Made by a program: the position numbers and the translations under genes | Notes under the pieces: model-generated | The model's database searches: none | What the model was told of the DNA's origin: nothing | What the model saw: the letters and a program-made list of their open reading frames with translations, nothing else | In this document: positions 1 to 64,000 of the stretch, piece by piece | Layout: the number at the start of each line of letters is the position of its first letter | Numbering within the stretch: position 1 is the stretch's first letter | Assembly (NCBI RefSeq): GCF_015234135.1 | Contig: NZ_JADGIK010000002.1 | Location: forward strand, 124,001 to 188,000 | DNA length: 64,000 bases | Direction: 5' to 3' | Source: Faecalibacter rhinopitheci | GTDB lineage: Bacteria; Bacteroidota; Bacteroidia; Flavobacteriales; Weeksellaceae

Positions 1-1
1 C

Positions 2-787
2 TCTTTAAATAGTAAAACGTTAGATTTAAATACTAGAATTCCTTCTTTTTACAGAGAAAAAGAACTTGAAGTTCGAAACATTATCTCTGAAAAAATTCAA
101 CGCGGTAAAGTTGATTTTATGATGATGGTAGAATTAAATCCTGCCGCTCGTACACAAAAATTGAATGCAGAATTAATCAAAAGTTATATTGCAGATTTCA
201 AGAAAATTACGCCCGATGTAACAGAAGCAGATTTATTGCCAGTTGTTATGCGCATGCCTGATGTAATGAATTATTCGCAAGATGATTTATCAACAGAGGA
301 ATGGAATGCAATTAGAGAAACGATTCTGGAAGCTGTAAATGCATTAAATACTTACCGCCAAGATGAAGGAAAAGTTTTAGAGAAAGAATTAATTTCTTAT
401 GTAGAAAAAATTCTTCATAACTTAACTTTAGTTGAGCCTTTTGAAGGTGAACGTATCGAAACAATTAAAGACCGATTTAATAAAAAATTAGAAGATGCAA
501 AAGCAGATATCGACCAAAATCGTTATGAGCAAGAATTAATCTACTTTTTTGAGAAATTAGATATTACGGAAGAAAAAGTTCGTCTTAAAAATAATTGTGA
601 ATACTTTATCAAAGAAATTCACGAAGCTGGATCAAACGGGAAAAAACTAGGCTTTATTTCACAAGAAATTGGTCGTGAAATTAATACGTTAGGTTCAAAA
701 TCGAATCATTCAGAAATGCAAAAAATTGTAGTTCAGATGAAAGATGAATTAGAGAAAATAAAAGAACAATCATTAAACATTTTATAG
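2..787 (+). CDS. yicC: YicC family endoribonuclease (5' end cut off by window edge)
   Basis: The reading frame is already open at base 2 and reads a YicC-like N-terminal segment (LNSKTLDLN, then ERG-like QRGKVDF) before the first ATG at 119, so that ATG is internal and the true start lies left of the window. About 262 residues are visible, close to the whole of a roughly 290-residue family member. The C-terminal part (GFISQEIGREINTLGSKSN) is the conserved DUF1732 block, rich in charged helices. The E. coli homologue is described as an RNA-degrading enzyme of the cytoplasm. It sits 9 nt upstream of gmk, a common bacterial pairing, so the two are probably co-transcribed. Family assignment is confident; the biochemical role is inferred from homologues. 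Confidence 0.9.
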   Translation, partial: SLNSKTLDLNTRIPSFYREKELEVRNIISEKIQRGKVDFMMMVELNPAARTQKLNAELIKSYIADFKKITPDVTEADLLPVVMRMPDVMNYSQDDLSTEEWNAIRETILEAVNALNTYRQDEGKVLEKELISYVEKILHNLTLVEPFEGERIETIKDRFNKKLEDAKADIDQNRYEQELIYFFEKLDITEEKVRLKNNCEYFIKEIHEAGSNGKKLGFISQEIGREINTLGSKSNHSEMQKIVVQMKDELEKIKEQSLNIL

Positions 788-796
788 TTCATTAAA

Positions 797-1363
797 ATGA
801 ATAAAGGAAAATTAATCGTATTCTCTGCACCATCTGGCGCTGGAAAAACGACGTTGGTAAAACATGCTTTAGAAACATTAGATAACATTCAATTTTCTAT
901 TTCTTGTACAACACGTGACAAAAGAGAAGGAGAAGTAGACGGTAAAGATTACTACTATATTACTCCAGAAGAATTTAAAGAAAAAATTGCTAACGACGAA
1001 TTTGTAGAATACGAAGAAGTGTATACAAATAACTTTTACGGTACATTAAAGTCGGAAGTAGAACGAATTACTGAAAGTGGAAAATCTGTCGTTTTTGATA
1101 TTGATGTTATCGGAGGATTGAATATCAAAAAAATTTACGCAGAGCAATGTCTTACTGTATTTGTACACCCACCATCTTTAGAAACTTTAAAAGAACGTTT
1201 AATTTCTCGTAATACCGAAAGTGAAGAAAAATTAAAACAACGTATTGATAAAGCGGGAATCGAGATGGAAACTGCACCTAAATTTGATATAATCTTAATG
1301 AATGATGATTTAGATACTGCAAAAAAAGAAACAATCGAGATTATTCAGAATTTTATCTCATAA
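797..1363 (+). CDS. gmk: Guanylate kinase
   Basis: Cytoplasmic nucleotide kinase converting GMP plus ATP to GDP and ADP, essential for guanine nucleotide supply. The 188-residue length is typical. A P-loop (APSGAGKT, residues 11-18) follows the first strand; the GMP-binding region shows SCTTRDKREGEVDGKDYYY (about 36-54) and the lid and adenine region shows RLISRNTESEEKLKQR. The ATG at 797 is 9 nt after the yicC stop and begins MNKGKLIVFSAPSG, matching the family's normal start. A strong hairpin terminator follows, so yicC-gmk looks like a complete transcript end. Confidence 0.97.
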   Translation: MNKGKLIVFSAPSGAGKTTLVKHALETLDNIQFSISCTTRDKREGEVDGKDYYYITPEEFKEKIANDEFVEYEEVYTNNFYGTLKSEVERITESGKSVVFDIDVIGGLNIKKIYAEQCLTVFVHPPSLETLKERLISRNTESEEKLKQRIDKAGIEMETAPKFDIILMNDDLDTAKKETIEIIQNFIS

Positions 1364-1372
1364 TAAATAACG

Positions 1373-1405
1373 AAAGACGTTCTACTAAATTGAACGTCTT
1401 TTTTT
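1373..1405 (+). terminator. Rho-independent terminator after gmk
   Basis: A 10-bp stem (AAAGACGTTC at 1373-1382, GAACGTCTTT at 1392-1401) with a 9-nt loop runs into a T tract. It ends the yicC-gmk transcript. Confidence 0.85.
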
Positions 1406-1436
1406 ATCTTCGTCCTGAAACTCACAAAATCTATAC

Positions 1437-2228
1437 ATGTTACACTCAGATTTTATCGAAATTGATGGACTCACTTATCATATCCAACAGGATATAATAT
1501 CTCCCAATCGTCCTACGATATTATTTTTACATGATTCCTTAGGAAGTGTAAAATTATGGCGAGATTTTCCTTTACAAGTCAGCAAATCCACCAACTGTAA
1601 TATCTTAGTATATGATCGTGAAGGTCATGGAGAATCATCTCCATTTCAGATGACCGCACGTCCAACTAATTACTTAGAAATTGAGGCTGATACTTTACAT
1701 AAAATCATTACTCACCTCAATCTAAAAAACGTGATCTTATTTGGACATAGCGATGGTGCTACAATATCTTTATTGTATGCTGCTAAATATGCTGAATATG
1801 TTTTAGGAACGATAGTGGAAGGTGTGCATGTTTTTGTTGAAAACGTAACGCTTGACGGAATTAAAAATGCCCAATATCAATTAGAAACTACAAACCTAAA
1901 AGAGCGTGTGGCTAAATATCATGGCGATAAAACAGCTAAATTATTTAAGATGTGGATCGAGACTTGGCTAAATCCCACTTACAAAGATTGGAATATCGAA
2001 AAGGAAATTAAATCTATTCAAGCTCCTGTTTTAATTTTTCAAGGTGAAAATGATGAGTTTGGAACGATGGAACAAGTAGAAAAAATCAAGAAAAATGTAA
2101 CTTCAAAAGTGATAGATTTTTTAGTCCCCGAATGTGGACATAATCCACATAAAGAAAAACCAGAATTTATTATAGAACAAGTAACTCAATTTATATCTCA
2201 AGAAATTAATTATAATGAAACTTTATAA
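1437..2228 (+). CDS. Alpha/beta hydrolase
   Basis: A 263-residue alpha/beta-hydrolase fold enzyme. The nucleophile elbow GHSDG puts Ser at residue 105; the acid is probably Asp206 (FQGENDEFG) and the base His235 (ECGHNPH), giving a complete triad. The oxyanion region is LHDSLGS near residue 31. There is no signal peptide, so it should be cytoplasmic. Substrate cannot be told from sequence; esterase, lactonase or dehalogenase-like activities are all possible. Its stop overlaps the start of the next gene by 14 nt, implying translational coupling. A near-consensus -7 box (TATCTTCG, about 1404-1411) lies just after the gmk terminator. Confidence 0.85.
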   Translation: MLHSDFIEIDGLTYHIQQDIISPNRPTILFLHDSLGSVKLWRDFPLQVSKSTNCNILVYDREGHGESSPFQMTARPTNYLEIEADTLHKIITHLNLKNVILFGHSDGATISLLYAAKYAEYVLGTIVEGVHVFVENVTLDGIKNAQYQLETTNLKERVAKYHGDKTAKLFKMWIETWLNPTYKDWNIEKEIKSIQAPVLIFQGENDEFGTMEQVEKIKKNVTSKVIDFLVPECGHNPHKEKPEFIIEQVTQFISQEINYNETL

Positions 2229-2766
2229 CAACAATATACGTTTAGCTAAGAAAATTACTATAGGAACACTTATCAGTGGATTAATCTTTTTATTAGGATA
2301 TTATTTTACGTATGATCAGTCTTTGATGATTGGTGGAATATTTTTTGGCATTGGTATTTTTCTTATTGTTCTCACAATTCTAGTGAGTGATTTAATTACT
2401 GCAAATCGTGAAAAATTTAGTCCTAAAGAAACATCCAATACTATTTTATGGAATATTTTTACGATGGTTATATTGGTTATTTTCACCATTTTTGGATGTA
2501 AATTGGCTAATAGTTCATTAATAATTGTGAAAAATAAATCCGAAGAAACAATAAAAAATGTATTTATTACAGGTTGTCAAAATTTTGAAGTAGGAATTAT
2601 AGAATCAAAAACAACAAAAATGATTCGAGTAGATTATGCTAAAAACGAAAACAACAATTGTGAAATAGGAATTAGATATACTACAACTGACGCGATGAAA
2701 GATGAAATACTTTTGGCGGATATAAAACCTTATCACGGGGAAAAAATTGTATATACAATTGAATAA
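2215..2766 (+). CDS. Small membrane protein of unknown function
   Basis: Not recognised. The 183-residue protein has three predicted membrane segments (about residues 11-33, 36-61 and 77-95) followed by a polar C-terminal domain of about 85 residues that carries two cysteines (GCQNFEVG and NNNCEIG) in a strand-rich context. The start overlaps the upstream hydrolase by 14 nt, so the two are co-translated and may act together. A shared hairpin terminator follows immediately. Coding is supported by length, start placement, membrane pattern and tight packing between genes, not by a known family. Confidence 0.7.
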   Translation: MKLYNNNIRLAKKITIGTLISGLIFLLGYYFTYDQSLMIGGIFFGIGIFLIVLTILVSDLITANREKFSPKETSNTILWNIFTMVILVIFTIFGCKLANSSLIIVKNKSEETIKNVFITGCQNFEVGIIESKTTKMIRVDYAKNENNNCEIGIRYTTTDAMKDEILLADIKPYHGEKIVYTIE

Positions 2767-2808
2767 AATAGAAAAGCCACTTCGTTTGAAGTGGCTTTTC
2801 TATTTTAT
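2767..2808. terminator. Bidirectional terminator between convergent genes
   Basis: A 17-bp stem (2767-2783 with 2788-2804) around a 4-nt loop, with A tract on the left and T tract on the right. It can serve the membrane-protein gene on + and the C40 peptidase on -; the latter's stop codon lies at 2805-2807 beside it. Confidence 0.85.
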
Positions 2809-3566
2809 ATAATTTTCTTAATAAATCGTAATTTATGAGAATATTTCTGAGAATCGGTATTAAAAATTCCATTCGAATCAAATGGATCAATTCTAACTTT
2901 CCCATGTGCATGAATAATTTTATAATCTCGTAGAATAATTCCGACATGAATAATTTTTCCATCTGCATTATCAAAAAATGCCAAATCACCAGGCTCTGCT
3001 TCTTCTACAAAACTTAGCACTTCTCCTAGTTCTGCTTGTTGATAGGCATCTCTCGGCAATTGATATCCGCCTAATTTATACACTTGTTGTGTAAAACCAG
3101 AACAATCAATACCAAAAGTAGATTTCCCTCCCCACAAATAAGGAACATTTAAATACAACTTTGCAAGATCTACCAATTGTTCTTTTGATTTATGAGCAGA
3201 AGTATACACTCCATAATATTCAAAACACTTCTCGCCTATTCGTATTTTATTATCTTTTAAAGCACGTAGTTCTGCACCCAAAGTCAAGGTAAATGGTAAC
3301 CCATTTTCGGAAGCTTGATTGTAAGCATTAATTGCATATTTATCAATGCAATCTCTGTTATATTCTTCATCAGAAATAATTAAAAATTGCTTTGGGTCAA
3401 CCCATCCCTCATAGCCATCATATGCTAATCTTATTTTGGACCACTTTTCTAATTCTTCTAAAATTTCAACTTTTTCACCAAATAAAACTTGGCTCACCAT
3501 TTCAGAAGAATCAGCTGCTTGAGCTCTTAATGGAGAAACACTTACTTGACAGATGGCAAATTTCAT
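2805..3566 (-). CDS. SH3-domain C40 (NlpC/P60) peptidase, YkfC-like
   Basis: A cysteine peptidase of 253 residues expected to cleave gamma-D-glutamyl-diamino acid bonds in peptidoglycan peptides. Residues 1-65 form a bacterial SH3-like domain (GYEGWVDPKQF), a second SH3-like stretch follows, and the NlpC/P60 domain covers about 128-253. Catalytic Cys155 lies in GIDCSGF and His207 in IIHVGII; His219 is a candidate third residue. There is no signal peptide, so it resembles the cytoplasmic YkfC/dipeptidyl-peptidase VI enzymes used to recycle cell-wall peptides. Its ATG overlaps the upstream methyltransferase stop as ATGA (3563-3566), indicating coupled translation. Confidence 0.88.
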   Translation of the reverse strand: MKFAICQVSVSPLRAQAADSSEMVSQVLFGEKVEILEELEKWSKIRLAYDGYEGWVDPKQFLIISDEEYNRDCIDKYAINAYNQASENGLPFTLTLGAELRALKDNKIRIGEKCFEYYGVYTSAHKSKEQLVDLAKLYLNVPYLWGGKSTFGIDCSGFTQQVYKLGGYQLPRDAYQQAELGEVLSFVEEAEPGDLAFFDNADGKIIHVGIILRDYKIIHAHGKVRIDPFDSNGIFNTDSQKYSHKLRFIKKII

Positions 3567-4210
3567 TTTTTTCGGATTAAAGTGATACCATCCCTAATAG
3601 GTAAAATGATAGAATCTACTCGCTCATCAGCTGTAACCATATCATTAAACTCTTTTAGAATTTTTGTTGAAGGATCTTTTTTATCTTCTTCCACCATCAT
3701 TACTTTTCCATACCAAAGTACATTATCAACTAACATCACTCCACCTGGTCGTAAAAGTTCTAACACTTTTTCAAAATAATACGGATAAGACTCTTTGTCT
3801 GCATCAATAAATGCTAAATCAACTGAGTTTGGCTCAATTGTGTTTAATTCTTCGCGTGCATCATTTACACGAAAATCAATTTTATCTGCAAATTCTGATT
3901 CATCAAAATATTTACGACACAAATATTCAAGTTCATCATTTTTATCCATTGTAATGATTTTTCCACCTTCTAGCAGCCCTTCAGCCAAACAAAGTGTCGC
4001 ATAACCAGTGAAAGTACCTAATTCTAAAATTGTTTTTGGAAATAAAATTTTAGATAAAATACTCAATAAACGTCCCTGATATTCTCCTGAAATCATATGA
4101 GGTTGCGTTGTACACTGATAAGTTTCAACACGTAAGCGTGCTAAAATATCAGGTTCTTGATTTGCGTGATTGTCTAAATAAGTTTCTAAAATTGGTGAAA
4201 TATTGATCAT
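3563..4210 (-). CDS. SAM-dependent O-methyltransferase (family 3, COMT-like)
   Basis: A class I SAM-dependent methyltransferase of 215 residues. Motif I is ELGTFTGYAT (63-72), and the metal-binding region of this family appears as FIDADKE, typical of Mg-dependent catechol or caffeoyl-CoA O-methyltransferases. The substrate is not predictable here. It is first in a two-gene operon with the C40 peptidase, overlapping by 4 nt. A TATTTTTG -7-like box lies at 4229-4236, about 19 nt upstream of the ATG. Confidence 0.88.
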   Translation of the reverse strand: MINISPILETYLDNHANQEPDILARLRVETYQCTTQPHMISGEYQGRLLSILSKILFPKTILELGTFTGYATLCLAEGLLEGGKIITMDKNDELEYLCRKYFDESEFADKIDFRVNDAREELNTIEPNSVDLAFIDADKESYPYYFEKVLELLRPGGVMLVDNVLWYGKVMMVEEDKKDPSTKILKEFNDMVTADERVDSIILPIRDGITLIRKK

Positions 4211-4228
4211 ACCGTCTAAAAAAGTCTA

Positions 4229-4236
4229 CAAAAATA
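4229..4236 (-). promoter_or_regulatory. Putative -7 box for the O-methyltransferase operon
   Basis: On the minus strand the sequence reads TATTTTTG followed by TAGAC, matching the Bacteroidota -7 consensus TAnnTTTG at a sensible distance from the ATG. No TTG -33 element is seen at the right spacing. It also overlaps the T-rich tail of the acs terminator, so chance is possible. Confidence 0.35.
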
Positions 4237-4290
4237 AATAATTCGTACAGAATAACGAGTATAAATTAGCTATTCTGCACGAATTATTAA
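4235..4290 (-). terminator. Terminator after acs
   Basis: An 18-bp stem with one mismatch (4237-4254 with 4271-4288) and a 16-nt loop, followed on the minus strand by a T-rich run. It separates acs from the O-methyltransferase operon. Confidence 0.75.
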
Positions 4291-4312
4291 AGATTAATCT
4301 TAATTTTTGATA

Positions 4313-6214
4313 TTATAATTTTCCTTTTTCAATATCTTGAACGATTTCTGGATTTAATAAAGTAGACGTATCACCAAAATCAGTTTCATTTGAAGCTATT
4401 TTGCGTAATATACGTCGCATAATTTTTCCGCTTCTAGTTTTAGGTAAACCTTTTACAAACTGAATTTTATCTGGCTTAGCAATCGCTCCAATGGATTTAG
4501 AAACCTCATCTTTTATTTCTTTAATTAATTGTTCTGATGGATTTTGATCATCGTATAAAATGACAAATGCATATAGCGCATTCCCTTTAATATCATGAGG
4601 AAATCCTACAACAGCACTTTCCACAACAGCATCATGTTCATTAATCGCATTTTCTATTGGTGCAGTTCCCAAATTATGACCCGAAACAATGACTACATCA
4701 TCCACTCTACCGGTAATACGGTAATATCCCATTGCATCACGGTACGCTCCATCGCCTGTAAAATATGCATTTTTAAAAGTAGAAAAATATGTTTCTATAT
4801 AACGTTGATGGTCTCCATATACAGTTCTTGCCATTGATGGCCAAGGAAATTTAATGGTTAGCCTTCCTTCAGATTTTTCGGCAGAAGTTACAATTTCTTG
4901 CCCATTTTCGTCCATTAGGGCTAATTGGATTCCAGGTAAGGGAAGTGTAGCGAAAGTTGGGCGTGTAGAGGTAATTCCGGCTAATGGAGAAATCATAATT
5001 GAACCAGTTTCTGTTTGCCACCAAGTATCTACAATAGGGCAATTTCCTTTCCCCACATAATCATTGTACCAATGCCAAGCTTCTTGATTGATTGGTTCAC
5101 CAACAGAGCCTAAAACTTTAAGACTTGATAAATCATATTTTAAAACATAATCTAGTGATTCTTTTGCCAAAGATCGAATAGCAGTTGGAGCAGTATAAAA
5201 ATGTGTGACTTTTAATTTTTCAACAATTTCCCAAAATCTTCCAAAATCCGGGTAACTAGGAATTCCTTCAAACATAACTGTAGTTGCACCACAAGCAAGT
5301 GGCCCATATATTATGTAACTATGCCCAGTAATCCATCCTATATCTGCGGTACACCAATATATATCCTCTGGTTGCATTTGAAATACATTATCAAAACTAT
5401 AAGCTGTTTGTATCATATATCCAGCAGTTGTATGTACCATTCCTTTCGGTTTACCTGTAGAACCTGAAGTGTATAAGATAAAAAGAGGATCTTCTGCATC
5501 CATTTCTTCAGCTAGGCAATCTTTAGATGCTTTGGCCATTTCATCTATCCAGAATTTATCTCTTCCTCCTACCATCATTGTAGGTTCTAATTCTCTACGA
5601 TATACAATACAAGTTTGAATTGATGGACAATCTTTTAAGGCTTCATCTACGATATGTTTAAGATTTATTGGTTTCTCTCCACGGTATACCTCATTTGCCG
5701 TTACAATTAATTTACACTGTGCATCATTAATGCGAGAAGCAATTGCTGCTGAAGAAAAACCTGCAAAAACAATAGAATGGACTGCTCCTATTCTTGCACA
5801 AGCCAGCATAGCAATCGCTAATTCTGGTATCATTGGCATATAAATACACACACGATCTCCTTTCTGAATCCCATTATTTTTTAATACATTGGCAAATTGA
5901 CAAACTTTTGCATGCAGTTGTCGATAAGTAATAATTCGAGTTTCTTCTAATGGATTATTAGGTTCCCAGATTATTGCAGTTTTATTTCCATTCTTTTCAA
6001 GATGACGGTCTAAAACATTTTCTGTAATGTTTAATTTCCCTTCTTTAAACCATTTAAATTCTGATTTAGAGAAATCAAATTCTAATGTATTATTCCATTT
6101 TTTTTTCCATAAAAAATTTTCAGCTATGTTATCCCAAAACATTTCAGGATTTTCAATACTTTCTTTATATGCTTTCTTATATTCAGAAAAAGAATTAATT
6201 CTTAAGTTATTCAT
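4313..6214 (-). CDS. acs: Acetyl-CoA synthetase
   Basis: AMP-forming acetate-CoA ligase (EC 6.2.1.1): acetate, ATP and CoA give acetyl-CoA, AMP and pyrophosphate. It carries the ANL-superfamily phosphate loop YTSGSTGKPKG, the acetate-pocket region with WWQTETG, the hinge and adenylation motif TGDGAYRD, and the C-terminal PKTRSGKIMRR, whose Lys is the usual regulatory acetylation site. I place the start at the ATG at 6214 (MNNLRINSFSEYKKAY, 633 residues), which fits homologues; a longer frame would need a TTG at 6235. No acetyltransferase or deacetylase gene adjoins it. It lies alone between two terminators. Confidence 0.96.
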   Translation of the reverse strand: MNNLRINSFSEYKKAYKESIENPEMFWDNIAENFLWKKKWNNTLEFDFSKSEFKWFKEGKLNITENVLDRHLEKNGNKTAIIWEPNNPLEETRIITYRQLHAKVCQFANVLKNNGIQKGDRVCIYMPMIPELAIAMLACARIGAVHSIVFAGFSSAAIASRINDAQCKLIVTANEVYRGEKPINLKHIVDEALKDCPSIQTCIVYRRELEPTMMVGGRDKFWIDEMAKASKDCLAEEMDAEDPLFILYTSGSTGKPKGMVHTTAGYMIQTAYSFDNVFQMQPEDIYWCTADIGWITGHSYIIYGPLACGATTVMFEGIPSYPDFGRFWEIVEKLKVTHFYTAPTAIRSLAKESLDYVLKYDLSSLKVLGSVGEPINQEAWHWYNDYVGKGNCPIVDTWWQTETGSIMISPLAGITSTRPTFATLPLPGIQLALMDENGQEIVTSAEKSEGRLTIKFPWPSMARTVYGDHQRYIETYFSTFKNAYFTGDGAYRDAMGYYRITGRVDDVVIVSGHNLGTAPIENAINEHDAVVESAVVGFPHDIKGNALYAFVILYDDQNPSEQLIKEIKDEVSKSIGAIAKPDKIQFVKGLPKTRSGKIMRRILRKIASNETDFGDTSTLLNPEIVQDIEKGKL

Positions 6215-6244
6215 TTTTAAATTTTGTGGTTTCAATTAAAAATA

Positions 6245-6282
6245 AAAAAAAAGGATCAATTTATCAAATTAATCCTTTTAAT
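6245..6282 (-). terminator. Terminator after the M48 protease gene
   Basis: A stem of about 14 bp with one mismatch (AAAAGGAT..AATTT at about 6249-6262 with AAATTAATCCTTTT at 6267-6279), followed on the minus strand by a run of nine T. It ends the mutS-M48 transcript. Confidence 0.75.
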
Positions 6283-6306
6283 ATTTATATATGAATAAAT
6301 TACATT

Positions 6307-7107
6307 CTATTTTCCTTTATATGGACTTGCATTATAATAAGCCATAGCTGTTGGTAAAGCTTCTTTGATTTTAGCAATACGCGTAGCATCTGAAGGGTGA
6401 GTGCTTAAAAATTCAACTGTACCACCTGAACCAGCTTGTGACATTCTTTCCCAGAAAGGAATAGCTGCTGAAGGATCATAACCAGCCATTGCCATTAAAT
6501 ATAATCCTGTTAAATCAGCATCTAATTCCATTTTACGAGAATAATTTAGCATTCCTACTTGACCTACCACTGGATAATATTGTTCGAAAGCCGATCCCCA
6601 TGACGTATTACCAGCTGCTGATCCTACTACAGATCCTAAAACACTCATACCATATTGTTGAGACATTTGTTCTGCTGAGTGGTTAGCTAACGCATGGCCA
6701 ATTTCATGTCCCATCACTACCGCTAATCCATTTGCATCTTTTGTAATTGGTAAAATTCCTGTATATACAGCAACTTTACCACCAGGCATACACCATGCAT
6801 TTACTTCGTTTGCTTTTAATAATTTAAATTCCCATTGGTAACCATCTAATTGAGATGAAATCCCTTTCTCAGCATAATATTTATCCGCAGCATATTTAAT
6901 TCTTTCCCCTACCGTTTGCACTAATTTTGCATTAGTTGTTCCTGTTTCTACTTGAGCAGATTTTAAAACTTCTTGATATTGGGTAAAAGATTGAGGGAAA
7001 ATTGTTGCATTTGAAACTAAATTAATTCCTTTTCTACCTGTTACGGCATTCGTTGTACATGCTACAAACATAGCACACGCTCCTAACGCTAATAGTATTT
7101 TTTTCAT
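6307..7107 (-). CDS. M48 family metalloprotease, lipoprotein
   Basis: A 266-residue zinc protease of the LoiP/YcaL/BepA-like M48 group. A lipoprotein signal ends in the lipobox FVAC with Cys17, so it should be anchored in the envelope. HEIGH (residues 134-138) supplies two zinc ligands and the catalytic Glu; Glu194 in KMELDAD is the probable third ligand. Relatives clear damaged or misassembled outer-membrane proteins. It starts 6 nt after the mutS stop, so it is probably read from the mutS transcript, although no functional link to mismatch repair is evident. Confidence 0.92.
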   Translation of the reverse strand: MKKILLALGACAMFVACTTNAVTGRKGINLVSNATIFPQSFTQYQEVLKSAQVETGTTNAKLVQTVGERIKYAADKYYAEKGISSQLDGYQWEFKLLKANEVNAWCMPGGKVAVYTGILPITKDANGLAVVMGHEIGHALANHSAEQMSQQYGMSVLGSVVGSAAGNTSWGSAFEQYYPVVGQVGMLNYSRKMELDADLTGLYLMAMAGYDPSAAIPFWERMSQAGSGGTVEFLSTHPSDATRIAKIKEALPTAMAYYNASPYKGK

Positions 7108-7113
7108 AGTATT

Positions 7114-9705
7114 TTATTTACCAAGTTTCTTTTTAATATCATTTAATTTCATCAACGCTTCAACAGGCGTTAATGTATTGATGTCTGTATTCATAATTTC
7201 TTCACGAATTGACTCTAATATTGGATCATCCAATTGAAAAAAGCTTAGCTGCATACTTTCTTCAGTTATCTTTTCTGTTTTATTAGATATCCCTTCATCC
7301 GTTTTGGATTGTTCTAGAACTTTTAAAACATCATTCGCACGCTTTACAACTTTAGGTGGCATACCTGCCATTTTAGCTACATGAATTCCAAAACTATGCT
7401 CACTACCGCCTGGAACTAATTTTCTTAAGAATAAGATTGTATCTTTAGTTTCTTTGATACTTACATTAAAATTCTTAATTCGTTCCATTGATTTACACAT
7501 TTCATTTAATTCATGATAATGTGTAGCAAACAATGTCTTTGGCTTTAAATTACTTTGATGCAGAAACTCTGCAATTGCCCATGCAATCGAGATTCCATCA
7601 TAAGTAGATGTTCCACGTCCAATTTCATCCAACAAAATCAAACTTCGTTCCGAAATATTATTTAAAATACTCGCCGTTTCATTCATCTCAACCATAAAAG
7701 TTGATTCTCCGGAAGATATGTTATCAGAAGCCCCAACACGAGTAAAGACTTTATCTATAATTCCTATTTCGGCATAGTCAGCAGGAACAAAACTTCCCAT
7801 CTGAGCCAATAAAATAATAAGGGCTGTTTGACGAAGTAAGGCAGATTTACCCGACATATTAGGCCCGGTAATCATAATAATTTGTTGATCTACTTGATTT
7901 AATTCTACATTATTTGATACGTATTGTTCACCAAGTGGTAATTGTTGTTCTATAACTGGATGACGACCTTCTTTAATTTTCATCTCAAATGAATCATTTA
8001 AGATAGGTTTCACATATGAATTTTTCTCAGCAACTTCAGCAAAATTTGATAAAACATCTAGATAAGCAATAGCCTTGGCTGTTTGCTGAATTGGTAATAA
8101 TTTTGTGATAATTTCCTGCAACAAATCAATAAATAATTGATTTTCTATTGCTAATATTTTTTCTTCAGCGCCTAGAATTTGAGTTTCGTATTCTTTTAAT
8201 TCTTCAGTTATATATCGTTCTGCATTCACCAAAGTTTGTTTACGAATCCATTCCTCAGGCACTTTATCCTTGTGCGTATTTCTAACTTCTATATAATACC
8301 CAAAGACATTATTAAATGCTATTTTTAAAGATGTAATACCTGTTCGTTCAATTTCTCTTTGACACATCTGATCCAGATAATCTTTTCCTGAAAATTGAAT
8401 TTTTCTCAGTTTATCTAGCTCCTCTGAAACTCCTTCTCTAATAACATTTCCCTTTACGATTTGATGAGGTGGTTCATCCGTTAGCATATTAAAAAGATGA
8501 TCTACTAAAGGCTTTAAATCTTCCACTTTATTGAATAGATCTACAATTTCTTTAATATGAGAATCTATTGCTAAGTCTTTAATTTCTTTTGAGATTGATA
8601 AACTTTGACCTAATTGTAGCAATTGTCGTGGTGTAATTTTTCCCGTAGATACTTTACCAGCTAACCGTTCTAAGTCTGTTAATTGATTAAGTTTTTCTCT
8701 TAAATTATATCTTACATCATTTTCTTTAACAAAATATTCAACAATATTTTGACGATTTTGTATTGCCTTTAAATCTTTTAAAACCATTACCATCCAACGA
8801 CTTAATAAACGCGCACCCATTGGTGTACATGTATTATCAAGGACATTTAATAACGTAACGCCTTTTGGATGTGGCGAATAAACCAATTCTAAATTTCTAA
8901 TAGTAAAAGGATCCATCCATACGAAACTATCCTGGCTAAGACGTTGTATTGATGTTATATGTTGAATATCAAAATGATGTGTATCATCTAAATAAGCTAA
9001 AATTGCCCCCGCTGCAATTGTACCTTCTTTTAAATTTTCAATACCAAATCCTTTTAAATTTTTGGTTTTAAATAAAGAAGTTAATTTTCCAATTGCAAAA
9101 TCGTATTGAAAAGCCCAATCGTCTAGTAAAAATTTACTTTTAACATCCGAAAAATTATACTTTACACGTTTTTGATATATAACTTCGCTTGGCCTAAATG
9201 ACTGAATAATTTTGGCTACTTGTTCTTCTGGACCTTCAGAAGTTAAGAATTCTCCTGTAGAAACATCTAATAGCGCAATCCCGCAAGTTTTATCTCCTTG
9301 GTGTACGGACATTAAAAAATTATTGGATTTAGAAGACAAAACTTCATCCTGTAATGCAACACCTGGTGTTACCAATTCTGTAACACCACGTTTCACAATA
9401 CCTTTTACCATTTTAGGATCTTCTAATTGATCACAAATCGCTACACGTAGTCCTGCTTTTACTAATTTTGGTAAATATGTATTTAATGAATGATGAGGAA
9501 AACCAGCTAATTCACTATTTTCTGATCCATTTGCTCTTTTTGTTAAAACAATATCTAAAATTCGAGAACTTTTTATGGCGTCTTGTCCAAATGTCTCATA
9601 AAAATCTCCAACTCTAAACAATAAAAGTGCATCAGGATATTTAGCCTTGATAGCGTTATATTGTTTCATTAGAGGAGTTTCCTTATTCTTTATTACTTTT
9701 GCCAA
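7114..9705 (-). CDS. mutS: DNA mismatch repair protein MutS
   Basis: Recognises mismatches and small loops and recruits MutL. The 863-residue protein has the Phe-X-Glu mismatch-reading motif (GDFYE, Phe35 and Glu37), connector, core, clamp, and the ATPase with Walker A GPNMSGKS (614-621), signature around GESTFMVEM, Walker B LILLDEIGRGT and the conserved FATHYHEL. The chosen start is a TTG at 9705 placed directly after an in-frame TAA; the next ATG (9669) would delete 12 residues ahead of PLMKQYNAIKAKYPDA, the part conserved in homologues. mutL is encoded separately at 50229-52055. Confidence 0.96.
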   Translation of the reverse strand: MAKVIKNKETPLMKQYNAIKAKYPDALLLFRVGDFYETFGQDAIKSSRILDIVLTKRANGSENSELAGFPHHSLNTYLPKLVKAGLRVAICDQLEDPKMVKGIVKRGVTELVTPGVALQDEVLSSKSNNFLMSVHQGDKTCGIALLDVSTGEFLTSEGPEEQVAKIIQSFRPSEVIYQKRVKYNFSDVKSKFLLDDWAFQYDFAIGKLTSLFKTKNLKGFGIENLKEGTIAAGAILAYLDDTHHFDIQHITSIQRLSQDSFVWMDPFTIRNLELVYSPHPKGVTLLNVLDNTCTPMGARLLSRWMVMVLKDLKAIQNRQNIVEYFVKENDVRYNLREKLNQLTDLERLAGKVSTGKITPRQLLQLGQSLSISKEIKDLAIDSHIKEIVDLFNKVEDLKPLVDHLFNMLTDEPPHQIVKGNVIREGVSEELDKLRKIQFSGKDYLDQMCQREIERTGITSLKIAFNNVFGYYIEVRNTHKDKVPEEWIRKQTLVNAERYITEELKEYETQILGAEEKILAIENQLFIDLLQEIITKLLPIQQTAKAIAYLDVLSNFAEVAEKNSYVKPILNDSFEMKIKEGRHPVIEQQLPLGEQYVSNNVELNQVDQQIIMITGPNMSGKSALLRQTALIILLAQMGSFVPADYAEIGIIDKVFTRVGASDNISSGESTFMVEMNETASILNNISERSLILLDEIGRGTSTYDGISIAWAIAEFLHQSNLKPKTLFATHYHELNEMCKSMERIKNFNVSIKETKDTILFLRKLVPGGSEHSFGIHVAKMAGMPPKVVKRANDVLKVLEQSKTDEGISNKTEKITEESMQLSFFQLDDPILESIREEIMNTDINTLTPVEALMKLNDIKKKLGK

Positions 9706-9748
9706 TTATAATGCTTTTAGAAAGGCTAAGTTAAATAAATTCGAAGTG

Positions 9749-10279
9749 ATGAGAAAACTTAAATTAGACGAATTAGGTCGTGTTTCGGCTGATGAATATA
9801 AAGAAATTGAAAAACACCCTATAGTGGTCGTTTTAGACAATGTTAGAAGTATGCATAATGTAGGTGCCGTATTTAGAACTTCGGATGCATTCTTAATTGA
9901 TAAAATCTATTTATGCGGAATTACAGCTACACCTCCACATAAGGAAATTCATAAAACTGCTATTGGTGCTGAAAATTCTGTTGATTGGGAATATATCCAA
10001 GATGCGAATGAATTAGTTATTAACCTAAAAAAAGAAGGTTATCAAATTATAACAATTGAACAAACGGAAGGTTCAGTCTTATTAAATGAATTTAAAGTTG
10101 ATTCTTCACAGAAATACGCAATTGTAATGGGTAATGAAGTAGATGGTGTACAACAAAGTATCATAGACCAATGTAATACATGTATAGAAATCCCTCAATC
10201 AGGAACTAAACATTCCTTAAATGTTTCCGTGTGTACCGGTATTATTTTATGGAAATGGTATGAAGGTTTTATGAAATAA
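9749..10279 (+). CDS. SpoU/TrmH family RNA 2'-O-methyltransferase
   Basis: A SPOUT-fold methyltransferase of 176 residues. The three SpoU motifs are visible: VLDNVRSMHNVGAVFRTSDA, IVMGNEVDGV, and the knot region IPQSGTKHSLNVSVCTGI. No extra RNA-binding N-domain is present, as in short TrmL/TrmH-like members; whether it modifies tRNA or rRNA cannot be decided. I chose the ATG at 9749 (MRKLKLDELGRVSADEYK): a longer frame from 9647 would run antisense over the mutS start, and its extra residues look non-coding. It is divergent from mutS and ends at a shared terminator. Confidence 0.9.
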   Translation: MRKLKLDELGRVSADEYKEIEKHPIVVVLDNVRSMHNVGAVFRTSDAFLIDKIYLCGITATPPHKEIHKTAIGAENSVDWEYIQDANELVINLKKEGYQIITIEQTEGSVLLNEFKVDSSQKYAIVMGNEVDGVQQSIIDQCNTCIEIPQSGTKHSLNVSVCTGIILWKWYEGFMK

Positions 10280-10320
10280 ACCTTCAATTATCAAACATAT
10301 AATTGAATATTTTATTCAAT

Positions 10321-10356
10321 AAAAAAAGCCTGAAGAAAACTTCAGGCTTTTAAATT
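10321..10356. terminator. Bidirectional terminator
   Basis: A stem AAAAGCCTGAAG / CTTCAGGCTTTT around an AAAA loop (10323-10352 approximately), flanked by A and T tracts, between the convergent RNA methyltransferase and OmpA genes. Confidence 0.85.
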
Positions 10357-10371
10357 TATTTTAAAACGATA

Positions 10372-11772
10372 TTATTTAATTTCTTTAAAAATTACTCGTC
10401 TATTTTCTAAGTTTTTCCAAGCTGGACAGTTAGAAACTGGATTACACTCTACGTGTTTTAATTCAGATTTTCCTTTTCCTACTGGAACTAAATTTGAAGT
10501 ATCAACTCCTTTATTAGCTAAATAACGAATTACAGAAGCAGCACGTCTTTCAGATAATTTTTGGTTATATTCTACTCCACCAGCAGCATCTGTATGACCT
10601 TCTACATAGAATTTATAAGTTGGGTTTGCAATCAATACTTCGTAAGCATTATTTAGTTTTCCATAAGAAGCTTCTCGTATACGATCAGAGTCATAATCAA
10701 ATTCAACCCCTTCTAAAGCAGAAGTTACTAATAGAGCTACCTCATCACCAGAAATTTGTACTAATTTCTCTGGACAACCACCATTTGTAGGAGGTCCAGG
10801 AATTGTTGGACATTTATCTTCTGAATCTGGAACTCCATCTCCATCAGAATCTAAAGAACATCCAGAACCATCAACTCTTACACCAGGAGGTGTATCAAGA
10901 CATCTATCCCATTGATCACATACACCATCACCATCAGCGTCCACACATTCAAATAATGTATTATCTGATAGCCCAATTCCAGCACTTCCTGTTGGAGCAT
11001 GCCATTGTAAAGCTTCTTTATGTTTTCCGAATTTATAATGTAATCCTAAAGATAAAGTCATCATATTATCATCACGACCTTCTTCCATATCAGCTGCAGT
11101 CCAATGACCTGGATAAGGAGTTCCTGAAGCATCAAATTCTTCATCCCCAGTCATTACATACATCGCTTTTAATTCGATATCAAATCTATTACTTAATTTA
11201 TGACGTAAACCTAATCCAACTTGAGAATAAAATGATTTATCATTTAAACTTTGTTTAGTTATTGTACGGAATTCATTGCCACTCCCATTATAATTATTTC
11301 TTGTAGCATCATATCCTAATATTCCTGCCCCAGCATAAGCATGTAAAGCCCATCTAAATTGTGAAGTATTGTCTACTCTTCTCCAAAGATTAGATACATT
11401 TAAGTCTCCCATCAAAGATATACCGTGATATTCCGTTTTTCCCCATGCATATCCATTTTTACCAGAAAGAAATTCATCAACTACCAGCCCTTTTTGTCTG
11501 GTATTACCATACTGATATTGTAACGATAAACCGAAAGAATGAGATATTTGTTTATTAATTTGAAATTGTAAATCATAACCTGGTGTGAACCATCCGCTAG
11601 ACCAACTTACTAAATCAGAATTCTGGATTAAATTACCTCCTCCATAAACGGAAACAGACCAATCGTTAAATTTTTTATCTTCATTTTTAAAGTGTCTTTT
11701 CTGCTCTGTTTGCCCAAAAGCTAAAGAAGAAAATATACTTAGCAACGAAAATGTTAATAGATATTTTTTCAT
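10372..11772 (-). CDS. OmpA family outer-membrane protein with TSP3-like repeats
   Basis: A 466-residue envelope protein that anchors the outer membrane to peptidoglycan. A signal peptide ends near residue 20 (SLAFG-Q). Residues about 35-250 alternate short amphipathic strands with aromatic ends, fitting an eight-stranded barrel. Residues 276-325 hold thrombospondin type-3-like calcium repeats (DADGDGVCDQWDRC, DSDGDGVPDSEDKCP) with paired cysteines. Residues about 355-466 form the OmpA/MotB domain, with VEGHTDAAGGVEYNQKLSERRA. This order is typical of abundant Bacteroidota porin-like OmpA proteins. It is monocistronic between a -7-like box and a strong terminator. Confidence 0.93.
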   Translation of the reverse strand: MKKYLLTFSLLSIFSSLAFGQTEQKRHFKNEDKKFNDWSVSVYGGGNLIQNSDLVSWSSGWFTPGYDLQFQINKQISHSFGLSLQYQYGNTRQKGLVVDEFLSGKNGYAWGKTEYHGISLMGDLNVSNLWRRVDNTSQFRWALHAYAGAGILGYDATRNNYNGSGNEFRTITKQSLNDKSFYSQVGLGLRHKLSNRFDIELKAMYVMTGDEEFDASGTPYPGHWTAADMEEGRDDNMMTLSLGLHYKFGKHKEALQWHAPTGSAGIGLSDNTLFECVDADGDGVCDQWDRCLDTPPGVRVDGSGCSLDSDGDGVPDSEDKCPTIPGPPTNGGCPEKLVQISGDEVALLVTSALEGVEFDYDSDRIREASYGKLNNAYEVLIANPTYKFYVEGHTDAAGGVEYNQKLSERRAASVIRYLANKGVDTSNLVPVGKGKSELKHVECNPVSNCPAWKNLENRRVIFKEIK

Positions 11773-11814
11773 AGGTTAAATTATTTACGGTATAAACTAA
11801 AAAGATTTATTCTA

Positions 11815-11822
11815 CAAAAATA
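11815..11822 (-). promoter_or_regulatory. Putative -7 box for the ompA-like gene
   Basis: Minus-strand TATTTTTG followed by TAGAA, 43 nt upstream of the ATG, fits TAnnTTTG. No TTG element lies at the standard spacing, so support is the -7 motif and position only. Confidence 0.4.
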
Positions 11823-11843
11823 ATAAAATATTCTAATTAAATC

Positions 11844-12254
11844 TTAAATAAAACTCAAATCTTTTATAAAATCTCTAGTATATATTTGATTATGAGGAAT
11901 AGTTAGTATATCTGAAAAAAAATAAATATTATTATAACGCAAAATATCTATATCTATAATTCGATCAATATACAACTCCCCTTCCTTTGGTTTTTCATAA
12001 ATTCTGCCCATAGAATATTCAATTTTTTTAACAATATTTAACATTTCTATAGGTGAAAATTCAGTTGAAACTTCAATCTTTTGATTCAAAAAAGAATTAG
12101 ATGTAGTAAAACCTTCAGCATCATTTTCTAAAATATTGGAAAATTTTATTATTTCACCAATTTCGCTCGTAATAAGACTTCTCGCTATTTCTAAATTACT
12201 ATTTTTGTCACCAAGATTTGTTCCTAGTAACAAAGTCACTATATTATTCGACAT
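11844..12254 (-). CDS. folK: 2-amino-4-hydroxy-6-hydroxymethyldihydropteridine pyrophosphokinase
   Basis: HPPK transfers pyrophosphate from ATP to 6-hydroxymethyl-7,8-dihydropterin in folate synthesis. The 136-residue protein is a little short for the family (about 150-160). The N-terminal LLLGTNLGDKNSNLEIA and the metal-binding IDRIIDIDILRYN (two Asp) are diagnostic, and IPHNQIYTRDF is the C-terminal substrate-binding region. The start at 12254 faces sppA with only 28 nt between the two start codons, so promoters must sit within that gap or inside the opposite gene. No other folate gene is nearby. Confidence 0.9.
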   Translation of the reverse strand: MSNNIVTLLLGTNLGDKNSNLEIARSLITSEIGEIIKFSNILENDAEGFTTSNSFLNQKIEVSTEFSPIEMLNIVKKIEYSMGRIYEKPKEGELYIDRIIDIDILRYNNIYFFSDILTIPHNQIYTRDFIKDLSFI

Positions 12255-12260
12255 ATACTA

Positions 12261-12268
12261 CAAAAATA
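12261..12268 (-). promoter_or_regulatory. Putative -7 box immediately ahead of folK
   Basis: Minus-strand TATTTTTG followed by TAGTA lies 6 nt from the folK ATG. If used, transcription would start almost at the start codon (leaderless or nearly so). The TTTG found upstream is only 11 nt away, too close for a normal -33. Confidence 0.3.
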
Positions 12269-12282
12269 CATATTTAGACCAA

Positions 12283-14052
12283 ATGAAAAATTTTTTAGGA
12301 AGAGTATTATCTACCATAGTAGGGAACATTGCCACATTTAGCATATTTGGATTATTACTTTTTGCACTTATTATTATATCATCAATCTCTAGCGTAAAAC
12401 CCTCAGTAAAAAAAGGGTCTGTACTTGAGTTGACGTTTGAAGAACCGATATTAGAAAGTAGTATGGATCAAGAAGTATCTGTATTTTCTATCTCAACCCC
12501 ATCTACATTTTATTTAGATAATATTTTAAAAGCAATTGAAAATGCTAAAACTGATGACAATATTAAAGGTATTAGCTTAAAAGTTGAAAACTTTAAAGGG
12601 GGATTAACACAAGCAAGTGAAGTGAGAAAAGCATTAGAAGACTTTAAAACTTCTGGAAAATTTGTCTATTCATATTCTAATAATTCAACCCAATTATCTT
12701 ATTATATCAACTCTGTTGCTGATTCAGTATTTCAAAATCCTTTAGGAGGTGTATTATTACAAGGAATGAGCTCAGAAGTAATGTTCTTTAAAAATGCTGG
12801 AGATAAATATGGTGTAGATTTTCAAGTCATCAGATATGGAGAATTTAAAAGTGCTGTTGAACCATATTTCAGAACTGATTTATCTGAAGAAAATAAATTG
12901 CAACTTAACGTCATGTTAGGAGATATTTGGAATAATATCTCAAAAGACATTGCGAAATCAAGAAAAATTACAGATAATAATTTTCAGACAATTACAGATA
13001 GTTTATATTCTTATATACCTGAAGTTGGGAAAAAACATAGGATTTTTGACCAAATTATTCAAGAATCTGAATATGATGATTTTATCTTTAAAAAATTAAA
13101 TTTAGAGACTAATAAGAGTAAAATTAATTCTGAAATATTAGCTAAATATACTATTGGTGTTGAAGATTATTATAATACATTAAATAGTAATGATAATTCA
13201 AATAAAATTGCAGTTTTATACGCTTCAGGAACGATTACTGAAGGTGACGGCTTTGATGGAATCCAATCAAAAACATATGTAAAAGCTATTCGAGAAATTG
13301 AAAAAAATAAAAATATTAAGGCTTTAGTTTTACGTGTTAACTCTCCAGGCGGAAGTGCAAATGCATCAGAAGAAATTTTATTTGAGCTAAGCCGCTTAAA
13401 AAAGACAATGCCAATTGTAGTTTCATTTGGAGATGTTGCTGCATCAGGTGGATATTATATTGCACAAGATTCTGACAAGATATTTGCACAGCCAAATACT
13501 ATCACAGGGTCAATCGGAGTATTCGGAATGATTCCTAATGCTAAAGAACTTGTAAATAGCTTTGGAGTAACTACGGATGTTGTTAAAACTAATGCAAACG
13601 CAGATCAATTAAAATCTATATTTAATCCTTTATCAGATGATGCAACACGTTTAATGCAAAAATCAGTAGTATTAGTATATGAGAAATTTGTAAATCATGT
13701 TGCTAAAAATAGAAAAATGACTTTTGACCAAGTTAATAAAATTGGAGGAGGTAGAGTTTGGTCTGGAACAAGTGCCAAAGAAATTGGTTTAATTGATGAA
13801 TTTGGAGGATTAAATAATGCATTAGCAGAAGCAGCCAAACTTGCAAAAATAGAATCTTATAGTACTGAGTCTTTTCCTAAAAGAAAAGATAGCTTTGAAG
13901 AGTTAATGGAAAAAATTCAAGGTAATAATATTAAAGCAAGAATTCAATCAGAATTAGGTACTGATGCAGCTAAAATATTTCAGGAATTAAAAATAATGAA
14001 TGAGCAAAAAGGTATACAAGCTAGGATGCCTTTTGAGGTAAAAATATATTAA
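12283..14052 (+). CDS. sppA: Signal peptide peptidase SppA, 67K type
   Basis: A membrane-anchored serine/lysine protease that degrades cleaved signal peptides. The 589-residue protein has one N-terminal membrane segment (about 13-36) and the two tandem S49 domains of the long type. The catalytic Lys is Lys189 (GEFKSAVEPYF) and the nucleophile Ser388 (GDVAASGGYYIA). I chose the ATG at 12283 (MKNFLGRVLS); the frame stays open further left, but that segment is antisense to folK. A terminator follows at 14061. Confidence 0.94.
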   Translation: MKNFLGRVLSTIVGNIATFSIFGLLLFALIIISSISSVKPSVKKGSVLELTFEEPILESSMDQEVSVFSISTPSTFYLDNILKAIENAKTDDNIKGISLKVENFKGGLTQASEVRKALEDFKTSGKFVYSYSNNSTQLSYYINSVADSVFQNPLGGVLLQGMSSEVMFFKNAGDKYGVDFQVIRYGEFKSAVEPYFRTDLSEENKLQLNVMLGDIWNNISKDIAKSRKITDNNFQTITDSLYSYIPEVGKKHRIFDQIIQESEYDDFIFKKLNLETNKSKINSEILAKYTIGVEDYYNTLNSNDNSNKIAVLYASGTITEGDGFDGIQSKTYVKAIREIEKNKNIKALVLRVNSPGGSANASEEILFELSRLKKTMPIVVSFGDVAASGGYYIAQDSDKIFAQPNTITGSIGVFGMIPNAKELVNSFGVTTDVVKTNANADQLKSIFNPLSDDATRLMQKSVVLVYEKFVNHVAKNRKMTFDQVNKIGGGRVWSGTSAKEIGLIDEFGGLNNALAEAAKLAKIESYSTESFPKRKDSFEELMEKIQGNNIKARIQSELGTDAAKIFQELKIMNEQKGIQARMPFEVKIY

Positions 14053-14060
14053 AAAACATA

Positions 14061-14096
14061 AAAAAGGGTTAAATATTCATTAACCCTTTTTTTTTG
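14061..14096 (+). terminator. Terminator after sppA
   Basis: A 12-bp stem (AAAAAGGGTTAA at 14061-14072, TTAACCCTTTTT at 14080-14091) with a 7-nt loop and a T tract. It isolates sppA from the mre operon. Confidence 0.88.
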
Positions 14097-14153
14097 GTGA
14101 AAACTTTATACTTTAGCAGAAATTTTATTGCCAAATAATAGTTAGTTCTTTTA

Positions 14154-14180
14154 TTTTGACTAAAATTTATCATACTTTTG
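14154..14180 (+). promoter_or_regulatory. Probable promoter of the mre operon
   Basis: TACTTTTG at 14173-14180 matches the Bacteroidota -7 box. TTTTG at 14154-14158 may be the -33 element, but the 14-nt spacer is shorter than usual. Transcription would start about 30 nt ahead of the mreB ATG. Confidence 0.5.
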
Positions 14181-14217
14181 TAATTCGTTAATTTAAGACC
14201 AGAATATTATCTAAAAA

Positions 14218-15243
14218 ATGGGATTATTCGATTTTTTTACCCAAGAAATTGCAATCGATTTAGGGACTGCGAATACTTTAATTATTCACAATAATAAAGT
14301 AGTTGTAGATAGTCCTTCAATTGTCGCTATACATAGAAGAACAAATAAAGTTATTGCTGTTGGAGAACAAGCAAAACACATGCAAGGAAAAACTCATGAC
14401 GATATAAAAACTATAAGACCTTTAAAAGACGGAGTAATTGCCGATTTTGAAGCTTCGGAGTTTATGTTAACAGAGTTTATTAAAAAAATTCCTGGTATTC
14501 AAGGTAAATTATTTTCACCTTCCCTTAGAATGGTTATTTGTATTCCTTCAGGAATTACAGAAGTTGAAAAACGTGCTGTTAAAGATTCATGTGCAAGAGT
14601 GAATGCTAAAGATGTTCGTTTAATCTACGAACCAATGGCAGCTGCTATTGGAGTTGGAATTGACATCCAACAACCTAAAGGTAACATGATTATTGATATA
14701 GGTGGAGGTACTACAGAAATTGCTGTTGTAGCTTTGGGTGGTATTGTATGTGATAAATCTGTAAAAATTGCTGGAGATGTTTTCACCAATGATATTGCAT
14801 ATTATTTAAGAACTCACCACAATTTATATATCGGAGAACGCACTGCAGAACGTGTAAAAATCGAAGTTGGAGCCGCTGTTGAAGAATTAGAGCATGCACC
14901 AGAGGATATGCCTGTACAAGGACGTGATTTAATTACCGGAAAACCTAAAGAAATCACTGTAAATTATAAAGAAATTGCTCGTGCATTGGATAAATCAATC
15001 TTACGTATTGAAGACGGAGTAATGGAAACATTATCTCAAACTCCTCCAGAGTTAGCAGCTGATATTTATAATACTGGTATTTACATGGCCGGTGGAGGTT
15101 CAATGTTAAGAGGTTTAGATCAACGTATTTCTAAAAAAACAGGATTACCTGTATTCTTAGCTGATGACCCATTAAGAGCAGTTGTACGTGGTACTGGAAT
15201 TGCCTTAAAAAATATTGACAAGTTTACTTTCTTAATGAAATAA
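14218..15243 (+). CDS. mreB: Rod shape-determining protein MreB
   Basis: Actin-like ATPase forming membrane-associated filaments that position the elongation machinery. At 341 residues it is full length. Phosphate-1 motif AIDLGTANTLI, phosphate-2 MIIDIGGGTTEIAV and the adenosine motif MAGGGSMLRGL are present. The N-terminus MGLFDFFTQEIAID is the expected membrane-contacting start. First gene of a five-gene operon mreB-mreC-mreD-mrdA-rodA. Confidence 0.98.
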   Translation: MGLFDFFTQEIAIDLGTANTLIIHNNKVVVDSPSIVAIHRRTNKVIAVGEQAKHMQGKTHDDIKTIRPLKDGVIADFEASEFMLTEFIKKIPGIQGKLFSPSLRMVICIPSGITEVEKRAVKDSCARVNAKDVRLIYEPMAAAIGVGIDIQQPKGNMIIDIGGGTTEIAVVALGGIVCDKSVKIAGDVFTNDIAYYLRTHHNLYIGERTAERVKIEVGAAVEELEHAPEDMPVQGRDLITGKPKEITVNYKEIARALDKSILRIEDGVMETLSQTPPELAADIYNTGIYMAGGGSMLRGLDQRISKKTGLPVFLADDPLRAVVRGTGIALKNIDKFTFLMK

Positions 15244-15265
15244 ATTAATACTAAAGATTACAACA

Positions 15266-16114
15266 ATGCAATATATTCTAAATGCCATTAGAAAAAGTGG
15301 AGTATTTATTATTTTCATGTTTTTAGAGTTTATAGCATTGTTTTTAGTCTTTAGAAAAAACATCTATCACGAAACAATTCTTGCAGAGGCAAGCACATCA
15401 TTCACCGGTTTTACCAATGATAAAATAGCTGCTGTAACTAATTTCGTGAATTTACCTTCTACAAACAGAGAATTACAAGAAGAAAATGCTGTTCTACGTG
15501 AGCGTTTAATTCATCTCGGAATAAAAGATGCTCGTTCAAAAAAATTCACTAAAACAGATTCTTTAGGATTTCAGCAAACTTATACATTTATACCTGCTGA
15601 GGTTATTAATAATTCTATAATCAAAACTCAAAACTATATTACGATTGATAAAGGTCGTAAAGATGGGATTGAAAAAGGTGACGGAATTATAACAAATAAA
15701 GGTGTAATTGGTATAATTACATTTGCTGGACAAAATTATTCTCGCGCAATTTCTCTACTTAATAAAGATATTAAAATAAATGCTCGCCTAAAAGGTGAAG
15801 AATATTTTGGTACTTTAGTATGGGATGCAAAAGATGCTCGCTATGCACAATTAATAGAAATCCCTAAATACATAAAAGTAGAAAAGGGCGATACTATAGA
15901 AACTGATGGTAAATCTCCTGTTTTCCCTGAAGGTTTAATGATTGGTACTGTAGTCAGTAAAGCTATAGATAATGTATCTGGAGAACTGAAAATACAAGTA
16001 AAATTAAGACAAGATTTTGGAAATTTATCACATGCATATGTGGTAACAAATCTTAACAAAACGGAAATCAAACAAGTGGAGAAATCTGACACAATCATAA
16101 ACAATGTACAATAA
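15266..16114 (+). CDS. mreC: Rod shape-determining protein MreC
   Basis: Bitopic scaffold of the elongasome. The 282-residue protein has one membrane segment (about 12-30), then a coiled-coil stretch (NRELQEENAVLRERLI, about 68-85), then the beta-rich periplasmic domain with the conserved GKSPVFPEGLMIGTV. It starts 22 nt after mreB and its end overlaps mreD by 11 nt, consistent with stoichiometric expression. Confidence 0.95.
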   Translation: MQYILNAIRKSGVFIIFMFLEFIALFLVFRKNIYHETILAEASTSFTGFTNDKIAAVTNFVNLPSTNRELQEENAVLRERLIHLGIKDARSKKFTKTDSLGFQQTYTFIPAEVINNSIIKTQNYITIDKGRKDGIEKGDGIITNKGVIGIITFAGQNYSRAISLLNKDIKINARLKGEEYFGTLVWDAKDARYAQLIEIPKYIKVEKGDTIETDGKSPVFPEGLMIGTVVSKAIDNVSGELKIQVKLRQDFGNLSHAYVVTNLNKTEIKQVEKSDTIINNVQ

Positions 16115-16619
16115 AGATTTTTTTTTCAATATATTCTTAATTATCGTTTTAGCTTTAGCTCAATCATTTATATTTAACCATGTAAATTTTTTGGGTAGCT
16201 ATCAACCGTACATATACGTTGTGTTTGTATTGTTTTTTCCTCCATATCAAAATAGATATTTGCTTGTTTTTCTAGCTTTTATTTTAGGTTTAATGGTAGA
16301 TGTATTAGAGTATACTGGTGGTATACATGCATTCTCACTTACATTTATTGCATACTATAGAAATTTAATTATAAAACTTTTATCTGGAAAGGTTAATTTT
16401 GAAATGGAATATTTTAATTTTAATACATTTAGTATTTCACAATGGATATTCTATTTACTTATATTAATATTCTTTCATCATTCAATTTTATTAGTTCTTG
16501 AGAATTTTAAATTTACTGGAATTTTAAAAGTATTATCTAACGCACTTATTAGTTCTGGGATAACTTTTATCTTTGTTATTATTTATAAAATTTTATTTAA
16601 AAATAAAATTTCAGTATGA
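16104..16619 (+). CDS. mreD: Rod shape-determining protein MreD
   Basis: A polytopic membrane protein of 171 residues with about five hydrophobic segments and little soluble sequence. Identity rests on size, topology, the recognisable motif LGLMVDVLEYTGGIHAFS, and position between mreC and mrdA. The start overlaps mreC by 11 nt and the end overlaps mrdA as ATGA (16616-16619). MreD sequences diverge strongly, so context carries much weight. Confidence 0.9.
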   Translation: MYNKDFFFNIFLIIVLALAQSFIFNHVNFLGSYQPYIYVVFVLFFPPYQNRYLLVFLAFILGLMVDVLEYTGGIHAFSLTFIAYYRNLIIKLLSGKVNFEMEYFNFNTFSISQWIFYLLILIFFHHSILLVLENFKFTGILKVLSNALISSGITFIFVIIYKILFKNKISV

Positions 16620-18526
16620 AAAAATTAATTGTCGTTTATGCGCTGATCCTATTTATAGTTTTTCTTTTTATAGGACGTCTCGCATATCTTCAACTTTTAA
16701 CAGATCGATACACACTGAATGCTTTTAATACTTCTATTAAACAAGAAATCATCTACCCTAATAGAGGCGATATATTAGATCGTAATGGCAAATTACTTGT
16801 ATCTAATACATATTCATACGAATTAAATGTTCTCCCTATGAAAATAGGTGAAGACTTTGATAAAGCTAATTTTTCAAAATTAGTAGGAGTATCGGTTAAT
16901 CAATTCGATTCTATTATATCATCTATTACAGAAGCTGACGGTTTTAAAAAACTTTCGCCCTACCCTTTCAAAAAAAATATTACTCGAGAAGATTATGCTC
17001 GCATGCAAGAGCAACTATATTTATATCCAGCTTTTAGCATTGTAAAAAGACCAGAACGAAAGTACATGGTAAATACAGCTGGAAATATATTGGGATATAT
17101 TAATGAAGCTAACCCATCTTATATAAAGTCTGATTCAACTTACTATCAACCAGGTGATTTTGTTGGGATAACAGGTGTTGAGAAATCATATGAAAAAGAC
17201 CTAAGAGGAGTAAAAGGTATAAAAAACTGGATTGTAGATCGTACGATGAATGTTGTTGGACCATATAAAGACGGGCAATATGATAGACCTGTAAAAAGTG
17301 GAAAAACTGTACATCTTACAATAGATTACAGACTTCAACAATTAGCAGAAGAAATGCTTCAAAACAAACGTGGAGCTATTGTAGCAATTGATCCTAAAAC
17401 AGGAGAAATTCTAGCACTTGCCTCTGCACCAACGATAAATCCAAATGATTTCTTAAACTCTAAAACAAGAAATGCATTAATAAATGACTCTATTTCAAAA
17501 CCTACTTTTGATAGAGCATTACAAGGATCTTATCCTCCAGGTTCAACATTTAAAATGCTAACAGCTTTGGCTGGAATGCAAATGGGAACAATGACAGACT
17601 CCACACGATATGTTTGTAAACATGGTTTTAGATATGGTCGTATGAAAATTGGATGTCACTGTGGACAATACTATTCTCCTCAAACATTAGAACATGCAAT
17701 TGGAAAATCGTGTAACAATTACTTTTCTGAAGCTTACAGAGATATTGTACGTAAAGATCCTAATGATTATTCTGTAGGGATGAATGAATGGGCTAATATT
17801 ATGAATAGCTTTGGCTTAGGAAAATTTATGGGAACAGATTTACCTGTTGGTAGCAAGGGATTAATGCCTACTGGAGATTTCTATGATAATAGATTTGGAG
17901 AAGGTGTGTGGAATCCATATCGTATTATATTTAACGGTATGGGACAAGGTGATATTAATACTACTCCATTACAAATGGCTAATTTTACAGCTGCTATTGC
18001 CAACCAAGGTTTCTTTTTCACACCTCATATTGTTCAAAAAATTGAAGGTCAACCTATAAAAGATTCTAATTTTATAATTCCGAAGAAAACTTTGGTGGAT
18101 CCTAAATATTTCCCAACAATTTTACGAGGAATGAAAAATGTATTTACGATGGGTACAGGTCGTGCGTTACGAATAAAGGAATATGAACAAATGGGTAAAA
18201 CTGGTACTGCTCAAAATTCTCAAGGACAAGACCATTCCTTATTTGTATTAATTGCTCCAGCGGACAATCCAAAAATTGTAGTTGCTGCAATCGTAGAAAA
18301 CGCCCATTACGGAGCTACATGGGCAGGTCCAATGACAAGTTTAGTAGCGGAATTATACATTAATGATACCATAAAAAGGCCAGCATTATTAACTAAGATG
18401 AAAAATCAAAGTTTTCAAAGTGAATATGACCGTCAATGGATAAATTATTTGAAACGAAAAGGATTATATATTGAACCTGTAAAAAAAGAAAGCATTGAGC
18501 CAAAACAGATTGTTACAAGGAATTGA
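16616..18526 (+). CDS. mrdA: Penicillin-binding protein 2 (elongasome transpeptidase)
   Basis: Class B PBP cross-linking peptidoglycan along the side wall, working with RodA. The 636-residue protein has an N-terminal membrane anchor (about 5-23), a dimerisation/pedestal domain, and the transpeptidase with Ser310-Thr-Phe-Lys313 (SXXK), Ser365-Cys-Asn367 (SXN) and Lys528-Thr-Gly530 (KTG). A cysteine group (Cys334, Cys347, Cys349) lies between the first two motifs, with Cys366 inside SXN. It starts by ATGA overlap with mreD and overlaps rodA by 32 nt. Confidence 0.97.
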   Translation: MKKLIVVYALILFIVFLFIGRLAYLQLLTDRYTLNAFNTSIKQEIIYPNRGDILDRNGKLLVSNTYSYELNVLPMKIGEDFDKANFSKLVGVSVNQFDSIISSITEADGFKKLSPYPFKKNITREDYARMQEQLYLYPAFSIVKRPERKYMVNTAGNILGYINEANPSYIKSDSTYYQPGDFVGITGVEKSYEKDLRGVKGIKNWIVDRTMNVVGPYKDGQYDRPVKSGKTVHLTIDYRLQQLAEEMLQNKRGAIVAIDPKTGEILALASAPTINPNDFLNSKTRNALINDSISKPTFDRALQGSYPPGSTFKMLTALAGMQMGTMTDSTRYVCKHGFRYGRMKIGCHCGQYYSPQTLEHAIGKSCNNYFSEAYRDIVRKDPNDYSVGMNEWANIMNSFGLGKFMGTDLPVGSKGLMPTGDFYDNRFGEGVWNPYRIIFNGMGQGDINTTPLQMANFTAAIANQGFFFTPHIVQKIEGQPIKDSNFIIPKKTLVDPKYFPTILRGMKNVFTMGTGRALRIKEYEQMGKTGTAQNSQGQDHSLFVLIAPADNPKIVVAAIVENAHYGATWAGPMTSLVAELYINDTIKRPALLTKMKNQSFQSEYDRQWINYLKRKGLYIEPVKKESIEPKQIVTRN

Positions 18527-20039
18527 TTGGACTGTAATTATTCTGGGATTAATCCTATTAATCTTTGGAATTATGAATGTTTACAGTGTTGATAGCGAAA
18601 GAGGAATCAAACAAATTATTTGGTTCACACTTGGTTTAGGTATGATATTAGGATTAGTTGTTATAAGCGGAAATAATAGAAATTTCTTCGAAACATATAG
18701 TCCTATAATATATGCTATATCTGTATTTCTCCTCGTAGGTGTACTTATATTCGGAAAGGAAATTAATGGTGCTAAAGCATGGTATAGTTTTGGACCAGTA
18801 TCGCTTCAACCCGCTGAATTTGCCAAAATTGGAACTTCTTTATTACTAGCTAATTTTATTAATAACCCTAGTTCTAATCTTAGAAGTATACCTTTTTTAG
18901 CTAAACTTGCAATTGTAGTTATTATTCCTATATCCTTAATCTTATTACAACCAGATTTAGGTTCAGTTATAGTTTTTTGTTCCTTATCTATTCCATTATA
19001 CAGGGAAGGATTTCAACCATGGGTTATTCTAAGTCCTATTGTTGTATTAATTATTTTCTTAATATCAATTGTACAAATACCATTTTACGTCCTATTATTC
19101 TTCGGATTTATTTTATTAGTTATTGTACTTTTAATATTAGTTTTTACGTATAACAAAGAAATTGAAGATGCGTGTCATGGGGTATTAATAGGGTTATTTA
19201 TATTTTTCTTACTATTAATTGGAACTGCCGCTATATTGGGTAATTTTGATGAAGAAACAAGATTATCTTTCGGACATTTATTTCCAAACAACGCATTATT
19301 TTTTAAAGAAGCTACTTTTTTTAATACCTTACTTTATGGTAGTGTAGGAGCTGTTATATCTATTATTCCAGTGGTTATTATGAAGGTTTCTTATGAAAAA
19401 GATACCAGCTCTTCACCTTTCAAATTACAATCTGGTGTAGCGGCTAATATCATGACTGTTAGTGTAATTAGTTCTATAGTAGTATTGTTATTTACAAGTA
19501 TTATAAGTTTTATTTCTCCTATTGTATTTGAAAAATTACCAAAACATCAAAAAGAGCGTGTAATGGTTCTATATGAAGGTGAAGCAAAATATAGAGATAC
19601 TTCTGGCTATAATCTATTATATTCAAAGACTGCAATTGGTTCAGGAGAACTTTTAGGGAAAGGATACAATCAAGGAACGATAAAAAAAGGTCGATTTGTA
19701 CCAGAGCAGTGGACAGATTATATATTTTGTACAGTTGGCGAAGAATGGGGTTTTGTAGGAAGTGTGGCGTTAGTCATAGTTTATGCCTTATTCGTTGGTA
19801 GACTATTTTACATAGCAGAAAAGCAAAAAAATAGATTTGCTCGCTTTTATGGATATTGCGTGGCCTCCATCTTATTTTTCCATTACTTTATTAATATTGC
19901 AATGGTAATGGGATTATTTCCTACCGTAGGTATTCCACTTCCATTCTTTAGTTATGGGGGAAGTTCGCTATGGGGATTTACAATACTAATAGGTATTTTC
20001 TTAATCATAAACTACAAACAAAATCAAAGTTTGATTTAA
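18495..20039 (+). CDS. rodA: RodA, SEDS-family peptidoglycan glycosyltransferase (with extra membrane region)
   Basis: Polymerises lipid II for side-wall growth with PBP2. SEDS landmarks: WYSFGPVSLQPAEFAKIG (about 96-113), QPDLGSVIVF (152-161), TDYIFCTVGEEWGF (407-420, Asp408 being the expected catalytic Asp) and PLPFFSYGGSS. At 514 residues it exceeds the roughly 380-420 I expect; the excess lies at about residues 220-325, between a normal membrane segment and HQKERV, and adds two to three hydrophobic segments. The start is a TTG at 18495 (a second TTG at 18510 is possible); the first in-frame ATG is inside the first membrane segment, so it is unlikely. It overlaps mrdA by 32 nt. Confidence 0.93.
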   Translation: MSQNRLLQGIDWTVIILGLILLIFGIMNVYSVDSERGIKQIIWFTLGLGMILGLVVISGNNRNFFETYSPIIYAISVFLLVGVLIFGKEINGAKAWYSFGPVSLQPAEFAKIGTSLLLANFINNPSSNLRSIPFLAKLAIVVIIPISLILLQPDLGSVIVFCSLSIPLYREGFQPWVILSPIVVLIIFLISIVQIPFYVLLFFGFILLVIVLLILVFTYNKEIEDACHGVLIGLFIFFLLLIGTAAILGNFDEETRLSFGHLFPNNALFFKEATFFNTLLYGSVGAVISIIPVVIMKVSYEKDTSSSPFKLQSGVAANIMTVSVISSIVVLLFTSIISFISPIVFEKLPKHQKERVMVLYEGEAKYRDTSGYNLLYSKTAIGSGELLGKGYNQGTIKKGRFVPEQWTDYIFCTVGEEWGFVGSVALVIVYALFVGRLFYIAEKQKNRFARFYGYCVASILFFHYFINIAMVMGLFPTVGIPLPFFSYGGSSLWGFTILIGIFLIINYKQNQSLI

Positions 20040-20074
20040 TTTAAATCATTCTTTCACGTTATATTTTACGCAAT

Positions 20075-20106
20075 AAAAAACTCGATCCTAAAGGATCGAG
20101 TTTTTT
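20075..20106. terminator. Bidirectional terminator after the mre operon
   Basis: A stem of 14 bp, AAAAAACTCGATCC with GGATCGAGTTTTTT, around a TAAA loop, lying between the convergent rodA and GNAT genes. Confidence 0.9.
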
Positions 20107-20115
20107 AAATTATAT

Positions 20116-20568
20116 TTAAAAGTTTATAGAAACATTTACCCATTCCGAATCAAAATCAGCATTATATTTTTTATAGAAATTAATAGCAGGCTTATTCCAA
20201 TCTAAAACTTGCCAAACCATTCCATGATATTTTTCCTCTTTGGCAAAAACAATTAATTCATCCAATAATAGTTTACCAATTCCAGCTCCACGCATAGATT
20301 CTGTAACGATTAAATCCTCTAAGTATAATCTTTTACCTTTCCATGTAGAATAACGGTCATAATACAAAGCAATTCCTACAATTTCTTGATTAATTTCTGC
20401 CACCAAAGCCCCCCAAATTGGTTTATTTCCAAATCCACACTCTTCCATTTCTTCTAAAGAAACGGTTACCTCTTCTGGAGCTTTCTCATATAAGGCTAAT
20501 TCTTTTATTAGTTCTAATATACGAGGACAATCCTCTTTACCTGCTTTTCTTATCTTAACTTTATTCAT
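20116..20568 (-). CDS. GNAT family N-acetyltransferase
   Basis: A 150-residue acetyl-CoA-dependent acyltransferase. The acetyl-CoA loop appears as RGAGIGKLLLDEL (about 91-103), preceded by LYLEDLIVTESM and followed by VWQVLDWNKPAINFYKKYNA. This layout resembles spermidine/spermine (diamine) N-acetyltransferases (LALYEKAPEEV near the N-terminus, DLIVTE), so a polyamine or small amine is a plausible acceptor, though not proven. It starts 31 nt after the dGTPase stop and may be its operon partner. Confidence 0.88.
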   Translation of the reverse strand: MNKVKIRKAGKEDCPRILELIKELALYEKAPEEVTVSLEEMEECGFGNKPIWGALVAEINQEIVGIALYYDRYSTWKGKRLYLEDLIVTESMRGAGIGKLLLDELIVFAKEEKYHGMVWQVLDWNKPAINFYKKYNADFDSEWVNVSINF

Positions 20569-20599
20569 TTAAAATGTATTAGAAGTATTGTTTGAATAA

Positions 20600-21967
20600 C
20601 TAAATAGTCATTCCTATTTCTATTCCTTTAATACGACGATATAATTCAGTCGCATAATTATCTGTCATTCCTGATACATAATCTAAAATACCCATTACCT
20701 TTTGGTATTTTGTGCCTTTTTCGTACAAAAATTGATTAGGTACTAATCGCAAAGCTTTCTTTTCAAACGTTTTCCGATGATGTTCATCTTTAAGAATTGG
20801 TGGAATAAATTGAGATAATAATTCTGACATTACATTATAACCTGCATTTTCAATTTCTAACACTGATCGATGATTATAAATATTTTCTCTCGAAAAACGT
20901 TGAATTTCATTCAATACCTTTTTTGTTTCATTTACCGTTTCATACTGTATAATATCTAAAAGTGCCGTATTAAATTCCCCTTTCGCAATTGACTCAAAAT
21001 TTTGTTGATAAACTTCAACTGACTTTTGGGTCAAAAGATTAATCGATTTAGCTCTTAAATATGCAATTCGATCATTTTTATCGGTAATTTCCTTTAATGT
21101 AGACTTTGTTTTTTCGATTTGTTCAGGATTTAAAGATTCCACAAGGTTTAAAAAAAGGCGTCGACATTTGTCATGATCAATAATTCCTAAACGTTGAGAA
21201 TCTTCAACATCAATTATACTGTAACAAATATCATCCGCTGCTTCTACTAACCAAACAAAGGGATGACGTTTGTAAATTATTGGCGAGGATGATTCTATAA
21301 TCATTCCAGTTTTTGAAGCTATTGTGTGGAATATATCTTTTTGAGCTTGAAAAAATCCAAATTTTTTTCGATGTAGTTTAGATTTATCTTTTGCAACAGA
21401 TTCACACGGATATTTAGCAATGGAAGCTAAGGTTGAATAAGTTAATCGAAGACCACCTTCAGATTTTCCATTTTGTTGCTGCGTGAGGATACGAATAGCG
21501 TTAGCATTTCCCTCAAAATTAATTAAATCACCCCATTCTGCCTCAGTAAAAAATGGTTTTAATTCTGATTCGTGTCGATCAAAATAGGAAGCAATTGCAT
21601 CTTCACCAGAATGTCCAAAAGCCGGATTACCAATATCATGACACAAACAAGCAGCAGAAATCACATCATGTAAACTATAATTATAGAACTCATAAGACTC
21701 ATCCGATAAATTATAATTTTCTTTAATAAACTTCCCTACTAAATTCCCCATCGATCTTCCGACAGATGAAACTTCTAATGAATGCGTTAACCGATTATGT
21801 ACAAAAACACTTCCCGGTAATGGAAATACTTGCGTTTTATTTTGTAGACGACGGAATGCAGAAGAAAATATAATACGATCATAATCTCGCTGATATTCAG
21901 ACCTTGCATCCGAAGTGTCATTTGTGTTGCTTCTTTGGTTTGTATAAATATGATTTAAAATATCCAT
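20600..21967 (-). CDS. dgt: Deoxyguanosinetriphosphate triphosphohydrolase (dGTPase)
   Basis: An HD-domain enzyme hydrolysing dGTP (or dNTPs) to the nucleoside and triphosphate, which lowers dNTP pools. The 455 residues include RRLQNKTQVFPL near the N-terminus, first HD histidine His62 (RLTHSLEVSSVGRSM), the His110-Asp111 pair in CHDIGNPAFGHSGE, and a later WLVEAADDICYSIIDVED with the last metal-binding Asp. The start is an ATG just downstream of the terminator of the TPM operon. Confidence 0.94.
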   Translation of the reverse strand: MDILNHIYTNQRSNTNDTSDARSEYQRDYDRIIFSSAFRRLQNKTQVFPLPGSVFVHNRLTHSLEVSSVGRSMGNLVGKFIKENYNLSDESYEFYNYSLHDVISAACLCHDIGNPAFGHSGEDAIASYFDRHESELKPFFTEAEWGDLINFEGNANAIRILTQQQNGKSEGGLRLTYSTLASIAKYPCESVAKDKSKLHRKKFGFFQAQKDIFHTIASKTGMIIESSSPIIYKRHPFVWLVEAADDICYSIIDVEDSQRLGIIDHDKCRRLFLNLVESLNPEQIEKTKSTLKEITDKNDRIAYLRAKSINLLTQKSVEVYQQNFESIAKGEFNTALLDIIQYETVNETKKVLNEIQRFSRENIYNHRSVLEIENAGYNVMSELLSQFIPPILKDEHHRKTFEKKALRLVPNQFLYEKGTKYQKVMGILDYVSGMTDNYATELYRRIKGIEIGMTI

Positions 21968-22010
21968 AAGCTGAATTAGAATCCTAATTTAATGATTAAT
22001 GGTCATTATA

Positions 22011-22048
22011 AAAAAAATCCAAATTGAAAATACAATTTGGATTTTTTT
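22011..22048 (-). terminator. Terminator after the lemA-TPM operon
   Basis: A 16-bp stem (22011-22026 with 22033-22048) and a 6-nt loop, with T run on the minus strand, just beyond the stop of the glycine-rich TPM protein. Confidence 0.88.
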
Positions 22049-22063
22049 ATAATATAAAGATGT

Positions 22064-22900
22064 TTACCAACTACCTGAAGCACCACCTCCACCGAAACTT
22101 CCTCCACCGAAGCCACCAAAGCCTCCGCCTGAAGAACCTCCACCGAAAGATCCACCTCCAGAACCAAACCCTCCACCTCCAAAGATAGAACGGCCTGTAT
22201 TCATTAAGATAACATCATCTAATAAACTTCTTTGTCTGTGTCCGCCATTTCCACGTCCACCTCCTTTATTTTTTCCACCACCAAATATAGCGTACAAGAT
22301 AAAAGCTATAAAAAATAGTAATATAAACGTTGCAAACCAATCTACTTCGTATTGATCCTCTTTTGGTTCCGCCTTATATTTCCCATTAAAATATTTAAAT
22401 ATTGTATCTACACCAGCATTTATACCCTCAGCATAATCACCATTTTTAAAATATGGTATAATTATTTGATCAATAATTGATTTATTAATCGAAGGTGGTA
22501 ATTGTATTTGAGATGCATATCCTGTTCTTATAGTTATTTTTCTGTCTTTTTCGCTTAAGACGATAACTATTCCATTATCTTTTCCTTTTTGACCTACACC
22601 CCATTTTTCTCCAATTTCGTTTGCAAATGTTTCAATTGGATAACCTTCTAACGATTCTACAGTTAAAACAAGAATCTGTGTAGAAGTGGAATCATTATAA
22701 GCAACAAGTTTATTTTCAAGATTATTAAGTTGCATGGCATCAAATACCTGCGCATAATCTTGAACCAATTTCTTTGGTGGATTTTTTAATTCCACTAATT
22801 CATAAGGTGTTTGTCCAAATAATGATACAAGACCTATAAAAAAAGAAAGAACGAAATACTTAACTGTAGCTGATTTCATCCGATAATTCATTTTGATCAT
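22064..22900 (-). CDS. TPM-domain membrane protein with glycine-rich tail (YgcG-like)
   Basis: A 278-residue envelope protein. A signal peptide (ending near LVSLFGQ) precedes a TPM domain (about 40-170; VVLSEKDRKITIRTGY, DQIIIPYFKNGDYAEGINAGVDTI). A membrane segment follows (about 188-207), then a tail of about 50 residues made almost only of Gly, Ser and Phe, ending GGGGASGSW. TPM domains have reported phosphatase activity in plants and a proposed role in photosystem repair there; the bacterial role is unclear. Start codons at 22900, 22891 and 22879 are all possible; the frame overlaps the preceding gene. Third gene of lemA-TPM-TPM. Confidence 0.88.
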   Translation of the reverse strand: MIKMNYRMKSATVKYFVLSFFIGLVSLFGQTPYELVELKNPPKKLVQDYAQVFDAMQLNNLENKLVAYNDSTSTQILVLTVESLEGYPIETFANEIGEKWGVGQKGKDNGIVIVLSEKDRKITIRTGYASQIQLPPSINKSIIDQIIIPYFKNGDYAEGINAGVDTIFKYFNGKYKAEPKEDQYEVDWFATFILLFFIAFILYAIFGGGKNKGGGRGNGGHRQRSLLDDVILMNTGRSIFGGGGFGSGGGSFGGGSSGGGFGGFGGGSFGGGGASGSW

Positions 22901-23300
22901 CCTTTTGAAAAGGAAAATATTGTTTTAATGCGTCTCCTGTCATCTCTATTCCGCGACAAAGTCCTTTTGAATATTTCTCTTCTTTAAAGTATGAAATAAC
23001 TTCATTTTTAATTTCGTCCCAAAAATTTTCAGGCGTAAGTGCATGAATTCCTTCATCACCTATAATTGTGAAATTATGATCAGTTGGACACACATGAAAA
23101 AGAACAGCATTACGATCTTTCGTACGATACATTTCCAAGCGTTCAAATACTTCTAATGCTTTAGCATAATGATCAGTAGAAGATTCGAATTCTATATGAA
23201 CCCGAATCTCTCCACTTGTATTATTTTCTGCACGCTGTATTGCTTGTATAATATTCTGTTCTTGTTTGGTAGTAAGAAATATATTTTCTTTTTTACCCAT
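22860..23300 (-). CDS. TPM domain-containing protein
   Basis: A 146-residue protein that is essentially one TPM domain (AIQRAENNTSGEIRVHIEF, RNAVLFHVCPTDHNFTIIGDEGIHA, GLCRGIEMTGDALKQYFP). It lacks a signal peptide and membrane segment, so it is probably cytoplasmic or peripheral, unlike its downstream partner. It starts 2 nt after the lemA stop and overlaps the next gene, which points to tight translational coupling. Confidence 0.88.
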   Translation of the reverse strand: MGKKENIFLTTKQEQNIIQAIQRAENNTSGEIRVHIEFESSTDHYAKALEVFERLEMYRTKDRNAVLFHVCPTDHNFTIIGDEGIHALTPENFWDEIKNEVISYFKEEKYSKGLCRGIEMTGDALKQYFPFQKDDQNELSDEISYS

Positions 23301-23302
23301 AA

Positions 23303-23917
23303 TTAGAATTCTACTTTTGGTGCATTTTCTGTTCCTGCAGCTGCTTTGAAATATCCTTTTTCTTTAAATCCTCCTAAATTTGCTATGAAATTATTTGGAA
23401 AAACTTTGATATGAGAATTAAAACCTTCTGCAGATGTATTATATTTTTTTCTTTCAAATAAAACTTCTTGCTCCATACTTTCTATAGATGCTTGTAAGTT
23501 TAGAAAGTTTTGATTTGCTTTAAGCTCAGGGTATTTTTCAACAGAAACCATTAAGCGACTTAATGCACCACCTAATTGATCTTGTGCTGCTTGGAATTTA
23601 GCAATATTTGCTTCTGTCAATTCAGATGCATCATTTAAATTTAACTGAGTTGAAGTTGCTTTTGCACGAGCTTCTATCACTTGGGTTAAAGTTTCTTTTT
23701 CAAAATTTGCCGCTCCTTTTACTGTCCCGACTAACTGATCAACTAAATCTGAACGTTTTTGATATGTATTTTCAACATTAGACCATTGTGCTTTAACACC
23801 TTCTTCCATTGGAACCATGCTGTTATATTTGGATACAAACCAACCACCTACAATTAGTAATAAAACTACGATAGCAGCTAAAATACCACCACCAATAAGA
23901 CACCCTTTGTTTTTCAT
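23303..23917 (-). CDS. lemA: LemA family protein
   Basis: A 204-residue protein with one N-terminal membrane segment (about 7-28) and the LemA helical domain, with the signature VKAQWSNVENTYQKRSDLVDQLVGTVKG near residues 41-68 and NNFIANLGGFKEKGYFKA at the C-terminus. Function is not established; lemA is very often followed by TPM genes, as here, so an envelope complex is likely. First gene of a three-gene operon. Confidence 0.94.
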   Translation of the reverse strand: MKNKGCLIGGGILAAIVVLLLIVGGWFVSKYNSMVPMEEGVKAQWSNVENTYQKRSDLVDQLVGTVKGAANFEKETLTQVIEARAKATSTQLNLNDASELTEANIAKFQAAQDQLGGALSRLMVSVEKYPELKANQNFLNLQASIESMEQEVLFERKKYNTSAEGFNSHIKVFPNNFIANLGGFKEKGYFKAAAGTENAPKVEF

Positions 23918-23971
23918 ATATTTAAATAATAGTTATATTCGTAAAGTTAATTTTTTTCTCGAATATTATTG

Positions 23972-24006
23972 CAAAAATAAAGCCGCACTTAGATAAGCGC
24001 GGCTTC
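23972..24006 (-). terminator. Terminator after the conserved 155-residue gene
   Basis: A 10-bp stem with one mismatch (about 23980-23989 with 23996-24005), followed on the minus strand by a T-rich run (23971-23979). Confidence 0.75.
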
Positions 24007-24029
24007 TTTATATTAAATTTACATTAAAT

Positions 24030-24497
24030 CTAATTCATTAAACTCTTTGCCCAACTCTCCTCCAATGGAATCAACCATTTAGATTTAAATTCTGATAAAG
24101 ACGAAATACCATTATTGAAAATATTAATATTGGTATATGCCCCTTCTTTTACATTCTTTTTAAAAGTTGGTAATTTTTCTATTTTAATTTCTCCATTATC
24201 TTCAAATGCTACTAACATTCTATTTAAAAACTCAAAATTATACGCTTCATCTAGTTCACGCATAATTTTAGTTAATTTATCTATAGAACAACCACTTGCC
24301 ATAGCTTGATTTTCATCAACTCCAACAACTATAAATTGATCATGAGGCAAATCAAAGTCTGCTAAAAGCGCTGCTCCATGTGCATTCCAATCTGCTATAA
24401 AAGTCTTTAATTTAGATGTAATTGTTTCTTTTTCTTCTGAAGAAAATTTACGATTGGCTTGAAAAATCCAAATTCTTGAATTGTCTGCTAAATTCAT
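24030..24497 (-). CDS. Conserved Bacteroidota protein, function unknown
   Basis: A 155-residue cytoplasmic protein (NSRIWIFQANRKFSSEE at the start; DWNAHGAALLADFDLPHDQFIVVGVDE; ASGCSIDKLTKIMRELD). From memory, close relatives in Flavobacteriia are often labelled 'ABC transporter ATPase', but no Walker A, signature or Walker B motif is present, so that label is not supported. A conserved-looking single Cys lies in SGCSID. The gene follows the CCG iron-sulfur gene on the same strand but is separated by a terminator and has its own -7-like box. Confidence 0.8.
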   Translation of the reverse strand: MNLADNSRIWIFQANRKFSSEEKETITSKLKTFIADWNAHGAALLADFDLPHDQFIVVGVDENQAMASGCSIDKLTKIMRELDEAYNFEFLNRMLVAFEDNGEIKIEKLPTFKKNVKEGAYTNINIFNNGISSLSEFKSKWLIPLEESWAKSLMN

Positions 24498-24520
24498 CGT
24501 ATAATATTTAAATATTTATA

Positions 24521-24528
24521 CAAATATA
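24521..24528 (-). promoter_or_regulatory. Putative -7 box for the 155-residue gene
   Basis: Minus-strand TATATTTG, 24 nt from the ATG, is an exact TAnnTTTG match. No TTG -33 at normal spacing. Confidence 0.45.
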
Positions 24529-24564
24529 CTACGGTATTTTTGATTAAATACTGCATAAAAAATA

Positions 24565-24602
24565 GTTCTAAAAATAAAAGCTATTCTTTGCAGAATAGCT
24601 TT
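24565..24602 (-). terminator. Terminator after the CCG iron-sulfur gene
   Basis: An 11-bp perfect stem (24577-24587 with 24592-24602), 4-nt loop, and a U-rich downstream run on the minus strand. Confidence 0.8.
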
Positions 24603-24623
24603 ATATTTTAAAAATGATAATTT

Positions 24624-25415
24624 TTATAAGTCTTGTGCTTCAGCAATTAATTCTGCTAAATCTTTAACCATTACTTTTGATTCTTGCTCAAAATGTTTTA
24701 CACCGTCTGTCATCATTGTATTACAAAAAGGACATCCTGTAGCAATAATTTGAGGTTTCTCTTGTAAAGCCTCTTCAGTTCGCTCTATATTAATGTCTTT
24801 ATTTCCCTTTTCGGGTTCTTTAAACATTTGCGCACCTCCAGCACCACAACATAATCCACGCGTCTTACAGCGTTTCATTTCTACTAATTCTGCGTCTAAT
24901 TTCTCTATCAAAGCACGAGGAGCTTCATACACATCATTACCTCTACCTAAATAGCATGGATCATGAAAAGTAATTTTTTTCCCTTTAAAAGTTTCAGAAC
25001 CTTCTAATTTTAATTTACCTGCATCAATTAATTGTTGTAAATATTGAGAGTGATGTAATACTTCATAATTCCCACCTAAGTTAGGATATTCATTTTTTAA
25101 GGTATTAAAACAATGAGGACAAGTTGTAACGATTTTTTTTACTTCGTATGCATTTAATACCTCAATATTCATCATGGCTTGCATTTGGAATACAAATTCG
25201 TTTCCTGCTCGCTTTGCAGGATCTCCAGTACATGACTCTTCAGTTCCTAATACTGCAAATTCAACTCCTATATGATTTAATATTTTTACAAATGCTCTTG
25301 TAATTTTTTTAGCTCGATCATCAAAACTTCCGGCACATCCTACCCAGAATAAAACCTCTGGTTGTTTGCCTTCAGCCATGAACTGAGCCATAGTTTTCAC
25401 AGTTATATTTGACAT
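24624..25415 (-). CDS. Cysteine-rich CCG-domain (Fe-S)-binding protein (HdrB/GlpC-type half)
   Basis: A 263-residue protein with two cysteine-rich CCG domains as in heterodisulfide reductase HdrB and GlpC/LutA-like subunits: FWVGCAGSFDDR and TTCPHCFNTLKNEY in the first, HDPCYLGRGND and RGLCCGAGGAQMF in the second, and TGCPFCNTMMTDG near the end. These usually bind special [4Fe-4S] clusters and handle thiol/disulfide or quinone-linked electron transfer. Together with the membrane 4Fe-4S protein at 25966-27294 it makes a likely split GlpC/HdrD-type complex. Confidence 0.88.
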   Translation of the reverse strand: MSNITVKTMAQFMAEGKQPEVLFWVGCAGSFDDRAKKITRAFVKILNHIGVEFAVLGTEESCTGDPAKRAGNEFVFQMQAMMNIEVLNAYEVKKIVTTCPHCFNTLKNEYPNLGGNYEVLHHSQYLQQLIDAGKLKLEGSETFKGKKITFHDPCYLGRGNDVYEAPRALIEKLDAELVEMKRCKTRGLCCGAGGAQMFKEPEKGNKDINIERTEEALQEKPQIIATGCPFCNTMMTDGVKHFEQESKVMVKDLAELIAEAQDL

Positions 25416-25457
25416 AGTTTTTTTGTAGTTCTTTTAGTTTTCTTTGTGAATCCTTAG

Positions 25458-25892
25458 CTAAGAATCGTATTGCCCATCATCAAAAACTTGGATGGAAACA
25501 TTTTTCTCAACTAAATCGGTAAATTTCCCATTATATCGCGTTGCTTTTACTAAATGGTTATCTACCCAATGGTAATTACCTCCACGAGGTTTTCCCATCA
25601 ATAAACCATGGTATTTAAACCCATGTTTTTGTAACCAAATCTCAGTATACTCGCGATGTTCTTCTGTACGTGATGTGAAAAATGTAATAATATGTCCCTC
25701 ATCATACCACTTGTTTAAGGTGATTAAGGCATCTGGATAAACATTTGCTGTTAACATTCTTTCGGGTTCTTCGTTAGGAATATCGTCGCAAATTGTTCCA
25801 TCAATATCAATTAAATAATTTTTTACATCGTCTGGTAAAATTGGACTTACTTTTTCTCCGTTTTCAATTTTTTCCTTTAAGAAATCTTCCAT
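25458..25892 (-). CDS. HAD-superfamily phosphatase
   Basis: A 144-residue protein whose first HAD motif is LIDIDGTICDD (DXDGT, about 27-37). The second motif is TFFTSRTEEH, and the acidic motif may be VFDDGQ near the C-terminus. There is no large cap, so a small phosphorylated metabolite or polynucleotide end is possible. From memory, homologues are sometimes labelled 'phosphoheptose isomerase', but no SIS domain is present here. It lies between two iron-sulfur genes on the same strand, with 42 and 73 nt gaps. Confidence 0.82.
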   Translation of the reverse strand: MEDFLKEKIENGEKVSPILPDDVKNYLIDIDGTICDDIPNEEPERMLTANVYPDALITLNKWYDEGHIITFFTSRTEEHREYTEIWLQKHGFKYHGLLMGKPRGGNYHWVDNHLVKATRYNGKFTDLVEKNVSIQVFDDGQYDS

Positions 25893-25965
25893 TTGTGTTG
25901 TTGTTTGTTATAGTGTATTAATTAATAGCAATGGGAGAGAATAAGTTTACAATTTTATCAGGATT

Positions 25966-27294
25966 TTAATCCTGTACCCAATTTAATCTGTCAGCGTTAT
26001 TGAATTGCCATGGCGCTCCATTATTTTCGACATTTGTCATCATCATATTTAGCTCATTAGGAGCAGCAGATTGTTCCATTACTAAGTAACGGCGTAAGTC
26101 TATAATAATTGATAACGGATCTATATTTATAGGACAAGCCTGTGTACATGCATTACAAGATGTACAAGCCCATAACTCTTCTGCAGAAATGTAATCATTA
26201 ACTAATGTTTTACCATCATCTACAAATCCTCCATTTTTATCGATATTTTTACTTACATCTTCTATACGATCTCTTGTATCCATCATAATTTTTCTAGGAG
26301 ATAGTTTTTTTCCTGTCAAATTTGCTGGACATTCAGACGTACAACGTCCACATTCTGTACATGTGTAAGCATTTAGTAATTGAACTTGGTTAAGATCAAA
26401 TATATCTTTCGCGCCAAAAGTTTCTGGTTCTCCTACAGGTTCCGTTGGAGCCGCAAAAGGATCTGCATTAGGATCCATCATCAATTTTACCTCATTTGTT
26501 ACAGATTCAAGATTTGTAAATTCTCCTTTGGGTTCTAATTTAGAAAACCATGTATTTGGAAAAGCTAAAATGATATGTAAGTGTTTTGAATAATATAAAT
26601 AATTCAAGAAGAAAAATATACCGATGATATGAAACCACCATGCAGCTCTTTCTACAATTGTAAGAAATGTTACATCATTAAAATGACTTAAAATTGGCGC
26701 AGTTAACCATGATGATATAGGAAAAGATCCTGCAACAGGATAATGTTCTGCTCCCATTTGTTGCAACACTTGGTCGGCTCCATTCATCGTTAATAATGCG
26801 AACATAAAGGCAACTTCCATAAATAAGATGTAGTTGGCATCATCTTTAGGAAAATCTTTCATTTCTGGTTTCCAAAAGCGCTGTACTTTAACAATGTTAC
26901 GTCGAATCCAAAAAATGACACATGATACTAAAACTAAGAAAGCTAAAACTTCAAAGAATCCGATCATTGCATCATAAAATCCGCCTAAAAAACTTAGTAC
27001 ACGATGTGTCCCAAACAATCCATCGATTATGATTTCTGCAACTTCAATATTAATTAGTAAGAATCCAACATACACAATAATGTGCAAAAATCCTGCGACT
27101 GGTCTTACTGTCATTTTACCTTGACCCAAGGCAACACGTGCCATTGTAGCCCATCGTTCCGATGGATTATCGAAACGATCGATCTTCTTACCTAACTTGA
27201 TGTTTCGTATAATTTTCTTCACATTTTGTGAAAAGAACCATAACGAACCAATCATGATAAGTGCAAAGATTACATTAGGAATGTAATTCATCAT
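25966..27294 (-). CDS. Membrane-bound 4Fe-4S dicluster protein (quinone-linked electron transfer)
   Basis: A 442-residue protein. The N-terminal half has about five membrane segments with histidines in a NarI/HdrE-like cytochrome b fold (VAGFLHIIVYVGFLLINIEVAEI; AAWWFHIIGIFFFLNYLYYSKHLH). The C-terminal half carries two ferredoxin-type clusters, CTECGRCTSECP and CTSCNACTQACP. This fits a menaquinone:iron-sulfur oxidoreductase working with the CCG subunit at 24624-25415; the electron donor is unknown. In many Bacteroidota the two subunits are neighbours; here a HAD gene separates them. Confidence 0.88.
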   Translation of the reverse strand: MMNYIPNVIFALIMIGSLWFFSQNVKKIIRNIKLGKKIDRFDNPSERWATMARVALGQGKMTVRPVAGFLHIIVYVGFLLINIEVAEIIIDGLFGTHRVLSFLGGFYDAMIGFFEVLAFLVLVSCVIFWIRRNIVKVQRFWKPEMKDFPKDDANYILFMEVAFMFALLTMNGADQVLQQMGAEHYPVAGSFPISSWLTAPILSHFNDVTFLTIVERAAWWFHIIGIFFFLNYLYYSKHLHIILAFPNTWFSKLEPKGEFTNLESVTNEVKLMMDPNADPFAAPTEPVGEPETFGAKDIFDLNQVQLLNAYTCTECGRCTSECPANLTGKKLSPRKIMMDTRDRIEDVSKNIDKNGGFVDDGKTLVNDYISAEELWACTSCNACTQACPINIDPLSIIIDLRRYLVMEQSAAPNELNMMMTNVENNGAPWQFNNADRLNWVQD

Positions 27295-27332
27295 TTATTA
27301 TAGTTTTTTTTGTGAGTTTTTTGGTTTTAGTT

Positions 27333-28307
27333 TTATTCTTGAATTACTTGCTTTTTACCAAAAACTGAAATGTTAACGTAACGACTTGGATTTTTCTTTA
27401 AGTCTTCTACCAACGCATTCATGCTTTTAATTGTTGCTTGCAATTCATTTGCAATATTGTCTTCTTTAGCTAATTTACCCAATGATCCTTTCCCTTTATT
27501 AATGTCATCCAATAAAACATTTAAGTTTTTAGACGCATTTTCAAAGTTTTTAATCGTTGTTTCAAGATCCATTGCGTTGATCTTGTCAGCTGTTTTTCCA
27601 AACTTTTCAATAGTAGCTTTAGTTGACGTTAAAGTAGTATTAGCATTATTTAAAGTTTGGGTGATTGTTTTACCATTTGCTGTGATTAATCCATTTGCAG
27701 AATTAGATGTTCTTTCGATTGATTTTGCAGTAGCATCAAAAGAACTAACAGTATTATTCATGTTTTTTAATAAAACTTTCAAATTCTGTTTATTTTCTTC
27801 ATCTAACATCGTTTCTACACCTGATAAAGTTTTATTTAAGGTAATTAAAACTGAATCAATTTTTGTTTGTGTTGGGCCTAATTGCTCTGTAATACCTGCA
27901 AATAAACCACCGGAAACTCGACCTGGTAAGAAATCGCCATCTTTCGCGATATCTTTTCCATAATCTAAGATTAATCTAACTTCAGGACCAGACATAATTC
28001 CTGGTTCGTAAATTTCTGCTACTGTATTTTTAGAAAATTGTACATCTTTTTCTACAGAAATTAATACTTCGAAGAATATCGGTTGTTGATCATCAATAAT
28101 AACGATATCTTCTACACGTCCAACTCTAAGACCGTTAATTGTAACTGGTTTAGATGGTGCAAGCCCGCTAACGTTTTCGTATTTTACTTTAAATACTCTA
28201 CCAGAAGTGAACAGATTTTTACCTTTTAAAAAATTAAATAAGATAAAAAAACTCACTAATGTTACTAAAACTGCGACACCTATTTTGGCTTCTTTTGAAA
28301 TTTTCAC
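27333..28307 (-). CDS. MCE (MlaD-like) lipid-transport protein
   Basis: A 324-residue protein with one N-terminal membrane anchor (about 8-26), an MCE domain (about 36-115; VKYENVSGLAPSKPVTINGLRVGRVEDI) and a long helical tail (about 150-310) probably forming a periplasmic coiled-coil tunnel. MCE proteins carry phospholipids between inner and outer membrane. No MlaE permease or MlaF ATPase gene is in the window. The start is GTG at 28307 (MKISKEAKIG). It follows the amidase gene by 53 nt. Confidence 0.9.
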   Translation of the reverse strand: MKISKEAKIGVAVLVTLVSFFILFNFLKGKNLFTSGRVFKVKYENVSGLAPSKPVTINGLRVGRVEDIVIIDDQQPIFFEVLISVEKDVQFSKNTVAEIYEPGIMSGPEVRLILDYGKDIAKDGDFLPGRVSGGLFAGITEQLGPTQTKIDSVLITLNKTLSGVETMLDEENKQNLKVLLKNMNNTVSSFDATAKSIERTSNSANGLITANGKTITQTLNNANTTLTSTKATIEKFGKTADKINAMDLETTIKNFENASKNLNVLLDDINKGKGSLGKLAKEDNIANELQATIKSMNALVEDLKKNPSRYVNISVFGKKQVIQE

Positions 28308-28360
28308 TTTTAAGAATGTTTTTGCAAAATTAATTATAATTTAGATAGAACTGGTCAATA

Positions 28361-29656
28361 TTACAAAGGTTCTTCACCATTAAAAGTAACAACGAATGCG
28401 TTTCTGAAACCTTTTTTCTGAACAGCCTCTAATGTTTTCTGTGCAGAATCTAATGTTTTATCAGTTCCAAAATAATAATTAAACATCCCTCCACTCTTCA
28501 CTCTTAACACGTTAGACAATCCGTTAAAGCGATCATCTCTATCTTTATATTTTTTATTAGATGTCATAAATAATACACGATAATTTTTTTGACCATCTAA
28601 TCTTTTATTTAAATCAAACTCTACTATGGATGCTTTTGTAAAACCTTTACGTTTTACAACACTCAATAATTCATCCGCTCTTGACTGTAAATTGGTATTT
28701 CCGTAGTAATATACGTATTTTGATCCATCTTGAACAATTTCCACATCAGTTAATCCTTTTAATTGTGGAGATGATATTGAATATTTTAGCGTTGTTTCTA
28801 GAAATTTAACTTTTAATGATTTTCCTTCTAAAGGTTTTTCGGCAACTTTTACAGGTTTTGGTTTTTCATCAGTTGAAACAATTCCTGAACGACGATCAAA
28901 TTCTTTTTTATATTCTTTAAATGCCGCATAAATAGCTTCAGTTGAAGCTTGTTTACCTGCATCAGAAGCTAAATATGTACCTTCTTCGTAATTAGAAATA
29001 AATCCTAATTCTACTAAAACAGATGGAGAAGCATTCCCTCTAAGAACGTGAAAATTTGCTTGTTTTACCCCTCTACTTTTTCTTCCTTGTTTGTTTACAA
29101 AAGATTTTTCTACTAAATCTGCAAAACGAATTGATTGTTCTTTGTAAGCTGCATTCATAATTTCGAAAGCAATAACAGCTTCTGGATCATTAGGATTAAA
29201 TTTCTCGTATTTTTCTTGATCCTTTTCTAAGAATACTACTGAATTTTCTCGTCTTGAAACCTCATCTGTTTGATTCATTTTATTTAATCCCATCACAAAT
29301 GTTTCTGTTCCTGTTGCAGAAGAATTCGTTGCAGAATTACAGTGAATTGAAATAAATAAATTTGCTTTGTTATTATTAGAAATTTGAGTTCTTTCCCAAA
29401 GTTCTAAGAATACATCTGTTTTTCTTGTATATACTACTTTAACATCTGGATGATTTTTTTCTATCATCGCTCCAAATCTTAAAACAACATCTAACGCGAT
29501 ATTCTTCTCTAAATCAGCAACTCCCCTCGCTCCTGCATCCTTCCCTCCATGGCCGGCATCTATAACAACTACAAAATTAGTTTTCTTTTGTGCAAATGAA
29601 AGTGTAGAAAAAAGCACCATCATTGCAAAAAATAAATACTTTTGTATGTTAATCAT
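28361..29656 (-). CDS. N-acetylmuramoyl-L-alanine amidase with two SPOR-like repeats
   Basis: A zinc amidase that cuts the lactyl-peptide bond in peptidoglycan. A signal peptide (ending LSFAQ) precedes an amidase_3 domain (about 22-240): VVVIDAGHGGKDAGARG with a zinc His, VYTRKTDVFL, ISIHCNSATN with a second His, and VLVELGFISNYEEG with the catalytic Glu. The C-terminal 140 residues contain two similar units of about 65 residues, each with the pattern F...L..V...G..YYYG...A...L..V..KGF..A.VV.F, resembling SPOR domains. The start could be 29668 (four residues earlier) or 29656; I prefer 29656 (MINIQKYLFF). Confidence 0.92.
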   Translation of the reverse strand: MINIQKYLFFAMMVLFSTLSFAQKKTNFVVVIDAGHGGKDAGARGVADLEKNIALDVVLRFGAMIEKNHPDVKVVYTRKTDVFLELWERTQISNNNKANLFISIHCNSATNSSATGTETFVMGLNKMNQTDEVSRRENSVVFLEKDQEKYEKFNPNDPEAVIAFEIMNAAYKEQSIRFADLVEKSFVNKQGRKSRGVKQANFHVLRGNASPSVLVELGFISNYEEGTYLASDAGKQASTEAIYAAFKEYKKEFDRRSGIVSTDEKPKPVKVAEKPLEGKSLKVKFLETTLKYSISSPQLKGLTDVEIVQDGSKYVYYYGNTNLQSRADELLSVVKRKGFTKASIVEFDLNKRLDGQKNYRVLFMTSNKKYKDRDDRFNGLSNVLRVKSGGMFNYYFGTDKTLDSAQKTLEAVQKKGFRNAFVVTFNGEEPL

Positions 29657-29689
29657 TTTTAATCTCATAATTAGGATTGTTTTTTTGAT

Positions 29690-29697
29690 TAATTTTG
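29690..29697 (+). promoter_or_regulatory. TAATTTTG box overlapping the apparent lptD start
   Basis: An exact TAnnTTTG match that includes the TTG used as the longest lptD start. If it is a working -7 box, translation must begin further right. No correctly spaced TTG -33 was found. Confidence 0.3.
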
Positions 29698-32382
29698 ACG
29701 CAATTTATAAAAAATAAGTTTTTCAATTTGTTTACTAACGCATTTAAATCCATATTATTTTTTAGCCCGGCCTTGGTTTGTACAATTACATTTGCTCAGG
29801 TGGATAAAAATAATGATAAAAATGGAAACTCAAAAGTAGTCACTGATTCTATAAAATTAGATACTATTATACCTGTTAAAGAGAAAATAGAATTTATAGT
29901 AGATAGAGAGTCGGATGACGAAAGACATGACCTAAAGAAACGTACTTCGTATTTTTTACGCAACTCGCGTGTAACGTATGGAGATATGTCTATATATGCT
30001 GATTATATTGAATTGAACTGGAATACAGGAGATGTATATGCCGAAGGTAAGCGCGATTCTATTGGTCAAATAACAGAGCAAACAAAATTCGTACAAGGTA
30101 ATCAAGAGTTTTTCCAAGATGCTTTTAAAGTGAATTTCAAAACCAAGGTCGGTATTGCATATAATGTACGCATGACTGAAGGTGAAGGAGTAATTATTGC
30201 TGATAAAGTAAAACGTGTAAATGATTCTGTGATGTATCTGCATCGTGCAGATTATACAACGGATACTTATTTTAAAGACGGGAAAACCAAAGATCCGGAC
30301 TTCGTATTACGTGCTTCGCCAGGAAAATTATTAGATAATGGTGATCAGAAAGTTTTAATTACTGGTCCTATTAATATGCGTATATATGACATACCAACCC
30401 CATTAGTTGCACCTTTTTCTTATATACCTCTAGGAAGTAAGAGATCTGCAGGTATATTAATGCCACGTCCTGGAGAAAGATCTGATTTAGGATTTTTTGT
30501 TGAAGGTATTGGATTTTATTTACCAGTTGGTGAATATTTCGATATTAAAATGACAGGAGATATTTATACAAAAGGTAGTTGGGGTCTGCGTACTGAGAGT
30601 ACTTATAAAAAGAATTATAAGTTTTCGGGACGCTTTGCAGCTAATTTTGAGAAAAGAATTAGTGGAATAAAAGGATTAACAACTGGAAATAATGCCTATA
30701 ACAAAAATGATTTATTTGGTGTAAGTTGGTCGCATCAACAAGATCCAAAATCAAATCCTTACACTCAGTTTAATGCGAATGTAAATTTCTCAAGTTCTAA
30801 ATATTATCAAAATTCGATTAGTACGCAGTACATCGAGAATAATCAAGTATATACAAATAACATCAACTCTTCTATTACATTAAATAAGAAGTTTAGAGAT
30901 TCTCCCTTCTCTGCAACACTAAGTATGGGACACTCTCAGTTATTAACTCAGCCAACGAGTCAAATTATATCTGATTCAAATAATAATATTACATTAACCG
31001 CTCCGCGATTAAATGTTAATATGACACGTATCTACCCATTTGCGCCAAAAGCTGGAGCAAAAAAAGGATTGATCCAAAATTTAGGTTTAGATTACACATT
31101 ACAAGCAGCAAATGAAATTAGAACTAATGACACGGATATTTTTACTAAAAAAATGTGGGATGAACAATCTCGTTTAGGAGCAAGTCATCGTGTTAATTTA
31201 TCAACAGCGGTTACATTAGCAAACTATTTTCCTTTAAGTTTAACTTCTACGTACAATGAAACGTGGAGTGATCAAAAAATTCTAAGAACATATAACCCTA
31301 TAAATCAACGCACAATAGATACGCGAATTAAAGGTTTTAGTGCTTATAGAACCTTTAATATAAATGCAAGTATTTCTACTAATATTTACGGTACATTTAT
31401 TAATAGTAATAAAAATGCAAAAATTCAGGGTATACGTCATGTAATCAGTCCTAATATCGGATTCTCTTATAACCCTAATTTTCAAGACCCAAGTTGGGGA
31501 TATTATAGCAAATACCAAAAAGACAATACCTCTTTAGTTGTTCCTCTTGGACAAGACAAAGAAGATGTTTGGTACAATCAATTTGAACAAGCTTTATACG
31601 GCACATCAATTCCTCAATTGACGAATAGTTTAAATTTTGGAGTTTTAACTAATTTAGAATTAAAGGTAAAAGACGACAGCGACCCAAAAGGGTATAAAAA
31701 AGTAAAAATATTTGAGTCTTTACGATTTTCATCATCTTATAATTTTTCAGCAGAGAGTTTTAAACTTTCACCAATATCTATGTCTGGTACAACCACATTT
31801 ATGGATAGAAAAGTTAATGTACAATTTGGTGGTCAATTTAACCCTTATAAATTAGAATTTGAACCTGGCAAAAATGCAGGTAAATATATTGATGAATTGG
31901 TAATGCCTCGTTTAACTAATTTTCAAATAGGAACTGGTTATTCTTTTGACAATTCTACATTTGGAGGAAAGAAGTTTGAACCAAAAAACTATAAAAAACG
32001 TGGAGAGATTAGAGATGAAAATTTCTATTTTGATGATGAAAATTATGCACATTTCGCAATTCCTTGGAGTTTAAATGCTTCTTTAAATTATACTTATAAT
32101 AAAGGAACTCTTCGAGAGGCTAATCATACAGGTTCTATAATGTTGAATGGTTCTGTACAACCTTCTCCTTTTTGGAATATTAATGTAAGTACAAATTACG
32201 ATTTTGTAGATAATAAAATTACAATGCTTAATTTAGGATTAGAAAGAGATCTACGTAGTTTCAGAATGTCTTTCAATTGGGTGCCAATGGGAAGATATAA
32301 GTATTACGGATTTATGATTGCTTTAAAATCATCTATGCTAAGCGATTTAAAATATAACGATAGATCAAGAACTAGATTTTAA
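29695..32382 (+). CDS. lptD: LPS-assembly protein LptD (Bacteroidota type)
   Basis: Outer-membrane translocon that inserts lipopolysaccharide at the cell surface. The 895 residues begin with a signal peptide (FFSPALVCTITFAQ), then an OstA/LptA-like jelly-roll region (SYFLRNSRVTYGDMSIYADYIELNWNTGDVYAEG, about 85-215), then a long barrel region of repeated amphipathic strands (about 220-895). No in-frame ATG exists between the upstream TGA stop and the signal peptide. The TTG at 29695 is one choice; TTG at 29728 would still give a good signal peptide. It is divergent from the amidase and leads a run with ridA, a membrane protein and pdxA. Confidence 0.9.
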   Translation: MTQFIKNKFFNLFTNAFKSILFFSPALVCTITFAQVDKNNDKNGNSKVVTDSIKLDTIIPVKEKIEFIVDRESDDERHDLKKRTSYFLRNSRVTYGDMSIYADYIELNWNTGDVYAEGKRDSIGQITEQTKFVQGNQEFFQDAFKVNFKTKVGIAYNVRMTEGEGVIIADKVKRVNDSVMYLHRADYTTDTYFKDGKTKDPDFVLRASPGKLLDNGDQKVLITGPINMRIYDIPTPLVAPFSYIPLGSKRSAGILMPRPGERSDLGFFVEGIGFYLPVGEYFDIKMTGDIYTKGSWGLRTESTYKKNYKFSGRFAANFEKRISGIKGLTTGNNAYNKNDLFGVSWSHQQDPKSNPYTQFNANVNFSSSKYYQNSISTQYIENNQVYTNNINSSITLNKKFRDSPFSATLSMGHSQLLTQPTSQIISDSNNNITLTAPRLNVNMTRIYPFAPKAGAKKGLIQNLGLDYTLQAANEIRTNDTDIFTKKMWDEQSRLGASHRVNLSTAVTLANYFPLSLTSTYNETWSDQKILRTYNPINQRTIDTRIKGFSAYRTFNINASISTNIYGTFINSNKNAKIQGIRHVISPNIGFSYNPNFQDPSWGYYSKYQKDNTSLVVPLGQDKEDVWYNQFEQALYGTSIPQLTNSLNFGVLTNLELKVKDDSDPKGYKKVKIFESLRFSSSYNFSAESFKLSPISMSGTTTFMDRKVNVQFGGQFNPYKLEFEPGKNAGKYIDELVMPRLTNFQIGTGYSFDNSTFGGKKFEPKNYKKRGEIRDENFYFDDENYAHFAIPWSLNASLNYTYNKGTLREANHTGSIMLNGSVQPSPFWNINVSTNYDFVDNKITMLNLGLERDLRSFRMSFNWVPMGRYKYYGFMIALKSSMLSDLKYNDRSRTRF

Positions 32383-32397
32383 AAAAACACAAACAAT

Positions 32398-32781
32398 ATG
32401 AAAAAAGAAATTATATACACAGCAAAAGCACCTGAAGCAATTGGACCATATTCTCAAGGTGTAAAATATAATGGATTTGTATACACTTCTGGACAAATCC
32501 CTTTTAATGTAGAAGCAGGAGCATTAGTTACTACAGGAATAAAAGATGAAGTGCACCAAGTAATGAAAAATGTAAAAGCTATTTTAGAAGCTGCCGGAAC
32601 ATCAATTGATAATATTGTGAAAACTACAATTTTTGTGAAGGATTTAAATGACTTTAATGAGGTAAACGAGGTATATGCATCTTATTTTACAGATACTAAT
32701 TACCCAGCACGAGAATGTGTAGAAGTAGCACGTTTACCTCGCGATGTAAACGTAGAAATTTCAGTGATTGCAATTGCATAA
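32398..32781 (+). CDS. ridA: RidA family reactive-intermediate deaminase
   Basis: A 127-residue YjgF/YER057c/UK114-family protein that hydrolyses reactive enamine/imine intermediates such as 2-aminoacrylate to keto acids and ammonia. Signatures are APEAIGPYSQGVKYNGFVYTSGQIP (10-34), the trimer-site Arg in YPARECVEVARLPRDVNVEISVIA, and full family length. It starts 15 nt after lptD, so is probably co-transcribed with it. Confidence 0.96.
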   Translation: MKKEIIYTAKAPEAIGPYSQGVKYNGFVYTSGQIPFNVEAGALVTTGIKDEVHQVMKNVKAILEAAGTSIDNIVKTTIFVKDLNDFNEVNEVYASYFTDTNYPARECVEVARLPRDVNVEISVIAIA

Positions 32782-32801
32782 CTGAGAACTAAACAATAAA
32801 T

Positions 32802-33281
32802 ATGCTAAAAGACAAAACTGTACTAAGGAATATAATTGGTGTAATTACTGGTTTGATAGTTGTATATCTTATCGTAAATTTAGGAATTACATTAAATGCT
32901 GAAAGATTAGGATGGACAGATGAAAAAGTTTTTCCGGAATGGAGACATATTATAAAATATTTCACAAAAGGTGATGGGAAACAATTCGAAATAGATTTTT
33001 TTGGATTAATGTTATTATCATCTGGTATTGCAGCTTTATGCGGGGGTATCGTAACAGCTATTATCGTTAGAAAAGCAAAACAAGCTTATTCAATGTTAAT
33101 TGGATTTATTCTATTATTAGTAGCCTTTGGAGATATTATTTTCACTCCATACCATCCCACATGGTACGAAATTGCAATATGTCCAGTACTATTCTTATTT
33201 TCATGGATAGGAGGATTAATTATAGACATTATCTATAAAAAATTCTTTCGAAAGAAGAAACCAATTTCTCAATCCTACTAA
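32802..33281 (+). CDS. Integral membrane protein, function unknown
   Basis: A 159-residue protein with four predicted membrane segments (about 9-30, 67-90, 94-113 and 124-146), a polar loop of about 35 residues between the first two, and a basic C-terminal tail (KKFFRKKK). No family recognised. It sits between ridA and pdxA with 20 and 12 nt gaps, so it is part of the same transcript. Confidence 0.78.
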   Translation: MLKDKTVLRNIIGVITGLIVVYLIVNLGITLNAERLGWTDEKVFPEWRHIIKYFTKGDGKQFEIDFFGLMLLSSGIAALCGGIVTAIIVRKAKQAYSMLIGFILLLVAFGDIIFTPYHPTWYEIAICPVLFLFSWIGGLIIDIIYKKFFRKKKPISQSY

Positions 33282-33293
33282 TAAAACAAAAAT

Positions 33294-34367
33294 ATGTCTG
33301 AAAAAGATAAAAAAATACGTGTTGCCATATCTATTGGAGACTACAATGGAATTGGAATTGAAATTATTTTAAAAACTTTAGTTGATAAAGATATTACAGA
33401 ATTCTTTACACCTGTAATTTTTGGATCTACTAAATTATTATCACATCAAAAAGATAAATTAAAACTTGATCGCATCAATTTTCAAGGAATACAAGATGTA
33501 AATCAAATTATCGATGGAAAAATAAATATTGTTAATTTATGGAAAGATCAAATTGACGTTCAATTCGGAAAGGTAACTAAACAAGCTGGAGAATATGCCT
33601 ATCAATCGCTAAAAGCAGCTGCACAATCGGTAGTAGATGGCTTTACAGATGTATTAGTTACTGCACCTATTAACAAAGATAATATTCAGTCAGAGGAATT
33701 CCATTTCCCAGGACACACAGAATACTTAGGCGAAGTATGGGGTGGAGAACCATTAATGTTTTTAGTAGCAGAAAAAATAAAAGTAGGTTTAGTCTCTCAA
33801 CACATACCAATTGCTAAAGTAGCACAAAGCATTACAAAGAAAAATGTTTACAATAAAATTCAGCAAATCTATAAAAGTTTAGTTGAAGATTATACCATAG
33901 AAAAACCAAAAATTGCAGTACTTGGGTTAAATCCACATGCTGGTGATAATGGTTTATTAGGAACAGAAGAACAAGAAATTATAAATCCTGCAATAGAGCG
34001 CTGTAAAACTGAAAACAAATTAGTATACGGCCCATATTCTGCTGATAGTTTCTTTAATCCTTCAAATTTAGATGTTTTTGATGCAGTCCTAGCAATGTAT
34101 CATGATCAAGGTTTAATCCCATTTAAGACCATCGCATTTGATGAAGGAGTAAACTATACAGCTGGATTAAAATATGTACGTACATCTCCTGATCATGGAG
34201 TAGCTTATGACATTGCTGGAAAAGGAATTGCTAACAATGAATCTTTTAAAGAGGCTATTTTTTTAGCAATGGAATTATATAAAAATCGCCTAGATTATGC
34301 TGAATTAACTAAAGATATTCTTCAGCATATCCCATTAAAACTAGAAAAAGGCGAGAATAGAGAATAA
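33294..34367 (+). CDS. pdxA: 4-hydroxythreonine-4-phosphate dehydrogenase
   Basis: NAD-dependent enzyme of DXP-dependent pyridoxal 5'-phosphate synthesis, oxidising and decarboxylating 4-phosphohydroxy-L-threonine. The 357-residue protein has ISIGDYNGIGIEI at the N-terminus, TAPINK, the metal-binding PGHTEYLGE, GLNPHAGDNGLLG, and MYHDQGLIPFKTIAFDEGVNYTAGL with another metal His, then TSPDHGVAYDIAGKG. All key regions are intact. No other PLP gene is in the window. Confidence 0.96.
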   Translation: MSEKDKKIRVAISIGDYNGIGIEIILKTLVDKDITEFFTPVIFGSTKLLSHQKDKLKLDRINFQGIQDVNQIIDGKINIVNLWKDQIDVQFGKVTKQAGEYAYQSLKAAAQSVVDGFTDVLVTAPINKDNIQSEEFHFPGHTEYLGEVWGGEPLMFLVAEKIKVGLVSQHIPIAKVAQSITKKNVYNKIQQIYKSLVEDYTIEKPKIAVLGLNPHAGDNGLLGTEEQEIINPAIERCKTENKLVYGPYSADSFFNPSNLDVFDAVLAMYHDQGLIPFKTIAFDEGVNYTAGLKYVRTSPDHGVAYDIAGKGIANNESFKEAIFLAMELYKNRLDYAELTKDILQHIPLKLEKGENRE

Positions 34368-34414
34368 AAAATTAAAATATTTAGCAAAGAGTTCTTTATT
34401 TAAAAGAAAAAAAT

Positions 34415-34422
34415 TATCTTTG
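34415..34422 (+). promoter_or_regulatory. Putative -7 box for yceD-rpmF
   Basis: TATCTTTG, an exact TAnnTTTG match, 16 nt ahead of the yceD ATG, in a 71-nt intergenic gap. No clear -33 TTG. Confidence 0.5.
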
Positions 34423-34438
34423 CGAACCTTTTCGTGAT

Positions 34439-35008
34439 ATGGACAAACTGAAAAATTATAACATTATATTTTCTGGATTACCATTAGGAATTACAGAATT
34501 TGAGTATGAAATATCACAATCGTTCTTTGATTTGTTCGAAATTGAGACAGATTTTGATAACCCAGCGTTTAAAATAGCGGTTGCTTTTGAGAAAAAATCA
34601 ACCATGTTAGAACTAATTTTCCAGATAAATGGGACAATTAATGTTGTTTGTGACGTAACGGGTGAAAAATTTGATCAAAAAATTTCAAATGAAGTCAAAT
34701 TAATTGTTAAATTTGGCCACGAATTTGACAATACCGATAGTGAAATTTGGATTATTCCATTTGATGAGTATGAATTAAACATTGCACAACTTATTTATGA
34801 GTTAATAATGACATCTCTTCCATTAAAAAGATTACATCCTAAAGTTTTAGAAGGCAATATTGATCCTGAAACTGCTGAATTATTAGATGAGTACAGCATT
34901 TATGATTTAGAGCATATTGAAGATCAAAACGATGATAGTAACGAAGACGATGAGAATGATGATGACATCGATCCACGTTGGGCAAAGTTAAAAGATTTAA
35001 AACCATAG
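34439..35008 (+). CDS. yceD: YceD/DUF177 family protein
   Basis: A 189-residue protein of the DUF177 family, the usual upstream neighbour of rpmF. It has the core CDVTGEKFDQKISNEVKLIVKFG, a central acidic/hydrophobic block (LNIAQLIYELIMTSLPLKRLHP) and a very acidic C-terminus (NDDSNEDDENDDDIDPRWAKLKDLK) where the last part is the family signature. Relatives have been linked to 23S rRNA processing or ribosome assembly; the mechanism is unclear. Confidence 0.9.
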   Translation: MDKLKNYNIIFSGLPLGITEFEYEISQSFFDLFEIETDFDNPAFKIAVAFEKKSTMLELIFQINGTINVVCDVTGEKFDQKISNEVKLIVKFGHEFDNTDSEIWIIPFDEYELNIAQLIYELIMTSLPLKRLHPKVLEGNIDPETAELLDEYSIYDLEHIEDQNDDSNEDDENDDDIDPRWAKLKDLKP

Positions 35009-35054
35009 GGTTTTTAGTAATAATATAAAGAAAAAAGAAAAAAAGTAGTTAGAT

Positions 35055-35252
35055 ATGGCACATCCTAAGAGAAGACAGTCGTCAACAAGAAGAGATAAAC
35101 GTAGAACACACTACAAAATCGAGGCTCCACAAATAGCAATCGATAAAACGACAGGTGAAGCTCACTTATACCACAGAGCACACTGGACTGACGGTAAATT
35201 ATACTACAAAGGAAAAGTAGTATTAGAAAAAGTACAAGAAGTTACTGAATAA
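35055..35252 (+). CDS. rpmF: 50S ribosomal protein L32
   Basis: A 65-residue ribosomal protein starting [20 protein letters not shown], the normal L32 start after MA. The cysteines of zinc-binding L32 forms are absent (the protein has no Cys), so this is the zinc-independent type. It follows yceD by 46 nt and ends at a terminator. Confidence 0.98.
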
Positions 35253-35272
35253 TATCATCTTAGAAAGATTTC

Positions 35273-35312
35273 AAGCTGTTTCTCAACAAAAGAAGCAGCT
35301 TTTTTATTTTTT
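35273..35312 (+). terminator. Terminator between rpmF and accB
   Basis: An 11-bp stem with one G-U pair (35273-35283 with 35291-35301), a 7-nt loop and a T-rich run. Confidence 0.75.
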
Positions 35313-35317
35313 TTAAA

Positions 35318-35325
35318 TACATTTG
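35318..35325 (+). promoter_or_regulatory. Putative -7 box for accBC
   Basis: TACATTTG, matching TAnnTTTG, just after the rpmF terminator and 55 nt ahead of accB; no clear -33 element. Confidence 0.45.
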
Positions 35326-35380
35326 TTTCGTTTAATATAAAAAGTAACGTTTAAATTTAATTTTAAAAAACCGCATTATC

Positions 35381-35857
35381 ATGGATATTAAAGACATTCA
35401 AAATTTAATCAGATTTGTCTCTAAGGCAGAAGTTGCTGAAGTAAGCATTAAGCAAGAAGATATTGAAATTAAAATTAAAACCCTACATGGGATTTCAAAT
35501 CAACCAGCTCCACAAGCTTACTATGTTCCTCAACAAGTTCAATCTCCTGCTGTATCTTCACCGGCAATTGCAACTACTACAGAGGTTACTGCACCAGCTA
35601 CTGATGAAAACAATAATTACATTACAGTAAAATCTCCAATGATCGGAACATTTTACCGTTCTTCTGGACCTGGTAAAGATGCTTTCGTTAGCGTTGGTGA
35701 TACTATTGCACCAGGAAAAGTTTTATGTATTGTTGAAGCAATGAAATTATTTAACGAAATTGAATCAGAGGTTTCTGGGAAAATTGTAAAAATCTTAGTT
35801 GATGATGCTACTCCTGTAGAATACGATCAACCTTTATTCTTAGTTGACCCATCTTAA
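35381..35857 (+). CDS. accB: Biotin carboxyl carrier protein of acetyl-CoA carboxylase
   Basis: Carries carboxybiotin between the two half reactions of malonyl-CoA synthesis. The 158-residue protein has the N-terminal helical part, a Pro/Ala/Gln-rich flexible linker (about 40-75) and the biotinyl domain (about 80-157) with EAMKLFNEIE, Lys122 being the biotinylation site. PMIGTFYRSSGPG marks the protruding thumb of BCCP. It leads accC by 16 nt. Confidence 0.97.
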   Translation: MDIKDIQNLIRFVSKAEVAEVSIKQEDIEIKIKTLHGISNQPAPQAYYVPQQVQSPAVSSPAIATTTEVTAPATDENNNYITVKSPMIGTFYRSSGPGKDAFVSVGDTIAPGKVLCIVEAMKLFNEIESEVSGKIVKILVDDATPVEYDQPLFLVDPS

Positions 35858-35873
35858 TCTATAATATTTAGCT

Positions 35874-37232
35874 ATGTTCAAAAAGATATTAATAGCAAAT
35901 AGAGGAGAAATTGCAATGCGTGTAATTCGTACTGCAAAAGAAATGGGTATCAAGACCGTAGCTGTATATTCTAAAGCTGATGAGACGTCATTACATGTAC
36001 GTTTTGCTGATGAAGCAGTTTGTATCGGTCCTGCGCAAAGTAAAGATTCTTACCTAAAAATGTCTAGTATTATTGCTGCAGCAGAAATTACTGATGCAGA
36101 TGCTATTCACCCAGGGTATGGTTTCTTATCTGAAAACGCTACTTTCTCTAAAATTTGCCAAACAAACGGAATTAAATTTATTGGAGCTTCGCCAGAGCAT
36201 ATCGACCGTATGGGAGATAAAGCCAATGCAAAAGCTACAATGAAAGAAGCAGGTGTTCCAGTTGTTCCAGGATCAGAAGGATTATTGGACAGCTACGAAG
36301 ACGCTTTAGTAATCGCTCGCGATATTAAATACCCTGTAATGCTTAAAGCAACTGCCGGTGGTGGTGGTAAAGGTATGCGTGCTGTTTGGAAAGAAGAAGA
36401 CTTATTACATGCTTGGGAATCTGCTCGTCAAGAGGCTGCTGCAGCTTTCGGAAACGATGGTATGTATATGGAAAAATTAATCGAGGAACCTCGCCATGTA
36501 GAGATTCAAGTTGCTGGAGATAAATTCGGAAAAGCTTGTCACTTATCAGAGCGTGATTGTTCTATCCAACGTCGTAATCAAAAGTTAGTAGAAGAAACTC
36601 CATCTCCTATCATGACAGATGACTTACGCGAGCGTATGGGTACTGCAGCTGTAAAAGCAGCAGAATACATCGGGTATGAAGGTGTAGGTACAATTGAATT
36701 CTTAGTTGACAAACACGGTGATTTTTACTTTATGGAAATGAATACTCGTATCCAAGTAGAGCACCCAATTACAGAACAAGTAACAGGTTTCGATTTAGTG
36801 CGCGAACAAATTATGTTAGCTGCTGGTGAACCTATTTCTGGAAGGAACTATTATCCACAAATGCATTCAATAGAATGCCGTATCAATGCAGAAGATCCTT
36901 ATAATGACTTCCGCCCTTCTCCAGGAAAAATTACATCAATCAATATTCCAGGAGGAAATGGTGTACGTGTAGATACGCATGTATATGCTGGATATACAAT
37001 TCCACCTCATTACGATTCAATGATTGCTAAATTAATCACAACTGCTCAAACGCGTGAAGAAGCAATTCAGAAAATGAAACGTGCTTTAGGTGAGTTTTAT
37101 ATTGAAGGAATTAAAACTACAATACCATTCCACTTACAGTTGATGGACGATCCTAACTTTATTGCAGGAAACTACACAACTAAATTTATGGAAGATTTTG
37201 TATATGATTCTTCTTATGCAGATATGGATTAA
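35874..37232 (+). CDS. accC: Acetyl-CoA carboxylase, biotin carboxylase subunit
   Basis: ATP-grasp enzyme that carboxylates biotin on AccB using bicarbonate. The 452 residues show the start [32 protein letters not shown], the glycine-rich ATP lid [29 protein letters not shown], the metal site [18 protein letters not shown] and RINAEDP. Complete. The carboxyltransferase subunits accA and accD are not in the window. Confidence 0.97.
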
Positions 37233-37253
37233 AATTATAAATCCTTAAAATAC

Positions 37254-37290
37254 AAAAAGTTCGGTCACTTCGGTAACCGAACTTTTTTTT
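37254..37290 (+). terminator. Terminator after accBC
   Basis: A stem of about 11 bp, AAAAGTTCGGT with ACCGAACTTTT, followed by a T tract. Confidence 0.88.
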
Positions 37291-37402
37291 ATAATTAAAA
37301 TTGATCAAATCGTTACGATTTAAACATTTCACAAATCATAAATTAATGCTAATTAATCACTTGTAAATTATAGTTAAAGCTTTACTATTCACATAAAATT
37401 TG

Positions 37403-37410
37403 TACATTTG
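37403..37410 (+). promoter_or_regulatory. Putative -7 box for tig
   Basis: TACATTTG lies 19 nt ahead of the tig ATG. The -33 region has no TTG at normal spacing. Confidence 0.5.
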
Positions 37411-37429
37411 CAAACCAAATTTTAGTTCG

Positions 37430-38752
37430 ATGAATATTACTAGAAATACAACAGACAACTTATCTGCAGTAATCACTATTACTGTAAACAAAGATGATTA
37501 TCAAGAAAAAGTAGACAAGGTATTAAACCAATACAGAAAAACTGCTAACATTAAAGGTTTCCGCGCAGGACAAGTTCCTATGAGTTTTGTAAAAAAACAA
37601 TACGGACAAGCTGTAGTTTATGACACAGTTAATGAAATTTTACAAAAAGCAGTTTCTGAACACATCAACGAAGAAAAATTATCTATCTTAGGTAACCCGA
37701 TCCCAGTAGTTAAAGAAGCTATTGATTGGAATGCAGAAGAATTAACTTTTGATTTTGAAATTGGATTAGCTCCAGAATTTGAAGTTGACTTAACTAAAGT
37801 TGAGGTTGAAACTTATAAAGTAAAAGTTGAAGAAGACGAAGTTCAAAAATATGTTGACAACTTTACACAACGTTTCGGAGCATTAAAATCTTTAGAAGCT
37901 GTAGAAGAAGGTGCTATCTTAAAAGTTGATCAAACTATCAACGGTGAAGAAGCTAAACCATCTTTCATCCGCGTTGAAGATTTAAAAGATGCATCTGCAT
38001 TTATGGGTAAAAAAGTTGGAGATGTTGTTGAAGTTAATACAAAAGATATTTTTGATACAACTGAAGAAGCTACTCAACACTTAGGAACAGAAGTTGCTGA
38101 AGAAGGTGTAAATGTAACATTTACATTAAAAGAAGTAAATACTGTTGCTAAAGCAGAAATCAACCAAGAGTTATTTGATAAAGTTTACGGAGAAGGTGCA
38201 GTTGATTCTGAAGAAGCTTTCCGTGAAAAGATCAAAACTGAATCTGAAAATATGTACAGCAAAGAAGCTGATAAGCAAATCATCAATGATGTTGTTGCTC
38301 AATTATTAGCTAATACAACTTTTGATTTACCAACAGAATTCTTAACAAAATGGTTAACTTTCTCTAACGAGCAAATTGCTACAGAAGAGCAAGCTGCAGA
38401 GGAATTAACTAAAATGGAGAAATCTTTACGTTACCAATTAATTGAAGCAAAAATAGCTGAGGCAAATAATGTTGAAGTAAATGCTGAAGAAGTTAAAGAA
38501 GCTGCTGTAGCTGCTATAACTGAGCAATTAAAAATGTACGGACAAACTACTATTCCTGAAGAGAGCATGAACCAAATTATTGCTGGTGCATTATCAAATC
38601 AAGAAGAATATAATCGTTTATCTTACCAAGTTTTTACTGACAAAATGTTAGCAATCTTCAAAGAGAACGTTAAATTAAACGAGAAAGAAGTAACTTTTGA
38701 CGAATTCGTTGAAATTATTACTGAAAAAAATAAAGAATTAGCAGAAGCTTAA
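37430..38752 (+). CDS. tig: Trigger factor chaperone / peptidyl-prolyl isomerase
   Basis: Ribosome-associated chaperone acting on nascent chains. The 440-residue protein has the ribosome-binding N-domain with the signature region IKGFRAGQVPMSFVKKQYG (about 35-53), a weakly conserved FKBP-like middle domain (about 150-230), and a long helical C-domain rich in Glu and Ala. The ATG at 37430 (MNITRNTTDN) is preferred over an upstream in-frame ATG at 37400 that would fall inside the -7 region. It precedes clpP and clpX, a classic order. Confidence 0.95.
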   Translation: MNITRNTTDNLSAVITITVNKDDYQEKVDKVLNQYRKTANIKGFRAGQVPMSFVKKQYGQAVVYDTVNEILQKAVSEHINEEKLSILGNPIPVVKEAIDWNAEELTFDFEIGLAPEFEVDLTKVEVETYKVKVEEDEVQKYVDNFTQRFGALKSLEAVEEGAILKVDQTINGEEAKPSFIRVEDLKDASAFMGKKVGDVVEVNTKDIFDTTEEATQHLGTEVAEEGVNVTFTLKEVNTVAKAEINQELFDKVYGEGAVDSEEAFREKIKTESENMYSKEADKQIINDVVAQLLANTTFDLPTEFLTKWLTFSNEQIATEEQAAEELTKMEKSLRYQLIEAKIAEANNVEVNAEEVKEAAVAAITEQLKMYGQTTIPEESMNQIIAGALSNQEEYNRLSYQVFTDKMLAIFKENVKLNEKEVTFDEFVEIITEKNKELAEA

Positions 38753-38802
38753 TTGATTTCTGAAAAAATTCTTTAACTTTCATTAAAATTATTAGATAGA
38801 TA

Positions 38803-39468
38803 ATGAAAAACGCTGGAGAAGAATTTAAAAAATACGCGTTATTAGATAAAGGAATTAGTAGCTTACATATGGAAAGCTACATCCAAGCTACGACGCCATA
38901 TATCGTTGAAGAGAGAAAATTAAACGTTGCACAAATGGATGTTTTCTCACGTTTGATGATGGATAGAATTATCTTTTTAGGAACTGCTATTGATGATCAA
39001 ATTGCGAACATCATTCAAGCTCAATTATTGTTCTTAGAAAGTGTAGATTCAACAAAAGATATTCAAATCTACGTTAACTCACCAGGTGGTGGTGTATATG
39101 CTGGTTTGGGTATTTATGACACAATGCAGTTAGTAAAACCTGATGTTGCTACTATTTGTACTGGTATGGCTGCTTCTATGGGAGCTGTTTTATTAAGTGC
39201 TGGTGCAGCAGGTAAACGTTCTGCGTTAAAACATTCAAGAGTTATGATTCACCAACCTTTAGGAGGTGCACAAGGTCAGGCTACTGATATGGAAATTACT
39301 TTAAAAGAAATTTTAAAGCTGAAAAAAGAATTATATGATATTCTTGGACACCATTCAGGCCAAACTTACGAGCAAATCGAAAAAGATGGAGAACGTGATT
39401 ATTGGATGACTTCGCAAGAAGCTAAAGAATATGGTATGATTGACGAAGTATTATTACCTCGTAAATAA
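38803..39468 (+). CDS. clpP: ATP-dependent Clp protease proteolytic subunit
   Basis: Serine peptidase forming the 14-subunit chamber used by ClpX and ClpA/C. The 221-residue protein carries the triad Ser125 (GMAASMGAVLL), His150 (SRVMIHQP) and Asp199 (GERDYW). The handle and oxyanion regions (NSPGGGVYAGLGIYDTM) are complete. An N-terminal extension of about 25 residues precedes the conserved YIVEERKL and may include the processed propeptide. It is 50 nt after tig. Confidence 0.97.
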   Translation: MKNAGEEFKKYALLDKGISSLHMESYIQATTPYIVEERKLNVAQMDVFSRLMMDRIIFLGTAIDDQIANIIQAQLLFLESVDSTKDIQIYVNSPGGGVYAGLGIYDTMQLVKPDVATICTGMAASMGAVLLSAGAAGKRSALKHSRVMIHQPLGGAQGQATDMEITLKEILKLKKELYDILGHHSGQTYEQIEKDGERDYWMTSQEAKEYGMIDEVLLPRK

Positions 39469-39491
39469 ATCAAAATTCTAATTATAATATT

Positions 39492-39526
39492 AAATAGCTA
39501 CTCAATAATTGAGTAGCTATTTTTTT
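39492..39526 (+). terminator. Terminator between clpP and clpX
   Basis: A 14-bp stem (AAATAGCTACTCAA with TTGAGTAGCTATTT), 3-nt loop and T tract. Confidence 0.85.
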
Positions 39527-39605
39527 CCATAATAAATATTGAATAACGTTAATGGTTTAAGTAAATTTATAAGTATTAGTTTATTACAATATTTATTTTT
39601 TTGAG

Positions 39606-39613
39606 TAACTTTG
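39606..39613 (+). promoter_or_regulatory. Putative -7 box for clpX
   Basis: TAACTTTG matches TAnnTTTG, 25 nt ahead of the TTG start of clpX, consistent with clpX having its own promoter after the clpP terminator. Confidence 0.5.
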
Positions 39614-39638
39614 TAAATTGAATAAATAACAGACAAAA

Positions 39639-40793
39639 TTGGAAGAAAATAAGTGTTCATTCTGTGGTAAAAGCAGAAATGATGTAAATATATTAGTATC
39701 TGGTGTAGAAGGAAATATTTGTGATACTTGTATTACACAAGCAAACGGAATAGTTCTTGAGGATAAAAAATTCAGTAATGAAGGTAATGCTATTCAACCT
39801 CTTAATTTAAAATCGCCAAGAGAAATCAAAAGCTTTTTGGATGATTATGTTATTGGTCAGGATCAAGCTAAAAAAATTCTTTCAGTAGCTGTATACAATC
39901 ACTATAAAAGAATTTTACATGAATCTAACGCTAAAAATGAAGTTGAGATTGATAAATCTAACGTTATTTTAGTTGGAGAAACTGGGACTGGTAAAACATT
40001 ATTGGCAAAATCAATTGCAAAATTACTAAATGTACCCTTTGCTATAGTAGATGCTACAGTTTTAACAGAAGCAGGATATGTAGGTGAAGATGTAGAAAGT
40101 ATTTTGACTCGTTTATTACAAGCTGCGGATTATAATGTAGAACTTGCTGAAAAAGGGATTGTTTTTATTGATGAAGTTGATAAAATTGCAAGAAAATCTG
40201 ATAATCCATCTATCACAAGAGATGTATCAGGAGAAGGAGTTCAGCAAGCTTTATTAAAGATTTTAGAAGGAACTGTAGTGAACGTTCCACCTAAAGGAGG
40301 TCGTAAGCATCCAGATCAAAAATTTGTTGAGGTTAATACAAAAGATATCTTGTTTATCGCTGGTGGAGCATTTTCAGGGATTGAAAAACATATTGCAGAT
40401 CGATTAAAGAAACACGTAATCGGTTTTAAAAATGAAGAACCAAAAGATATTGAAAATTTATTGGACGAAGTAAACTCAATGGATTTAAAAAACTTTGGAA
40501 TCATACCAGAATTAATAGGACGTTTACCAATTTTAACTTTTTTAAAGCCTTTGGATAAAGAAGCGATGAAAGCTATCTTAACAGAGCCTAAAAATGCATT
40601 GTTAAAACAGTACAAAAAAATCTTTGAAATTGACGGCAAGGAGCTAGTGATTACAGATGAAACCATTGATAAAATTGTAGATCGCGCAAATGAATTAGGA
40701 CTTGGAGCAAGAGGATTAAGATCAGTTACAGAAGAGCTTTTTACAGATCTTATGTATAATATTGATCAATTACCTGAGAAAGTTTCAGTTTAA
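39639..40793 (+). CDS. clpX: ATP-dependent Clp protease ATP-binding subunit ClpX
   Basis: AAA+ unfoldase that feeds ClpP. The 384 residues include the N-terminal zinc finger Cys6, Cys9, Cys28, Cys31; Walker A GETGTGKT; pore-loop GYVGED; Walker [11 protein letters not shown]; and the sensor and arginine region ([20 protein letters not shown]). The start must be TTG at 39639: the frame has a stop 12 nt upstream, no ATG in between, and the zinc finger begins immediately. It has its own -7-like box. Confidence 0.97.
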
Positions 40794-40828
40794 TCCATTG
40801 ACATAGTATATTTTAAAAATAAACTTTT

Positions 40829-40836
40829 TATATTTG
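40829..40836 (+). promoter_or_regulatory. Putative -7 box for the T9SS cargo gene
   Basis: TATATTTG, an exact TAnnTTTG match, 43 nt ahead of the chosen ATG (40879). A TTGACA lies at 40798 but 28 nt away, longer than usual. Confidence 0.45.
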
Positions 40837-40878
40837 CATTAACCTAAATGAATGCAAAAACCTCTTAAACAAATTAAT

Positions 40879-42969
40879 ATGAAAAAGAATTTACTTACTT
40901 TATCATTTCTTGTTGCATGTATTTCCACATATGCACAAGATACATATATAGGTGACAAAGCTATTGTAAAAGTGCAACCAAATACACTTTTCTATAATGG
41001 CGGAAATGTAAAATTAGCACCATCACAAGCCCCAGGAACAGCTTTAACAAATATTGTCCTAAATGAAGGTAATATCCAAATTGAAGGAAATTTTGAGAAT
41101 ACTATTACAAATTCAAAAGGTGAACACTTTACAAATTTATATAATTCATCTTCTTCTTACGGTCAGTTGATTATTAAAAGTGATTCAGAAGCTGAAGGAG
41201 CAATTTCAATAGAACGCCCTAAAATCGATATTACTACAAATGATTATTTTCCTTTTGGGTTACCATTCCAAAATGAGAATATGTACAGTGTAATTGAAAA
41301 TATTACAGGAGTTCCAAATTCATTTAGTGGTGATTGTAAAGTTGATGTAGTATGTTCTAATAGATATAATAATACAATTTTAGTTTGGGATATTGCAAAA
41401 ACAGAATATGATGCGGTCCCTAAACTGGATGGTACAAATACTAATTTTACACAAGTAATTCCAGGATCTAACTATACGATAAAAGTTAATGGAGGTGAAA
41501 TACGTAATTTTATTACTTCCTTAGGTAATACAGTAAATAAATTCCCTATATATGGAACTCCAAACAATAAAGATTTAAAGTTACAAGGAATTGAAAGTGG
41601 TATAAAAGGCGTTAATAAAGCTACTTTTTCTGAATACAAATGGAGTGAATGGAAAAATAAGAAAAATAATTACGGAGAGGAGTTTAAATCTTATTTAGGT
41701 GCCGGTGTAGATACTAACGCAAGATATGCAAAAAATTTGCATAGATTTTCTAATCCTTTTACTTCGAATATTGATTTAAGTGATGTAAGTAAAACAAATT
41801 CTTGGATTGAATTTGTATTAGGTAATAACTCCATCCAAAAACCAACTGAGATATACACTACTACATTAAGATTTAAAGTAACAAAATTACCTGAAAACTA
41901 TCAAGTAAATTGGAACAATAATACTGGTTCAACAAATATTGGGGATCCTAGAATTAGTGCATATTTACAAAAGAATGAGGATGTGAATGATGAAACTCCA
42001 TATTTTTGGGCAGGTAATCCTGATGCTTTACTTATAAAACCTCTAGAATATTTTGAAATAGATTATTACACATTGTCTAAAAATAGATATGGAAGCAATA
42101 TTGTTAAAGCAAACATTAATATAACTGATAATCAAAAAACATTTATTCAGTCATTTAATGGTACGGATCAACCTATTGCTTATGCCCGTAATAGTTATGG
42201 TTTCATCGGAGCAAATGATGAGAATTTAAAAAAGAAAGGTTTAATTTCAGGAAATGATTTTACTCAAGTTGAATTTTTTATAACAAAAGATAATTCAATT
42301 CTAGGAGAAGCGGCTTATCTTGTTAATTCATCTTCTTACAAAACAGGTGATGCCATTTCATCTAATATATCAAATAATAATATCTTTTTATATGAAGAAG
42401 ATATTGATGGAAATGTAATTGAAGATGCACATACATTATTAAACCAGTTTAATACGAATGATTATATAGGTAAACCTTTAAGAATTGGATTTAATAATTT
42501 GAATGAAGGTGAATCTTATCAAATTAATCTAAGATTATTTGAAATTTCTATTTTAAATCAAGTCGATACATTTAATAGTGGTACGTATTATTTATTAGAT
42601 AAATCTACTAATAATGTATCAGAATTAAATTCATCTAACAATATTTCATTTATTGCAGACGAAAATAGTAATAATCGATTTGAATTATTTTGGAAAGAAC
42701 ATCCTAAAACATTAGGTACTTCTGATTTGGTAAATACGGCTACATATATCTATAAAAATAATGCAAACCAGTTTGTTAAATTTGAAAACAATAATACTAC
42801 AGCTCAGATTGAAATTTTTGATATTAGTGGAAGATTAATTTCTACATATAAAAATGTAAGTACTAGCAATGATTTCAGAATAGATGTTAACAAAAATTCT
42901 GGTGTTTATGTGGTAGTCATCACTTATAAAGATGGCAAAGTAGTAAAAGAAAAAGCCTTATTTAACTAA
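40879..42969 (+). CDS. Secreted protein with T9SS type A C-terminal sorting domain
   Basis: A 696-residue exported protein. The signal peptide is MKKNLLTLSFLVACISTYAQ, which decides the ATG at 40879 over one 27 nt upstream. The body is rich in Asn, Ser, Thr and aromatic residues with beta-like alternation and no recognisable catalytic domain. The C-terminal region (about 612-696) is a type A T9SS sorting domain: AQIEIFDISGRLISTYKN, then RIDVNKNSGVYVVVITYKDGKVVKEKALF. It should be exported through the outer membrane by T9SS and anchored or released. From memory, similar cargo proteins commonly pair with a small PID-CTERM gene, as here. Confidence 0.88.
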   Translation: MKKNLLTLSFLVACISTYAQDTYIGDKAIVKVQPNTLFYNGGNVKLAPSQAPGTALTNIVLNEGNIQIEGNFENTITNSKGEHFTNLYNSSSSYGQLIIKSDSEAEGAISIERPKIDITTNDYFPFGLPFQNENMYSVIENITGVPNSFSGDCKVDVVCSNRYNNTILVWDIAKTEYDAVPKLDGTNTNFTQVIPGSNYTIKVNGGEIRNFITSLGNTVNKFPIYGTPNNKDLKLQGIESGIKGVNKATFSEYKWSEWKNKKNNYGEEFKSYLGAGVDTNARYAKNLHRFSNPFTSNIDLSDVSKTNSWIEFVLGNNSIQKPTEIYTTTLRFKVTKLPENYQVNWNNNTGSTNIGDPRISAYLQKNEDVNDETPYFWAGNPDALLIKPLEYFEIDYYTLSKNRYGSNIVKANINITDNQKTFIQSFNGTDQPIAYARNSYGFIGANDENLKKKGLISGNDFTQVEFFITKDNSILGEAAYLVNSSSYKTGDAISSNISNNNIFLYEEDIDGNVIEDAHTLLNQFNTNDYIGKPLRIGFNNLNEGESYQINLRLFEISILNQVDTFNSGTYYLLDKSTNNVSELNSSNNISFIADENSNNRFELFWKEHPKTLGTSDLVNTATYIYKNNANQFVKFENNNTTAQIEIFDISGRLISTYKNVSTSNDFRIDVNKNSGVYVVVITYKDGKVVKEKALFN

Positions 42970-42983
42970 AATAATCCAATCTA

Positions 42984-43223
42984 ATGAAAAAATTGAAATA
43001 TTTATTAACTATCTTATTAGTGAGTTCATCATTGAATTTATCGTTTGCCCAAGGAGGATTGGACGATGATGGAGATTATTGCCCTGAATGTCCACCAACA
43101 CCGTCGAATGGTCCTGGTAGAACTCCAATCGATGATTATGCTGGGGTATTAATTATTACAGCACTTACTATTGCTGGAGCAATATATTACAACAAAGAAA
43201 AACTAAGTATAAAAAATAAATAG
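42984..43223 (+). CDS. Small PID-CTERM-like envelope protein
   Basis: A 79-residue protein with a signal peptide (MKKLKYLLTILLVSSSLNLSFAQ), a short acidic and proline-rich stretch with two cysteines (GDYCPECPP), then TPIDDYAGVLIITALTIAGAIYY and a basic tail (NKEKLSIKNK). The Pro-Ile-Asp followed by a hydrophobic segment and basic end matches the PID-CTERM layout, a predicted sorting/anchor signal in Flavobacteriia. It starts 14 nt after the T9SS cargo gene and ends before a terminator, so the two are one transcript. Such proteins are sometimes mislabelled as signal peptidase. Confidence 0.8.
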   Translation: MKKLKYLLTILLVSSSLNLSFAQGGLDDDGDYCPECPPTPSNGPGRTPIDDYAGVLIITALTIAGAIYYNKEKLSIKNK

Positions 43224-43230
43224 TATTTTT

Positions 43231-43262
43231 AAACCTCAATCCACCGATTGAGGTTTTTTAAT
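43231..43262 (+). terminator. Terminator after the T9SS/PID-CTERM pair
   Basis: An 11-bp stem (AAACCTCAATC with GATTGAGGTTT) and T tract, ahead of the TlpA-like gene. Confidence 0.85.
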
Positions 43263-43273
43263 ATAAATCACTT

Positions 43274-44572
43274 ATGAAGAAATATTTCTTAATTCCTATT
43301 ACTCTTTTAGGAACAGCTTTGCTTGCCCAATTCAATATAGATGGACAAATAACTAATTACAGCAATAAACCTGTATTAGTTAAAATTTTTGAAAATGGAA
43401 GTGCAAAAACAATTAAAACAATAACTACAGATGTTAATGGTAAATTTTCATCTAGAGTACCAGTCTCATACGCAGGAATAATTCGTTTAGAAATGCCATC
43501 TGGAGCAAACATTAATATTTTATCAGATAATGAAAATATTAAGTTTAAAACTAGTTATGACGAAACAATTCAAACTGGTTTAGAGGTGTTAGAAGGTAAA
43601 GCTCAAAAAGAATATACTTCCTTACAAAAATTAAATCCGCTAAATGATCTTAATAAAAATGTATTTCCGCATATAAAAAAGATGTATAATGTTAATGAAA
43701 CATTTTATAAAGCAATCGAAGTGGAAGAAGAAAGAATTACTAAATTAAATGCTTCTCAAACGATTTCATCTCCATTGGTAAAATATATCCAAGGTCTTGA
43801 AAATCTTATTGGTGAAATTAAAAACAATCCATCAGAAGCTACTGCTAGTAAAATATTAAATCATATTCAATCAGATGATGAAAAATTAGAACAATCTGGA
43901 CATTTATCTGATATATTATATGGATATTTGAATTATCAGTTTACTAAAAACTCTTCTGAAACTCCTGAAAATAATCTTAAGTTAGCTACAGAAGCTTTAT
44001 TACAAAAAGGAAATATTGAAACTGAAAGAGGTCAGAATATTTTATCTACAATTTTTACATTAGTACCAGAACAAAATTTCCCTATTTTCTTTAATGAATA
44101 TAAAACGAAAGTTAATAATTTAACTTGTAAAGTAACTGAAGATTTAAAATCAAAAATTAATGGGGCAACTGATTTAAAAGTTGGAGATAAAGCTCCTAAC
44201 ATTAATTTTGAAAAATCAGTAAAAGGTAAAAAAAGCTTGTATGATATTAAAGCTAATCAAAAACTAGTTGTTTTTTGGGCTTCATGGTGTCCTGCTTGTT
44301 TAAAAGAATTACCATATATCAAAGAATTCTATTCTGATTTTAAAAAGAATGGTGGTGAAATTATAGCTATTGCTCTTGACTACGATCAAAATGAATATGA
44401 TAAAGCAACGAAAGATTTTGAATGGTATAATTACACCGATTTACTTCGTTGGGATTCTCCAATTGCAGAAGCATATAAAGTAAATTCAACACCTACTCTA
44501 TTCTTATTAGATAAGGATAATAAAATTATCCAAAAAGCAAATCATGTTACAGATTTTCAATTATCAAAATAA
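43274..44572 (+). CDS. TlpA-like periplasmic thioredoxin with N-terminal DUF4369-like domain
   Basis: A 432-residue exported thiol oxidoreductase. Signal peptide MKKYFLIPITLLGTALLAQ; N-terminal beta domain (about 20-110, with INGQ-like FNIDGQITNYSNKPVLVKIF) that resembles DUF4369; a helical middle; and a thioredoxin/TlpA domain (about 300-432) with active-site Cys339-Pro-Ala-Cys342 (FWASWCPACLKELP) and a cis-Pro site in STPTLFLLD. Such proteins reduce disulfides in exported proteins or cytochromes. It follows the cysteine-containing PID-CTERM protein, separated by a terminator. Confidence 0.88.
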   Translation: MKKYFLIPITLLGTALLAQFNIDGQITNYSNKPVLVKIFENGSAKTIKTITTDVNGKFSSRVPVSYAGIIRLEMPSGANINILSDNENIKFKTSYDETIQTGLEVLEGKAQKEYTSLQKLNPLNDLNKNVFPHIKKMYNVNETFYKAIEVEEERITKLNASQTISSPLVKYIQGLENLIGEIKNNPSEATASKILNHIQSDDEKLEQSGHLSDILYGYLNYQFTKNSSETPENNLKLATEALLQKGNIETERGQNILSTIFTLVPEQNFPIFFNEYKTKVNNLTCKVTEDLKSKINGATDLKVGDKAPNINFEKSVKGKKSLYDIKANQKLVVFWASWCPACLKELPYIKEFYSDFKKNGGEIIAIALDYDQNEYDKATKDFEWYNYTDLLRWDSPIAEAYKVNSTPTLFLLDKDNKIIQKANHVTDFQLSK

Positions 44573-44576
44573 ATAT

Positions 44577-44607
44577 AAAAAAGGCTTCAATTGAAGCCTT
44601 TTTTTAT
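44577..44607. terminator. Bidirectional terminator
   Basis: A palindrome AAGGCTTCAATTGAAGCCTT flanked by A and T tracts between convergent genes. Confidence 0.85.
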
Positions 44608-44609
44608 AT

Positions 44610-45971
44610 TTATTTTATTTTGATGATTTGTTTCTCTTTAGCTTTAAAAAGATAATTTCTAATAATTGATTTTATATCCTTTGTTTCCTCTGCTTTCGTA
44701 ATAATTTTTTTAATTAAATCCATTGATTTAATCTGATGATGAAATTCATAATAACCATATCCTATAAATTCATTATTTTCTATACATATAAAAGACTTTT
44801 CAATTCCTTTTCTACCTCTACTTACTATTAAAAAATTATTGGCAGGAAATTTAGTTTTAACCGCAATTTCTTTTATTCTTTTATTATAATCTTGAATTGA
44901 TTCTTTGCCTATACAAATTCCATTACACGTTCCTACTGTATATCCAAAACATGACTCATCCGATTTTATACCTTGATTAACTTGTTGACACAAGTGATAA
45001 TCGGTAATAATATTTTCTAAAGCTTTATCAGCTTCTTGTTTAGTTTGAAAAGAAAGAAATGGAGTAGATTTTCTATTTTTACCAACTTCAAATTTTGATA
45101 GTGTATGTTTATTTTCTCTAAAATAAATATTATGTTGATATAATGATCGTTTATAAACTCCTGGATTAAAAGTCGGTTTAATCCTATTAATTTCATTTAT
45201 TTCTTTTACTGAAGCTAATAGATTACTACCTGTTAACTCAACTTTTATAGATTTTGTATATCTTTTTATATTATTATTTCGAAGAGTTTTAGAAGTGAAA
45301 ATTTTACCAACAGTTTGAGCAATATTTATACTTTTTCCGATATAAATTATTTCTTTCTCCTCATTATATAAATAAAATAATCCAGGTTTATTGGGTAACC
45401 CTGCTAAAAGTTTATCGTACTTACTATTTGCTTTTTTAGGATATTTCAGGCCTGACTTTTTAGTTATAATTTTGTTGTTATCTTTATCCAAAAGCATTTT
45501 GAAAAGAGCTACTGTAGCAAGTGCATCCCCTGAAGCACGATGTCTATTAGTAACAATAATTCCCAAAGAAGTACATAGTTTACCTAAGGAATAGGATGGC
45601 ATTCCTGGTATCAATGTTTCTGCATACTCAAAGGTATCAATCCAATCTTTCTCATATTGATAACCTAACCTATTGAATTCTTGAATAAGCATTCTATAAT
45701 CAAAAGTTACATTGTGGCCTACTAATGTACAACCGTCTGTGATATCTACTATACGCTTCGCTATCTCGTGAAACTTAGGTGCAGTTTTCACCATTTTTTC
45801 CGTTATCTTAGTTAATTTCTGTACAAACGGATCTATTCTACTTTGAGGATTGACAAGAGAAATAAATTGATCGACAATATTTTCTCCATCATATTTATAT
45901 ATTGCAATTTCAATAATTGATTCTTCACCTACTTTGCCTCCTGTCGCTTCTATATCTAAAATTGCGTACAC
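44610..45971 (-). CDS. DnaQ-type 3'-5' exonuclease fused to a GIY-YIG (UvrC-like) nuclease
   Basis: A 453-residue protein. Residues 1-165 form a DEDDh exonuclease: Asp6 and Glu8 (DIEATGG), Asp91 (HNVTFDYRM), His144 and Asp149 (NRHRASGDALA). Residues about 195-275 form a GIY-YIG domain (GLFYLYN, IIYIGKSINI), and the rest resembles UvrC/Cho with two cysteines (SCFGYTVGTCNGICIG). Such fusions are known in Bacteroidota and Actinobacteria and are thought to act in nucleotide excision or related repair. The start is GTG at 45971 (MYAILDIEATG). It is 9 nt after the HerA-like gene, so they are one operon. Confidence 0.88.
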   Translation of the reverse strand: MYAILDIEATGGKVGEESIIEIAIYKYDGENIVDQFISLVNPQSRIDPFVQKLTKITEKMVKTAPKFHEIAKRIVDITDGCTLVGHNVTFDYRMLIQEFNRLGYQYEKDWIDTFEYAETLIPGMPSYSLGKLCTSLGIIVTNRHRASGDALATVALFKMLLDKDNNKIITKKSGLKYPKKANSKYDKLLAGLPNKPGLFYLYNEEKEIIYIGKSINIAQTVGKIFTSKTLRNNNIKRYTKSIKVELTGSNLLASVKEINEINRIKPTFNPGVYKRSLYQHNIYFRENKHTLSKFEVGKNRKSTPFLSFQTKQEADKALENIITDYHLCQQVNQGIKSDESCFGYTVGTCNGICIGKESIQDYNKRIKEIAVKTKFPANNFLIVSRGRKGIEKSFICIENNEFIGYGYYEFHHQIKSMDLIKKIITKAEETKDIKSIIRNYLFKAKEKQIIKIK

Positions 45972-45980
45972 TTTCTTATC

Positions 45981-47513
45981 TTATTTTTTTCCTTTAATTG
46001 AATTCATCAAAATTTTCATTACCCAATCAATAATTTTGCGAGTGGCCGTTCTACCCACCTCTCGTACCATTTTATTATCAGTCCAATCTTTTTCTCGAGT
46101 GGTCGATTTATTAGTAGTAGGTTTTGATTTATTTTGTGTTTCTATAACCAGAGTTTGAGCTTTTATTTTGTTTTCTAAAATTTCATACGCTGACTCTTTA
46201 TTAATTTTCTCAATATACTTCTTTACTAAATCAGATGAATTCACAATTTGTTTAATTTCATTTTGTGATAAAATATCCATTCTTGAATTCGGTGATCGCA
46301 TATGAGTATATGCTAATGGTGTTGGTATACCCTTCTCGTCTAAAACAGTTACAAAAGCCTCTCCAATTCCTAATTGTGTTATTACTTCTGCTGAATTATA
46401 ATATGTTGTTATTGGATAGTTTTCTACCGTCTTTTGTATTTCTTTTCGATCTTTTGCAGTAAAACCACGTAAAGCATGCTGAATTTTTAATCCAAGTTGA
46501 CCTAATATTTGATCAGGAATATCACCTGGGACTTGAGTTACAAATATTATACTAACTCCTTTAGATCGGATTAGTTTCACGATGGTTTCTATTTGTGACA
46601 AAAGTGATTTAGATGCTTCCTTAAAGATTAAATGAGCTTCATCTATAAATATGACTAATTTAGGTTTTTCTATATCTCCTTCTTCCGGAAATTGGGTATA
46701 AATTTTATTTAAAAGACTTAGCATGAAAGTAGAAAATAAATTAGGATAACCTTGTATATCTATAAGTCTTAAAATATTTACTGTACCAGATTGATTTTTA
46801 GGTTTAATTAAATCAAAAATATCAAAACTTGGTTCGCCAAAAAAATTATTAGCTCCTTGCTGTTCTAATGCAACTATCTTTCTAAGAATTGCACCTAAAG
46901 AAGATGAAGAAATGGTACCATAACTTTTGTTAAGCTTCTCTTTTCCTTCTTTAGATTCCGTAACATATTGCAAAACCTTTTTAATATCCTTTAAGTCAAT
47001 TAAAGGAAGATTTTCATCTTCACAGTATTTAAACACAATTGAAATTATACTTTCTTGTGTCTCGTTTAACTCTAAAATTTTACTGAATAATATAGGACCA
47101 AATTCTAATAAAGTAGCTCTTAATGGAATTCCTTCTTCATCAGATATTGATAATAATTCTGTAGGATAACCACTTGGTTCCCATTTTATATCTAAGTTTT
47201 TATGTCTTGATGTAATATTATCATCAATATTTCCTGGAACTGCAATTCCCGAAAGATCTCCTTTAATATCCATCAATAAAGTTGGAATTCCTTTCAATGA
47301 AAGTTGTTCAGCAATAACTTGTAGAGATTTTGTTTTTCCTGTTCCGGTTGCACCAGCAATTAAACCGTGACGATTTAAAGTTTTTAATGCAATTGAAATT
47401 TCAACTTCGGGAATTATTTCACCGTCTAGTATAGCTTTACCAATGATAATTTTATCATTTTTATAAGTATAACGAGATTGTAGCTCATGTACAAAGTTTT
47501 CTCTTCTAGACAT
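45981..47513 (-). CDS. HerA-like ATPase (DUF853 family)
   Basis: A 510-residue cytoplasmic P-loop ATPase of the HerA/FtsK superfamily. Walker A GATGTGKT (54-61); LLMDIKGDLSGIAVPG; Walker B region LVIFIDEAHLIF; and IIFVTQVPGDIPDQILGQLGLKIQHALRGFTAKD, a strong DUF853 signature. Function is unknown; HerA proteins elsewhere pump DNA for resection with NurA-type nucleases. It is directly upstream of the DnaQ/GIY-YIG nuclease. The C-terminus (about 455-510) is basic and Thr/Ser-rich. Confidence 0.88.
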   Translation of the reverse strand: MSRRENFVHELQSRYTYKNDKIIIGKAILDGEIIPEVEISIALKTLNRHGLIAGATGTGKTKSLQVIAEQLSLKGIPTLLMDIKGDLSGIAVPGNIDDNITSRHKNLDIKWEPSGYPTELLSISDEEGIPLRATLLEFGPILFSKILELNETQESIISIVFKYCEDENLPLIDLKDIKKVLQYVTESKEGKEKLNKSYGTISSSSLGAILRKIVALEQQGANNFFGEPSFDIFDLIKPKNQSGTVNILRLIDIQGYPNLFSTFMLSLLNKIYTQFPEEGDIEKPKLVIFIDEAHLIFKEASKSLLSQIETIVKLIRSKGVSIIFVTQVPGDIPDQILGQLGLKIQHALRGFTAKDRKEIQKTVENYPITTYYNSAEVITQLGIGEAFVTVLDEKGIPTPLAYTHMRSPNSRMDILSQNEIKQIVNSSDLVKKYIEKINKESAYEILENKIKAQTLVIETQNKSKPTTNKSTTREKDWTDNKMVREVGRTATRKIIDWVMKILMNSIKGKK

Positions 47514-47541
47514 ATTATATATTAATTATATATTAAATATA

Positions 47542-48588
47542 CTAATTATTATGAAGTTTATAATTTACAATTACAGGAAAGTGATCGGAAAATTTCTTAC
47601 GAATAACTTTAGCTTGTACCACCTCTAATTCTTGGGTATGAAATAAATAATCTATACGTATTGGAAATTTAAACCCATGAAAAGTAGTTCCATTTCCACT
47701 ACCCGCTCTTATATATGAATCTTTAAGGTATTTTGTTATTTGTTCATATTCATAAGAAGATGGTGTTGAATTTAAATCTGATCCTAAAATAATAGGATGT
47801 GGAGATTTTCGGATAAATGGAATTAAGAAATCAAGTTGATTTTCATGTACTCGCATTCCATTTACTAATTTATTTTCTATTTTTTTACTCGATTGTTCTA
47901 TCTCTTCCTTTGTTTCAGACAACATTACATCTTTTACTAGTGCTTTGTCTATATACATGGGTTCCATATATACATTTATTAGCCGAATAGTATCAGTCCC
48001 TAAATCTATATCTGCAAAACCTGCAATACCACTACTCGATGTATTTGTACTCTCTATTCTATTTGTATATATAATTGGATATTTACTATAAATACTTAAT
48101 CCAGCAAAATATTCATAATAATAACCTTTAAGCTTAGTTTCTCGCCATTTTTTATGTGTTTTTTCTCCTCCCTCTTGGAAAAACATAATATCCGTTAAAT
48201 TTTGTTCTACTAACTCCTGAGTACCTTCAGTTTTAAAACCGTGTGTATTAAATGTCATTACTGAAATATCACTGATTTCAGTTGACTTTTTATTTAAATT
48301 TATTATCGGATAAGATAAATAAATGGGATAAAATAGGCCTGAGGATAAGATTAAAACTAATAAAAATCTTCTGACACTCACTAAAACCCAATACACTAAG
48401 AATAAAACAATTATAAAAAATATAACCGGAAATCCAATAGATATGAAATTAAAATAAGGTATTTGTGATGGTGAAAAAACTTTATTTAAGAATATTGTAT
48501 ACGCGACTAATATTACCACAATATTTATGGTAAATATAAATTGATTAAAAAAGTTTAATCTAAATTTATCGCGACTAAATATTCCCAT
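47542..48588 (-). CDS. Membrane-anchored endonuclease/exonuclease/phosphatase (EEP) family protein
   Basis: A 348-residue protein with three N-terminal membrane segments (about 17-90) and a C-terminal EEP domain (about 110-348). Key motifs: VMTFNTHGF, FFQEGGEK, INVYMEP, ILGSDLNSTPSSYEY, RIDYLFHT and KFSDHFPVIV, giving the DNase I-like active-site residues. It could act on phospholipids, nucleic acids or sphingolipid-like substrates in the envelope. I place the start at ATG 48588 (MGIFSRDKFR), 1 nt after the rhomboid stop; an upstream in-frame start would overlap the rhomboid gene. Confidence 0.88.
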   Translation of the reverse strand: MGIFSRDKFRLNFFNQFIFTINIVVILVAYTIFLNKVFSPSQIPYFNFISIGFPVIFFIIVLFLVYWVLVSVRRFLLVLILSSGLFYPIYLSYPIINLNKKSTEISDISVMTFNTHGFKTEGTQELVEQNLTDIMFFQEGGEKTHKKWRETKLKGYYYEYFAGLSIYSKYPIIYTNRIESTNTSSSGIAGFADIDLGTDTIRLINVYMEPMYIDKALVKDVMLSETKEEIEQSSKKIENKLVNGMRVHENQLDFLIPFIRKSPHPIILGSDLNSTPSSYEYEQITKYLKDSYIRAGSGNGTTFHGFKFPIRIDYLFHTQELEVVQAKVIRKKFSDHFPVIVNYKLHNN

Positions 48589-48589
48589 T

Positions 48590-49459
48590 TTATCTTCCTT
48601 CGTTAAATAAAAAATCTTTCTCTTCTTTCGATAAACTTTCATATCCAGAACGAGAAATTTTATCTAAGATACTATCAATTTTTTTCTGTTTTTCTACTTT
48701 CTGATGATTAAATTCATAATCATTTTTTGTAGCCTTTTGTGAAAATTTATTGTCTTTATTTTTATATGTTTTGAAAGTAGTATTATGTTGATTTTTTGTA
48801 AATAAACCTTTGATTTTTTCTATAAAATTTCCTAGAAAATCATTTCCTTTTTCAAATTGTTTCATATATAAATACCCAAAAGCCATTCCTCCCAAATGAG
48901 AAATACTTCCTCCAATATTATCTCCTTTAAGAATAATTTGTAGAATATCTAATCCAATAAAAAAATACCCAAAATATAAAATTGGAAAACTAGTAGGAAT
49001 TAATACTAATCGTACGGGAAGTTTTGGATTATAACTAATAACTGCAAATAATAATGCATATACTGCAGCCGAACTTCCTGCTAATAGATTTGTAGATTTT
49101 ATTGGAAATAATAAGAAACAAACTGCACCTGCAAGTCCTCCAAATATGTAAAATGTAAGAAGATTATTATCTCTGAAAAATCTTAAAAATAACTGTGATA
49201 CAAAATACATTAAAATCATATTCATCAAAAGATGCCATAAATCCCAATGCATCCACATATAGGTAAAAACAGTCCAAGGTTTCTGAATATAATTTTCCTC
49301 TAATCTAGGTAATCTTAAATCGTTATTTAACGATGTTCCTATTAGTTTATCTATAATAAATAAAGAGAAAAATATTACAACATTGATATAGATAATCTTT
49401 GTTGCAATATTTCCTGTATTATATTTTAGTTTTAAATCGTTTAAAATACCATTTAGCAT
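48590..49459 (-). CDS. Rhomboid family intramembrane serine protease (second copy)
   Basis: A 289-residue rhomboid with the membrane core in residues 20-200: HLLMNMILMYFVS, catalytic Ser130 in AGSSAAVYALLF and His188 in SISHLGGMAFGYLYM. The catalytic motif is GSSA rather than the usual GXSG. The C-terminal 90 residues are charged and cytoplasmic (IKGLFTKNQHN to SKEEKDFLFNEGR), ending in a motif common in flavobacterial rhomboids. It lies 11 nt after the first rhomboid in the mutL operon. Confidence 0.9.
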   Translation of the reverse strand: MLNGILNDLKLKYNTGNIATKIIYINVVIFFSLFIIDKLIGTSLNNDLRLPRLEENYIQKPWTVFTYMWMHWDLWHLLMNMILMYFVSQLFLRFFRDNNLLTFYIFGGLAGAVCFLLFPIKSTNLLAGSSAAVYALLFAVISYNPKLPVRLVLIPTSFPILYFGYFFIGLDILQIILKGDNIGGSISHLGGMAFGYLYMKQFEKGNDFLGNFIEKIKGLFTKNQHNTTFKTYKNKDNKFSQKATKNDYEFNHQKVEKQKKIDSILDKISRSGYESLSKEEKDFLFNEGR

Positions 49460-49470
49460 ATTAGTAGATT

Positions 49471-50226
49471 TTAATTCTTTCTATATAAATTTTTTTTCCA
49501 ATTTCTTACAAATAAAAATCCTATTAAAGCACCTCCTAAATGAGCAAAATGAGCAACATTATTCCATTCAAAATTTCTAACTCCAAAGAAAAGTTCAACT
49601 GCTATTAAAATAGGTATAAAATATTTGGCCTTAATGCCTACCGGAAAAAATATCAAAGCTAATTTTGCTTCGGGATATAACACTGCAAAAGCTAATAATA
49701 AACCATATATGGCACCTGAAGCTCCTACCATTGGCGTTATATAATTTTGAACTAAACTTATTGCATTTGGATTTTGAACTACAGATAGAGCAGGTTCGTT
49801 TACTAATTCTCTGTGTAGATTTAGCTTTGCAGCTTTATATATATCTGCCAAACTAACTCCTTGCTCTACAACCAATTTTTGTAATTGACTAATTTCTATA
49901 TAATTCACCAAATTATATAGAATAAATCCTCCAAATCCTGCAAAAATATACAGTTTCAAAAAGTTTTTAGCTCCAATTGTTGTTTCTACTGCAGCCCCAA
50001 ACATCCATAAAGCAAACATATTAAAAAGTATATGTTGAAAACCTCCATGCATAAACATATGAGACAACACTTGCCAGGTTTGAAAATTCGGTGAACCAGG
50101 ATAAAAAGCTCCTAAAATCACCGTTAAATCTATTCCCTTAGATTCAAATATATAAGTTGCTAAGAAGAATAATCCATTGATTATTAGTAAATTCTTCGTA
50201 ATCGTTGGAATTGGTTGTCCCATCAT
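49471..50226 (-). CDS. Rhomboid family intramembrane serine protease (first copy)
   Basis: A 251-residue rhomboid: HMFMHGGFQHILFNMFALWMFG (56-77), catalytic Ser170 in VGASGAIYG, His230 in FAHLGGALIGFL. A loop of about 55 polar residues (about 110-164) separates the third and fourth membrane parts, an insertion in the region of the L1/L3-like loops. Two rhomboids in tandem suggest duplication followed by divergence. It begins 2 nt after the mutL stop. Confidence 0.92.
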   Translation of the reverse strand: MMGQPIPTITKNLLIINGLFFLATYIFESKGIDLTVILGAFYPGSPNFQTWQVLSHMFMHGGFQHILFNMFALWMFGAAVETTIGAKNFLKLYIFAGFGGFILYNLVNYIEISQLQKLVVEQGVSLADIYKAAKLNLHRELVNEPALSVVQNPNAISLVQNYITPMVGASGAIYGLLLAFAVLYPEAKLALIFFPVGIKAKYFIPILIAVELFFGVRNFEWNNVAHFAHLGGALIGFLFVRNWKKNLYRKN

Positions 50227-50228
50227 AA

Positions 50229-52055
50229 TTATTGTAATATTTTTTCGACTTCTGTCGTATTCATTTGCACAAAAATAGGTCGACCATAAGGTGAATAATT
50301 CGGATTAGGCAACTTAAATAATTCTTCAACTAATGTACGGGCTTGTTCTTCTTTTAAAGAAGTTCCTTTCTTTACGGCTGAATTTTTTGCTAAGATTTTT
50401 GCAAACGAATTATCCAATTCTAATGATTCCTTAAATTCTAATTCATCAATAAAATCCATAAAAATTGAGACCACATCTTCTTGTTGTACATCTACTGGTA
50501 TTGCATTTATCTGAATTGACTCTTCGTCTAAAGAAATATCGAAACCAAAACTTAATAATTGACTTTCAACATTTATTAATTTCTGACGATCATTCGGAGA
50601 TAAATCCAACTCTATAGGAAAAAGCATTTGCTGAACCAATGCATTATCTCTTTTTGAATGTATAAATTTCTCAAACAAAATCTTTTGATGTGCACGATGT
50701 TGGTCAATAATTAATAATTCACCTCTGTATTCAACAATCAAATATTTATTATGCCACTGTATAACATTCAATTTTTCTTGTTGCCCAACCTCAGATTCAA
50801 ATAATTGATGTGTCTGTTCAAAATTAGACTCAAAAACTTGATGTGCATGATTATTTTCAATTTCTAACTCCACAGCATCATTATAAAAATCCATTGTAGA
50901 ATTTATAGCAGATGGTTTTGGAGCACGATAATGGTTATCATTAGAAAAAGGATTAAAACTAGAATCTACTGTTATTTCTGGCATTTTTATTTCTTTATCA
51001 TCAGATGCAGATGGAATAAATGCCCAGTTCGGATCTTGTTCAAAATCTAAAGAAGGTGTGATATTAAATTGTCCTAAAGCATGTTTCACTGCAGCACGGA
51101 TAATCGTATAGATTAATGCTTCATCCTCAAACTTAATTTCTGTTTTTGTAGGGTGAATGTTTATATCAATACGAGAAGGATCCAATTGCAAATACATAAA
51201 ATATGCAGGCTGATAACCAGCTGGTAATAACTCATCAAATGCATCGCATAAAGCATTATGCAAATAAGGGCTACGTATAAATCTATTATTTACAAAGAAA
51301 AATTGTTCGCTTCTTGATTTTTTCGCTGCATCAGGTTTTCCTACAAATCCACTAATTTTTACTATTTCGGTATCTTCCTCAACAGATATAATTTGCGAAC
51401 CTAACTTTTTACCAAAAATTTGTTGAATTCTTTGTTTTAAATTTCCCGCCTTTAAGTGGTAAATTTCTGAATCATTATGGTGCAAATAAAAACTAATATT
51501 TTCATGAGCTAAAGCAATACGCTGAAACTCGTCTTGAATATGTCTTAACTCAACCTGATTTGATTTCAAAAAATTACGACGTGCCGGAACATTGTAAAAT
51601 AAGTTTTTTACAGCAATAGAAGTTCCAACCGGACACACAACAGGATCTTGATTGCGAACTTCACCACCCTCAATTATCAATTGGGTACCTAATTCTTCAA
51701 ATTCTCGTCGTGACTTTGCTTCCACTTGTGCCACCGCAGCAATAGAAGCTAAAGCTTCTCCTCTAAATCCTTTTGTAAGGATTGTGAATATATCTTGGGT
51801 CGTTTTTATTTTAGAAGTTGCATGCCTTTCAAATGCCATTCGCACATCAGTCACACTCATTCCACTCCCATTGTCTATAACTTGAATTAAACTTCTACCA
51901 GCGTCTTTACAAATTAATTGTATGGTTGTTGCACCTGCATCAACAGCATTTTCAACTAATTCTTTCACTACAGAAGAAGGGCGTTGAACTACCTCTCCAG
52001 CTGCAATTTGATTGGCTACATGATCTGGTAGTAATTGAATAATATCATTCTTCAT
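50229..52055 (-). CDS. mutL: DNA mismatch repair protein MutL
   Basis: MutS-activated ATPase of mismatch repair, 608 residues. The N-terminal GHKL ATPase is intact: Glu32 and Asn36 (VVKELVENAVDAGA), IDNGSGM, TKGFRGEALASI. A variable linker (about 335-430) precedes the C-terminal domain. In the endonuclease motif the sequence is DQHRAHQKILFE (451-462), where the first expected Glu is Gln457, and the CPHGRP-type metal motif appears as SPYGRP (588-593). It leads an operon with two rhomboids and an EEP protein and has a consensus promoter. Confidence 0.96.
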   Translation of the reverse strand: MKNDIIQLLPDHVANQIAAGEVVQRPSSVVKELVENAVDAGATTIQLICKDAGRSLIQVIDNGSGMSVTDVRMAFERHATSKIKTTQDIFTILTKGFRGEALASIAAVAQVEAKSRREFEELGTQLIIEGGEVRNQDPVVCPVGTSIAVKNLFYNVPARRNFLKSNQVELRHIQDEFQRIALAHENISFYLHHNDSEIYHLKAGNLKQRIQQIFGKKLGSQIISVEEDTEIVKISGFVGKPDAAKKSRSEQFFFVNNRFIRSPYLHNALCDAFDELLPAGYQPAYFMYLQLDPSRIDINIHPTKTEIKFEDEALIYTIIRAAVKHALGQFNITPSLDFEQDPNWAFIPSASDDKEIKMPEITVDSSFNPFSNDNHYRAPKPSAINSTMDFYNDAVELEIENNHAHQVFESNFEQTHQLFESEVGQQEKLNVIQWHNKYLIVEYRGELLIIDQHRAHQKILFEKFIHSKRDNALVQQMLFPIELDLSPNDRQKLINVESQLLSFGFDISLDEESIQINAIPVDVQQEDVVSIFMDFIDELEFKESLELDNSFAKILAKNSAVKKGTSLKEEQARTLVEELFKLPNPNYSPYGRPIFVQMNTTEVEKILQ

Positions 52056-52103
52056 TCTTCCTAAAGAAATATTTTTTCGACTTTTCTTTAAAATCTACTT
52101 TTC

Positions 52104-52133
52104 ACAAATATACGAACAATTATAGTTTTCAAA
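52104..52133 (-). promoter_or_regulatory. Promoter of the mutL operon
   Basis: On the minus strand TTTG (52133-52130), an 18-nt spacer, and TATATTTG (52111-52104) match the Bacteroidota vegetative promoter at both elements, about 48 nt ahead of the mutL ATG. Confidence 0.75.
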
Positions 52134-52172
52134 CTAAACTCTCCACATGTATAAATTGTACGGTTAATAATG

Positions 52173-53672
52173 TTAATATTTTTTTATAATTTCATTTACT
52201 TGTGTAAACTCATTATCTACTTGATTATCATATTTTTTTGTTAAATAAGAAACTAAAATAATGGATAAAAAAGAACTTATAAATCCAGGTATTATTTCAT
52301 ACCATTCTTTGAAAGGGTGTTCTATATAAACCCAAGTAAGAACCACTGCAGCACCAACAATCATTCCAACTAATGCGCCTTGCCATGTTGTCTTTTTCCA
52401 AAGTAATGAAAGCAGAATTAGAGGTCCAAACGCAGCTCCAAATCCAGCCCAAGCATTTCCTACTAAATTAAGAATTGAATCTTTAGGAGTAAGCGATAAA
52501 AGTAATGATATAACTGCCACCACTAATACTGAAATTCTACTTGCAACTAATAATTCCTTTGGGGTAGCTTTTTTATGAAGAAAAGCCTTATAAATATCTT
52601 CAGTTAATGAACTTGATGTTACTAATAGCTGAGAGGAAATAGTACTCATTACCGCAGCTAAAATTGCAGACATTAAAAAACCTGCAATAAGTGGATGGAA
52701 TAAAATACGAGAAAAGTAAATAAATATTGTTTCAGATTCCGTTTTTGACATGTCAAAAACAGCCATTGATTGTGGATCAAATTTTAATAAATAAGCAATT
52801 CCCACTAACCCAACTAACAATGCTCCACCAACTGTAAATATCATCCATGTAATTCCTATCTTTCTTGCTTTTCTTAATTCAGAAACTTGTCCAATAGCCA
52901 TAAAACGAACTAAAATATGAGGTTGTCCAAAATAACCCAAGCCCCAAGCAAGTAAAGAAAAAATGCCTACTGTTGTTGTTCCTGTAAACAAGTCTAAATA
53001 ATTTGGACCTTTAGACTGTATAATATTAAAGGTTTCTCCTACTCCGCCAATTTCTATGATTGCTACAATTGGTACAATAACCAATGCTAGAACCATTATA
53101 GTTCCTTGCACAAAATCCGTTAAAGAAACTGCTAAAAAACCTCCTAAAAAAGTATACACTACCACCACAAAGCTGGTTAATAACAATCCTGTCATATAAT
53201 TTAACCCAAAAGCAGACTCAAATAATTTACCACCAGCAACCATTCCGGAAGAAGTATATAATGTAAAGAAAATTAAAATTAGTAAGGATGACACAATTTT
53301 TAATAAATGTGTTTTATCCTTAAATCTGTTTTCAAAAAAAACTGGTAATGTAATGGAGTTTCCTGCTATTTCTGTATAAACCCTTAAACGTGGAGCAACG
53401 ATTAAATAATTAACATACGCTCCAAAAGTAAGTCCAATAGCTATCCAAGAAGCTGATAAACCTGTCATATACATTGCACCTGGTAATCCCATCAGAAGCC
53501 ATCCACTCATATCTGCAGCACCGGCAGATAATGCAGTAACTGCAGCTCCCATTTTGCGTCCTCCAATCAAAAATTCATCTGAATTAGAATTAGATTTTTT
53601 AAAAGAATAAACTCCAATACCAATCATCAAAGCAAGATAAAATCCTATTGAAATTATTTCGTAAATATCCAT
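52173..53672 (-). CDS. putP: Sodium/solute symporter, PutP-type (proline)
   Basis: A 499-residue member of the SSS family with about 13 membrane segments. The start MDIYEIISIGFYLALMIGIGVYSFKK, the Na-binding stretch ALSAGAADMSGWLLMGLPGAMY (about 47-68), GGLGYFGQPHILVRFMA-like WGLGYFGQPHILVRFMAI, and MSAILAAVMSTISSQLLVTSSSLTEDIY match proline permeases closely. It is expected to import proline with Na+. It is monocistronic and divergent from the thioredoxin-domain gene. Confidence 0.93.
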   Translation of the reverse strand: MDIYEIISIGFYLALMIGIGVYSFKKSNSNSDEFLIGGRKMGAAVTALSAGAADMSGWLLMGLPGAMYMTGLSASWIAIGLTFGAYVNYLIVAPRLRVYTEIAGNSITLPVFFENRFKDKTHLLKIVSSLLILIFFTLYTSSGMVAGGKLFESAFGLNYMTGLLLTSFVVVVYTFLGGFLAVSLTDFVQGTIMVLALVIVPIVAIIEIGGVGETFNIIQSKGPNYLDLFTGTTTVGIFSLLAWGLGYFGQPHILVRFMAIGQVSELRKARKIGITWMIFTVGGALLVGLVGIAYLLKFDPQSMAVFDMSKTESETIFIYFSRILFHPLIAGFLMSAILAAVMSTISSQLLVTSSSLTEDIYKAFLHKKATPKELLVASRISVLVVAVISLLLSLTPKDSILNLVGNAWAGFGAAFGPLILLSLLWKKTTWQGALVGMIVGAAVVLTWVYIEHPFKEWYEIIPGFISSFLSIILVSYLTKKYDNQVDNEFTQVNEIIKKY

Positions 53673-53750
53673 TTATTGTAGCTTAATTTAATCGAAGATA
53701 AACTTTTTCATTTATTCTAATTGTCCGAACTTTAAATATTATATTTTTTT

Positions 53751-55757
53751 ATGATGAATTTTCAACAAAACAACCTTAAATCAACGAGTAGTCCATATTT
53801 AAAACAACATGAAAATAATCCAGTTTGGTGGCAAAGTTGGAGTGATGAAGTGTTAGAGTATGCACAAAAAGTAAATAAACCATTACTTATATCTATTGGT
53901 TATTCCGCATGCCATTGGTGTCATGTTATGGAACATCAATCATTTGAAAACGCAGATGTGGCTAATATAATGAACGATAATTTTATCTGTATCAAAATTG
54001 ATCGTGAAGAACGTCCAGATTTAGATGCACTTTATATGAACGTTGTACAAATCATTCATCAATCGGGAGGTTGGCCACTAAATGTATTTGCCTTACCAGA
54101 TGGGCGTCCCTTTTATGGAGGAACTTATTTTCCGCAACATCAATGGTTGGAATTATTGGATAATATCCAATCAATGTATCATCACAATTATTCTAAAGCA
54201 CTCGAATATGTTCATTCAATTGCTGATGGATTAACAAAAATGGAAACAATTGAATTGAAATCTGAACAAAAATTATCTAAAGACAAAATTCAAGAAACAT
54301 TTGATTTCTGGAAACAACAATTTGATGATGAATGGGGAGGATTTAATCGAGCGCCGAAATTCATGTTACCGAACTGTTGGGAATCGATTCTTCGTTATGG
54401 TGTGCAAACCAAAGATGAGGATTTATTGATTCAAACAAAAATCACGTTAGACCGGATGGCCTTTGGTGGAATTTACGATCAATTAAAAGGTGGATTTGCG
54501 CGTTATTCAGTTGATCCGTATTGGAAAGTTCCTCATTTCGAGAAAATGCTCTACGATAATGGGCAACTACTTTCTTTGTATGCCAACGCGTATAAAGTTT
54601 ACGGAGAAAAAGAGTATAAAACAGTAATAGAAGAAACAATTCATTGGTTAAAAGATGAAATGCTTTCTCCTAAAAATACTTTTTATGCAGCCATTGATGC
54701 AGATTCACAAGGCGAAGAAGGTAAGTATTATGTATGGAATTCTTCAGAACTAAAAGAAATTTTAGGTGATGAATTCGATTTTTTCAAAGCATATTATAAT
54801 GTTGGTGGATTTGGCGAATGGGAACATGGTAACAATATCTTAATGCGACTAATAGATGATGAAGATTTCTGTGAAAAAAACCAATTTACATTAGATGAAT
54901 TAGCTATTCAACGAAAAAAATGGAAAGAAACACTTAACAAAATTCGTGAACAGCGCATTAAACCTCATCGCGATGAAAAAGTTTTAACCTCTTGGAATGC
55001 TTTAACCATAAAAGGATTATGCGATGCTTATCAAGCAGTAGGAAATGAAGAATATTTAAAACTAGCTAAAAATGCAATAGAATTTATTTTGGATACACAA
55101 TGGGATGGTGAAACATTGTACCGTAATTATAAAGATGGTCAAACTACAATTCCCGGATTTTTGGATGATTATGCATTATTAATTGAAACTTTAATCAAGT
55201 TATTCGAAACAACATCTAGTCAAAAGTATTTAGAAGAAGCGCAAGTCGTTACAGAACAGGTTTTTAATCAATTTTATAACCATAAAAATAAAATGTTTGC
55301 CTATAAATCCCATTACGATACGCCATTAGTTAATGAAACATTTGAAATTTATGATAATGTGATCTCATCATCTAATTCCATTATGGCAAATAATTTATTT
55401 AAATTAGGAAAAATCTTAAACCAGGAACATTACATCTACCAAGCCCAACAAATGCTTTATAACGTTGAAGAAAAAATTCACGATTATCCAAATGGATTTG
55501 CTAATTGGATACAATTATATTTGAATTTTAGTCACGATTACAAAGAAATTGTTATTATTGGTGATGATGCTAAAGAATATTTAAATCAATTAAATTTATA
55601 CTACATTCCAAATGCTATTTTTGTTGCCAGCAAAACAGAAAGTTTAGAAATCACGAAAAACCGTTGGACAGAAGGTAAAACGGGAATTCATATTTGTGAA
55701 AATTATGCTTGTATGATGCCCGTTTATGAAATAGAAAAAGCAATTGAAATGATATAA
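53751..55757 (+). CDS. Thioredoxin domain-containing protein (DUF255, YyaL/SSP411 family)
   Basis: A 668-residue cytoplasmic protein: N-terminal thioredoxin-like domain (about 1-165) with Cys-His-Trp-Cys in GYSACHWCHVMEHQSF, then an alpha/alpha-toroid with glycosidase-like fold (about 200-668; DQLKGGFARYSVDPYWKVPHFEKMLYDNGQLL; AIDADSQGEEGKYYVW; HRDEKVLTSWNALTIKGL). Length and motifs match the YyaL/spermatogenesis-associated 20 family, whose biochemical role is unsettled. The start may be the second Met (53754). It ends 2 nt before tag. Confidence 0.9.
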   Translation: MMNFQQNNLKSTSSPYLKQHENNPVWWQSWSDEVLEYAQKVNKPLLISIGYSACHWCHVMEHQSFENADVANIMNDNFICIKIDREERPDLDALYMNVVQIIHQSGGWPLNVFALPDGRPFYGGTYFPQHQWLELLDNIQSMYHHNYSKALEYVHSIADGLTKMETIELKSEQKLSKDKIQETFDFWKQQFDDEWGGFNRAPKFMLPNCWESILRYGVQTKDEDLLIQTKITLDRMAFGGIYDQLKGGFARYSVDPYWKVPHFEKMLYDNGQLLSLYANAYKVYGEKEYKTVIEETIHWLKDEMLSPKNTFYAAIDADSQGEEGKYYVWNSSELKEILGDEFDFFKAYYNVGGFGEWEHGNNILMRLIDDEDFCEKNQFTLDELAIQRKKWKETLNKIREQRIKPHRDEKVLTSWNALTIKGLCDAYQAVGNEEYLKLAKNAIEFILDTQWDGETLYRNYKDGQTTIPGFLDDYALLIETLIKLFETTSSQKYLEEAQVVTEQVFNQFYNHKNKMFAYKSHYDTPLVNETFEIYDNVISSSNSIMANNLFKLGKILNQEHYIYQAQQMLYNVEEKIHDYPNGFANWIQLYLNFSHDYKEIVIIGDDAKEYLNQLNLYYIPNAIFVASKTESLEITKNRWTEGKTGIHICENYACMMPVYEIEKAIEMI

Positions 55758-55759
55758 CC

Positions 55760-56320
55760 ATGGAAAAACAAAGATGTTTTTGGGTCACAAACGATCAAAT
55801 TTATATTGATTACCACGATAACGAGTGGGGAAAACCAGTTTTTGATGATGAAACTTTATTTGAATTTTTAATTCTGGAAAGTTTCCAAGCAGGATTAAGT
55901 TGGTTAACCATTTTAAAGCGTCGCGAAAATTTCAGACAAGCATTTGATCATTTTGATGTGCAAAAAGTGGCTGACTATACCAACGAAAAAGTGGATGAAT
56001 TACTACAAAATGACAGCATTATACGTCACCGTGGAAAAATTGAAGCTGCAATTTCTAATGCTAAGCTATTTATAGAAATTCAAAATAAATATGGCTCATT
56101 TTCAAAATTTATATGGAGATATGTGAATAATCAACCAATCGTTAGTCATTATAAAATGAAAAAAGAAGTGCCTGCAACTACTCCACTTTCCGATCAAATT
56201 GCTAAAGATTTAAAAAAAATAGGCTTTAAATTTTTTGGATCAACAACAATATATGCTTTTTTACAGGCAATTGGAATAGTAAACGACCATACAGTAAATT
56301 GTTTTTGTCATAATGGTTAA
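55760..56320 (+). CDS. tag: DNA-3-methyladenine glycosylase I
   Basis: Base-excision repair enzyme removing 3-methyladenine. The 186 residues have the start MEKQRCFWVTNDQIYIDYHDNEWG with a zinc Cys (Cys6) and His, ESFQAGLSWLTILKRRENFRQAFDHFD with the conserved catalytic-pocket Glu, and the C-terminal GIVNDHTVNCFCH with the remaining zinc ligands. It follows the thioredoxin-domain gene by 2 nt. Confidence 0.96.
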   Translation: MEKQRCFWVTNDQIYIDYHDNEWGKPVFDDETLFEFLILESFQAGLSWLTILKRRENFRQAFDHFDVQKVADYTNEKVDELLQNDSIIRHRGKIEAAISNAKLFIEIQNKYGSFSKFIWRYVNNQPIVSHYKMKKEVPATTPLSDQIAKDLKKIGFKFFGSTTIYAFLQAIGIVNDHTVNCFCHNG

Positions 56321-56382
56321 AGTTTAAATTCGCTATTTTATTATCGATTGAACTTTATCATATTTGCACAAATTACAACAAG

Positions 56383-57273
56383 ATGAAAATATCATTGCAG
56401 AATTGGATTATTTTGGGAATACTTGCATTAACCTGGGGTAGTTCTTTTATCTTAATAAAACAAGGACTAGTTTCCTTTACACCATATCAAGTGGGTTCAT
56501 TACGCCTTTGTTTTGCTGGAGGAATTCTAGCTATTTGGGGAATTCCTAATTTAATCAAATTACCTCGTAAAATAATTCCGTATGTTGCTCTGGCAGGATT
56601 TACTGGTAATTTTGTTCCTATGTTTTTATTTCCCATTGCACAAACTAAGGTATCTAGTTCTATGGCTGGGATATTAGATTCACTAGTTCCATTATTTATA
56701 TTACTTTTTGGTGCTACAATTTTTAAGGTAAAAGGAACACAAAATCAAATATTAGGTGCTGTTATTGGATTTGTTGGAGCAGTTATTTTAATTGGAAGCG
56801 ATGGATTAACAGGTGAAAATAGTTTTTGGCATTGTATGATTATTGTTTTTGCAACTGCCTTATATGGATTAAACAGTTTAATATTAACAAAATATCTTAA
56901 CGACATTCCTTCTTTTCAGTTATCTTCCTCTTTGTTTACTATTTGGCTACTTCCCTCAATTTTAATTTTATTATTTTCAGGATTTCCTACAGAATTTATT
57001 GGATCTTCTGAACAATGGCAAAGCTTGGGATATATCGCGATTTTAGGTTTAGTTGGTACAGCAACAGCTATGATTTTATATTATAAACTTATTCAATCCA
57101 CTGGACCCATTTTCTCATCAATGGTAACATACTTAATGCCTATTGTATCTGTATTCTGGGGATTTATAGTAGGCGAAAAAATTACCTGGTTGCATATTGT
57201 AGGCTTTTTACTGATTTTATCAGGCGTCTATTTGACTCAAAAACCAGATAAAAATAAAATAGAAATACAATAA
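56383..57273 (+). CDS. EamA/DMT family transporter
   Basis: A 296-residue integral membrane protein with ten membrane segments in two EamA halves: ILGILALTWGSSFILIKQGL at the start of the first, and GLVGTATAMILYYKLIQSTGPIFSSMVTYLMPIVSVFWGF in the second. Family members export amino acids or other metabolites; the substrate is unknown. It is 62 nt after tag and not obviously in its operon. Confidence 0.92.
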   Translation: MKISLQNWIILGILALTWGSSFILIKQGLVSFTPYQVGSLRLCFAGGILAIWGIPNLIKLPRKIIPYVALAGFTGNFVPMFLFPIAQTKVSSSMAGILDSLVPLFILLFGATIFKVKGTQNQILGAVIGFVGAVILIGSDGLTGENSFWHCMIIVFATALYGLNSLILTKYLNDIPSFQLSSSLFTIWLLPSILILLFSGFPTEFIGSSEQWQSLGYIAILGLVGTATAMILYYKLIQSTGPIFSSMVTYLMPIVSVFWGFIVGEKITWLHIVGFLLILSGVYLTQKPDKNKIEIQ

Positions 57274-57345
57274 ATCATTATAAATAGTTTATTTTAGTCC
57301 TTAATTAACACAAATTCATTACTATAATTGAATAAAAGGACTAAA

Positions 57346-59735
57346 ATGAATTATCTTAAAAACACACTAAAAACGTTCATCTATTCTTTATTTTTATTTA
57401 ATTTTAATACCGCAAATGCTCAATTTGATAGTATTGAAATTAATAAATTAACTACACAATTTAAAGATTTAATTTCTGTTAATCATAATCAAATCTTACA
57501 GCCTAAAATTGATGGATATACAATAAAATTAATTGGTTCTGACAACAAATCTACAATTGATTTAAACGGAAATATACATCAACCTCTAATTCATAAAAAA
57601 GTCAATCTACTTTTTAAAGCAACACGAAATTCAGATTCTTGCGAAGCTGAAATTCCAGTAAAAAATATTCTAGTTACTGGTAAATACACTGATCAAGGTC
57701 AGAATCAAAAACCTTTTGTTATTCCTTCATTACGGGAATGGCATGGAGAATTAGGGGAATTTAAATTAAATTCTCGTTCGAGGATAATTATCAATTCTTC
57801 TAATCCAAATTTTTCAGAAGCTGCTTATTTACTAAAAGAAGATTTAAAAAAGCAATTTGGTTATAATGTAGAAGTTGTAATCAATAAAAAACCTAAGAAG
57901 GGTGATATTATAATAGAAAATTCAATAGCTAATGAATTAGGTGAGGAAGGATATGCAATAAAAATTAAGGATTACGCTCAATTAGAAGCTCCTGCATATA
58001 GTGGAATTGTCTTTGCAACGAGAACCATTTTACAGATTTTAGACCAATCTACAGATAAGATGTCACTCCCAAAAGGAGAAATAAGAGATTATCCTACTTA
58101 CGAGGTTAGAGCTATGATGCTAGATGTAGGAAGAAAATTTTTTACTATAGATTTTCTTAATGACTATGTTGAAATATTATCTTATTATAAAATCTCAAAC
58201 TTTCAAATTCATTTAAATGATAATGCTTTTGATAAATATTTTGAATTTGATTGGGATAAAACTCCATCTGGATTTAGGTTACAAAATGACACTTATCCAG
58301 ATTTAGCCTCTAAAGATGGACATTATACTAAAAAACAATTTATTGATCTACAAAAGAAAGCTTTAAGATATGGAATAAAAATAATTCCTGAAATTGATGT
58401 TCCTGCTCATTCATTAGCTATCACGAAAATTTTCCCAGAAATAGCAAGTGATAAATACGGAAAAGATCATCTTGATTTGAATCATCCTAAAACTTACGAA
58501 GTTGTAAAAATATTTTTGATGAGTATACACAAGGTGAAAACCCCGTCTTTATAGGTGAAGAAGTGCACATTGGTACAGATGAATATGATAAAAAAGAAGC
58601 AGAAACATTTAGAAAATTTACCGATTTCTTAATTAAAATTGTTCAAAATAATGGCAAAAAAGTTAGAGCTTGGGGTGCTTTAACGCATGCAAATGGAGAT
58701 ACACCAGTTACTTCTAAAGATGTAACACTAAATATGTGGTATAATGGATATGCTGATCCTATTGAAATGAAAAAATTAGGTTACAAACAAATTTCTACAC
58801 CAGATGGATGGTTATATATTGTTCCTGCTGCTGGGTATTATTATGATTATTTGAATGTAAATAACATCTATAACAAATGGGAACCACGACATATTGGGAA
58901 TATAAGTTTTGAAAAAGGTGACCCTACCATTGTAGGTGGAATGTTTGCTATATGGAATGATATTGCTGGAAATGGAATTTCAGAAAAAGATGTACACAAT
59001 AGATCTTTTCCTGCGCTTCAAGTCTTAGCAGAAAAAATGTGGAATAGTGAGGAGCAATCCCTTTCCCTATTCGATTTTAATCAAAAGAAGTTAAGTGTAA
59101 CCGAAGCACCAGGACTAAATTTAAGAGGATATTATGGAGAATCTATTCAAAAATTAATGGATTATCATTTTGAAAATAATTTTATAAACTCTGTAAGCAA
59201 TAATAATTCTGGTATAGCGTATGAAAATATCGCATTTGTAAATGGGATTTCTGGACAAGGTATCACCTCTAACAATCAAGGTAAGATTACTTTTCCATTT
59301 GAAGAAATTGGGAATAGTTATACGGTATCATTTTGGGCTAAACCAGTTCATCCAAACGCATCACTAAATTTTAAATCTAAACATGCTATATTTTATATTA
59401 ATCCGAATGTTATTGGCTACTCACGAGAAGGTTATGATTATGAACTTTCAGAAAATACTTTGCAATCAAATTGGCATATGATCACAATTATTGGTAATAA
59501 AGAACAAACCTCTTTATTTATTAATGGTCAATTAATAAAGAAAATGGAAACTGAAAAAATCGTCCTTCCATATAAAGACAAAACAGATAAAGAAATAACA
59601 TACAACAAAGTCAAAACTCTAACTTTTCCATTACGAGATTTGATGATGAATAATTATATAATAGATGAATTTAAAGTATATAACATAGAATTTTCTAAAG
59701 ATGAAATTTTGAGTGAATATAATTTATATAAATAA
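57346..59735 (+). pseudogene. GH20 beta-N-acetylhexosaminidase, frameshifted
   Basis: Two reading frames together encode one exported GH20 enzyme. Frame one (57346-58554) has signal peptide ending NTANAQ, the GH20b-like domain, and the first part of the TIM barrel (MMLDVGRKFFTIDFLNDYVEILSYYKISNFQIHLND, IKIIPEIDVPAHSLAI, LDLNHPKTYEVVK). The other frame continues NIFDEYTQGENPVFIGEEVHIGTDE, carrying the catalytic Asp-Glu pair, then the barrel end and a LamG-like domain (about 59300-59730). Restoring one base in the A run 58506-58510 joins them. ATG at 57346 follows AAAAGGA. A sequencing error, a recent mutation or programmed slippage would all look the same. Confidence 0.88.
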
Positions 59736-59738
59736 CTA

Positions 59739-59772
59739 AAAATGCCCTTTATATGAAAGGGCATTTCTTTTT
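59739..59772. terminator. Bidirectional terminator
   Basis: An 11-bp stem (AAATGCCCTTT with AAAGGGCATTT) and a 5-nt loop between the convergent GH20 and SGNH-like genes. Confidence 0.85.
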
Positions 59773-60710
59773 TAATGCATTAAAATTTGTAAATCTCGAG
59801 CCAATTTTCTCGTAAATTCGTCTGCACCTTTATCGTTTAAATGCGTTGTATTGTAAAACCATTTTTGTTGATAACTGATCGAATCCTTTGAATAATCTAA
59901 CAATGGTAAATCATATTGCTTTAAAGTTTTTTTATATCGTTCCACAATTTCATTCCGATTCAACATATAATCTTGTCCTTTATAAAATTCTGGCGCAATC
60001 GTAAAAATCAATTGAATATTTTCTTGCTGACAACGTTTTATTAAGTTTTCAATCAAAGGATAAACATCGGCATCAAACTCCGCATCTTTCGCTTTTAACG
60101 TTGCCCAATTTACATTCCATTTTCGGTTATAGGATTTGAAGCCTTTTTGACGAAAATATCCATTTTTATCTACAGTTTCTTTCTCCGCTTTTTTGATTTC
60201 ATCTTGCCAATACTTTCGATCTTCGTAGCGATAAAACGGAATCAAATAATCTTTCCAGTCTGCATTTTCATATTCCTTTAAATAAGTATATAGTTTATAA
60301 TTCCATAACATAAACGGAACATATTGATTGGGTTGAAATACTTCATCGATGTGCGAAAAAGAAAAAGTATCTAAATTCCAAACAATTGTTTTGGGATGAG
60401 GATTATTATCCAAATATTTCAGAAAACGATAATATTGCATCTTAAATTTACTTCCGTTTAGTCCTAAATTATGCGTTTTCATATGTAATGAATCTTCTAA
60501 AATTTGAGGATTGATATGAATCATCGCACGAGAAGAACCGAATACAGCTAAATCTACATCAATTTTTCCTTGATTAACACGATTCCATTCTTGCACTTCG
60601 CCACTAAACAATGCTTTCTCTTTTAATGAATTCGAGTAAATTAAATCTCCGAATCCAGTTAAAAAATAAATGGCCACCAATGTGACCAGTATATATTTAA
60701 TGAATTTCAT
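59772..60710 (-). CDS. Membrane-anchored SGNH-hydrolase-like protein
   Basis: A 312-residue protein with one N-terminal membrane segment (about 4-21) and an extracytoplasmic domain of SGNH/GDSL character: AVFGSSRAMIHINPQIL (Gly-Ser-Ser at 58-60, block I), NLGLNGSKF (block II-like), WNLDTFSFSH, and NTTHLNDKGADEF with a C-terminal His. DltD and AlgX-like O-acyl transfer proteins share this architecture. No acceptor polymer is indicated locally. It overlaps the GNAT gene by 1 nt (TAATG). Confidence 0.75.
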   Translation of the reverse strand: MKFIKYILVTLVAIYFLTGFGDLIYSNSLKEKALFSGEVQEWNRVNQGKIDVDLAVFGSSRAMIHINPQILEDSLHMKTHNLGLNGSKFKMQYYRFLKYLDNNPHPKTIVWNLDTFSFSHIDEVFQPNQYVPFMLWNYKLYTYLKEYENADWKDYLIPFYRYEDRKYWQDEIKKAEKETVDKNGYFRQKGFKSYNRKWNVNWATLKAKDAEFDADVYPLIENLIKRCQQENIQLIFTIAPEFYKGQDYMLNRNEIVERYKKTLKQYDLPLLDYSKDSISYQQKWFYNTTHLNDKGADEFTRKLARDLQILMH

Positions 60711-61165
60711 TATTTTCTCAACATTTCGATGTGGGGAATATCATCTTCTAAATACTCTTTAGAAACTTGTTCGAATTCGAAAGATTCATAGAATTTTTTC
60801 AGATACAATTGAGCAGAAATACGGATAGATGAAGTGAAGCATCTATTTTCGATAACTTGAATAGAATTGGCGATTAAATGTTTACCTAAACCTAAACCAC
60901 GGTGTTTCCCTCTACTAACCACACGACCAATAGATGGTTCGTTTTCGTAAGAAATTCCTTTCGGAACAATTCGCGAATAAGCCACTACTTCATCATTAAT
61001 TGTTGCCCAAAGATGACCACATTTCAAATCTTTTCCATCTGCATCTTGGTAAATACAGTCTTGTTCAATCACAAAAACTTCATTTCGTAATTGAATAATT
61101 TGATATAATTCTTTAGCCATTAATTCATCAAACAATTTATAATGCCAAACTACTTTTCCTTCCAT
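60710..61165 (-). CDS. GNAT acetyltransferase, ElaA-like
   Basis: A 151-residue acetyltransferase. It has the ElaA-type N-terminus (WHYKLFDELMAKELYQIIQLRNEVFVIEQDCIYQDADGKDLKCGHLWA) and the acetyl-CoA site VVSRGKHRGLGLGKHLI (about 84-100). The acceptor is unknown. Its start overlaps the SDR stop and its stop overlaps the SGNH start, each as TAATG. Confidence 0.92.
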   Translation of the reverse strand: MEGKVVWHYKLFDELMAKELYQIIQLRNEVFVIEQDCIYQDADGKDLKCGHLWATINDEVVAYSRIVPKGISYENEPSIGRVVSRGKHRGLGLGKHLIANSIQVIENRCFTSSIRISAQLYLKKFYESFEFEQVSKEYLEDDIPHIEMLRK

Positions 61166-61965
61166 TAATCTAACTTTGAATATTTCGCAATAATATTTTC
61201 AAACACCTTTTGTGGTAAAATACTTTTTAACGTCACCGAAAATTTTTGCATCGTTTTACCAATATAATAATGCGGTTTTGTATTTTTTTGATTCATGATT
61301 CCTTCAATTATCGGAATCAAATCTTCAGTTGGAGTTCCTTGCGCCACTTCGTGATCGATATCAGCCACCATTTCATCGTATTTCTTTTTGTAAAAAGACG
61401 ACACAAATGTTTTTACACGACCTTCTGCAATATTGGTTTTAATATCCCCAAAATTTAAAGTTGTAATCTCCACACCTGTATGACGATTTTCTAAACGGGC
61501 TGATTCAATTAATCGATCAATCATCGCTTTCGAAGCCGAATAATATCCTCTAAATGGTAATCCGTTGTTACTTGCAATGGAAGAAACATTTAAAATATGT
61601 CCATATTTCTGTGCACGCATGACCGGTAAAACTTCTTGCATTGTATAAATTGGACCATACACATTTACATTCAATAATTTTTCAATATCATTTTTAGAGG
61701 CATCTTCTACAGCCCCCAACATTCCTATCCCTGCATTGTTGATCAAAACATCAATACGATTATTTGTTTCTGCTAAAATCTGTTGAAAAGTACGTTCAAC
61801 ATTCTCTTTATCTGAAACATCCGTAGCTATATGCATAAATTTCTCTTGTCCTTTTTTTGAACGAGATAAACCATAAACTTGATGTCCTTTATCGTGAAAA
61901 TAATTGGCTAATGTTAATCCAACCCCAGAGGAAGATCCTGTTATAACAATAACTTTTGATTGCAT
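61165..61965 (-). CDS. Short-chain dehydrogenase/reductase
   Basis: A classical SDR of 266 residues: nucleotide-binding TGSSSGVG (9-16), NNAGIGMLG, catalytic Ser in VSSIASN and the Tyr-X3-Lys pair in YYSASKAM. The C-terminal part has a basic segment (SSFYKKKYDEMV) and a conserved GKTMQKFSVTLKSILPQKVFENII. Substrate unknown. First gene of a translationally coupled SDR-GNAT-SGNH operon. Confidence 0.93.
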   Translation of the reverse strand: MQSKVIVITGSSSGVGLTLANYFHDKGHQVYGLSRSKKGQEKFMHIATDVSDKENVERTFQQILAETNNRIDVLINNAGIGMLGAVEDASKNDIEKLLNVNVYGPIYTMQEVLPVMRAQKYGHILNVSSIASNNGLPFRGYYSASKAMIDRLIESARLENRHTGVEITTLNFGDIKTNIAEGRVKTFVSSFYKKKYDEMVADIDHEVAQGTPTEDLIPIIEGIMNQKNTKPHYYIGKTMQKFSVTLKSILPQKVFENIIAKYSKLD

Positions 61966-61984
61966 ATTGATGTAAAATTTTAAA

Positions 61985-61992
61985 CAAAACTA
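61985..61992 (-). promoter_or_regulatory. Putative -7 box for the SDR operon
   Basis: Minus-strand TAGTTTTG matches TAnnTTTG, 19 nt from the ATG. No TTG at normal spacing. Confidence 0.35.
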
Positions 61993-62028
61993 AGCAATAT
62001 CAAACAATTAATAAACGTGAAATATTTT

Positions 62029-62061
62029 TTTGAAAGGTTAAATGTATAATCTCTAAATTTG
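62029..62061 (+). promoter_or_regulatory. Promoter of the flippase-like gene
   Basis: TTTG (62029-62032), 21-nt spacer and TAAATTTG (62054-62061) match both Bacteroidota promoter elements. The predicted transcript start (about 62068) gives a 20-nt leader, which supports the TTG at 62088. A second TAATTTTG at 62067-62074 lacks a -33 partner. Confidence 0.75.
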
Positions 62062-62087
62062 CTGCTTAATTTTGAAGTGATCATACA

Positions 62088-62981
62088 TTGAATCAAAAAA
62101 CAAAAAAACACCTTGTAACTGGGATAAAACTTGCGATTAGCTTGGTTTTAATTTATTACGTTTTCTTTGTCAAATTACATATTTTCGACATTCTTGATAA
62201 TTATAAAAATGCCAATTGGTTTTATATTTTTTTAGCAGTCCTATTATTTATCGCTTCACAGGCTTTATCTGTATTTCGCTTAGATTATTATTTTAGAGAT
62301 ATAAATCTTGATTTATCATATAGATCAAATATTCGTTTATATTTCTTAGGTATGTTTTATAACACCTTTGTTCCAGGAGGTATTGGAGGTGATGCCTACA
62401 AAGTATATATTTTAAATAAAAATTATAAAAATGGTTTAAAACAAATTTCCCAATCTGTTTTTTTAGATAAGATTATAGGATTATTTGCAATGATTTTAAT
62501 TATCATTTTTTTAGTTTATTTATCTAATTTAACTGACTATCCTATTATTCAGTATAGCGCATTAATAAGCTCTTTAATCGGGTTTATTGCTGTTCCCTAT
62601 CTTTTAGGATTATTTTTCCCTATACATAAAAAAACATTTTTTAACTCAATGATTTATTCAATTGTTTTACAATTGATTCAAGTAGGAATGCTTTACTTTG
62701 TATTAGAAGGCTTAAATATTCATCCTGACAATTTCAGTATTTACCTACTAATTTTTCTTGTTTCGGGTATATTATCTATTATATCTTTCAGTGGGTTTGG
62801 AATACGTGAAATTGTGTTTATGTATGCCGCGCATCGATTTAATTTTGATGAAACTTTAGCAACAAGTGCTGCATTTATCTTCTCAATAATTACAATTACA
62901 GTATCATTTATTGGAATCATCTACTTATTTAAAGGTGTAAAAGTTGAAGAGAAGAAAAAAAATACAAAAATTTCATTTTAG
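62088..62981 (+). CDS. Flippase-like membrane protein (LPG-synthase TM region, UPF0104)
   Basis: A 297-residue polytopic protein with about eight membrane segments. GMFYNTFVPGGIGGDAYKVYIL (about 94-115) is the family signature and SGFGIREIVFMYAA (about 238-251) the second. The family includes the flippase part of MprF and glycosyltransferase-associated flippases; no synthase domain is present here. The start is TTG at 62088: a stop codon lies 15 nt upstream in frame, no ATG intervenes, and the promoter above is well placed. Confidence 0.88.
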   Translation: MNQKTKKHLVTGIKLAISLVLIYYVFFVKLHIFDILDNYKNANWFYIFLAVLLFIASQALSVFRLDYYFRDINLDLSYRSNIRLYFLGMFYNTFVPGGIGGDAYKVYILNKNYKNGLKQISQSVFLDKIIGLFAMILIIIFLVYLSNLTDYPIIQYSALISSLIGFIAVPYLLGLFFPIHKKTFFNSMIYSIVLQLIQVGMLYFVLEGLNIHPDNFSIYLLIFLVSGILSIISFSGFGIREIVFMYAAHRFNFDETLATSAAFIFSIITITVSFIGIIYLFKGVKVEEKKKNTKISF

Positions 62982-63059
62982 GTTTTTAAAATATTTAACT
63001 GAATAGAAAAGAGTTATGTAAAACATCAAATTTTATTTAATATTTTTTCGATTCAAGTA

Positions 63060-63090
63060 TTTGGATTATTCAAAAACAGCCCTATATTTG
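63060..63090 (+). promoter_or_regulatory. Promoter of the tRNA-Val array
   Basis: TTTG (63060-63063), 19-nt spacer and TATATTTG (63083-63090): a full match to the Bacteroidota consensus. Predicted start about 63097, 9 nt ahead of the first tRNA. Confidence 0.8.
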
Positions 63091-63105
63091 CAATCCAATT
63101 ACGAA

Positions 63106-63180
63106 GGTCCCTTAGCTCAGTTGGTTCAGAGCACCTGCCTTACAAGCAGGGGGTCACTGGTTCGAATCCAGTAGGGACCA
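63106..63180 (+). tRNA. tRNA-Val (anticodon TAC), copy 1
   Basis: Complete cloverleaf: 7-bp acceptor GGTCCCT/AGGGACC, D arm GCTC/GAGC, anticodon arm CCTGC-CTTACAA-GCAGG, T arm ACTGG-TTCGAAT-CCAGT, discriminator A. The 3' CCA is not encoded. Confidence 0.97.
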
Positions 63181-63221
63181 CATAAAGACAATAGTAAGTC
63201 TTTTCAATCAAATTCTAATAA

Positions 63222-63296
63222 GGTCCCTTAGCTCAGTTGGTTCAGAGCACCTGCCTTACAAGCAGGGGGTCACTGGTTCGAATCCAGTAGGGACCA
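63222..63296 (+). tRNA. tRNA-Val (TAC), copy 2
   Basis: Identical to copy 1, with the fully Watson-Crick acceptor GGTCCCT. Confidence 0.97.
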
Positions 63297-63338
63297 CAAA
63301 AAAGACAATAGTAAGTCTTTTCAATAAAATTCTAATAA

Positions 63339-63413
63339 GGTCTCTTAGCTCAGTTGGTTCAGAGCACCTGCCTTACAAGCAGGGGGTCACTGGTTCGAAT
63401 CCAGTAGGGACCA
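63339..63413 (+). tRNA. tRNA-Val (TAC), copy 3
   Basis: Same as copy 1 except the acceptor begins GGTCTCT, giving a U-G wobble at the fifth acceptor pair. Confidence 0.97.
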
Positions 63414-63456
63414 CATAAAGACAATAGAAAGTCTTTTTAGTAAAATTCTAAAACAA

Positions 63457-63531
63457 GGTCTCTTAGCTCAGTTGGTTCAGAGCACCTGCCTTACAAGCAG
63501 GGGGTCACTGGTTCGAATCCAGTAGGGACCA
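63457..63531 (+). tRNA. tRNA-Val (TAC), copy 4
   Basis: Identical to copy 3 (GGTCTCT acceptor). Confidence 0.97.
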
Positions 63532-63573
63532 CATAAAAGACAATAGTAAGTCTTTTCAATAAAATTCTAATAA

Positions 63574-63648
63574 GGTCTCTTAGCTCAGTTGGTTCAGAGC
63601 ACCTGCCTTACAAGCAGGGGGTCACTGGTTCGAATCCAGTAGGGACCA
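63574..63648 (+). tRNA. tRNA-Val (TAC), copy 5
   Basis: Identical to copy 3. Confidence 0.97.
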
Positions 63649-63690
63649 CAAAAAAGACAATAGTAAGTCTTTTCAATAAAATTCTAATAA

Positions 63691-63765
63691 GGTCTCTTAG
63701 CTCAGTTGGTTCAGAGCACCTGCCTTACAAGCAGGGGGTCACTGGTTCGAATCCAGTAGGGACCA
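63691..63765 (+). tRNA. tRNA-Val (TAC), copy 6
   Basis: Identical to copy 3. Confidence 0.97.
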
Positions 63766-63808
63766 CATAAAGACAATAGTAAGTCTTTTTAGTAAAATTC
63801 TAAAACAA

Positions 63809-63883
63809 GGTCTCTTAGCTCAGTTGGTTCAGAGCACCTGCCTTACAAGCAGGGGGTCACTGGTTCGAATCCAGTAGGGACCA
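63809..63883 (+). tRNA. tRNA-Val (TAC), copy 7
   Basis: Identical to copy 3; last of the array, directly followed by a strong terminator instead of a spacer. Confidence 0.97.
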
Positions 63884-63885
63884 CA

Positions 63886-63925
63886 TAAAATTCCTTTCAA
63901 GATTACTTGAAAGGAATTTTTATTT
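63886..63925. terminator. Terminator of the tRNA array (probably bidirectional)
   Basis: A 15-bp stem (63887-63901 with 63906-63920), 4-nt loop, and T-rich tail. An A/T-rich left arm lets it serve the minus-strand gene end at 63925 as well. Confidence 0.85.
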
Positions 63926-64000
63926 TAATGTATTTTGGTTTTCATTAAGCGTTTATAAGGAAAAAGTGAAAGCACAAAAATTACGATTGAAGCTACTACT
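63925..64000 (-). CDS. Possible 3' end of a membrane protein gene (cut by window edge)
   Basis: A minus-strand frame runs in from the right edge and ends in TAA at 63925-63927. The visible 24 residues are a hydrophobic segment (VVASIVIFVLSLFP) and a basic tail (YKRLMKTKIH), as at the end of a polytopic membrane protein. Only the convergent terminator and the membrane-like composition support it. Confidence 0.4.
   Translation of the reverse strand, partial: VVASIVIFVLSLFPYKRLMKTKIH

What the first reader, a model, noticed from the sequence alone, without database searches (positions are those of the whole stretch)
63106..63883. Seven tandem tRNA-Val(UAC) genes with a three-unit higher-order repeat
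Seven near-identical tRNA-Val genes sit in 117-nt units. The spacers show a nested pattern: 2 equals 5, 3 nearly equals 6, 1 resembles 4, and copy n lies 351-352 nt from copy n+3. This implies a three-unit block was duplicated, plus one end unit. Copies 1-2 have a GGTCCCT acceptor and 3-7 GGTCTCT, so base changes have spread unevenly, as expected from gene conversion or unequal crossover. Such arrays should vary in copy number between strains.
Basis: seen in the sequence. Interest (0 to 1): 0.6.

Follow-up and report, generated by a model that had tools for sequence, protein, structure and literature searches.

The report
Tandem valine-tRNA array with structured spacers
This is an ordinary run of seven nearly identical valine-tRNA genes that grows and shrinks by tandem duplication in the Empedobacter group of bacteria, but comparison with relatives shows that its short spacers carry a conserved folded RNA element (a hairpin that can close into a pseudoknot) that I did not find described anywhere.

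Summary
In detail: seven tRNA-Val(UAC) genes (63106-63884), spacers of 40-42 nt, and an AAB-AAB three-unit repeat (201-bp exact repeat at lag 352). They are the only valine tRNAs found in this 44-contig genome of the Empedobacter/Faecalibacter/Algoriella genus. One Bacteroidota promoter and one terminator bracket the array. It is not an oddity: all 14 genomes of the genus carry it, with 3-7 copies where assembled whole. Units differ by 4.0 positions within genomes and 13.5 between: concerted evolution by unequal recombination. Other genera of the family have 1-3 copies. Lys, His, Asp and Gln tRNAs are tandemly amplified too. The new part is in the spacers. Val, Lys and His spacers, unrelated in sequence, share one design: a 5-7 bp stem a few nt after the tRNA, whose loop pairs with the 3' part of the spacer (H-type pseudoknot), with covariation in all three. 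No Rfam family matches and no paper was found. In the window's own array the second stem is intact only in spacer 3; the other five carry a U-U mismatch. Function (pre-tRNA maturation) is inference; strain-level copy number could not be tested.

The parts
63060..63090 (+). Bacteroidota-type promoter: TTTG, N19, TATATTTG
   Evidence: near-identical in the other genus genomes
63091..63105 (+). 5' leader CAATCCAATTACGAA before tRNA copy 1
   Evidence: conserved in the genus
63106..63181 (+). tRNA-Val(UAC) copy 1, GGTCCCT acceptor
63182..63221 (+). spacer 1 (class A, 40 nt); hairpin AAAGAC/GTCTTT at 63184-63203
   Evidence: -4.5 kcal/mol
63222..63297 (+). tRNA-Val(UAC) copy 2, GGTCCCT acceptor
63298..63338 (+). 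spacer 2 (class A, 41 nt, identical to spacer 5); hairpin 63300-63321
   Evidence: -5.6 kcal/mol, 2/200 shuffles as good
63339..63414 (+). tRNA-Val(UAC) copy 3, GGTCTCT acceptor
63415..63456 (+). spacer 3 (class B, 42 nt): the only window spacer with both stems intact; S1 AAAGAC/GTCTTT 63417-63436, S2 TAGAA 63425-63429 with TTCTA 63446-63450
   Evidence: 0/100 shuffles as good
63457..63532 (+). tRNA-Val(UAC) copy 4, GGTCTCT acceptor
63533..63573 (+). spacer 4 (class A, 41 nt); hairpin 63535-63556
63574..63649 (+). tRNA-Val(UAC) copy 5, GGTCTCT acceptor
63650..63690 (+). spacer 5 (class A, 41 nt, identical to spacer 2); hairpin 63652-63673
63691..63766 (+). tRNA-Val(UAC) copy 6, GGTCTCT acceptor
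63767..63808 (+). spacer 6 (class B, 42 nt; carries the class-A base in the loop); hairpin 63769-63788
63809..63884 (+). tRNA-Val(UAC) copy 7, GGTCTCT acceptor
63887..63920 (+). intrinsic terminator, 15-pair stem followed by a T-rich tail, ending the array
   Evidence: -17.3 kcal/mol, z -6.3; a terminator-like hairpin follows the last copy in the genus
63106..63456 (+). first three-unit block (A A B, 351 nt)
63457..63808 (+). second three-unit block (A A B, 352 nt)

Best explanation
A single-promoter operon of seven copies of the only valine tRNA found in this genome. Shown: it is genus-wide, in a conserved place, expands and contracts in tandem, and is homogenised within genomes (concerted evolution); the AAB-AAB pattern is best read as one three-unit duplication. 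Inferred: high copy number supplies gene dosage in lineages with many rRNA operons. Supported by covariation: the spacers are not neutral filler but a conserved RNA element, a hairpin a few nt after each tRNA whose loop pairs with the 3' part of the spacer (H-type pseudoknot), which Lys and His arrays of the same genomes have in other sequences. Inferred, weaker: in the polycistronic precursor this compact fold shapes 3' and 5' tRNA maturation (CCA is not encoded), for example by blocking exonucleases so that an endonuclease sets the 3' end, and by holding the leader of the next tRNA for RNase P. In the window's own lineage the second stem is weakened in five of six spacers, so there the hairpin alone may suffice.
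For: Array and decoding: (87 tRNAs, 7 Val, all UAC). Promoter and terminator. Genus-wide copies 7, 4, 4, 6, 5, 6, 4, 4, 3, 5, 5, 6 in the 12 genomes assembled through the array; synteny with the LPG_synthase_TM gene upstream and lspA, dksA/traR, ileS downstream. Concerted evolution. Family background 1-3 matches in genomes of other genera, Lys mostly 2. Dosage: tRNA gene number follows amino-acid usage once Met and the collapsed rRNA-operon tRNAs are excluded (rho 0.59, p 0.012); closed genomes show about 6-9 further tRNA hits of the rRNA-operon type, a proxy for rRNA operon number. Spacer structure: Lys S2 13 cells with changes on both sides (0/500 shuffles); His 10 cells on both stems (0/500); Val 6 cells (0/500). 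Own loop against other genomes' tails, permutation p: Val family plus genus 0.0002, Lys 0.0002, His 0.015. Same geometry in Val, Lys and His, not seen beyond shuffles in the other tRNA spacers of this genome. Family Val-Val spacers show covarying second stems CGAA/UUCG, CUGAA/UUCAG, CGAU/AUCG.
Against: In the window five of six spacers have GUAA instead of GAAA in the loop, leaving a U-U mismatch in the second stem; most spacers of sister G004 share this. The genus Val spacers alone give little covariation, because stem 2 hardly varies outside G005 and G011. G-U against A-C mismatch counts do not favour an RNA over a DNA origin. An equilibrium folding test gave no sign that real spacers keep the cloverleaves native better than shuffled ones (pseudoknots not modelled). 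Shuffles of 3' letters do not remove relatedness. His is oversupplied (5 genes for 1.65% of residues), so dosage does not explain every array.
Confidence: 0.7

Rival explanations
1. Ordinary tandem duplication only. Spacers are neutral, and the hairpin is a by-product of AT-rich sequence or the relic of a terminator copied with each unit.
For: The array behaves as concerted evolution predicts; stem 1 of Val ends in CUUUU, like a weak terminator; the window's stem 2 is mostly broken.
Against: Compensating changes across Lys, His and family Val spacers; Lys stem 1 has no U tract; real spacers beat dinucleotide shuffles in most genomes while other tRNA spacers do not.
Confidence: 0.22
2. The count of seven and the three-unit pattern are partly an assembly artefact of a draft genome.
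For: 44-contig draft; the Lys array of the same genome is cut at contig ends, and in G013 and G002 the Val array itself is broken or holds an N gap.
Against: The window array is continuous, its units are distinguishable, the longest exact repeat is 201 bp, and closed genomes of the genus have 4-6 copies, some with mixed spacers.
Confidence: 0.12
3. The spacer hairpin is a partial transcription terminator that grades expression along the array rather than a maturation element.
For: Val stem 1 ends in a short U run.
Against: The terminator scan calls only the final hairpin; the spacer stem has two G-C pairs and about -5 kcal/mol; Lys spacers lack a U run; stem 2 covariation is not expected of a terminator.
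Confidence: 0.15

Closest known systems
Tandem same-isoacceptor tRNA operons under concerted evolution (general bacterial phenomenon; from general knowledge)
   Same: Near-identical head-to-tail copies, one promoter, one terminator, copy number differing between species, homogenisation within a genome, odd copies at the ends.
   Different: Spacers carry a conserved structured element shared in design, not in sequence, with the Lys and His arrays.
tRNA gene clusters / tRNA arrays (Morgado and Vicente, PMC6409571)
   Same: Dense run of tRNA genes (about 9 per kb here, above the 2 per kb used there).
   Different: That survey required at least 15 tRNA genes and covered viral genomes, with clusters that mostly span many codons; here 7 copies of one chromosomal isoacceptor, vertically inherited in a conserved place.
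H-type RNA pseudoknots with an A-rich third loop (for example preQ1-I riboswitches; from general knowledge)
   Same: Topology S1-L1-S2-L2-S1'-L3-S2' with short L1/L2 and A-rich L3.
   Different: No Rfam match to such a family in the spacers, located between tRNAs, no expression platform or ligand evidence.

Membership tests
Tandem tRNA operon under concerted evolution | Head-to-tail near-identical tRNA genes | tested here: met
Tandem tRNA operon under concerted evolution | One promoter before and one terminator after, no strong terminator between | tested here: inconclusive
   Consensus scans and conservation support it, but weak sigma-70-like matches (9 of 12) recur in spacers and there are no expression data
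Tandem tRNA operon under concerted evolution | Units more alike within than between genomes | tested here: met
   4.0 v 13.5 differences, permutation p < 0.001
Tandem tRNA operon under concerted evolution | Copy number varies among relatives at one orthologous site | tested here: met
   3-7 copies in 12 species, conserved neighbours
Tandem tRNA operon under concerted evolution | Copy number varies among strains of one species | not testable with these tools
   Only one genome per species is held
tRNA gene cluster as surveyed in PMC6409571 | At least 2 tRNA per kb and at least 15 genes | tested here: not met
   Density met, gene number (7) not
H-type pseudoknot | Stem 1 conserved with compensating changes | tested here: met
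   Val 1 pair, His 2 pairs; Lys stem 1 invariant except compensated variants in G005
H-type pseudoknot | Stem 2 (loop with 3' tail) conserved with compensating changes | tested here: met
   Lys and His, Val across the family; in the window's own array intact only in spacer 3
H-type pseudoknot | Structure forms in RNA | not testable with these tools
   Needs SHAPE/DMS probing
Any Rfam family other than tRNA | Match above gathering score | tested here: not met
   Only RF00005 above cut-off

The most novel reading that the evidence does not exclude
A previously undescribed class of pre-tRNA spacer RNA: H-type pseudoknots that arose or diverged separately in Val, Lys and His tandem tRNA arrays of this bacterial family and that act in maturation of polycistronic tRNA precursors.
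Probability: 0.4. Interest if true: 0.6.

Novelty: new variant of a known kind. Interest (0 to 1): 0.4.

Why it matters
The array alone is a clean natural record of tandem duplication and concerted evolution of a bacterial tRNA. The spacer element, if real, means that inter-tRNA spacers can be selected RNA structures rather than filler, and it gives a concrete handle on how these Bacteroidota, which do not encode CCA on these tRNAs, mature polycistronic tRNA precursors.

Tried and rejected
Insulator test by equilibrium folding of multi-unit precursors: no benefit of real over shuffled spacers. G-U versus A-C asymmetry to prove RNA-level selection: inconclusive. Known RNA family: none. Pseudoknots as a general feature of all tRNA spacers in this genome: rejected; Gln, Asp, Pro, Gly-Leu, Ser-Pro-Arg, Asn and Met spacers do not show it clearly beyond shuffles. 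Ten paper searches found no description of structured spacers in tandem tRNA arrays or of this array; the library is open-access only.

Full report
Observation. Seven tRNA-Val(UAC) genes are present at 63106-63884, in 116-118-nt units with 40-42-nt spacers. Spacer differences at lag 3 are 2, 0 and 1, against means of 5.2 and 5.5 at lags 1 and 2, and a 201-bp exact repeat exists at lag 352. TRF scores period 352 highest. With six spacers there are only 15 pairings, so the permutation p cannot fall below 0.067; lag 3 is the best of them. The acceptor change C5 to U5 keeps pairing with G68 (C-G to U-G).

Genome context. It has 87 tRNA genes; ARAGORN on the fetched loci gives 7 Val, all UAC, and tandem sets of Lys (7 plus 1 at another contig end), His (5), Asp (4), Gln (4), Gly-Leu, Thr-Tyr, Ser-Pro-Arg and Met pairs. 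Tandem tRNA amplification is therefore a genome-wide habit. Val is 6.0% of residues in window ORFs, 84% of its codons GTA or GTT.

Anatomy. Upstream lies a Bacteroidota-type promoter, TTTG-N19-TATATTTG, at 63060-63090, nearly invariant through the genus. A strong terminator closes the array at 63887-63920. CCA is not encoded (sequence). Flanking genes are an LPG_synthase_TM-domain gene upstream and lspA, a dksA/traR zinc-finger gene and ileS downstream (ileS named from its sequence only), conserved in the genus except for the downstream side of G004 and G012.

Relatives. All 14 genus genomes have the array: G000 7, G001 4, G003 4, G004 6, G005 5, G006 6, G007 4, G008 4, G009 3, G010 5, G011 5, G012 6; G002 has an N gap and G013 is split over two contigs. 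Among 110 sampled genomes of the family, those of other genera have at most 3 matches for Val, often as a tandem pair, and mostly 2 for Lys. So a tandem pair is widespread in the family, and expansion to 3-7 is a feature of this genus.

Concerted evolution. 48 units differ by 4.0 positions within and 13.5 between genomes (permutation p < 0.001). G000 holds two spacer classes in the order A A B A A B; class A groups with units of its sister G004 (sister support 0.99). The one difference between spacers 3 and 6 is the class-A base, consistent with a short conversion tract or a repeated mutation. Odd copies are at ends: G000 copies 1-2, G005 copy 1, G011 copy 5, G012 copy 1, as expected when interior units homogenise fastest.

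Spacer structure. Each Val spacer can form AAAGAC/GUCUUU, with one pair changed on both sides in G011/G013. In most genus genomes the loop UAGAA can pair with UUCUA near the 3' end. Lys and His spacers of the same genomes, unrelated in sequence, show the same topology with clear covariation: Lys stem 2 GUUACUA/UAGUAAC, GUUAUUG/CAAUAAC, UGUUAUCG/CGGUAGCA, and in G005 UCUAUU/AAUAGA, where neighbouring copies have stem-1 variants ACUUC/GAAGU, ACUUG/CAAGU and ACUUU/AAAGU; His AAACU/AGUUU with GAAUUU/AAAUUC, and in G005 AAACG/CGUUU with GAAUAG/CUAUUC. Across the family the shorter Val-Val spacers fold as AAAGG/CCUUU with CGAA/UUCG, CUGAA/UUCAG or CGAU/AUCG, where the last G is G1 of the next tRNA in most cases. 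Own-tail pairing is better than pairing with other genomes' tails: p 0.0002 (Val), 0.0002 (Lys), 0.015 (His). Sliding the partners destroys the signal for Lys and His. Other tRNA spacers of this genome do not show it, and Rfam has nothing above cut-off but tRNA.

Limits. In the window five of six spacers carry GUAA in the loop, which leaves a U-U mismatch in stem 2, so the claim rests on relatives and on the Lys and His arrays more than on the window itself. Wobble asymmetry did not separate RNA from DNA selection. The folding-insulator idea got no support from equilibrium models without pseudoknots. Related sequences inflate shuffle tests, and the His signal rests mainly on one divergent genome (G005). 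Function is inferred from position only.

Mechanism. Shown: single-operon anatomy by sequence, genus-wide conservation, copy-number change, homogenisation. Supported: a two-stem spacer fold. Inferred: dosage benefit, and a role of the spacer in separating and maturing the tRNAs of a polycistronic precursor. The weakest step is the last.

Noticed in passing
L089 1-889 (G000 C42) and L095 306-379 (G000 C2): A tRNA-Lys(UUU) array of seven is cut by the contig end and another Lys unit ends contig C2, so the true Lys number is uncertain; copies alternate between GACCTGG/CCAGGTC and GACTTGG/CCAAGTC acceptors (a compensated change) with period two.
   Followed up: partly
L089, spacer after Lys copy 1; L119-L128: Only the first Lys spacer is long (86-125 nt) and carries its own Bacteroidota-type promoter; each later Lys leader ends in a UCC...GGA mini-hairpin abutting the tRNA.
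   Followed up: no
L107 319-884 (G000 C1): Five tRNA-His genes for an amino acid that is 1.65% of residues: oversupply not explained by demand.
   Followed up: no
G001 C1:52744-53453: In Faecalibacter macacae the Asp array has six copies with a 251-nt two-unit repeat, a parallel higher-order duplication; Gln also has six matches there.
   Followed up: no
L097 303-641 (G000 C23): Two tRNA-Phe genes in a direct duplication of about 265 nt that includes promoter and terminator, unlike the operon-type arrays.
   Followed up: no
window 57328-59735: A beta-N-acetylhexosaminidase-like reading frame is split in two (57328-58554 and 58563-59735), possibly a frameshift or sequencing error; family read from the sequence only.
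   Followed up: no
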